DNA of 26,078 bases from a virus: the IMG/VR virus record IMGVR_UViG_3300044825_000304, positions 1 to 26,078 of that record; one strand, 5' to 3'. Of this stretch, positions 1 to 26,078 are shown piece by piece. Made by a program: the position numbers and the translations under genes. How positions within the stretch are numbered: the first letter of the stretch is position 1; the number at the start of each line of letters is the position of its first letter. The notes beneath the pieces are model-generated. The model was given only the letters and a program-made list of their open reading frames with translations, did not search any database and was not told the DNA's origin.

Positions 1-1836
1 GATGGTCTGCAGTTGGATCTGCATGACCTGACCCAGCATGGCCGTCTTCTGCTCTTCCCTGCCAGTGCCGAGGCCGACGTTCACGGTCGCGTCCAGCTCG
101 GTGTCCCACACGCGAGGGTCCATCGGGACGTAGGTGCCGTTGATCCGCAGCATCTCGGCCTTGGTGCTGTGCTTGGCCATCAGCTTCAGGATTTGCCGGA
201 AGAGGCGGCGCATGCCCGTGTAGGCGAGGTTGGACACCATCACCTCGACCTGCCCCGCAGCGGCGCTCACGGTGGCCGTCACGGCGGCTCTGGTGGTCGA
301 TTGCAGGGCGTCGGGGTCGAGGCCCATGCTGGCGCGGGTGACGCCCGTCTTCATCTCAACCATCTGGTCGATGTACTGCAGCGCGGGCAGGGTCTGGCCA
401 GCGACGAAGGGGACAGTCAGATCGCGCAGCATGCCCGGCTGGTTGACGCGCACGACGGCACCGATCTCGTTATTGAGCAGGTCGTCCATCTCGACCTGAC
501 CCTTGACGGCCTCGGTGCGCGGGTTGTTGGTCATCATCACGTTGTCGAGGATGCCACGCGTCACAGCCGTCGCTGCGTCTTGGTCAGGCTCAACGATCTC
601 GACGAGGCTACGACCAAAGTAGGTGTGCGGCTCGGGGTCGATGTGCCAGCCAGCGAAGGGGTGGTCGTCCACAGGCTCGTAGGACAGCAGGCGGTTCGCG
701 GTGCCGCCCATGAGGAACTTGTGCAGGACGGGCATGCCCGTGCCGTCAACGTCCACGCGCATGTAGGCTTCCGAGATCATGACCTTCTTCATGGACGGGT
801 CTTCGGCGTTCTCGTCCTCATCGCGCTGGATGGGGTAGCGGCGGCGCTCCTCTTCTTCCTGATCTCGCATGTCAACGGTCGAGCCGTTGTCCAGTTCCAT
901 GACCTTGTCTTCGTCAATGCCCATAGCAATGACGTCGGCTGCGCGCATCTCGGTGCGGTGGCCGATGACGTAGAAGTCCTCGTCACTGCGAGCGTTGCGG
1001 TCAACGAAGAAATCCTCGGGCGGGATCGTGTCGATGCACAGCTTGCCCGCCGGATTGCGGCGGATGACGCGCACGTCGTAGAGCTGCGGCAGCTCGGCTG
1101 GCATCTGCGGGAGCTGCGAGGGATCGACGGGCTGGCCCATTGCGGCGGCCTGCTGTGCCTGTGCCTGAGCAGCGTCAACTTGCTCCTGCATCATGCGAAT
1201 GGTCTCTTCGTCTGGCCGCTGCTCGACGCGCACGATCTGGGCACCCGGAGATGCTTCGATTGCCTGATACTGCGCCTCGTCCAGATCGGTGAAGTCGTAG
1301 ACCTTCGGGTTGTCGTACTCGGCCCAGTAGGCCTTGGTGAAGCCAGTGATGCTCACCAGAGCGTCGTGGGTGACGTCGCGCAGGATCTGGAAGCCGTTGT
1401 TCTGGCGGAACTTGGCTGCGGCGTAGATGCTCGCCTGCTCCATGCTGGCCACGTCTTCCGGGCCGCTCGGGATAAACTCCACCGGGCGCTCAGACGTCAT
1501 AAACACGCGCTGGATCGACGGCTTCACGGCACGCACAGTGTCGCGGCACTTTGTCGAGACGATGGTGCTGCGACCCTCCTCCTCGCCAATGTCGACTTCG
1601 CCGTTGAAGTACCGCTGCGATTTGATGCGGCGGTCGGCGATCTCGTCTGCGATGAAGGTCACGGCCTCGTCGATGGCCGTGCCGACGATGTCTTCGATCT
1701 GGTCCTCGTCGAGCGGCTTGAATACGCCGTCGTCCTCTTCGGGTTCGATTTCGATCTCGAAGCCTTCGAGGACAAGCTCCATCTCGTCATCGGTCGCCAG
1801 CTCGACGTCGGGGCCGTAGTTTTCGCGCTTTGCCAT
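1..1836 (-). CDS. Portal protein, P22/SU10-like (C-terminus beyond the window edge)
   Basis: The portal forms the dodecameric ring at one capsid vertex through which DNA is packaged by the terminase and later ejected. The minus-strand frame is open from an ATG at 1836 to position 1, giving 612 visible residues with no stop, so the gene is cut by the left edge. It starts with a very acidic N-terminus (residues 10-50). Family-typical blocks follow: GRSTIVSTKCRDTVRAVKPS at about 89-108, a DxxPPEDFFVDRNARS-like block in the middle, and MGLDPDALQSTTRAAVTATV followed by LFRQILKLMAKHS late in the visible part. These resemble the large podovirus portals. A GGGGAA sequence lies about 9 bases before the ATG, and the gene starts 2 bases after the previous stop. 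Identification rests on remembered family blocks and is strong. The long plus-strand ORF covering this region is a shadow. Confidence 0.92.
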   Translation of the reverse strand, partial: MAKRENYGPDVELATDDEMELVLEGFEIEIEPEEDDGVFKPLDEDQIEDIVGTAIDEAVTFIADEIADRRIKSQRYFNGEVDIGEEEGRSTIVSTKCRDTVRAVKPSIQRVFMTSERPVEFIPSGPEDVASMEQASIYAAAKFRQNNGFQILRDVTHDALVSITGFTKAYWAEYDNPKVYDFTDLDEAQYQAIEASPGAQIVRVEQRPDEETIRMMQEQVDAAQAQAQQAAAMGQPVDPSQLPQMPAELPQLYDVRVIRRNPAGKLCIDTIPPEDFFVDRNARSDEDFYVIGHRTEMRAADVIAMGIDEDKVMELDNGSTVDMRDQEEEERRRYPIQRDEDENAEDPSMKKVMISEAYMRVDVDGTGMPVLHKFLMGGTANRLLSYEPVDDHPFAGWHIDPEPHTYFGRSLVEIVEPDQDAATAVTRGILDNVMMTNNPRTEAVKGQVEMDDLLNNEIGAVVRVNQPGMLRDLTVPFVAGQTLPALQYIDQMVEMKTGVTRASMGLDPDALQSTTRAAVTATVSAAAGQVEVMVSNLAYTGMRRLFRQILKLMAKHSTKAEMLRINGTYVPMDPRVWDTELDATVNVGLGTGREEQKTAMLGQVMQIQLQTI

Positions 1837-1838
1837 GT

Positions 1839-3479
1839 TCAGTCATTCCCCGAAGGATTGTCGATCATCAAATTCAGACCCTCTGGCGATGCGGCTGCAT
1901 TAGCGCCGACCGAAGCCAGATACGTCTTGATGGCTGCAGCCAGACGCTCCTGACCCTCTGGCGACAGCCCCTGCCGCGACAGCATGCTGCGGTACAGGTC
2001 CATCGCGCGCCGCTGCTGTAGGGCACCTGCGGCAGTGTTGGCTGCCAGCCCGGTGGCCATAGTTCCGCCAGCCACTGCGGCACCCATCGTGGCGTTCCCG
2101 GTAAAGCTGGTGACCAACTGGTACGGCAGAGCGCCAGACGCCGCAAGGGACACGATACCCTTCGGAGCCAGACGCCCAATGAAGCGCAATGAGTTTTCAA
2201 GCGGGCCGCCCTTAGCGATCATGTTGATCTCTTCGATCTCCGCTGGCGTCCAGCCCACCTCTTGCCCCTTGGCGATCTTGATGGCCAGTTGCCGAAACTC
2301 GCTGCGGATGGCGTTCTCAAGCCCAGATTGAGAGAACTGCTGCGAGCGGATGCCAGACACGTCAAGCATACGCTCAATGGTGTCTGCCTTGGCTGCGCGA
2401 TGGTACAGATCGTTTGCCGTGGCAATCTCTGGCGCGTAGGTGGACGTGACGGTGTCAAATTCGCGCAGGATCCGCTTCAGCATGGTGCCTTCGCTGGTGC
2501 CAGCGGCATCCTTTGCGCGGTTTGCGATGCCCTGACGGACGGCGAGCAGTTGCGCCCCAGTCATGCCGCTCTGGCTGTACTGCTTTAGGTCGGACAGGAC
2601 GCTGGCCACCTTGGTGTAATCTGCGTCGATGCTGCCGTCTGGTTTAATGATGCCCTGCTCGTCGATCATGCGGAAGGCGCGGTCGTAGATCGGGTACACG
2701 GCCTGCGGCTGGACACTCAGGCCGCTGACGCGCTGGTCGTTGTACATGTCGCCAGCCATGTCCTTCATGTCGCGCGCAGATGCCGCAACAGGCTTCGGAG
2801 GCGTGGCAAGCCGCTCCGCAAGATTGTAGCCGCCAGCGCCAGCACCGCCGCCGATCACCTGCGCGATGATCTCCGCCGTCCTGTTGCCCGGCATGGCCTC
2901 TTGTGCCGCAGACGCGCCAAGGCCGCCGCCAGTCGCGGCTGCAAGTTCGGTGGCCGAGTATTTCACCGGGGCGGCCTGCGCGGCGCGCGAGACGTCGGCG
3001 GCAAGGCTGCCAGCGACACCGGGCTGCGCGCCAGTGCGTGCGGCTGTCGTCAGGACGCGAGCGCCAGCCAGCGGCAGCGCAACAGCCATTGGTGCCGCTC
3101 CGCCGATCTCCTGCGTCGTGCGGCGAGCCACACGTTGCGCCGCAGTTGTGGGTGGCGGTGTGTTGCGGATAGCTTCCCCGCCAGAGATCACGTCAAGCAG
3201 ATTGCCAAGGCTCCGGCTCCCGCCGACCGGGTTTTGGATGGGTTCGACCCCGAACACCCCGAGGCCTTTGTTGATGGCAGCCGTGGCAATATCCACAGGC
3301 ATACCAGCGCCAGCGGCCAGCCCCTCGTACAGGCCCGTCAGAGCCTGCTCGCCGACATTGGTGGACGGCTTCGGGCGCATGGCCTCTGCCATCTGCATAA
3401 GCTCGTTATACGCAGCATCTTTCCCCGCCGCTTTGGCTCTTGCTGCAGCATCCAGCAGTTGTTTTTCGGTGTATGCCAT
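1839..3479 (-). CDS. Probable internal virion (ejection) protein, 546 aa
   Basis: This is a long Ala/Gly-rich protein placed immediately before the portal gene, in the block where podoviruses encode proteins packed inside the head and ejected with the DNA. The N-terminus (TEKQLLDAAARAKAAGKDAA) is helical, and the middle is rich in charged helices (about 240-430). Residues 440-487 form a Gly/Ala-rich hydrophobic stretch (beginning KGIVSLAASGALPYQL, with GAAVAGGTMATGLAA further on) that could insert into or cross a membrane, as expected of a protein that helps make a translocation channel. I recognise no enzymatic motif. The start is an ATG with AGGGG about 8 bases upstream. The role is inferred from position, composition and the hydrophobic segment; the exact family is not identified. 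Confidence 0.72.
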   Translation of the reverse strand: MAYTEKQLLDAAARAKAAGKDAAYNELMQMAEAMRPKPSTNVGEQALTGLYEGLAAGAGMPVDIATAAINKGLGVFGVEPIQNPVGGSRSLGNLLDVISGGEAIRNTPPPTTAAQRVARRTTQEIGGAAPMAVALPLAGARVLTTAARTGAQPGVAGSLAADVSRAAQAAPVKYSATELAAATGGGLGASAAQEAMPGNRTAEIIAQVIGGGAGAGGYNLAERLATPPKPVAASARDMKDMAGDMYNDQRVSGLSVQPQAVYPIYDRAFRMIDEQGIIKPDGSIDADYTKVASVLSDLKQYSQSGMTGAQLLAVRQGIANRAKDAAGTSEGTMLKRILREFDTVTSTYAPEIATANDLYHRAAKADTIERMLDVSGIRSQQFSQSGLENAIRSEFRQLAIKIAKGQEVGWTPAEIEEINMIAKGGPLENSLRFIGRLAPKGIVSLAASGALPYQLVTSFTGNATMGAAVAGGTMATGLAANTAAGALQQRRAMDLYRSMLSRQGLSPEGQERLAAAIKTYLASVGANAAASPEGLNLMIDNPSGND

Positions 3480-3495
3480 TGGGCTGACCCCTGTG

Positions 3496-4875
3496 TTACG
3501 GCTGGATAAACGACTCGGCCTCGGACGACAGGCCTGATGCGGGTGCCGCCCTGAAGTTTGCCAGCGGGTTTTGACGATCCATCAGAAGCTGGAAGGCGTC
3601 GGCCCGGCTGATCTCCCCGGCGCGCAGACGCTGCACGATGGCTGCACCTTCTGCATCGTACTGAGCAATGGCCTTCATCGTTCCGATGATGATCGCATTG
3701 CCGCCGGGTTGGTTGATGATGCGCGGCAGAGACTGCTTGAAGAGCGCAAGGTCGGCGTCCGACATCGGACCTGAGCCGGGTGCGCGCTGCTCGGGCACCA
3801 AGGAATTGATAATCGCCTGCGCCGCCGTGATGGCATTGCCGCCCTCGGTGTTGATGCCGATCTCGTTGGCGAACTGCATGAGGGCCGCCTCTGCGCCGCC
3901 CGGAGACGATTGCAGGAGCTGGTCGAGCTGCTCAATGCGCCCGATGTTCCGCGTTGCCTGCAGGCCAGTGGAGAACACTGTCCCCAGAAGCTCCGCGTCA
4001 GACTTTGCGAAACCTTCCTCAAACTTGCCGCCGCCGCTCATGTCAATGGTCGTGCCGCCAGCGCCAGCGCGAGCCAGAGCCTGAGCCTCTTCCGGGGTCT
4101 TGCCCTGAGACAGCCAGTATTCGTAATTCTGGATCATGGCCGTGCGGTTGTCGGCGGCAGGCGTCATCGCCGTCGCCACGGCAGTCTTGGGGTCGATAGC
4201 GCCAGTCATCAGAGCCTGCGCCAGATCATCGCGCCCCTGAGACATCAGCCACTGAGCCGTGCGGTTGGCCGTCTGCTCGCCTGCGCGCCGCTCTTGGCGC
4301 ACTTGGATCATCTGCGCGAGGTTCGGGTCCGGGTCCATGCGAAGGCTGTTGAAGGCCAGCGCCATGCGGTCCAGAAGCTCACCGCTCTGGAAGTCGCGCT
4401 TCAGCCGCTGGCCAAAGGTTTGCGGCTCTTCCTGCATGTCAAATAATCCCATCGGCATCGCGCCACCTCCGTTATTGCCAGCGGATGCTGATCCGCCGCC
4501 ACCCTTGCCCCATGCTTCCCACGCGCCGGGGCCTTGGTTCTGATAAATCCACATGCCGATCTGATCTTGCAGCTCTGGCGTCATGCGCTCGGTGCCCTTC
4601 AGGCCGAGGCCCTGTTTGGCGGCCCGCAGTGTGGTGCCCACAACTTGATAGGCACCCATTGGGGTAGCCACGCGCCCGATCTTGTTCTTGACGCTCTGCC
4701 CGTACGCGCCAGACGGGTCGGCGAATTGCAAGGCCTGATCGACCGTCATGTCTGTCAGGTTGAAGCCCTCGAACTGCCCGCCGGGGCGGTTGGCATAGCC
4801 AAAGAGAGCGTTGTAATCCCCGCCACTTTCGCCGGGGAATACGTTGCGCTTCAGTTGCTCGGGCGTCATGACCAT
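3496..4875 (-). CDS. Virion protein with N-terminal transglycosylase/lysozyme-like domain, 459 aa
   Basis: Residues 1-125 look like a lysozyme-superfamily domain. GESGGDYNALFGY at 15-27 places a candidate catalytic Glu at 16, TPMGAYQVVG at 71-80 resembles the G-x-x-Q-V/I motif of SLT and goose-type enzymes, and a helical part ends in GPGAWEAWG. A Gly/Ser-rich linker (about 124-140) joins it to a long helical C-terminal region without known motifs. This layout suits an internal virion protein that opens peptidoglycan during DNA entry and then forms part of the ejection apparatus. The first ATG follows the upstream TAA directly (TAAATG), with GAGG 5 bases before it; a second ATG two codons in is an alternative. 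Enzymatic activity is inferred from motif shape, not proven. Confidence 0.7.
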   Translation of the reverse strand: MVMTPEQLKRNVFPGESGGDYNALFGYANRPGGQFEGFNLTDMTVDQALQFADPSGAYGQSVKNKIGRVATPMGAYQVVGTTLRAAKQGLGLKGTERMTPELQDQIGMWIYQNQGPGAWEAWGKGGGGSASAGNNGGGAMPMGLFDMQEEPQTFGQRLKRDFQSGELLDRMALAFNSLRMDPDPNLAQMIQVRQERRAGEQTANRTAQWLMSQGRDDLAQALMTGAIDPKTAVATAMTPAADNRTAMIQNYEYWLSQGKTPEEAQALARAGAGGTTIDMSGGGKFEEGFAKSDAELLGTVFSTGLQATRNIGRIEQLDQLLQSSPGGAEAALMQFANEIGINTEGGNAITAAQAIINSLVPEQRAPGSGPMSDADLALFKQSLPRIINQPGGNAIIIGTMKAIAQYDAEGAAIVQRLRAGEISRADAFQLLMDRQNPLANFRAAPASGLSSEAESFIQP

Positions 4876-6525
4876 TTAGACCTCAAAGCCAGCCGAGCGG
4901 CGAGCGCGATCCATGAGAGGACGCAGCACGCGCTTAAGAGCAGGCACCTTGCGGACGACGCCAGCGAAGGCTTCGCCGTGCTTGGAGTAGGCGTCGAACA
5001 GCCAGTCTGGGGCTGCCCCAAACATCCACGCGCGGAACTGCTGCCAGCGGTCGTCCTCCGGGCCGTAGACCTCGCGCGCCACCCAGCAGATTTTCGGCAA
5101 TACGCTCGCGCCAGCGGCCAAAAAGTCAAACAGCCCCGGTTTGCTTGTCTGCGTCGTCGTGTTCTGTCCCATGTTCGCGCCAGACACGCCAGCAAGCTGG
5201 GTATTCAGCGCCGCCGTGGGCGCGCCAGTGAAGCCGCCGTACTGGCCCCTTACCGCGTCGATGAGGGCTTGGTTCGTCTGCTGGCCGAGGAGGCCTTGCG
5301 CCGCCTGATCCTGAACCGTGGTGCGGCCCATATTGAAGCCCATGTTTGCAAGGTTGCCGAGTTGGCCAGCGCCGGACAGGCGAAGGTTGGCCGCGTTCAA
5401 GCCTGCGCCCTGATTGGCAATCCCCGCCTGCAGACCAGTCGATTGGTTGGCCATCGCTGCCTGCAAAGCTGCAGACTGGTTCATGCCCTGAGCCTGCAGC
5501 CCGGTCGCCTGACCAAACTCCTGAGAGCGGGCGAATGCGCCTTGGTTCGCCAGAGCAGCCTGAAGCTGATTTGCGACATCCTGCTGAGACGCGCCGAGGG
5601 CGGTCTGGAAACCCTGCTGGCGGAGTTGAGCCGCAAGCTGGCCGCCCTGCTGGGCGAAGGCGCGGTTGGTCTCTGCTTCAGCGATGCCCTGACGGGATCC
5701 GCCAAAAGCGCCAGCCGCACTCGCCTGCGCGCCGAGTTGGTTTTGCTGCATCATGCGCTGGCGTTCGAGATCTGCCATCGACGTGTCGATGACGTTCTGC
5801 GTGTACGGGTTTATGTACTGATTGATGCCGCCGAGGGCCGCCTGCGCCGCCACATCCTTCGGTGTGTATCCGAATGTCGTGCCGACGCGCTCTGCGGAAA
5901 CATTGCTCGCCGCGACCTGTTGCGGGGTATAACCCATCGCAGCCTGCGCGCCGCCCATTGCGTTGGTCAGCCCGGTTGCAGACTGCTGGAACACGTTCGG
6001 CTGCGCTGGCGCGGCTGGCTGGGGCGCGCCGCCCTGAGCCGTTGCTTGGCCTGCAGCCTGAGCAGGCATCTGGGCGTTAGCTTGGGTTCCGCCGCCAGAA
6101 ATTGTTGACGAAAACGAAGGGATGCCGCCAGCCGGGATGCTTCCGGGCGATATCTGGCTGGAATAGTTGCCCATCAAGCCGCCCTGAGACGGACCAGCTT
6201 GCGCTGCCATCTGGCTGCCAGCCTGAGTTGGCGTCTGTCCACCCTGCATGGGCGCACCGATCTGCATCATCATTGAGGACTGAGAGCGATTACCTGCTGG
6301 AGCGTTTCCAGTAGGCATCTGCCCCCCCTGCATGGGCGTGCCGCCCTGAATAGCCATCTGGCTGCCAGCCTGAGTAGGCGCGCCCCCTTGAAACGATGCC
6401 GCCATGTTCTGTGCCAGTTGTTGCGGCGTCATGGTGTTCTGCATGGGCGTGCCGCCCTGAACGGCCATCTGGCCGCCAGTCCCAGTCGGCATCTTGACGT
6501 TGCTTGGATTGCTTCCACCAGCCAT
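4876..6525 (-). CDS. Repetitive Gln/Gly/Ala-rich virion protein, 549 aa
   Basis: The first 130 residues are built from variants of GGTPMQ, PTQAGSQMA and QMAIQGGTPMQGG. The middle (about 200-410) is Gln/Ala-rich and helical, with repeated phrases such as LQAALANQGA and LQAAMANQST, suggesting a long coiled or fibrous structure. The C-terminus (about 470-549) changes to an ordinary globular composition containing CWVAREVYGPEDDRWQQFRA, a tail I have seen on phage structural proteins, where it sometimes follows chaperone-type domains. It sits between two other virion-type genes, and its ATG overlaps the previous stop by one base (TAATG). An internal virion or tail protein is likely. The low-complexity N-terminus looks prone to repeat-number change. 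No catalytic residues are evident. Confidence 0.65.
   Translation of the reverse strand: MAGGSNPSNVKMPTGTGGQMAVQGGTPMQNTMTPQQLAQNMAASFQGGAPTQAGSQMAIQGGTPMQGGQMPTGNAPAGNRSQSSMMMQIGAPMQGGQTPTQAGSQMAAQAGPSQGGLMGNYSSQISPGSIPAGGIPSFSSTISGGGTQANAQMPAQAAGQATAQGGAPQPAAPAQPNVFQQSATGLTNAMGGAQAAMGYTPQQVAASNVSAERVGTTFGYTPKDVAAQAALGGINQYINPYTQNVIDTSMADLERQRMMQQNQLGAQASAAGAFGGSRQGIAEAETNRAFAQQGGQLAAQLRQQGFQTALGASQQDVANQLQAALANQGAFARSQEFGQATGLQAQGMNQSAALQAAMANQSTGLQAGIANQGAGLNAANLRLSGAGQLGNLANMGFNMGRTTVQDQAAQGLLGQQTNQALIDAVRGQYGGFTGAPTAALNTQLAGVSGANMGQNTTTQTSKPGLFDFLAAGASVLPKICWVAREVYGPEDDRWQQFRAWMFGAAPDWLFDAYSKHGEAFAGVVRKVPALKRVLRPLMDRARRSAGFEV
6206..6485 (-). repeat. Degenerate coding repeats in the N-terminus of the Gln/Gly-rich virion gene
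   Basis: Three related DNA segments lie at about 6206-6262, 6316-6385 and 6430-6485. Each holds a version of CTGCATGGGCGTGCCGCCCT next to GCCATCTGGCTGCCAGCCTG or a close variant (plus-strand reading). They encode the QMAxQGGTPMQ and PTQAGSQMA phrases. The spacing is irregular rather than exact, so this is an imperfect repeat family, not a clean tandem array. Confidence 0.65.
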
Positions 6526-7142
6526 TATTTGCGACCTCCCATGCCGCCGCCATCACGTCCGATGGGGCCGACGCTTGAAATTTTTCCGCTCATCGGGTCA
6601 GGCAGGCCAAAGGAGCCTGTCCCGCCACCAGACGGCCTGTTGCCACCAGACATTGCAGGGCGACCATCACGGCCAAAGTCACCACGCTGGCTGTTTGCAG
6701 TTGGGGCGGTGGTCGCCTGATTCGCAGGCTGCGACGCGTCTTGCGTTGGCATGCCGCCATAAGGGGCCGCAGGCGGCGCGCCAGTGATCGGATCGATGAA
6801 CGGCGCACGCAGAGCATCATACTGCCCCGGAGCGCGGCGCTGCAGCTCTGCGAGGGCTTGGTCATACATGTCGCCGGACGAGTAGGCCATCATGCCGCCG
6901 TAGTTCTGAGCTGTCGGCATGCCTGCCATCGGATCGGCGGTCGGCAGCCCGAAGGCAGACGCTGCCGTGTTTGTCCCCTGCATGGAGGCGATCTGCATCG
7001 GCGTCAGTGCGGCCACATCCGGCCCATAATACGGCGTGTAGCCGATCTGCGCCGTCGCGTTGGCCCGAGCAATATTCTGCCGGGCTGCATCTTCCAGCCA
7101 TTGTGGGATTGTGACTTCGGTTTTCTTACTGCCGCCGCCCAT
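6525..7142 (-). CDS. Phage structural protein, unknown family, 205 aa
   Basis: The N-terminus MGGGSKKTEVTIPQWLEDAA with an IGYTPYYGPDVAALTPMQI block at about 33-51 is a pattern I associate with virion proteins in this part of podovirus genomes. From about residue 120 onwards the protein becomes Gly/Pro/Gln-rich and probably disordered, ending in a Gly/Arg-rich tail (GRDGGGMGGRK). It is coupled to the genes on both sides by one-base TAATG overlaps. A role in the virion interior or neck is inferred from context only. Confidence 0.6.
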   Translation of the reverse strand: MGGGSKKTEVTIPQWLEDAARQNIARANATAQIGYTPYYGPDVAALTPMQIASMQGTNTAASAFGLPTADPMAGMPTAQNYGGMMAYSSGDMYDQALAELQRRAPGQYDALRAPFIDPITGAPPAAPYGGMPTQDASQPANQATTAPTANSQRGDFGRDGRPAMSGGNRPSGGGTGSFGLPDPMSGKISSVGPIGRDGGGMGGRK

Positions 7143-7498
7143 TAGATCTTCCTTTCCATCACGATCATGACCGGGGTGAAACCGTGCCTTCCCAGCACTC
7201 GCTCCCAGCCCTTACGGCCTGACATGGTAAGGCCAGTGCATCCTTGCGTCCTGCCCCATTCCGCTACGCTGTCGATCCCGTTGGCAATCTCTTCAAGGTC
7301 GCCACCAGCAAGGAAAACGTGCAACACCTTCTTTCTATCATACTGAATGATCTCTGTCACGGCACAGCTATTTCCGTAGGGCCAGATTTGCATTCGGCCA
7401 TCTAGGATAGCTTTTTCGACGTCTTCGTAGACGTGAGTGCCGCCGCTGTACTCTAGCGCGGCCTCAATGTGCGGTCTGTTGGCTTGAATGATGTTCAC
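7142..7498 (-). CDS. GNAT-like small protein, 118 aa
   Basis: This is a short alpha/beta protein. LHVFLAGGDLEEIANGIDSVAEWGRTQGCTGLTMSGRKGWERVLGRHGFTP has the order expected of the second half of a GNAT acetyltransferase fold: a strand, a helix after a Gly-rich turn, a strand, then a short helix with GRxGFxP. Podoviruses of the T7 group carry an acetyltransferase-like internal protein (gp13) in their virion operon, and this gene sits in a similar block. The start codon is GTG, and GTGA overlaps the previous stop. A canonical acetyl-CoA-binding Q/RxxGxG/A motif is not obvious, so it may be a structural, non-catalytic relative. Confidence 0.55.
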   Translation of the reverse strand: MNIIQANRPHIEAALEYSGGTHVYEDVEKAILDGRMQIWPYGNSCAVTEIIQYDRKKVLHVFLAGGDLEEIANGIDSVAEWGRTQGCTGLTMSGRKGWERVLGRHGFTPVMIVMERKI

Positions 7499-8154
7499 GC
7501 CCTGATCCTTGTGATTGCCATCGTCACAGACGGCGACCCCGGAGCGTATGACGTCGCCGCATGCGCCTCAAGGATGCCGCTGGTGCTGTCCGTGGCCCAC
7601 ATCACATTCAAGACATCTCCAGCGTCAAGGTCAAAGATGGCAGAGCGAGACACGACAATGGTTGCGCCGTTATTGTGCAGGCTGGCGACGATGGTGGACC
7701 CTGTTACGTCAACAGTGTTCAGGCGCGGCCAGAACCTAAACTCGACCGTGCTGGACGATGAGCTTGCGATCTGAGCCGTAAAGGAGATTAGATAGAGGCC
7801 GCCCTCTTGGAAGGTAATTTCAGTCGCTGGCGTGCCTGTGACTGTGATCCCGTTTGCGCTTACGACATCGAGTGCGATCTTGTAGGCCGTGTTGGCCGCC
7901 GCTGCCGTAATGTTCACGTCTTGATTAAGGACAGCCGTGCCATCGGCCAGAACGATCTGACGCCAAACGCCATCCCTTGATACGACGGGATAGCCACCAG
8001 CCGGATCCCAAAGGATGACGCCGTTCTCAGTCGCCGACGCGCTGGCTGGCTTGAATTGCAAGCGAGACGCCACGCGCTGCAGGTAGCTCACGATGTTCTG
8101 CGCCCAGACCTGAATGTTGGCCGTGACTGGTGGCGGTGTGAAGCCGTAGCTCAT
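7495..8154 (-). CDS. Tail protein with C-terminal jelly-roll (C1q-like) domain, 219 aa
   Basis: The N-terminal part (about 1-40: VTANIQVWAQNIVSYLQRVA) is helical. From about residue 85 the sequence is beta-rich with the pattern of a C1q/TNF-like jelly roll seen in phage tail proteins: ITFQEGGLYLISFTAQIASS, then VEFRFWPRLNTVDV, then a strand pair ending AIFDLDAGDVLNVMWA and a final strand. Such domains usually trimerise and are exposed on the tail. It is coupled by ATGA to the nozzle-like gene and by GTGA to the GNAT-like gene. A tail accessory or short fibre role is inferred. Confidence 0.55.
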   Translation of the reverse strand: MSYGFTPPPVTANIQVWAQNIVSYLQRVASRLQFKPASASATENGVILWDPAGGYPVVSRDGVWRQIVLADGTAVLNQDVNITAAAANTAYKIALDVVSANGITVTGTPATEITFQEGGLYLISFTAQIASSSSSTVEFRFWPRLNTVDVTGSTIVASLHNNGATIVVSRSAIFDLDAGDVLNVMWATDSTSGILEAHAATSYAPGSPSVTMAITRIRA

Positions 8155-9626
8155 CGACGGCCACCCGGCACGGCGTCAAGCCGCATCACGCCGACCCGCC
8201 AGTCTGCCATCCTCGCCCCCTCGACGCGCATTTGCACTTGACGCCCTGTAAACCGCACGCTGGTCGGGTTGCCCATCGTGAACGGCCCGTACTCGCGCAG
8301 CGTATCATTCGGGTGGAAGCGCGTCTTGAATGTGGCCGTCACGTCGCCCTGCGTCTTCTCGTCCGGGATAAGCATGGTCGCAGCCATCACATTGTCGCCA
8401 GCGCCCAAGCTGATCGGCCCGCTCTCGGCGAACACCTCCGCGCCACCGTGCGAATATCCATACTCATGGTCATGCGACACTCCAGAGGCGTCGAACCAGA
8501 TCGGGTTGCGGAACAGGCCGCCGTCAATGGCAGCCGTTCGGGAAATGGAACCGACGGACCAGTGTTTTTCTGCATAGTTGAACACGACATATTTGTCGTT
8601 TTCGTTCGATGCCGATGACGGGTAGAACCACCAGATTTCGTTGAATGACTGGTTGCTGACGGCGTAAATCTTGGACTGCTGGGCTGGGTTCATGTCGCCA
8701 AAAACGTAGTCTGCCACCTCGCACGGCAGGTCAGCCACAGCGCCGCCGGAGTAGACATGGAAGCCTCGCTTGCCCATCCAAAAGACGCCTTCGTCCACTA
8801 CGGCAGCCGCACGCCGAGATACGACGCCGCACGCCGAGCCGACACGTTCGAAACCGTAAACAAACGGTGGGCCTTGATATGTGGCCGAGTGCGCGTCTTG
8901 GTCCGTGATAATCAGCGTTTGCCCGCGCGTGCGGATGCCAAGCATGATCTGGCCAGACGTCTGCAGCTCAATGTCGCCAGCCTCGTTTGTGGCGAGTGGT
9001 GCCCACGTCGTGTTGTCTTCACGGTCTGACCACTGGACCTTGCGAGGGTTGCCACCAGCCCCCAAAGCAAACAGAAAACGCTCTGCTGTCACGACCAGAG
9101 ACAGATTATCTGTCGGCGCATTGGCGATAGCTGCCGCGTTGTTTGCCGTGTTCAGATCCCACTCAAGCAGACGGCCATCGGCGACAGAGCATGCGACAAG
9201 CCGCTCGCCCCAGTTGTCGAGCGCCCACGTCGTGGCCTCACTGTATGAGCCAATGTCCGGGCGTGGCGTGCCGTAAGTGTACTCGCCATACAGGCTTGAT
9301 CCGTAGCCCGTCTTCAGCAAGGCGTTCAGATTTCCGGCCACCAGATCTGTCGGGCTAATATCGGTGACCGTTCCGCCAGCGTTTACAGACTTCAGTGCAT
9401 TGTGAAAGCCGACGGCATAGCGTCGGCTGCTGGCAAGATCGCTCCAAGCCAAGGCTGCTCTGGGCGCGGTAGATCCGACAGTGTCGCGCGCACGCCAGCC
9501 ACCGACGGGCCGCATGGTGCCCTCGACCCAACGGACGAGATTAGCGTCATACCAGCGATTGCTGGCCTGATACTCGGTCCCGTTGCGGTAGACGCCGGGC
9601 GGAAGCTGAAGCGGGATAAGCGGCAT
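8151..9626 (-). CDS. Tail nozzle / DNA-stabilisation type tail protein, 491 aa
   Basis: The protein starts MPLIPLQLPPGVYRNGTEYQ and continues NRWYDANLVRWVEGTMRPVGGWRAR, the typical opening of podovirus tail proteins in the P22 gp10 / SU10 nozzle class. The rest is beta-rich with repeated W-, D- and G-containing blades (for example YAVGFHN, LDNWGERLVACS, FWMGKRGFHVYSGG, NEIWWFYPS), consistent with a beta-propeller. Such proteins close the tail below the portal and adaptor rings and hold the packaged DNA. AGGAG lies 6 bases before the ATG. Downstream it is coupled by ATGA to the C1q-like gene. The call is well supported by the N-terminal pattern and context. Confidence 0.78.
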   Translation of the reverse strand: MPLIPLQLPPGVYRNGTEYQASNRWYDANLVRWVEGTMRPVGGWRARDTVGSTAPRAALAWSDLASSRRYAVGFHNALKSVNAGGTVTDISPTDLVAGNLNALLKTGYGSSLYGEYTYGTPRPDIGSYSEATTWALDNWGERLVACSVADGRLLEWDLNTANNAAAIANAPTDNLSLVVTAERFLFALGAGGNPRKVQWSDREDNTTWAPLATNEAGDIELQTSGQIMLGIRTRGQTLIITDQDAHSATYQGPPFVYGFERVGSACGVVSRRAAAVVDEGVFWMGKRGFHVYSGGAVADLPCEVADYVFGDMNPAQQSKIYAVSNQSFNEIWWFYPSSASNENDKYVVFNYAEKHWSVGSISRTAAIDGGLFRNPIWFDASGVSHDHEYGYSHGGAEVFAESGPISLGAGDNVMAATMLIPDEKTQGDVTATFKTRFHPNDTLREYGPFTMGNPTSVRFTGRQVQMRVEGARMADWRVGVMRLDAVPGGRR

Positions 9627-9683
9627 GGCAATCTCCTGATGCGCCGATATTACATCATGCGAGCAACTTCGCCAACGGTTGGC

Positions 9684-10823
9684 TTATTCATTACGGTCTA
9701 TGGGGTCAAGCGCGCGCAGGACAAGCCCGTCCTGCTTGTGGAAGGTGATAGACTGCAGCGCGCGCCTCGCGCCGTAACCCATGCCAGCGGCGTAGGCGTC
9801 TGGCGGGCAAAAGGCGCGCAGGCTCTCATAGCGCAGCGGCCCGAGATCTTTTGCCTGATCGTGGTGGACGTGGCCTGTAAGGTAGTGTCTGTGGCGCGTT
9901 TGCGACCAAAACGGGCAGATATCCGACAAGTACAGCGCCATTTGCTGCGGCTTACCTTTGTCGCCGTGGTGGGCGAAGATCGCGCATTTGCCCCACTGCA
10001 TCATGAACAGATCGCGTGGCTCTTTCTCGACCGTGATCCGAGGCTCGCTGCGGTAACGCTCGGCCAGCGCGAAGTTCAGCGTCATGCTGGAGTGCGGGTC
10101 GTGGTTGCCACGCAGGACGCGCACCAGCACGCGTGAGTGCTTTTGCAGGAGCTGGTGGACGGTCTCCGCAATGATGCCGATGCCGACGTCGAGAACCTTC
10201 CAGAAGCGCCCGTCAACATCAAGCCTGTGGCGGTTGGCTGGCGTCTCGGCTCTGGTGTCGTCGCTGTGGAAGTAGTCGCCGCCGATCAGCAAGATTGCCT
10301 GCTCGGCGGCGGGCGTGAGCGCAAGCACCTTGGCGAATGCGTGCCGCATGTCTTTTGCTGCGTGCGCCAAGTCATAGTCCTGCGCGCCAGTCTCTCGCCC
10401 CCAAGCCAGCATGCCGACGTGGGCGTCCATCAGCGGATAGACGGCGCACAGGTCCGCCATGACGGCTTCTGGGGCCACCACAGGCTCGGCGGGGACCATG
10501 CCCTCCAGAGCCGCTCTTATGCGCTCTGCGACGGCCTCTGGAGCCTCGCCCTCGGGGCGCAGCATGACGGAATAGCCCGGCTCATCGTCTTTGGCCGGAA
10601 CCTTCACCCACGCCAGCGACGGCAGCATGCTGGTGCCGACGGCTGCCATGCTGTCAGCGATGGCGGGATCGACGGTGTATTGCTTGCGCGTTTCGGCATC
10701 ATGCCCGGCCCTATCAAGCATGCGCTGAAGATCCCGGCGGTTGATGCCAATCTCTTTGGCTGCAGCGGTCACGTTCCCGAGCCGCTTGTAAGCCTCGACG
10801 GCCTCTTGCTGTCTAGGTGTCAT
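9684..10823 (-). CDS. HTH-metallophosphoesterase fusion protein, 379 aa
   Basis: Residues 15-40 (GNVTAAAKEIGINRRDLQRM) form a helix-turn-helix of the kind found in terminase small subunits and homing or transposition proteins. The C-terminal half has the full set of calcineurin-like phosphoesterase motifs in order: DAHVG 133-137, GGD 181-183, GNHD 239-242, HHGD 285-288 and GHVHH 317-321. The two-metal site therefore looks intact, and the enzyme should hydrolyse phosphodiesters or phosphomonoesters; the substrate is unknown. I chose the ATG at 10823; a TTG six codons upstream is the alternative. The gene overlaps the end of the outer spanin by 11 bases and precedes the nozzle gene. Similar fusions occur in other phages, but I know of no assigned role. 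Confidence 0.85.
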   Translation of the reverse strand: MTPRQQEAVEAYKRLGNVTAAAKEIGINRRDLQRMLDRAGHDAETRKQYTVDPAIADSMAAVGTSMLPSLAWVKVPAKDDEPGYSVMLRPEGEAPEAVAERIRAALEGMVPAEPVVAPEAVMADLCAVYPLMDAHVGMLAWGRETGAQDYDLAHAAKDMRHAFAKVLALTPAAEQAILLIGGDYFHSDDTRAETPANRHRLDVDGRFWKVLDVGIGIIAETVHQLLQKHSRVLVRVLRGNHDPHSSMTLNFALAERYRSEPRITVEKEPRDLFMMQWGKCAIFAHHGDKGKPQQMALYLSDICPFWSQTRHRHYLTGHVHHDQAKDLGPLRYESLRAFCPPDAYAAGMGYGARRALQSITFHKQDGLVLRALDPIDRNE

Positions 10824-11040
10824 ATCCGCAGCCCGCGTCAACCAAGCGGATCAGATGCGCGCCCGTGATAACCGATAGAGGCCCACCATCGTGCGCCAAT
10901 GCCGCCGCATGATCCGTCCGCGCCGTTTCGGTCCCGGCGCAGATCGCATCAGTGCTTGCCACGCTCGCGCAGCCAGTCACGGGCAGCGTCAGCATCAGAC
11001 ATGCGGCCAATCTCATCCATGCGCTTTCGCGTTTCGACAT
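10813..11040 (-). CDS. Outer-membrane spanin-like lipoprotein (Rz1-type), 75 aa
   Basis: The protein begins MSKRESAWMRLAACLMLTLP and reaches a lipobox, LPVTGC, with Cys at residue 24, so a signal peptidase II lipoprotein is expected. The mature part is short (DAICAGTETARTDHAAALAH... VDAGC), a type common after inner spanins in phages of alphaproteobacteria. The first 30 codons lie inside the inner spanin gene in another frame, the classical Rz/Rz1 arrangement. In lysis it would join the outer membrane to the inner spanin and fuse the two membranes. An internal ATG at 11016 is a possible alternative start; neither start has a strong ribosome binding site. Confidence 0.75.
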   Translation of the reverse strand: MSKRESAWMRLAACLMLTLPVTGCASVASTDAICAGTETARTDHAAALAHDGGPLSVITGAHLIRLVDAGCGYDT

Positions 11041-11167
11041 AGCCCTCAAGCTCCTCTTGCTTGGCGTCGGCCTGAGCCGACTTTCTGCCGCCAAACCAGC
11101 TTGCTGCCAGCGCGGCCACGATGAGGCCAAACCCCATCGCCCACATTTTCAGGCGTGCGAAGATCAT
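10949..11167 (-). CDS. Inner-membrane spanin-like protein (Rz-type), 72 aa
   Basis: The N-terminal transmembrane helix (residues 8-25, MWAMGFGLIVAALAASWF) is followed by a charged helix (GGRKSAQADAKQEELEGYVETRKRMDEI) and ends DAARDWLRERGKH. Size, topology and the overlapping lipoprotein gene fit an inner spanin, although it is shorter than lambda Rz. The ATG overlaps the stop of the preceding small gene as ATGA. It should act at the last step of lysis after the endolysin has degraded the cell wall. Confidence 0.75.
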   Translation of the reverse strand: MIFARLKMWAMGFGLIVAALAASWFGGRKSAQADAKQEELEGYVETRKRMDEIGRMSDADAARDWLRERGKH

Positions 11168-11349
11168 GCTTCACTTCCCCAAGGAATGCATTTGTATGAC
11201 ACGACCTCAGACAGGCCGTACTGGTCCTGAACGAATGTTACGTTTTCCTCAACGGACGCGAAACATTCTTCCTCTGTTTTGGTGACCGGTCCGCTCATGG
11301 CAACGCACATCGTGCCGTCGCAGACCAGAAGCACCAAGGACCAGATCAT
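11164..11349 (-). CDS. Small exported or membrane-associated Cys-containing protein, 61 aa
   Basis: A short hydrophobic N-terminus (MIWSLVLLVCDGTMCVAMSG) is followed by a polar domain with ECF and KCIPW, giving four Cys in all. It could be a signal peptide with a small disulfide-bonded periplasmic domain, or a membrane-anchored peptide. It lies between endolysin and spanin and is ATGA-coupled to both, so a lysis-related role is plausible, but no function is known to me. The start is chosen at the ATG overlapping the endolysin stop rather than the upstream non-ATG start. Confidence 0.6.
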   Translation of the reverse strand: MIWSLVLLVCDGTMCVAMSGPVTKTEEECFASVEENVTFVQDQYGLSEVVSYKCIPWGSEA

Positions 11350-12011
11350 CTCACGCCCTCCGCCCACTTCTTCAGGCGCTCACGCATGACCCACAGGGCC
11401 GCCAGCACGACGACGCCAGCGAATACCAGCGCGACGATCTGAGCCGTGCCATCCAGAGCGCCGACGGCAGCGATGCCAGCGCCAGCGCCGGATGCGACCT
11501 GCACGGCAGACGCCTGCATGGTAGTCGATTGTGCCACATTGGTGCGGCCATCGTACTCACCCCCGACAGGCGTGAGGAACAGCTTGCGCTCGGCCTCGCG
11601 GCGGCGCGTCAGACCCTTCAGCACCTTGCCGCCCGCCTTGTTCCAAAGGAGCAGAGCGTTGGCAGCCTTGGTCTTGTCGCCCTCGTTGAACAGGCGCAGG
11701 GCGGATGACTTACGGAATGCGCCCGGCCCGATGTTGTATGCCAGAGACACAAAAGCCCCGAACTCATTTTCGTTGATCGGGGCGGTGATGGCATCTTCGA
11801 TCTGGCTGGCGAATTTCTCTAGGGCCGCGTGCAGGTAGCCCTCGGCGTCGCTGCGCGTGATCGTCATGCCATCCTTCGGCGTGATACCGACGTTGGCGGC
11901 AGCCGTGGTGCCGTAGCCAATGGTCCAAACTCCAGCCGGGCACTTGTATGCCTTTGCGCTGAAGCCCTCAAACTCCTTAACCAGATCGACCGTCGCTCGG
12001 TTGATTTTCAT
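11346..12011 (-). CDS. Endolysin: GH24 lysozyme with C-terminal transmembrane anchor, 221 aa
   Basis: Residues 1-150 are a T4/P22-type GH24 lysozyme. The catalytic E-x8-D/C-x5-T pattern is visible as Glu15, Cys24 and Thr30 within EFEGFSAKAY and CPAGVWTIGYGTT, and AYNIGPGAFRKSS and WNKAGGKVLKGLTRRREAER are family blocks. The enzyme cuts the glycan strands of peptidoglycan. Unusually, the protein continues for about 70 residues through a Gly/Ala-rich segment (170-189) into a clear transmembrane helix (about 190-209, AQIVALVFAGVVVLAALWVM) followed by the basic tail RERLKKWAEGVR. There is no N-terminal signal. It is ATGA-coupled to the holin-like gene upstream and the small gene downstream. The lysozyme call is firm; the function of the tail is open. 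Confidence 0.93.
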   Translation of the reverse strand: MKINRATVDLVKEFEGFSAKAYKCPAGVWTIGYGTTAAANVGITPKDGMTITRSDAEGYLHAALEKFASQIEDAITAPINENEFGAFVSLAYNIGPGAFRKSSALRLFNEGDKTKAANALLLWNKAGGKVLKGLTRRREAERKLFLTPVGGEYDGRTNVAQSTTMQASAVQVASGAGAGIAAVGALDGTAQIVALVFAGVVVLAALWVMRERLKKWAEGVR

Positions 12012-12232
12012 TTGCGGAGGCTCTCTTCGATCTTGTCCAGCTTGTCAAAAACCTTCTGGATCAAGGTCTGAAGGTTCTTCATTTCGAGATCATGCGCCTT
12101 GGTGGTGGCCGCCGCTTGGGCCTTCAAGACCTCAATGTCGGTTGAATGGCCTTGCTGCTTTAGGTGCATGAGCCAGACGAAACCAGCCACCGGGGCCACG
12201 ATCCACTTCATGACAGTTTCGACAACGTCCAT
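12008..12232 (-). CDS. Holin-like protein with one membrane helix and a coiled coil, 74 aa
   Basis: One transmembrane segment (about 8-24, MKWIVAPVAGFVWLMHL) is followed by a long amphipathic helix likely to form a coiled coil (33-74, IEVLKAQAAATTKAHDLEMK onward to the C-terminal EESLRK). The layout resembles XhlA-type haemolysins and single-TM holins. It stands immediately before the endolysin with an ATGA overlap, the usual holin position. GGAG about 8 bases upstream, within the end of the previous gene, serves as ribosome binding site. A pinholin or regulator of endolysin release is also possible. Confidence 0.65.
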   Translation of the reverse strand: MDVVETVMKWIVAPVAGFVWLMHLKQQGHSTDIEVLKAQAAATTKAHDLEMKNLQTLIQKVFDKLDKIEESLRK

Positions 12233-12237
12233 CTCTG

Positions 12238-12708
12238 CTACTCCGGCTTAATTGGCCAAGTGACGCTGCGCGGGAAGCCAGCCTGAGCCGTGACATCGCG
12301 CAGTGCTTTGCGATACGACGCCCACGCCGCCTTATCAACGGGTGCGTCTGCAATTTGGGTCCAGTCACAGCCAGCCAGCAAAGTGTCGCGCTCTGATCGC
12401 ACTTCCGCCGCCTTTTCCGCCAGCCATGCTTCGGTCTCCTCTGGAGTGGCTGGCATTAGGGAAAATGTAGAAAACCACTGCTGGCCGTCCCATTTTGGCT
12501 GGTCAGGTATACATATTTGCGTGGCCGGGTCGTACTGCGGCTGTTCTGGGTACAATATTGCGAACACCCCAAACTGCTTCAGAATTTCGTCCGTCAAATG
12601 CGCCGGGAACGACACATTAGGATTATCTGCGCGCAGCTTGTCTGGGTGATACGGGTAGTCAAGAATGACCCCATCACGCGCCCGGACATAGGTATATTCC
12701 AGTGCCAT
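12238..12708 (-). CDS. Tail assembly chaperone-like protein, copy 2, 156 aa
   Basis: The C-terminal half has the phage tail assembly chaperone pattern (Phage_tail_APC type): RSERDTLLAGCDWTQIADAP followed by WASYRKALRDVTAQAGFPRS and VTWP. Proteins of this type are encoded next to tail fibres and help them fold or attach. The N-terminus (YPYHPDKLRADNPNVSFPAH) and the length match copy 1 at 14998-15468, also 156 aa, so the two are paralogues. The start ATG has AAAGGA about 8 bases upstream; alternative starts further upstream lack one. The gene directly follows glycine-rich protein copy 2, its probable client. Confidence 0.8.
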   Translation of the reverse strand: MALEYTYVRARDGVILDYPYHPDKLRADNPNVSFPAHLTDEILKQFGVFAILYPEQPQYDPATQICIPDQPKWDGQQWFSTFSLMPATPEETEAWLAEKAAEVRSERDTLLAGCDWTQIADAPVDKAAWASYRKALRDVTAQAGFPRSVTWPIKPE

Positions 12709-12728
12709 CTTTTGCATCCTTTCTGCCA

Positions 12729-13847
12729 TTACCACCATGCCCTAGCAGCCGAATTACCTCCGACTGCCCCAAAATACCCACCACCTTTGCCACCACCGCC
12801 ACCACCACCCCCTTGACCACCTCGGCCACTTACAGTGCCGTTAGTCGCAAAACCGTCTCCTGATCCGGCCTGCCCGCTAGTGCTACCAGAGGTTCCGGGG
12901 TCTTTGGTGCCTGTTCCGCCACCACCGCCGCCAGACGCCCCTCCAGCGCCTGCGCCACCAGAGCCAGCACTACCGTTGTTGGCGACTGTTGACGCCGCAC
13001 CAGCAGCGCCAGCACCACCAACACCAGAAAATCCGCCAGCCCCACCGCCGCCGCCGCCAACAAGCTGAAGCGTTGTGGAGCTTGATGTCGTTCCGTTTCC
13101 ACCCGCCCCGCCGCTAAACGCCGATCCACCCGACGCAGTGCCTCCAGCGCCACCAGTCCCCGGAGTGGTTCCTGTAGCTGCCGTGCCGTTTCCGCCCCTG
13201 TTGGCAGAAAGCACATCTGTCCCGTTAAGCGCCAAAGACGCTCGTCCAGTGCTGGCATTAGTTGTAATATTAACTTGCCGCAGGCCAGTTAAAGCAATAG
13301 ACGCAGAATAAGCGTGTCCACCTCCGCCACCGCCACCGCCACCGCGATATCGGCCATCTGTCCCCGTCGCGCCGCTGTTGCCGTCGCCACCACGCCCAAC
13401 TACAGCGCCTCTGATTGACGTATACGGGCCGGGAATGACCGCGTTCACGCTGAACGAGGTGTCGAAAGAATTCACAAAGATCGTGCGAATAGTGGTCGTG
13501 CTGTAAGAGTACCCAACGCCATTGACAGTAACCGTGGCGGTGGTTGTGGCGCTAACTCCGATACTCCCAGCAGGTGTTACCTGCCGAACAGATAGAACGT
13601 CTCCGGGGACTATAGTGCCGGGAGAGTTTGTCCACGCCCCGCTATTTACGCGGTACTCAGGGCTGTTTCCTCCGCCAACCGTCACGGGGATGGCACCAGA
13701 GCCGCTCGAATAGGTCAAAGACGTAGGAGACTCTGTTATAATTCCGCCTGCAAACTGTGCAGTCGTGCTAAAACTGCCAGTTATGACTACTGGAGTAGGA
13801 GGCGCGGGTGGCGCTGATATAGATGCGGCGAGCAGTTTAGCCAGCAT
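12729..13847 (-). CDS. Glycine-rich tail fibre tip/adhesin candidate, copy 2, 372 aa
   Basis: The protein begins [20 protein letters not shown]. Its first half is beta-rich with Ig-like strand patterns (for example SPTSLTYSSGSGAIPVTVGG and VRQVTPAGSIGVSATTTATV). From about residue 155 it is dominated by glycine, with GGGGGGGGG runs and many GG-Ala/Thr/Ser units such as GGAGGTASGGSAFSGGAGG. Such composition matches the polyglycine-II type adhesins that cap some phage long tail fibres (as in S16 gp38). It overlaps the fibre gene stop by one base and precedes a chaperone. The start chosen is the ATG in the overlap, giving an N-terminus parallel to copy 1. A receptor-binding role is inferred. Confidence 0.75.
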   Translation of the reverse strand: MLAKLLAASISAPPAPPTPVVITGSFSTTAQFAGGIITESPTSLTYSSGSGAIPVTVGGGNSPEYRVNSGAWTNSPGTIVPGDVLSVRQVTPAGSIGVSATTTATVTVNGVGYSYSTTTIRTIFVNSFDTSFSVNAVIPGPYTSIRGAVVGRGGDGNSGATGTDGRYRGGGGGGGGGHAYSASIALTGLRQVNITTNASTGRASLALNGTDVLSANRGGNGTAATGTTPGTGGAGGTASGGSAFSGGAGGNGTTSSSTTLQLVGGGGGGAGGFSGVGGAGAAGAASTVANNGSAGSGGAGAGGASGGGGGGTGTKDPGTSGSTSGQAGSGDGFATNGTVSGRGGQGGGGGGGGKGGGYFGAVGGNSAARAWW

Positions 13848-14509
13848 TATGCGTCTCCCACGCGCGCGCCGTACAATGTAGAACTGACCTTCCAGAGGAT
13901 GACGACCGTAAATCCACTTGAATTTAGCGTTGGGGCCACGCCTCCGTTGGTCTTCCACGTCACAGACGGCCAGCTAATTGTAAAGCCCGTACCGTCGTCA
14001 ATCATCAACGTCATCGCCTCACCAGCGACCAGACTATCCGTAGGCGTGGATGCCCCGGTCAAAGTCCAAGTTTGGATTGTTCCGTTGTTTGGGTCCAAGG
14101 CGGGCGTTGTGCTGCTTAGGGCATATACCGTCTCAATGATGGCGTTGGAGAACTTAACGTCTCCTACGGAGTTGGCAGTAACGACCTTCGACGCCTGCGA
14201 AGTGCCGAGCGTTTCGACGTCGTTGTAGTTCAACTCGGCGGCTGTCGCGGTTACGCCATCAAGAATGTTTAGCTCGGAGGTGGTCGCCGTAACGCCGTCA
14301 AGAATATTAATTTCTGCCGCAGTCGCGGTGACAGCGGTGCCACCGATTTTCCACTCACCAGACGTCAGGTTTGGCTTGATCGCCGTCGTGCCATCAAGCA
14401 GGTCATCGATCTTGTCCATGTCCTCGTTCAGCTTGCCGCCCCAAGTGTCCTCGGACGCGCCGACTTCTGGCTTAATGAGGCCGTAAGTGGTTGTCGTTGT
14501 GTCAGCCAT
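13847..14509 (-). CDS. Tail fibre protein, copy 2, 220 aa
   Basis: The N-terminus [20 protein letters not shown] is the typical beginning of many phage fibre proteins. A repeated stalk follows ([20 protein letters not shown], then [13 protein letters not shown], about 65-105). The C-terminal domain (138-220, [13 protein letters not shown] to YGARVGDA) is homologous to that of copy 1. The start ATG has AAGGGG about 7 bases upstream; the longer alternative frame start does not. The conserved C-terminal domain may dock the glycine-rich protein encoded next. Confidence 0.82.
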
Positions 14510-14520
14510 ATCGCCGCCCC

Positions 14521-14988
14521 TTATGCCGCTTGCGTCCAAGTTTCAGCCGCGTTGTCGGCGGGAACCCAGATCTCACCAGTATCAGATTGCGGAACCCAAG
14601 TCTCCGCCGTGTTGTCGTCTGGCTGCCATTTCTTGACCGCCGCCACGCTCAATATACACGAAATTTGAGAAAGCGCACTAGCAGCACGAAGGCGATTGCT
14701 GCCCACTGACAAAGAAAGTGCGCTCGCGGATGTCGCGGATGCGTTGACGATGAAGACCGCCGACGCGGAGGCCGCAGATGTCGCAGAAATTGAGACCGAC
14801 GCGCTGGACACTCTTACCGAAGCGCACGCTGACGAGGACGAGACCGCAATCGACGCCGAAGCCTGCGTGACCCTTTGGGCCGAAAGCGATGCAGACGCCG
14901 CTACTGTTACGGTCGCAGACGCCTCACGGGCGTAGAAAACGCCATCATCAGCAATGGCAAGGCTTGCGACGGGGGATAGTCCAAGCAT
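14521..14988 (-). CDS. Ser/Ala/Val alternating-repeat virion protein, 155 aa
   Basis: After [20 protein letters not shown], residues 20-105 alternate small (Ser/Ala) and branched residues with period two, as in [20 protein letters not shown] and [20 protein letters not shown], suggesting long beta strands or a fibrous solenoid. The C-terminus holds three copies of a roughly 11-residue unit, [20 protein letters not shown] and ETWTQAA. AAGG lies 7 bases before the ATG, and it fits tightly between chaperone copy 1 and fibre copy 2. A fibre or tail decoration role is inferred. An acidic plus-strand ORF covers the same DNA but has no supporting context. Confidence 0.6.
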
Positions 14989-14997
14989 GGCTGCACC

Positions 14998-15468
14998 TTA
15001 CTCTGGTTGCGACTTTTCACCCGCCGAAGGCTGAGATGGCCAGTCAACGTTGCTCGGAAACCCGGCCTGCCCGGTTATGTCGCGCAATGCCTGACGATAT
15101 GCGACCCAATCGGCTGGGACTGGAGACCCAGTTTCGACACACTTTACCACGATCCAGTCCGTTTGGCGCAAAAAGTCATCACGCTTCCTGCGGATGTTTT
15201 CTGACACAATCGACGCAGGCTTTTCTATGATGTCAAAACCGAGAGACCAGACGCCTCCAGCCTCCTGCGGCATGTCATGGTAGACAACTTCGTGCGTCTC
15301 ATCCTCGACGGGCGGTGTGGGCAGAATATCAACAGGAAAAACGCCATACTCAGCGAGCAGGGCGTCTGGCGCTGGGTCAGGGAAGCTGACCTGCGGATGC
15401 TCTAGCATCAAGTCGTTGAGGCTGTACGGGTAAGCCGAGGCAACACCGCTTTTGACTTTCACGAACAT
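14998..15468 (-). CDS. Tail assembly chaperone-like protein, copy 1, 156 aa
   Basis: The protein has the same plan as the downstream copy: N-terminal YPYSLNDLMLEHPQVSFPDP, LLAEYGVFPV, then RRKRDDFLRQTDWIVVKCVE, WVAYRQALRDITGQAGFPSN and VDWP in the C-terminal half, the block typical of phage tail assembly chaperones. GGAGG 5 bases before the ATG at 15468 makes this start clear. It follows glycine-rich protein copy 1, which together with the fibre would be its client. Confidence 0.82.
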   Translation of the reverse strand: MFVKVKSGVASAYPYSLNDLMLEHPQVSFPDPAPDALLAEYGVFPVDILPTPPVEDETHEVVYHDMPQEAGGVWSLGFDIIEKPASIVSENIRRKRDDFLRQTDWIVVKCVETGSPVPADWVAYRQALRDITGQAGFPSNVDWPSQPSAGEKSQPE

Positions 15469-15482
15469 GTTCGCCTCCCCTG

Positions 15483-16283
15483 TTAGGCTGTCCACTGATA
15501 ATACGAAATCCCGCCAGCACCGCCGCCACCGCCAGCAGTGGTGTCTGTCGCGGGTGATCCGGCCCCGCCGCCACCCGCACCGATCAACCACGCCTTGAGC
15601 GTCAGCGTCCCGGCTGGGATGCTATACGATGTGCCTGAAGTCAAAACGACTGCGGCATTGCTGTTTGTCTGGATGACGAGGCAGCCGCCTCCGCCAGCTC
15701 CGCCAGCGCGGATTGCCGACAAACCAGCGGCTCCGCCACCCCCACCGCCCAAGCTTCCGGCCCCGCCAGCGCCGCCGTACCATCCAGCGCCGCCACCACC
15801 TGCGCCAACCCCAGTTCCGGGTGACCCGTTCTTTTCGTTATTTGGTGTCGCGCCAGAGTCGGCACCAGCGCCGCCTGTTCCAAGCGCAAATCCAGAGCCA
15901 GACAGGGCTGTGCTTAATCCCTGAAAATTAATTGCGCTCGCGCCTGCTTGGCCATTGTCGTTGGCCCACGCACCATTGTTGGAGACGTTGATACCGCCAC
16001 CACCGCCGCCGCCATTGTCGCCACTGGCCCCGCCACCCGTGCCGCCCGTCGCGTTTGAGCTTCCGCCAGATGCGGTCCCGCCAGCAGCGGTGGCCCCAGT
16101 ATTGTACAGCCCACCGCTCCCGCCGTTGGCCGTCAACGAGATGCCCTTGTACGACAGGGTGCTGGCTCCGCCGCTGGATCCGCTGGCAGCGCCAGATCCG
16201 GCTGCCCCGCCAGTTCCTAGGCTGTATGTGACCGAGCCACTAAGCGACGGCGCAGATGCGCCCATGAGCCTTGCAGAAAGCAT
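15483..16283 (-). CDS. Glycine-rich tail fibre tip/adhesin candidate, copy 1, 266 aa
   Basis: The protein starts [20 protein letters not shown] and then contains long glycine-rich stretches (GGGGGGGINVSNNGAW, GGGGAGWYGGAGGAGSLGGG) interrupted by short segments such as INFQGLSTALSGSGF and CLVIQTNSNAAVV. It ends in a conserved-looking glycine-rich tail before ISYYQWTA. Size and composition suggest a compact polyglycine-type domain on a fibre tip. The start ATG overlaps the fibre stop by one base, exactly as in copy 2. It is shorter than copy 2 because it lacks the beta-rich N-terminal half. Confidence 0.75.
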   Translation of the reverse strand: MLSARLMGASAPSLSGSVTYSLGTGGAAGSGAASGSSGGASTLSYKGISLTANGGSGGLYNTGATAAGGTASGGSSNATGGTGGGASGDNGGGGGGGINVSNNGAWANDNGQAGASAINFQGLSTALSGSGFALGTGGAGADSGATPNNEKNGSPGTGVGAGGGGAGWYGGAGGAGSLGGGGGGAAGLSAIRAGGAGGGGCLVIQTNSNAAVVLTSGTSYSIPAGTLTLKAWLIGAGGGGAGSPATDTTAGGGGGAGGISYYQWTA

Positions 16284-17101
16284 TATGCGTCCCCAACGCG
16301 AGCGCCGTAGATCGTCGTGCCGACCTTCCACAAAACGATGACCGTAAACCCGCTCGTCGCCAGCGTCGGGGCCACACCCCCGTTCGTTTCCCAGACCGGG
16401 GCGAGCGTGGTCCATGTGATGGTGTTGGCCGTGCCATCATCAATCATCAGCGTGATGGATTGCCCGGCTGCCCAGTTCACCTGCCCCGGTGTGCGGCTCG
16501 CGCCAAGGGTCCACGTCTGGATTGAGCCGTTGTTCGGGTCTAGGTTGACGGTCGTGCCGTCTGTGATGGCAAAAACCTCTTCCGTATAGCCGTCGTTCAG
16601 CACGGCCTTTTCTAGCGTCTTGTTCGTCAGTGTCTGCGCGTCGGTCGTCCCGACGACAGCGCCGCTTGGGATGGCCTTTTGCGCCGCAGACCCATCGATG
16701 TTGCCCGAAGAGTTGGACAGCACGAAGCTGGACGCCGCAATGCCGCTCAGGGTGTTGCTGTCCGCGCTGATCGTTTTGTTGGTCAGAGCCTGCGCCTCGT
16801 CAGGTTGCACAATGTCGGCGGCCAGAGCGGAAACGTACACGACGGCGGAGCCAGACAGGTTTAGCAAAGACCCCGTGCTGGATTGCACCAGAGACCGCGA
16901 GAGCGTCGTGCCAGACGACGTGTAGGTGCCCGTCCCGATTTCCCAAGCCGCGCCATCCTCAATGACGTAGCTGACCACGTTTGAGTTGGAGACGCCCGCA
17001 TTGGCGAACGTCTGGAAGCCAGCAAGCGCAGAGCCGAGCGTAATGGTGCCAGACCCCGTAGTGGCGGTTGTCATCTTCGCGCGGTTTACCAGCTTAGGCA
17101 T
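16283..17101 (-). CDS. Tail fibre protein, copy 1, 272 aa
   Basis: The N-terminal part (about 1-90) is beta-rich and contains [20 protein letters not shown] and [20 protein letters not shown], a pattern common in phage tail proteins. Two LTNKT units ([12 protein letters not shown] near 105 and [12 protein letters not shown] near 158) are typical fibre stalk repeats. The C-terminal domain 187-272 ([13 protein letters not shown] to YGARVGDA) matches copy 2. The ATG is preceded by GAGGTGAG. It lies 10 bases after the Gp80-like gene and overlaps the glycine-rich gene by one base. Confidence 0.82.
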
Positions 17102-17111
17102 TCATCTCACC

Positions 17112-17492
17112 TCAATCGAGCGTTACGTCCAGATCACCCGTCGGGATACGCAGAACGTCGCCCGTGTCGATGGTCTTGGACGCGGTCAGCGCAGCATAGG
17201 CAATCATGTTGCCGGATGTCTGGGCGTCGAAGATGGCCGCGTGGGTAATGGTGCCCCAGCTTCCAGATGCAGCCGCAAATTCGACAGCGGCGCTGTTCGA
17301 TGCGTTGTTGCCGCTCACCGTGAATGTGACAGAGGCGCGCCCGTAGTTGTTGCCGCTGACCTCGGTGCCGCCGCCAGTCTCGCCGGGGGCAGCCGTGAAC
17401 AGGCCGATCCACCATGCCGTCGGGCGGGTCGGAGATCCTGTGGTAAGCGTCCACTGGAGGACGCGCGTTTCAAAGTCGTTGGTAAAGCTCAT
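17112..17492 (-). CDS. Gp80-like phage tail fibre protein, 126 aa
   Basis: The start is the ATG overlapping the adaptor gene stop (ATGA), giving MSFTNDFETRVLQWTLTTGS. The sequence WWIGLFTAAPGETGGGTEVS, NNYGRASVTFTVSG, WGTITHAAIFDAQTSGNMIA and a C-terminal RIPTGDLDVTLD is the recognisable pattern of the small phage fibre family often labelled Gp80 or phage tail fibre protein. It is beta-rich and probably trimeric. It heads the fibre region, directly before cassette copy 1, so it could link fibres to the tail. Confidence 0.75.
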   Translation of the reverse strand: MSFTNDFETRVLQWTLTTGSPTRPTAWWIGLFTAAPGETGGGTEVSGNNYGRASVTFTVSGNNASNSAAVEFAAASGSWGTITHAAIFDAQTSGNMIAYAALTASKTIDTGDVLRIPTGDLDVTLD

Positions 17493-18115
17493 GGCGCACC
17501 TCTCTTGGGTTTCATGACAAGCCCAGACCCGCCGTATTTGGCATCGCTGGAGCTGGTGTTCAGGGCATTCAGGCTCAGGGCGAACAGAGCCTCCCACACT
17601 TGGATGCGGGCGTCGTCTTTCAGGTATGGCGCGGAGTGAACCAGAGCGCCATACAGGTAGGCGTCCGGGGCCTCGGTCAGCAGCCAGTTCGTCGCGTTGG
17701 TGGAAGACAGCGCGGGCACGCGCCCGTAATACACCAGCGATGCGTTGTAGGTGATGTCGGGCGTCGGGTACAGCTCGATGCCGCCAGCCGTCAGAGCGTA
17801 ATTCGTCGGGCGGGCTACGCGGTCGTTGCGGTCACCGCGCAGTTGCAGCATTTGAGCCGTGCTGATCGGTGCCACCTCGCTTGTCGGCCCGTCGGTGATC
17901 TGCAGTCGGATGGGCTGCAGGAAGTCAGCCGGGATCGCGCTGTATTGCGTGTCCAGTTGGGCCGTGCTGCGCTTCTCCATGCGCCAGTGACGCAGCTCGC
18001 GGTCGATCCGGCTTTCGGCCAGACGGATGAAGCTGGGGATGGCCGACGTCAGGTCGTCGCGGTTCAGAAAGTCCGCGACGGATGACTTCAGTTCATCGTA
18101 CGTTGCAATGGTCAT
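17489..18115 (-). CDS. Head-tail adaptor protein (SU10 adaptor-like), 208 aa
   Basis: The pattern MTIATYDELKSSVADFLNRD, FIRLAESRIDRELRHWRMEK, PADFLQPIRLQITDG, GIELYPTPD, LVYYGRVPAL and TEAPDAYLYGALVHSAPYLK is characteristic of podovirus adaptor proteins that form a ring between portal and nozzle. Its partners are therefore the portal at the left edge and the tail protein at 8151-9626, although they are far away in the gene order. It is coupled by ATGA to the genes on both sides. Confidence is high on family pattern. Confidence 0.85.
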   Translation of the reverse strand: MTIATYDELKSSVADFLNRDDLTSAIPSFIRLAESRIDRELRHWRMEKRSTAQLDTQYSAIPADFLQPIRLQITDGPTSEVAPISTAQMLQLRGDRNDRVARPTNYALTAGGIELYPTPDITYNASLVYYGRVPALSSTNATNWLLTEAPDAYLYGALVHSAPYLKDDARIQVWEALFALSLNALNTSSSDAKYGGSGLVMKPKRGAP

Positions 18116-18417
18116 TTCTTCTTCGCCTCGTTGCGGGCCGAAATGGCCTTGGCTTTAGCCTTGGCGTCCGCCTTGCTGCTCGCGCCCCACGCGTTCAGTG
18201 ATAACAGAAGCCGCGTGGGTTTTCCATCGGCATCACGCTCGGGGCCGGGCATGCCGCCCATTCTGGCCAAGAAGGACGCCCGGCGCGGGTTGTCGCCAGC
18301 CTTCACGGGCGGCTTCAGGTTCATGCCCTCGGCCTTCGCGGATGCGCGCCCTTTAGCGTTCAGGCCGCCCTTGGGGTTCTTGCCTTCTGCGCGCTGCCAA
18401 GCCGGGGTTTTAGCCAT
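18112..18417 (-). CDS. Small basic phage protein, DUF6321-like, 101 aa
   Basis: The sequence TPAWQRAEGKNPKGGLNAKG, GDNPRRASFLARMGG and RLLLSLNAWGASSKADAKAK is a pattern I recall from many phages, annotated as a domain of unknown function (I believe DUF6321). It is rich in Lys, Ala and Gly with a very basic C-terminus, suggesting nucleic-acid contact or packaging inside the head. It is linked by overlapping start and stop codons to its neighbours, between the adaptor and a run of microgenes. The role is unknown. Confidence 0.75.
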   Translation of the reverse strand: MAKTPAWQRAEGKNPKGGLNAKGRASAKAEGMNLKPPVKAGDNPRRASFLARMGGMPGPERDADGKPTRLLLSLNAWGASSKADAKAKAKAISARNEAKKK

Positions 18418-18563
18418 TACTTGCCCTTTTTCGCTGTCTTTGCCGAGGCCTTGAAGGCTGCAGCCGTGGGCGCGCCTTTGGTGCCCGGCTTCCGCATCTT
18501 CTCTCCCGACCCGGCCTTGATGCGCTCACGTTTCGCGTGGATGCTGGCGTAGAGACCTTTCAT
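18417..18563 (-). CDS. Small basic phage protein, 48 aa
   Basis: The protein starts MKGLYASIHAKRERIKAGSG and continues EKMRKPGTKGAPTAAAFKAS to a Lys-rich end. This short protein recurs in phages beside the DUF6321-like and DUF6496-like genes. I take the ATG that overlaps the upstream stop (ATGA) rather than the longer frame. With Lys/Arg making up much of the sequence it may bind DNA or be packaged. Function unknown. Confidence 0.7.
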   Translation of the reverse strand: MKGLYASIHAKRERIKAGSGEKMRKPGTKGAPTAAAFKASAKTAKKGK

Positions 18564-18796
18564 TCCACAATCCCCCAATCTTCGCCCAGCATGTCGGTCT
18601 GCGAGGCCAGCCACGGCACCCGCGCACCGGGCGTATTGGCAGCGTCGTCAGGGTAGTTCAGATACACATAGGGCAGCGTCATCTTGCTGTGGGCGTCCGG
18701 GCGCTGAAGTTCGAGCCACAGCCCCCTCCCGTTCCAGCCAGAGCGGGCCACACGCTTTCCGTCCTTCAGCGCGGCAAGCGCGTCTCCAAAGTTCAT
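18560..18796 (-). CDS. DUF2829 / Tad2-like protein (possible anti-Thoeris sponge), 78 aa
   Basis: This is a complete single-domain DUF2829 protein: FGDALAALKDGKRVARSGWN at 3-22 followed by GRGLWLEL, and the C-terminal PWLASQTDMLGEDW at 61-74. The family is now named Thoeris anti-defence 2 (Tad2)-like because phage members bind the cyclic ADP-ribose signal made by ThsB TIR proteins, and some also bind cyclic dinucleotides, thus blocking abortive defence. The length is close to characterised members. It is translationally coupled on both sides by ATGA overlaps and would be made with the late operon unless an internal promoter exists. Family membership is clear; actual ligand binding is inferred. 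Confidence 0.85.
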   Translation of the reverse strand: MNFGDALAALKDGKRVARSGWNGRGLWLELQRPDAHSKMTLPYVYLNYPDDAANTPGARVPWLASQTDMLGEDWGIVE

Positions 18797-18894
18797 TTCT
18801 TACCGCCTTTGGCCATGCACTTGCCAGCGGCTTTGCACTTAGCGGGCGTCGGGCAGCCCTTGCAGGGCATGAACTTCATGGTCGGCTTTTTCAT
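18793..18894 (-). CDS. 33-aa Cys/Lys-rich microprotein
   Basis: The ATG overlaps the stop of the DUF6496-like gene (ATGA), and its own stop overlaps the Tad2-like ATG, so it is translated in the chain. The sequence [20 protein letters not shown] continues [13 protein letters not shown]. Four Cys at residues 11, 14, 20 and 26 (CxxC, then spacings of 6 and 6) among many Lys suggest a metal-binding knuckle or a reduced basic peptide. The perfect coupling on both sides supports a real gene despite its size. Function unknown. Confidence 0.65.
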
Positions 18895-19022
18895 TTCTTC
18901 TTCGCCTTTCCTGCTTTGCTGAGTGCGATGGCGATGGCCTGCTTCTGCGGCTTCCCGGCCTTCATCTCGGCGCGGATGTTAGCCGAGATTACTTTCTTGG
19001 ACGATCCCTTTTTCAGCGGCAT
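18891..19022 (-). CDS. DUF6496-like small protein, 43 aa
   Basis: The sequence [20 protein letters not shown] followed by [20 protein letters not shown] and KKK is a well-conserved phage microprotein pattern I associate with DUF6496. It has a helix with regularly spaced basic residues and a Lys-rich tail. Its ATG shares one base with the stop of the 557-aa gene (TGATG), and its stop overlaps the next start. The role is unknown; the basic nature suggests DNA contact. Confidence 0.75.
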
Positions 19023-20695
19023 CAGTATTGCTCCTCTTCGGGCTGCATGGCGAACAGTCCGCCAGCCGGGAGGGCCAGAAGACCTTTGTTGCGGATAAAA
19101 TCGCGCAGTGTGTCGTCGAAGGTGCGGCCAGTCTCTGCCGCCCGCTCCCCGACGCGCCGACGGAAAAGGTCCATGAAGGTGCCACGGCTGGTCTGGTCCA
19201 AGCCAGTGCGATCCGCCGCGCCCATCCAGAGGGCAGCCTGAGTTTGCGCCGGGGTCAGGCCCAACTCGTCGCCGACTTCCTTCATGAATTCCTCAAAATG
19301 CGCGTATTCAGCGTCGTTTGGCTTGTCCGCGTACAGTGACGGGATGTCGAACTCCTGCAGCCCCTGAAGGTCTGCCGCGCCGTCCTTCACAGCCTTCTTC
19401 GCGTTAAACGTGATGACGGGCTTGCCCTTCACGTCCTTAACCGCGATGTATTTTGCCGCATCGGGGAAGCGGGCCGTGATGGCGTCCGCTGCAGCCTTGC
19501 CGATGCCAGCCTGACCAGACAGGAACTCCGGGTCGTTGCTGGCCATCGCCATGAAACGAGTGAAGTGCAGGTCAGCCGCGATGTTGCGTGCGTTGCCCTT
19601 CAGGCTGTTGGTAAAGCCCTTTGGTTTCGGGTTGTCGGTCATGCTGCTCATGGCACCAGAGACGCCCGGCTCCGGCTCGCCAGACCACGCACCCTGACGC
19701 TGGCGTGCGTGGATAAGCTCCTGCAGACCCTGCGACTGGTGACCGTACCCAGCAGGGCGCGTGCGGCCAAATTGGCGGGCGTCCTCAAGGTTGGTGATGT
19801 CGAGCAGGCCAGCGGCGTACTCGGGGTCGGTCGCCAGACGGTTTCGCATGGCCGACGCGCTTTTGATGTTCGCGGGCACGTTCGACATCGGGCTGCCCGC
19901 GCCCATCAGGTCCATGAACTGCGACCATTCGGCGTTGCCAGCCTCTTCGCCCAACTCGCCGACGAACCAGTCGCGCAATTCCTCGGTATTATACCAGTCT
20001 TGGCCACGAATATCGGGCGATATGCCCCGCCGGATTGTCTCGAACATGTCTGCGCGCACAGGGTTGTTCGGGTCGCGCAGGGCGGCCAGCGCACGCTCAA
20101 CTCGCGGCGTCGGGGCTTTCGGCTTGTAGCGCAGGAAGCTGATTTCGCTGCGATCCGGCGCTGCGCCGACGTATCTGGGGTCGTTGCGTGGTGCAAACGG
20201 CCCTGCAGGGTCAGCTTCCGGGCGAGGTGCGCCCTTTTTCGGCTTGACCACCGTCGGCGCTGTAGATGTCGTGCCTGGAACTGGCACGCCGCCATACTCG
20301 CTGGCACCAAACTGCCGGGCCATGTCGCCCGCAGCCTGCGTGGTGGGCGATCCGCCAAGCAGACCCTCCATAATCGCGGTCGCCGCCGGGCCGCCGACAC
20401 GACGAGCCACAGCCGCAGGGCCAGCCGCGCCAGCCACACCCGACAGCATGTCGCCCAAGGCTGCCAAACGGTCGTATCCGCCCATATTGGGGGAGAACAT
20501 GCGCTCGCCAGCCTGCATGGACTGGCCCATAGCTTCGACCGGGTTCAGAAATTGGTTCAGCAGCGCCAGACGCTCGTCAATCCCGCCCGGTAAATCCATG
20601 AGGCCCGGCTTGCGTGGGGCGACGCCACGGCTGCGAGGCTCGGCCATGAGGGCCAGATCACGTTGGCGTAGTGCGCGCTCTAGTTCGTCCGCCAT
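19022..20695 (-). CDS. Large virion-type protein, possibly DUF7178-like, 557 aa
   Basis: The N-terminal 100 residues are helical and Ala/Gly-rich with [20 protein letters not shown] near 81-100, resembling ends of phage polyvalent or internal virion proteins. A Pro/Lys-rich linker follows (about 140-200). The C-terminal half contains [20 protein letters not shown] and [20 protein letters not shown], phrases I associate with DUF7178 domains in phage virion proteins. It ends [14 protein letters not shown] lies 5 bases before the ATG, right after the transglycosylase stop. Packaging with the DNA is plausible; no catalytic motif is recognised with certainty. Confidence 0.6.
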
Positions 20696-20704
20696 GTCAG
20701 CCTC

Positions 20705-21229
20705 TTATCGCATAGACAGCAGGCCCTCTGGCCGCCGCAGGGGTCTCGGTGACGTCACGCGCTGCGTGCCGTAGGTTCCAGTTGCCGGGAGAGCTGACCC
20801 GGTCATCTCTTCGTATTTCGCGCGGATCTTGGGGATGTAATCCCGCGACTGCTCGGGAAGATCCTCAAACCTGCCGTTCCAGCGCATGGCGTTGGTCGGA
20901 CCCCAGTTGTAGGCCGCCAGCGCGCGGTCGATGTCGCCGCCCGTCAGGTCGAGCATGGCGCGCAAATAGTCATCGCCCATCAGATAGCTCAGGTCAGGCT
21001 CGTAAAGCAGACCCTGAGCCGCCGCCGGGGTGCGCTCGGTGACAGGGTAGCCGCGCTCTTCTGCCCGGTCGAAGATGTTTCTAACATCATCGCGCGGGTT
21101 CATGGCTGTCTCTGGCATGAGCTGCGTCAGGCCAGCCGCGCCCTTCTTGGAGACAGCCATCGGATCGCCGCCGCTTTCGGCGTAGATCAGGGCGTCGAGG
21201 AGAGCCTTGAGATCGAACTGTTCAGCCAT
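20705..21229 (-). CDS. Lytic transglycosylase (SLT domain), 174 aa
   Basis: The protein has the SLT motif series: IYAESGGDPMAVSKKGAAGL with catalytic Glu18, GLTQLMPETA at 33-42 and AAYNWGP at 105-111, then RDYIPKIRAKY typical of the domain end. It cleaves peptidoglycan glycan strands with formation of 1,6-anhydro-muropeptides. No signal peptide is visible and it is not in the lysis cassette, so a virion-associated role in host entry is more likely than lysis. It is ATGA-coupled to the preceding Pro/Gly-rich gene. Confidence 0.88.
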   Translation of the reverse strand: MAEQFDLKALLDALIYAESGGDPMAVSKKGAAGLTQLMPETAMNPRDDVRNIFDRAEERGYPVTERTPAAAQGLLYEPDLSYLMGDDYLRAMLDLTGGDIDRALAAYNWGPTNAMRWNGRFEDLPEQSRDYIPKIRAKYEEMTGSALPATGTYGTQRVTSPRPLRRPEGLLSMR

Positions 21230-21573
21230 CAGCGCCGCTGCCCGCTCTGCGCGCGCATCATCGCCTCTTGGATGATCTGCATCAGTTGCTCGTCCGACAT
21301 CGCGCCCACAGGCGGCAGGGTCGTCGTCGTGATGGCACCCGGAGCGTACGGGCTGGGCGCGGGAGCCGCAGGCGTCGGCGATGACGAACCTCCGCCCATC
21401 ATCGGGCGGGGCATCGGGCGTGCGTCTGCCAGCCGATCCTGATAACCTTGCGGGCGGATGCCCAGAGCATTCAGAAACCCAGACAGCGGGCCGCCCTCGA
21501 AGGTCTGCCCCGAGCGTCCAGCGCCGCCGCCGTCCAGCATGTCGAGCAGGCCGAGAAACTTTTGCTGATCCAT
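21229..21573 (-). CDS. Pro/Gly-rich small phage protein, 114 aa
   Basis: The start is set at the ATG at 21573 because GGAGG lies 5 bases upstream. The sequence MDQQKFLGLLDMLDGGGAGR has a short helix, the middle is low-complexity (SSSPTPAAPAPSPYAPG), and the C-terminus ALMQ-type helix reads EQLMQIIQEAMMRAQSGQRR. Proteins of this layout often accompany terminase or head genes as scaffolding-like or internal components, but nothing specific can be assigned. Its stop overlaps the transglycosylase start. Confidence 0.6.
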   Translation of the reverse strand: MDQQKFLGLLDMLDGGGAGRSGQTFEGGPLSGFLNALGIRPQGYQDRLADARPMPRPMMGGGSSSPTPAAPAPSPYAPGAITTTTLPPVGAMSDEQLMQIIQEAMMRAQSGQRR

Positions 21574-21626
21574 GAGATCCTCCGTTTGCGGCACTTTACC
21601 AGATCGACCGCGCGTTGGCTATATCG

Positions 21627-23036
21627 TCACGCCACGCCCTTCAGACCGCGACGGATCGGCTTCGACCAGTTGGCCGTCGGCGTGCCCAAGGCCGTCGCGG
21701 CATCCCCGGCGAAACTCAGGAACACGGCGTCGGCCAAGTCAGGAGACCGCAGACCGCGCCGCCGCATGTCGTCCTTGCTCTCGGCCTTCACCTTACCCGT
21801 GGAGCCGAAGCTGTAGCGGATCGATGTCAGCTCTGCCAAGAGGGCCGCATTCTTCGGCAGTCGCGCCGTACGCTGCTCCAGCCAGCCACGCACGCGGAAG
21901 ATCAGCTCCGTCCGCAGGTTTGAGTAGGTGTTGCCGAAGGCGGGAGCCTCGCTGACGTTCACGCCGCGCACGGGCATGCCCAGCTCACGCATACGGTCCA
22001 CGACACCCGACCCGAGGCCGATGCTGTCGACCAATATCTCCACGGGCCGCTGGTTGGGCATGAGGGCGTCGTAGTACGCCTTCACGCGGCCCGTGGTCGC
22101 CATAAGGTCCAGACCCTGCCAAGCTTCGATATCCGTAATGACGTTGCCCGTACGGCGCACAAGCACGGTCCTGTCGCTGCCGAAGCGGGCCACGTCGAGC
22201 GACCAAACGGGGCGGATGTTGGACGAGACGACCACATCCCGCTCGACAGCCGCCTCGGCCAGATGCAGGGGGATGATGGTGTCGTCGTCGCCGAGGGGGA
22301 ACTCGCCCAACACGCGGATGCGGTAGGCGTTGCTGTCCTCCCCGTAGCGCGTCTTCATCTCCTCGACGAACTCTTTGGACACGCGCTTGCTCTCAATGCA
22401 CGACCAGTGCAGCGTGTGCCAGTGATCCGCCAGCCGTGTGTGCGTCTCGAAAAACGTGCCGCTCGTCCGCGTCGGGTTCCCGGCCAAAATCGTCACCGCG
22501 CTGTGGCCCGACATCGAACCCGAGGCCGCCTCGAAGACTTGTTCGGGCACACCCGAAGCCTCGTCCACCACCAGCATGACGTTGTCCGAGTGAACCCCGG
22601 CCAGCGCCTCGGGCTGCTCGGCCCTCGACGTTCTGGCCGAAATAAACGCCTCGCTGGCAGCCGCGATCAACTCGACGCGGTCGGTCTTCACCTCCAGCAA
22701 AACCTTCAAGGCCTCGGGCAGCTCGTTGATCCACCTCTTCAGCTCGGCGAACAGCGCGTCGTACAACTGGGCCGTCGTGGGGGCCGTCACCACAACCTTG
22801 TTCGGGAAGCGGAACAGCACGAACCACAGCATGCTCCAGCTCAGCGACGTTGACTTGCCCGTGCCGTGGCCCGACCTGACCGAGATCTTGCGCTCGCCCC
22901 TGCCGACGGCTCTCAGCAGATTGTCCTGATACGGCTCCGGCTCGGCACCGAGGATCTCGCGCACAAACAGACCCGGCCCGTCTTCCGTCGTACCGTACCG
23001 TACGATCATCTCCTCGAAGGGGTTCTGCGCGCTCAC
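21627..23036 (-). CDS. terL: Terminase large subunit, 469 aa
   Basis: This is the packaging motor ATPase and nuclease. Walker A SGHGTGKST is at 55-63, Walker B VMLVVDEA at 153-160, and coupling motif TILAGNPTR at 182-190. The RNase H-like nuclease acidic residues are visible as Asp281 in SLDVARFGSD, Asp337 in ILVDSIG and Asp433/Asp436 in SPDLADA. Length is normal. The start codon is GTG, overlapping the small subunit stop as GTGA, which couples production of the two subunits. It docks on the portal encoded about 20 kb further down the same strand. Confidence 0.96.
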   Translation of the reverse strand: MSAQNPFEEMIVRYGTTEDGPGLFVREILGAEPEPYQDNLLRAVGRGERKISVRSGHGTGKSTSLSWSMLWFVLFRFPNKVVVTAPTTAQLYDALFAELKRWINELPEALKVLLEVKTDRVELIAAASEAFISARTSRAEQPEALAGVHSDNVMLVVDEASGVPEQVFEAASGSMSGHSAVTILAGNPTRTSGTFFETHTRLADHWHTLHWSCIESKRVSKEFVEEMKTRYGEDSNAYRIRVLGEFPLGDDDTIIPLHLAEAAVERDVVVSSNIRPVWSLDVARFGSDRTVLVRRTGNVITDIEAWQGLDLMATTGRVKAYYDALMPNQRPVEILVDSIGLGSGVVDRMRELGMPVRGVNVSEAPAFGNTYSNLRTELIFRVRGWLEQRTARLPKNAALLAELTSIRYSFGSTGKVKAESKDDMRRRGLRSPDLADAVFLSFAGDAATALGTPTANWSKPIRRGLKGVA

Positions 23037-23518
23037 TCTTGGCCACCGTCACGCTCGACCGGGTTGACGGTCGCGTCGATCACGATGCCGCCGTCGCGGT
23101 GCTTCTTCAGCGCCTCCAGATGCAACTGGTTGACGTTAATGGTCACGTTGGGGCCGTTGTTGTTCTGGCGGAAGCGGTTCGGGTCGTTGACCGCCGACAG
23201 CCACTTGCGAACGTCAATACGCTCCTTGGCCACCGCAACCTGCTCTCGGGTGATGTTGGGCACGCTCGCCATGCCGTCGGCGATGTCGAGGGCCTCGTCG
23301 GCCAGCTTGTCGGCGTACTCGCTGCGAGCCTCCAAGATGACCGCCTTGTAGTCCGGGTGTGCATTCAGGTGTCGGCTCAGGTAGCTGCGGCTGCAGCCCA
23401 GCTCTGTCGCCAGATCAGATATCTTGCCGCCCTCGGCGATGTAATCCTGCAGCCACTCCGGGCCGCCGCGCCCGTCAATCTCTGCGAGCAGCTTCTTGCG
23501 TAAGGCTTTGCCTGCCAT
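23033..23518 (-). CDS. terS: Terminase small subunit, 161 aa
   Basis: The small subunit recognises the packaging site and loads the large subunit. A helix-turn-helix is visible at about 32-53 (KISDLATELGCSRSYLSRHL). It is followed by the central oligomerisation helices (EARSEYADKLADEALDIADG, ERIDVRKWLSAVNDPNRF) and a C-terminal segment NVTINVNQLHLEALKKHRDG common in this family. GGGAG lies 7 bases before the ATG. Its position directly before terL with GTGA overlap is decisive. The noncoding repeats upstream are candidate binding sites. Confidence 0.92.
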   Translation of the reverse strand: MAGKALRKKLLAEIDGRGGPEWLQDYIAEGGKISDLATELGCSRSYLSRHLNAHPDYKAVILEARSEYADKLADEALDIADGMASVPNITREQVAVAKERIDVRKWLSAVNDPNRFRQNNNGPNVTINVNQLHLEALKKHRDGGIVIDATVNPVERDGGQE

Positions 23519-23546
23519 CGTGCGTCTCCCGATCTCTCTCTGACCC

Positions 23547-23576
23547 TTTTTAGCAGAATTTTCAAAAATTTTTCAA
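23547..23576 (-). promoter_or_regulatory. Sigma70-like promoter upstream of terS
   Basis: On the minus strand TTGAAA (23576-23571) is followed after 18 bases by TAAAAA (23552-23547) with a TGC extension just before it. This would start transcription around 23540, about 20 bases before the terS start codon. The segment is a clear AT-rich island in GC-rich DNA. The -35 is good (5 of 6), the -10 weak (4 of 6) but extended. It could drive the whole late operon. Confidence 0.45.
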
Positions 23577-23659
23577 GGCAGTTGACTTTATGGGCGGGGG
23601 TGGGGGTTGGCTTTTGTGAGAGTGGTGGTTGGATGTGTGTGGGAGTGCAGAAGCAGCCG

Positions 23660-23688
23660 CCCCCCGGTTAACCCCCTAGACCGGGGGG
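23660..23688. repeat. GC-rich hairpin (9-bp stem)
   Basis: CCCCCCGGT at 23660-23668 pairs perfectly with ACCGGGGGG at 23680-23688 across an 11-base loop. No U-run follows in the minus direction, so it is not a typical terminator for the leftward genes. The flanking bases are also GC-rich (GCCG and CGGC nearby could extend it with mismatches). Confidence 0.75.
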
Positions 23689-23949
23689 GGCCTCGGCGCA
23701 AAAGCCCGCGAAACCGCGTCGCCATAACGCGAAAGTCCGATAATCTCCATTATGTCATATGCAACCTTGTGCATAAGCGTGTGATATCAATAGGTTAGCG
23801 ATATGAGGCCTTGGCGATGACATTATGCGGGCCGATATCCGCCCGATAGGTCCAGATTGGTGCATCGTACGAAGCATCGGTGAGGTATCTGGATACCCCA
23901 TCCGACCCCTCGGCTCGCCCGCCCGCGCGTGAGGCGGCGTGTCTGTCGC

Positions 23950-23993
23950 GGCCCCATACCATCTCAATACCACGACCATACCATCACCATACC
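23950..23993. repeat. Four 11-bp tandem repeats (iteron-like)
   Basis: Plus-strand units are GGCCCCATACC (23950-23960), ATCTCAATACC (23961-23971), ACGACCATACC (23972-23982) and ATCACCATACC (23983-23993). All end in ATACC and three share CCATACC, with exact 11-bp spacing, about one helical turn, so a protein could bind all units on one face. A partial unit (AATCACC) runs into the stop codon of the 74-aa gene. Confidence 0.7.
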
Positions 23994-23995
23994 AA

Positions 23996-24220
23996 TCACC
24001 GCCTCTTCATCGCCATGTACTCGAACACCCCGTCACCCACCTTCTTGCAGAAGAGCAGGCATATGCCCCTATCGCTCGCGGAGAGGGCCGAGAAACGGTG
24101 TACTCCGCCGCAGTGTGGTCCCACATGGTAAACCACAAGGTCGCCCCTCTGGCAGCCCTCTAACGCGCGGAAAACGGCATCCGACTTTGTCTCCCCCGTG
24201 ATGTAGATCTTCTCGCGCAT
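23996..24220 (-). CDS. Hypothetical protein, 74 aa
   Basis: The protein MREKIYITGETKSDAVFRAL continues EGCQRGDLVVYHVGPHCGGV, HRFSALSASDRGICLLFCKK and VGDGVFEYMAMKRR. It has an alpha/beta appearance with a GDLVVYHVG strand-turn and a C-terminal FEYMAMKR reminiscent of small phage proteins with a winged or SH3-like fold. The ATG overlaps the upstream stop (ATGA). I do not recognise the family. It is the last gene before the noncoding region. Confidence 0.6.
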   Translation of the reverse strand: MREKIYITGETKSDAVFRALEGCQRGDLVVYHVGPHCGGVHRFSALSASDRGICLLFCKKVGDGVFEYMAMKRR

Positions 24221-24795
24221 CAGATGTCCTCCAACATGTCGAAGTCCGCATCCAGCTCACTCGGCTTACGACGGACTGCCTTCACTTCCGCTCCGGGGAA
24301 CGACAGCTTCACCGCGTTGACCAATCCGTTGCGATGCTCATGCAGCGCCACCGCCACCTCACGCATGGTATGGATCGCAATGCCGGGCCGCTTGGCGTAG
24401 GCCGCAGGCCACTCTCTGCCATCCTCAATGATGCCGTACACCACGCCCTCATACTCATGCTCCCAGATCATCGGATCGGACACAGGCACGCCAGCCGCCG
24501 TCGCCTCGGCGTCCATCGCCTGCATGCCCCTGATGCACACCTCCACCCAGAACTTCACCTTGTCCGCATCCTTGGCATCGATGGCACCATTCAGGCCAGC
24601 CATCGCCTTGCCCCACTTCGCCGCGCTCTCGACCGACACCAACTCGGGCAGACGGTCCACGCCCCACTTCTTGTCCATCTCTCTCGCCGCGTGATCGAAC
24701 GGTGCCAGCGATAGGTCCGCCCTGATCTCCTCCGCCGTCGCGCCTTTGGTCAGGATGCGGTCATCCTTTTTTTTGCGTGCTGGTCTCTGCGCCAT
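24220..24795 (-). CDS. Hypothetical protein, 191 aa
   Basis: A basic N-terminus (MAQRPARKKKDDRILTKGAT) is followed by a helical protein with EMDKKWGVDRLPELVSVESA, AIDAKDADKVKFWVEVCIRG and the segment MIWEHEYEGVVYGIIEDGRE. Proteins of this pattern occur upstream of terminase genes in other phages, but I know no function. AGGAG lies 7 bases before the ATG, a context very like that of terS. It is ATGA-coupled to the 74-aa gene. Confidence 0.65.
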   Translation of the reverse strand: MAQRPARKKKDDRILTKGATAEEIRADLSLAPFDHAAREMDKKWGVDRLPELVSVESAAKWGKAMAGLNGAIDAKDADKVKFWVEVCIRGMQAMDAEATAAGVPVSDPMIWEHEYEGVVYGIIEDGREWPAAYAKRPGIAIHTMREVAVALHEHRNGLVNAVKLSFPGAEVKAVRRKPSELDADFDMLEDI

Positions 24796-24824
24796 CGTGT
24801 GTCTCCTCTCTGGCCATCTTTATG

Positions 24825-24951
24825 TTTACTCACCTCACCCTCAAGTTAGGGTCAGCAAAACCCTTCCTCAGGCCCCTAAACCCCCCTTTAGGGGGGTAGG
24901 GGCTTGAGGAAGGTGTTTGACCTAACTTTTATACTCACCTTTCCTCAAGTT
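24825..24951. repeat. Direct repeats and TTCCTCARG words flanking a palindrome
   Basis: Two 23-base direct repeats with few differences, beginning TTTACTCACCT at 24825-24847 and TTATACTCACCT at 24929-24951 and both ending CCTCAAGTT, flank the large palindrome. The 9-mer TTCCTCARG occurs five times nearby: 24864-24872, 24903-24911 (inverted), 24941-24949, 24952-24960 and 24972-24980 (inverted). The last three lie in the 3' end of the 162-aa gene. Confidence 0.7.
24843..24928. terminator. 86-bp imperfect palindrome; possible terminator or origin element
   Basis: The left arm 24843-24886 (AAGTTAGGGTCA ... CCCCCC) and right arm 24891-24928 (GGGGGG ... TGACCTAACTT) pair around a TTTA loop, with blocks of 6, 5, 10 and 8 or more pairs interrupted by small bulges. 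Read leftward, the core stem is followed by GGGTTTTGC, so it could act as a Rho-independent terminator after the 162-aa gene, whose stop codon lies in the right arm. It is longer than terminators usually are. Confidence 0.6.
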
Positions 24952-25410
24952 TTCCTCAGGTTCAGACGCAGCCTGAGGAAGGTTTGGGACGACGTAAATC
25001 GGTATCTGCCTGCCCTGTCTGGTGTCGTTGTCGTATGCCTTTTGTATCGCCCCGACGGCCAGCATGATCTCAATGGCACGCTCAGCTGAATCGCGCTGTT
25101 CCGGCGCTGGCAGGATCTCCCACTGCATCGCCCTGATGACCGCGATGCCAGCCCACTTGGGAGATTGCGCCGAGGCCCTGATCAAGCCCTCAGAGACCAT
25201 CAGGTCTGTGATGCGATGCATGTCCTCATCTGACAGCATGATGACGCTCTTCTTGGCACGCTCCTGCTCTGCGCGCTGCTCGTCCAGCATCCACTGCTCG
25301 ATCTGCGCCTCTACGGCCCGCAGAGCCACGATCTGCAGCCTGACGGCCTCCAGCTTTGATTTGTGTGATTTGTTGCCAATCAAGGCGTGCGTGGTTACGC
25401 TGTCGATCAT
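24922..25410 (-). CDS. Helical protein with possible winged-helix part, 162 aa
   Basis: The start is placed at the ATG at 25410 because GGAGG lies 5 bases upstream; a longer frame begins 24 codons earlier without such a site. The N-terminal half (KSKLEAVRLQIVALRAVEAQ, then EQWMLDEQRAEQERAKKS) is likely a coiled coil. The C-terminal half (HRITDLMVSEGLIRASAQSP, RAIEIMLAVGAIQKAYDNDT, RQGRQIPIYVV) could form helix-turn-helix or winged-helix units. Its last codons carry three TTCCTCARG repeats and run into the palindrome. A DNA-binding replication or regulatory protein is a guess from this layout. Confidence 0.6.
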   Translation of the reverse strand: MIDSVTTHALIGNKSHKSKLEAVRLQIVALRAVEAQIEQWMLDEQRAEQERAKKSVIMLSDEDMHRITDLMVSEGLIRASAQSPKWAGIAVIRAMQWEILPAPEQRDSAERAIEIMLAVGAIQKAYDNDTRQGRQIPIYVVPNLPQAASEPEENLRKGEYKS

Positions 25411-25541
25411 TGCGACCTCCGTCCGGGTTGTGATCAGGAGGGCGGCCATTGCAGTGGCGCGCCCTCCACCTGAGTAAGCCACACGGGCGGCGGCAGGTCA
25501 ACCCACCACCACCCGCGCGTTATGCATCTTGTGAGGTGAGG

Positions 25542-25736
25542 TTAGACCTCCCAGCCAATCTCTTCGGCGGCCGCCTTCAGCGCCTTGAGCGTTTTCCGCG
25601 CCATGCGCTCGCTGAACAGCATAACCATCCCTGGCGCATCATTGGGGTTCTCCTGCCAAATGCAGATGCTGGCCGCCCCGTCAGTTTCGACGGTCACGTT
25701 GTGCTTTTTCCCGTCTGACTTGATAATTTTATGCAT
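25542..25736 (-). CDS. Hypothetical protein, 64 aa
   Basis: The protein MHKIIKSDGKKHNVTVETDG continues AASICIWQENPNDAPGMVML and ends in a helix (RMARKTLKALKAAAEEIGWE). It has a beta-rich half followed by a helix, a small alpha/beta fold. GGAGG lies 6 bases before the ATG, just at the end of the SprT-like gene, so the two are probably co-transcribed. No family recognised. Confidence 0.65.
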   Translation of the reverse strand: MHKIIKSDGKKHNVTVETDGAASICIWQENPNDAPGMVMLFSERMARKTLKALKAAAEEIGWEV

Positions 25737-25737
25737 C

Positions 25738-26078
25738 TCACACCTCCCCGATCATGGTTTCGTCGCACTCGCCGCAGACGAGCCGCATGCTGGCCTTGGC
25801 CCACGCCTTGTCGCCGCAGCACGGGCAGGTGAACTTGACCTTGCTCAGGTCTTTCTTCTTCTCGGCGGCGGCTCTCGGCTGCGTGAAGTACGGGAGCGAG
25901 AAGCCGTCGGCGATCAGCTTGTGCATGGACACCTCGAAGGCCCCGCCCTCCTCGACGTAGTGCGTCATCTGGCGTCCCGTCTGCTTGCCGCCCGGCTCGC
26001 CCGTGTTCGAGGGGATCAGGCCCACACGCTCCATGAGTTTGACCCACTCCTTGTTGTGGTGGCCCTTGGAGCCGGGCG
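25738..26078 (-). CDS. SprT-like protein, C-terminal part (5' end beyond the window edge)
   Basis: The frame is open to the right edge; 113 codons including the stop are visible. The upstream part reads GSKGHHNKEWVKLMERVGLI and continues PSNTGEPGGKQTGRQMTHYV, followed by a zinc ribbon with CPCC and, 19 residues after its first Cys, CGEC. This HNxEW...GL.PS.TG.PGGK.TG pattern and C-terminal zinc ribbon are typical of phage SprT-like proteins. SprT/Spartan proteases cleave DNA-protein crosslinks; the HExxH active site would lie outside the window. An internal ATG at 26034 is not the real start. Confidence 0.8.
   Translation of the reverse strand, partial: PGSKGHHNKEWVKLMERVGLIPSNTGEPGGKQTGRQMTHYVEEGGAFEVSMHKLIADGFSLPYFTQPRAAAEKKKDLSKVKFTCPCCGDKAWAKASMRLVCGECDETMIGEV

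Follow-up and report, generated by a model that had tools for sequence, protein, structure and literature searches.

Two fibre, tip and chaperone sets in one phage

The window analysed here is the whole stretch of 26,078 nucleotides that makes up positions 1-26,078 of IMG/VR record IMGVR_UViG_3300044825_000304, and the region under study lies at 12,238-17,101. The genes follow each other on the minus strand in the order gp80-like gene (17492-17112), fibre 1, tip 1, chaperone 1, a 155-aa ORF, fibre 2, tip 2 and chaperone 2. We call the C-terminal domain of each fibre the dock and the N-terminal peptide of each tip the plug.

17112..17492, minus: upstream neighbour, homologue of podophage GP4 fibre I gp80 (PF23140, E 1e-39; PDB 8jou_a, E 3e-8)
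16283..17101, minus: fibre 1, 272 aa, N-terminal stem and C-terminal dock (ORF; N-terminal DNA common to sister phage L117)
16286..16585, minus: dock 1, 100 aa, ending YGARVGDA (alignments; AlphaFold2; BFVD matches with phage fibre C-termini)
15483..16283, minus: tip 1, glycine-rich, 266 aa (ORF; Gly_rich_2 profile tests)
16242..16283, minus: plug 1, N-terminal peptide of tip 1 (fits the consensus of 18 unrelated tip clusters and the strict motif)
14998..15468, minus: chaperone 1, 156 aa, Phage_tail_APC (PF16778, E 2e-19; AlphaFold2 pLDDT 94.8)
14521..14988, minus: 155-aa ORF separating the two cassettes (conserved in L117/L112 at the equivalent position, also near other dock fibres)
13847..14509, minus: fibre 2, 220 aa from the ATG at 14509, stem of TWGGKLN type and dock (ORF; alignment to fibre 1)
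13850..14137, minus: dock 2 (about 60% identical to dock 1; separate supported clade)
12729..13847, minus: tip 2, 372 aa, N-terminal extension and then a glycine-rich part (ORF; alignment to tip 1)
13806..13847, minus: plug 2, N-terminal peptide of tip 2 (motif form one residue shorter, K at position 4)
12238..12708, minus: chaperone 2, 156 aa, Phage_tail_APC, upstream starts possible (PF16778, E 1.4e-22)

The gp80-like gene scored 136.3 bits against the curated PF23140 cut-off of 27, while Pfam and PHROG searches gave no credible match for either fibre and none for the 155-aa ORF. An earlier note on this DNA had described three consecutive genes repeated in the same order with the same overlaps. 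The gene order is indeed repeated, but the 155-aa ORF (14988-14521) stands between the sets, so that they are not immediately consecutive. The overlaps agree at the fibre/tip junctions, both of which read TAATG, the final base of the fibre stop being also the A of the tip ATG (16283 and 13847), so the glycine-rich genes do begin inside the fibre stop; they differ at the tip/chaperone junctions, where there is a 14-nt gap in the first set and, according to the chaperone 2 start used, an overlap or a 20-nt gap in the second. The equal chaperone length of 156 aa holds for the ATGs at 15468 and 12708, the alternative for chaperone 2 being 166 aa from 12738.

Pairwise alignment, one of the checks that the note had proposed, separated the gene pairs into similar and unrelated ones. 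The fibres end in a homologous domain that finishes in YGARVGDA, as the note had said, with 45% identity in a 162-aa alignment (E 8e-37), about 60% in the final 100 aa or so and 73% as DNA over 128 nt. The chaperones were 34% identical over 154 aa (E 8e-28). Chance is excluded as the source of these similarities and both cassettes are real. The fibre N-termini and stems, on the other hand, were unrelated, and the best alignment of tip 1 with tip 2 (E 0.022) was limited to low complexity. We therefore rejected the tips as a homologous pair: the glycine-rich proteins, said to have diverged most, are instead non-homologous.

Both chaperones scored well above the Phage_tail_APC (PF16778) cut-off of 26.6 bits (69.6 and 79.7 bits), which assigns them to this family with a predicted chaperone activity on fibre or tip. 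The nearest relative of chaperone 1 was that of L119 (78%). The AlphaFold2 model of chaperone 1 (pLDDT 94.8) has a beta N-terminal part and a helical C-terminal part, a layout as described for gp25 of phage Pam3; compared with PDB folds, Pam3 gp25 included, it gave nothing significant at E 0.001, and a profile search against PDB sequences matched only 2kz6.

Neither tip matched anything in the PDB at E 0.1, the S16 gp38 structures included, and membership of that family by sequence was rejected. With the Gly_rich_2 profile (PF21722, cut-off 24.3 bits), tip 1 scored 19.7 bits in its natural order and 26.8 when rotated, and shuffled and reversed versions gave no match. This domain order is only suggestive of a circularly permuted Gly_rich_2, since a half-swapped control scored nearly as high (23.6 bits). 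Tip 2 did not match the profile. A search of viral contigs for relatives of either tip returned only the near-identical contig 3300047557_000013 (L083/L185), which equals the window over 9.9 kb but lacks an in-frame 45 bp of tip 2 (12975..13019, minus), a length variant that repeat slippage at the end presumed to bind the receptor could explain, unless it is an assembly error.

Docks and the descent of the two sets

The AlphaFold2 model of dock 1 is a compact beta domain (pLDDT 94.4, pTM 0.86). It matched no solved structure in the PDB at E 0.001, and a dock profile found nothing credible among PDB sequences. Against BFVD, the model matched 146 predicted phage proteins at E 0.001 or better, fibres among them, and the dock thus probably represents a single branch of a fold that is widespread at fibre ends. 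Docks 55-94% identical to dock 1 were found on fibres with open frames from 157 to 1916 aa, and they sit on unrelated stems in more than 100 viral contigs, a T4-like cyanophage, a roseophage and prophages. It is conceivable that the dock itself is the receptor-binding knob and that the proteins encoded downstream are independent virion or accessory proteins, and the resemblance of its fold to many phage fibre C-termini, one of them annotated as a tail fibre C-terminal domain, would fit. However, receptor-binding parts are normally the variable ones, whereas the dock is conserved across hosts and unrelated stems and it is the next protein that varies, so that we consider this reading quite improbable.

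A tree built from 95 docks placed dock 1 and dock 2 in different supported clades, and 0% of the bootstrap trees grouped them. Dock 1 was closer to 140 of 183 other docks than to dock 2; identities of 94% were seen between dock 1 and that of L119/L117, and of 88% between dock 2 and that of L094. The term tandem used in the earlier note is therefore misleading. Had the two sets arisen by local tandem duplication, with the glycine-rich genes diverging fast afterwards, the common gene order and the homology of docks and chaperones would be accounted for, but this origin is hardly credible in view of the dock tree, on which we discarded it, of stems that are unrelated and tips that share nothing beyond low complexity, and of a sister phage whose fibre 2 carries no dock. 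What local duplication looks like is seen in L171, where two docks are sisters in the tree and only one tip is present, unlike the docks of the window. Separate dock clades, together with unrelated stems and tips, mean that the two gene sets were assembled separately. Two docks occurred in 2 of 38 records, a lower bound because viral contigs are mostly fragments.

The slot after the dock in other phages

In almost all of the more than 100 viral contigs with a dock, the dock was followed by an ORF whose start lay on the dock stop or beside it, and then by a chaperone. To obtain an unbiased set of junctions, viral contigs were scanned with nothing but the dock-end DNA as the pattern. Among the matches listed, the next ATG overlapped the dock stop in 125 of 141 nonredundant junctions, and the 122 ORFs of usable length formed 20 clusters with no BLAST similarity beyond the first 18 residues, although remote homology between tips may be missed by this single-linkage BLAST clustering. 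In 18 of the 20 clusters, again among the matches listed, the N-terminus was plug-like as judged by eye, approximately ML-x-x-K-L-L-x-A. The remaining two consisted of ORFs that had been inserted into the junction: a homing endonuclease and a protein resembling one. The former, in L054, is a NUMOD3-containing GIY-YIG endonuclease placed precisely at the border of dock and tip; the latter, of 209-210 aa, occupies the same position in L163, L166 and L172, has no match in Pfam and is presumably a homing-type endonuclease. In L054 and L163 a plug-bearing tip comes directly after the inserted ORF. As a conjecture, such ORFs might drive tip exchange.

Residues 2, 5, 6 and 7 of the plug carry 2-3 bits of information each and residue 9 carries about 1.5, against a background of some 0.5-1. 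In a strict form, the motif was found in 130 of 186 tips and in 17 of 2338 other ATG ORFs; tip 1 fits this form and tip 2, one residue short, does not. Most tips are not glycine-rich, and the kinds found were WD40-like, DUF7483, DUF285, Gly_rich_2 and unnamed folds. An amphipathic-helix reading of the plug found no support (score 0.280, against 0.275 with positions permuted). A literature search, with thin coverage of subscription papers, found neither dock nor plug described.

It could be argued that the motif and the overlap serve co-translational coupling or assembly, as a nascent-chain or mRNA feature, and that the mature tip depends on other surfaces for its attachment or merely follows the fibre gene. 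The overlap is very common (a -1 start in 156 of 186 tips) and helicity of the peptide is unsupported, both in keeping with this idea. Nevertheless, the motif is retained at the protein level where the tip starts 0-9 nt after the dock stop, and is thus not a by-product of the overlap, and it is also kept where another ORF separates dock and tip. We regard this reading as unlikely.

The same gene order was present in the T4-like cyanophage S-CREM2, where the tip MLQSQGLRAGSGG is followed by a chaperone-like protein, in roseophage CRP-1, where the plug has diverged, in podovirus MW202701 and in prophages including that of Acidovorax Leaf78. The neck gene of this phage has its closest match in Octadecabacter virus DB2 (53%), which makes Rhodobacterales a reasonable guess for the host.

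Even near-identical phages can differ in having unrelated tips, the breakpoints lying at the dock/plug and at the chaperone. L047 and L050 share 806 nt at 99.5% identity, through the dock and seven plug codons; their tips (211 and 822 aa) are unrelated, and identity returns, at 86%, 6 nt before the chaperone. Similarly, the window and its sister phage L117/L112 have the gp80 region and the fibre 1 N-terminus in common. DNA identity with L117 is 89% through dock 1 and ends at the tip ATG; L117 has a LamG-like tip, a class read from sequence alone, where the window has glycine-rich tip 1, and identity resumes, at 94%, inside the chaperone. In L117/L112 fibre 2 is only 84 aa long and has no dock; a glycine-rich protein with a different, non-plug N-terminus lies near this cut fibre. 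More generally, of the 671 pairs whose docks reach 85% identity or more, 369 had unrelated tips, and 65 of 80 pairs of similar tips were on stems with no detectable similarity.

The chaperone tracks the tip and not the dock. In a covariation test on whole-chaperone identities from 118 systems, chaperone similarity followed the tip with the dock held fixed (partial r 0.40, 0/300 permutations) and was not associated with the dock with the tip held fixed (0.035, 54/300 permutations). Co-transfer could account for part of this association, yet the dock is equally close to the tip. Since the chaperones of L047 and L050 stay alike (86% identical as DNA) although the tips differ, one chaperone lineage can serve different tips and the chaperone is not strictly tip-specific.

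A proposed fibre-end adhesin module and its precedents

We believe it probable that each cassette is a socket-and-plug adhesin module, present twice in the window phage. The fibre ends in the conserved dock, probably a trimer, and the tip gene would be translationally coupled to it by the one-base stop/start overlap. The first 12 or so residues of the tip, the plug (ML-x-x-K-L-L-x-A), may hold it on the dock, leaving the remainder free to take any fold and to contact the host, and the third gene, the Phage_tail_APC chaperone, would help the tip to fold or to mount. With dock and plug common to such modules, recombination on either side of a tip, at its borders with the dock and the chaperone, could replace it whole and leave the fibre undisturbed. 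Less in favour of the module are the short plug of tip 2, the lack of an amphipathic-helix signal in the plug, the similar chaperones that L047 and L050 have beside different tips, and L171 with one tip for two docks.

Gene position and the shared N-terminal peptide agree with a tip that would cap the fibre C-terminus by its own attachment part. With two modules on two unrelated stems, the phage probably displays two different adhesins, both of the glycine-rich type, and the two fibres would be carried on one virion. That there are two fibre-tip adhesins, as the earlier note had proposed, is well supported by the comparison of sequences. The evidence is not the reason that it gave, a glycine-rich likeness to S16 gp38: the same slot mostly carries tips that are not glycine-rich, and the adhesin reading rests on position and the N-terminal peptide.

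Precedents for such a cassette are known. T-even phages reportedly swap adhesins by recombination between conserved motifs (Tetart et al. are said to have described this in 1998). Exchange at conserved borders is common to both systems, but here non-homologous folds are swapped, in another gene family and across podo-, myo- and other tailed phages. In the S16 long tail fibre, the gp37 trimer is capped by the glycine-rich gp38 adhesin through an attachment domain (PMC6851490). There too a separate glycine-rich adhesin is found at the fibre C-terminus, and a short peptide or small domain bears the variable receptor-binding part; in contrast, gp38 has a helical attachment domain with conserved tryptophans and no sequence match to either tip of the window, whereas the plug is about 12 residues long and is used by tips of many folds, with a separate chaperone gene kept. 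Klebsiella phages and K1E, K1-5 and SP6 have second receptor-binding proteins with conserved N-terminal peptides from 7 residues upward, such as MALxxLV in KP34 viruses (PMC6872550). A short N-terminal peptide is likewise taken as the attachment and the remainder varies, but those proteins attach to an anchor or T4gp10-like domain near the tail, and here the site is the distal fibre end, with a chaperone gene after it. Pam3 gp24 has a glycine-rich distal receptor-binding domain, and its gp25 chaperone has beta N-terminal and helical C-terminal domains (PMC9608196); the glycine-rich part is thus similarly served by a chaperone of beta-then-helical layout, but it is fused to the gp24 fibre, with no separate tip or plug. 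In Alteromonas phages A5 and V22, a fibre-chaperone host-recognition module is common to morphologically distinct phages (PMC10579305); there fibre and chaperone are shared as a unit, and the abstract mentions no exchangeable plugged tip.

A broader reading would be a plug-and-socket code independent of morphology, in which one dock and a peptide of about 12 residues let tips of any fold be exchanged among unrelated phages of several bacterial classes, with homing endonuclease genes at the junction promoting the exchange; we put this forward tentatively, as possible but on balance doubtful. If the module is as proposed, the dock would be a sequence flag for receptor-binding proteins in uncultured phages, the next ORF being the tip, whatever its fold, and many hypothetical proteins (WD40-like, DUF7483, DUF285, LamG-like and glycine-rich) could be annotated as likely adhesins. 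It would also provide a clean system for studying how a chaperone follows its client, and would account for the way in which one recombination event can give a phage a different host recognition.

Insertions at the dock/tip junction

In the viral loci L054, L163, L166 and L172, endonuclease-type ORFs sit exactly between the stop of the conserved fibre C-terminal domain (dock) and the start of the presumed receptor-binding protein (tip):

L054, 8579-9082: GIY-YIG/NUMOD3 ORF between dock and tip
L163, 716-1345, minus strand: unclassified ORF of 209-210 aa, found also in L166 and L172

In both L054 and L163, the start of the tip overlaps the end of the insert, and the downstream tip keeps its short N-terminal peptide (plug).

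Cassette variants and the inter-cassette ORF

In the sister phage L117 (8961-10950), the second fibre is truncated to 84 aa and lacks the dock; this region also encodes a glycine-rich protein of 303 aa whose N-terminus (YDGSRASGVWSLDEALEYKKAGNWP) differs. Locus L171 carries two consecutive dock fibres of different stem types, and a single tip gene placed after the second. The two cassettes of the window are separated by an additional gene:

14521-14988: ORF of 155 aa

No family match was found for this ORF, which ends in repeated ETW(V)P motifs and has relatives in many dock-bearing loci.

The glycine-rich tips

12975-13019: 45-bp length variant in tip 2
15483-16283: tip 1

An in-frame deletion of 45 bp in tip 2 is the sole difference over 9.9 kb between two metagenome contigs, the window and L083/L185 (3300047557_000013). 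As regards tip 1, its C-terminus carries what is normally the start of the Gly_rich_2 domain, and this sequence arrangement therefore suggests a circularly permuted Gly_rich_2, with controls that were not decisive.

Follow-up and report, generated by a model that had tools for sequence, protein, structure and literature searches.

What is the function of the long palindrome that lies between two genes of the phage sequence studied here? The window, by which we mean the whole stretch of DNA analysed, is a virus record of 26,078 bases in which the recognised packaging and structural genes are on the minus strand. A sequence-only reading had described the palindrome as near-perfect, 86 bp long with a four-base loop, framed by 23-bp direct repeats, accompanied by five TTCCTCARG words and holding the stop codon of the upstream gene in its stem. 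It had proposed a replication origin or a multi-site operator rather than a mere terminator, had named the 162-aa protein as a possible binder, and had suggested folding, GC-skew and conservation as checks. Our analysis leads us to the view that the element is likely, with a probability of about 0.82, a phage replication origin whose iterons would be read by a domain of the phage's own helicase or by a stand-alone relative of that domain. The features on which this reading rests are the following.

24220-24795, minus strand: 191-aa gene of unknown function, just downstream of the element, a conserved neighbour
24825-24847, no strand assigned: first copy of the 23-bp direct repeat (far-side word block), from the alignment
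24828-24845, minus strand: far-side words CTTGAGG-GTGAGG-TGAGT, singly CTTGAGG (24839-24845), GGTGAGG (24833-24839) and GGTGAGT (24828-24834)
24843-24928, no strand assigned: near-palindrome (hairpin or dyad) of 86 nt with words inside its arms
24864-24872, minus strand: word CCTGAGGAA, in a hairpin arm
24881-24896, no strand assigned: hairpin tip CCCCCC-TTTA-GGGGGG; the tips of relatives are CCCCTAAAGGGG, CCCTTTAGGG or of an AT-rich kind
24903-24911, plus strand: word CTTGAGGAA, in the opposite hairpin arm, inverted
24922-25410, minus strand: 162-aa gene, with wing DTRQGRQ and a 3' end encoded by words
about 24930-24952, no strand assigned: second copy of the 23-bp direct repeat, with one internal gap, from the alignment
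24933-24939, minus strand: GGTGAGT, a near-copy of the GGTGAGG word of relatives
24941-24949, minus strand: word CTTGAGGAA, flanking array on the side of the 162-aa gene
24952-24960, minus strand: word CCTGAGGAA, flanking array, within the 3' end of the 162-aa gene
24972-24980, plus strand: word CCTGAGGAA, outermost inverted copy, within the 3' end of the 162-aa gene

First, the anatomy is established. The palindrome forms 37 base pairs around a TTTA loop at 24887-24890, and when positions 24800-24970 were folded as DNA, none of 200 dinucleotide shuffles folded equally well (z = -6.40). The five CTTGAGGAA or CCTGAGGAA words, both of the form TTCCTCARG, begin at 24864, 24903, 24941, 24952 and 24972, with the strands split three to two; allowing one mismatch, the window contains 13 matches, whereas 100 shuffles gave 3.77 on average and never more than 8. 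The stem includes the stop codon of the 162-aa gene (24922-24924, minus strand). Folding, alignment and word count thus confirm what the sequence-only reading had described, with two corrections. The palindrome is imperfect, its longest ungapped arms being 29 nt at 83% with mismatches near the base, and the direct repeats, which an ungapped repeat finder missed, agree in 19 of the 22 positions aligned and need one internal gap (counted by eye from the alignment). The element is an array of words of about 7 bp around a hairpin whose own arms hold words.

A strong hairpin between co-directional genes could be a transcription terminator or an mRNA hairpin. We consider this very unlikely. No hairpin followed by a T run is present at the palindrome, the only terminator-like match lying elsewhere, and the words outside the hairpin, their coordinated change and their association with the wing (see below) would not be expected. 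Nor does an RNA family account for the element: the Rfam matches were below the gathering threshold and nearly all to microRNA precursors, as any long hairpin gives them.

The comparison with relatives showed that what is conserved is the architecture of the element and not its sequence; the carriers are phages and phage-like plasmids, mainly from Alphaproteobacteria. Three scans for the 191-aa gene gave 91, 214 and 125 confirmed relatives, of which the best 80 each were kept; once duplicates were removed, 88 distinct loci had at least 150 bp upstream. Most of these follow the same plan with a different word, so that conservation does not refute the earlier reading. The plan consists of an inverted copy, then about three direct copies at a spacing of about 10 bp, then a hairpin whose arms contain the word and whose tip usually resembles CCCC-TAAA/TTTA-GGGG, and finally further copies. 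All copies within a genome change together: the word is CTTGAGG in the window and elsewhere GGTGAGG, GGTGGGG, GGTGTGG, GGTGCGG, ACTGTGG, TTTGTAGT (as in Roseobacter phages CRP-811 and CRP-823), GTTACAAG or a GCGCC word. When the window is compared with locus L110, two 60-bp bins of the intergenic core match at 100%, against identities of 91.1% and 89.5% for the two flanking genes. A search of 24200-25500 found no DNA similarity to named phages. Consensus folding of 12 elements preserved pairing through double changes in 8 of 18 pairs with an unfavourable covariation term, but the alignment was poor and one of the sequences (L355) had been cut from the wrong stretch.

The module formed by the helicase gene and the element is shared by circular phage-like plasmids of Microvirga, Rhodoplanes and Methylobacterium. 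Four such plasmid records (L218-L221) are circular, of 31-54 kb and labelled 'non-mobilizable'; some of them look like phage-plasmids, since terminase and portal genes (L220) or a tape measure gene (L221) are annotated beside the module. It was also found on contigs of mainly alphaproteobacterial genomes, one carrier being labelled a Verrucomicrobiota MAG; in two genome contigs (L224 and L225) no array was seen.

Which protein reads the words? The 191-aa protein was considered and rejected. It remains about 83-85% identical to that of the window in loci with quite different words (for instance L012, L019 and L032), and a protein that is nearly constant while the words differ is not the specificity partner. 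Its gene is also dispensable for the link between helicase and word. The product has no Pfam, NCBIfam or PHROG family match, and a search of genome contigs with its profile found none. As a separate observation, a run of eight A at the start of this gene (24763-24775, AAAAAAAAGG on the minus strand), also present in L002 and L003, is a possible slippage site; it creates the only terminator-like match, on the other strand. Further on, the intergenic region before the small terminase gene (23940-23998) has GGTATGGT/GGTGATGG-like repeats that vary among relatives.

The element is instead located directly, or a few genes, downstream of a phage RepA-like helicase gene in the relatives, and directly after the primase/helicase gene in the Roseobacter phages. 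The genes beside it encode the helicase, an SSB-like protein (so named by analogy with annotated Roseobacter genomes) and an exonuclease. The window itself stops short of the helicase gene, and its helicase is inferred from relatives L110 and G001. The helicase of the main family has about 771 aa with an AAA_25 domain, the only Pfam match at E <= 0.01; separate toprim genes lie beside the helicase in three of four plasmids. Its core resembles RSF1010 RepA both in sequence (E 2.7e-10) and in fold (Z 25.4, rmsd 3.3 A over 242 aligned residues). While the confidence of the whole model is moderate (mean pLDDT 67.0), the last 60 or so residues are modelled as helix-helix-strand-strand, the order expected of a winged helix. 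When helicase C-termini and words were tabulated, they sorted into matching classes. Three loci depart from this arrangement: in L120, L125 and L175 a different primase, and not the RepA-like helicase, is encoded ahead of the 191-aa gene, with the word GTTACAAG or GTTACAG; the L120 primase is weakly of the P4 family, and L175 is placed with it by similarity.

Where the helicase and 191-aa genes part, the repeats follow the helicase gene. Indeed, in eight loci without words upstream of the 191-aa gene, words lie directly after the helicase stop in all eight; seven share the word class of their C-terminal kin (L170 being the weakest, with 3 copies), and the eighth, L168, has a new word, GGTGCGG. 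Three other loci (L047, L136 and L163) carry two word sets each, GGTGTGC after the helicase stop and GGTGGGG before the 191-aa gene.

These positions bear on two rival explanations. According to the first, the element is a multi-site operator, the wing domains being transcription regulators of the 191-aa or packaging genes and the hairpin being secondary. In its favour, most loci have their words immediately before the 191-aa start codon, and stand-alone winged-helix proteins are similar to regulators in fold. However, the words stay after the helicase gene in all eight parted loci, the putative reading domain belongs to the helicase in most loci, and no sigma-70-like promoter was found at the element. 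Furthermore, ten of ten long relatives have one word cluster per genome, which disfavours scattered operators. We regard an operator as unlikely, so that of the two functions first proposed the origin is supported as much the likelier, although autoregulation could possibly coexist with it. According to the second, the element is a packaging (pac or cos) site, as the small terminase gene begins about 1.3 kb downstream in the window. This is very unlikely, since the word tracks the helicase wing and the position tracks the helicase gene, also in phage-like plasmids.

The evidence for the origin reading that concerns the reader of the words comes from the wing. Two scans confirmed 487 and 410 helicase loci, 80 of each being kept. 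A set of 307 helicase matches comprised 292 with a closed C-terminus, and these gave 157 distinct loci. Words of the form NNTGNG[G/C] were searched for at four or more copies in 270 bp and were found in 116 of the 157, while shuffled sequence, with one shuffle per locus, never gave more than three copies. Among the other 41 loci, 24 have another wing family with GCGCC words, five have the stand-alone domain with GGTGGGA or related words, two have less than 200 bp downstream, five have other or too few words (by eye), and none was found in the last five. The wing was read as D-x-X1X2-[GAS]-[RG]-[EDN], and four word-bearing loci without a readable wing were excluded.

In all 112 remaining loci, where the wing could be read and the word is of the GGTGNGG type, the X1X2 dipeptide agrees with the fifth base of the word. 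The base is A with RQ (45/45); G with KK (13/13), KH (2/2) and SK (1/1); T with RS (22/22), RK (11/11), RT (6/6), RA (2/2), RH (2/2) and KR (2/2, with the word GGTGTGC); and C with RD (4/4) and RN (2/2). Glutamine with A, lysine or histidine with G, and aspartate or asparagine with C are familiar pairings of side chain and base. Among all C-terminal columns, none predicts base 5 better than the second wing residue (normalised information 0.856). Both the coordinated change of the words and the association of wing and base 5 are shown by these data; binding is inferred from them.

A referee may ask how far this rule was fitted to the data. The rule as first noted, set down before the results for the new loci were known, was right in 37 of the 39 new loci that it covered, and 26 more had dipeptides outside it. 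Both misses were RH: a rule based on the second residue alone failed in these two loci, where the base is T and not G. The dipeptide rule was adopted for that reason, so the final rule is partly fitted afterwards. Nor does the wing account for the whole word. No single C-terminal column explains bases 1-2 (best 0.742), and the helicases of G001 and G007 are 97.7% identical while their words differ at these bases.

Since the loci are related, a tree was built from the helicase core, leaving out the last 115 residues of the protein. The 112 rows were reduced to 109 by length and to 108 by merging duplicates; one of them, plasmid L221, is long, and many branches are weakly supported. On this tree, base 5 changes at least 21 times, the dipeptide 27 times and the word 28 times. 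When independent pairs were restricted to well-supported branches, all agreed for A (6/6, p 0.03) and for T (8/8, p 0.008); those for C and G also agreed (4/4 each) but were too few for significance. A remaining rival is that wing and word are linked merely as co-recombining neighbours of one cassette, the wing not being the reader. This is supported by the position of most arrays immediately behind the helicase stop and by the clear exchange of modules. Against it, all 35 arrays that start at least 300 bp from the helicase stop still obey the wing rule, so the linkage of neighbours is insufficient. In addition, distant helicase clades show the same base again together with identical or chemically similar residues, and the wing residue outdoes every other C-terminal column. 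We thus find the cassette explanation unlikely.

In the window, a second candidate reader is the 162-aa protein. Its mechanical ORF has 186 aa (24922-25482), the likely start being the ATG at 25410 with GGAGG at 25416-25420, and the gene has two near relatives among viral contigs. The protein can be aligned with helicase C-termini, its residues 76-140 matching the helicase C-terminus of one relative (E 4.6e-5). It is a stand-alone relative of the winged-helix-like domain found at the helicase C-terminus, a homology that we consider demonstrated. Its structural model is good (mean pLDDT 83.9), and residues 58-147 look like a winged helix. The fold matches score weakly, with a best Z of 7.7 and no Foldseek match at E <= 0.001, and a sequence search of solved structures with the wing-domain profile gave only chance matches. 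The P4 alpha domain was absent from that search and also from the shown fold matches of the model, which does not exclude it.

Does the 162-aa protein read the words? The RQ of its wing agrees with the xxTGAGG words of the window, and the earlier suggestion that it binds them is close to the comparative result; in the absence of binding data its role remains inferred. The stand-alone domain lies downstream of the helicase in nine loci, and in seven of these (by eye) the word differs from the helicase-only word. CTTGAGG, the word of the window, occurs in L214 and L212, and GGTGGGA or AGTGGGA in L198, L275, L029, L259 and L249 (the last judged from part of its array), while L151 and L197 keep mostly GGTGGGG. 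Two further loci point in opposite directions. In L107 the words are CTTGAGG and the 15.4-kb fragment holds no intact 162-aa gene, which counts against a simple takeover of reading by this protein, whereas G007 combines a degraded remnant of the gene with GGTGAGG words, which favours it.

We can propose the following mechanism, for which there is no direct evidence of replication or binding. A long hairpin or dyad, with the word in its arms, would be flanked on either side by iterons of the same word. In most relatives, the reader would be the winged-helix domain at the C-terminus of the phage's RepA-like primase-helicase, with two adjacent wing residues recognising the fifth base. In the window and its close kin, the duplicated free-standing domain, the 162-aa protein, would probably share or take over this reading, the outer bases of the word having moved, in this scenario, from GG to CT or CC. 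Binding may gather helicases in opposite orientations around the palindrome, the centre of which would melt or extrude and so provide a site for loading and priming. The GC-skew check gave a mixed answer: in three circular genomes the distance between the detrended minimum and the hairpin tip is 326, 971 and 2538 bp, and in two Roseobacter phages it is about 4.6 and 4.8 kb.

There is a bolder reading, towards which we lean by a narrow margin. In it, phages and phage-plasmids would share a large family of origins that has so far gone unrecognised. The replicative helicase would recognise its own origin by a simple four-letter wing rule (RQ for A; KK, KH or SK for G; R followed by T, S, A, K or H for T; RD or RN for C), the specificity would have changed at least about 20 times, and free-standing copies of the domain, such as the 162-aa protein, would re-specify the origin. 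If this is true, the origin of an abundant phage group could be read from its sequence, two residues would predict part of the specificity, and the family would be a natural four-letter data set on the joint change of initiator and origin. Plasmids for Alphaproteobacteria could also be built from its replication modules, which would be matched and mutually exclusive. Why origins diversify would become testable; an origin-directed nuclease, as in PLE and ICP1 (PMC8263062), could drive the family.

How does this element compare with known systems? In the PLE of Vibrio cholerae, the DNA-binding domain of RepA and the origin covary and are swapped as modules, as shown by experiment, and an origin-directed nuclease was argued to select for swapped pairs of initiator and origin (PMC8263062). 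PLE differs by its unrelated RepA_N domain and its long semi-palindromic iterons, and the parts of that paper bearing on the question describe no residue-to-base rule. In the main text of the Roseobacter phage paper (PMC12629253), the words 'repeat' and 'hairpin' do not occur. We found no description of the wing-word rule in the open-access literature searched, which does not prove its absence elsewhere.

Berkner and colleagues showed that the origin of the archaeal plasmid pRN1 is a 100-bp stem-loop just downstream of the Rep gene, whose product has a C-terminal winged helix; the same arrangement was proposed for Bordetella phage BIP-1 (PMC4234260). The relatives studied here likewise have a stem-loop just downstream of a replication gene, with its structure kept and its sequence variable. 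However, pRN1 has an SF3 helicase and no iterons (PMC4234260), whereas here the helicase is RepA/RecA-like and not of the SF3 type, and iterons both surround the stem-loop and make it up, their word varying with the wing. In phage P4, the alpha protein alone is primase and helicase and attaches to origin repeats through a winged helix at its C-terminus (PMC4234260). The likeness lies in a single protein with these three parts, although here binding of the iterons is inferred and the fold match weak. The differences are the Toprim-type primase of P4 (PMC4234260), the placement of the origin and the helicase family, and only the L120 and L175 relatives resemble P4-family primases, weakly. At the oriV of RSF1010, three proteins, RepA, RepB' and RepC, share the work (PMC4234260). 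A RepA-type hexameric helicase (in the relatives), iterons and stem-loops are common to both, and the long hairpin present here might serve a cognate primase as the single-strand initiation hairpins ssiA and ssiB do. In contrast to RSF1010, the part that presumably reads the iterons either belongs to the helicase itself or is a free-standing copy of that domain, and the wing-domain profile gave no sequence match to a solved RepC. Altogether, by analogy and with its function inferred, the element would work like P4 alpha, RSF1010 and pRN1, combining features of all three while belonging to none. It would be the origin of a replication module that is widespread among phages, with a hairpin and with iterons specified by the initiator, its binding and origin activity being predicted from comparison.
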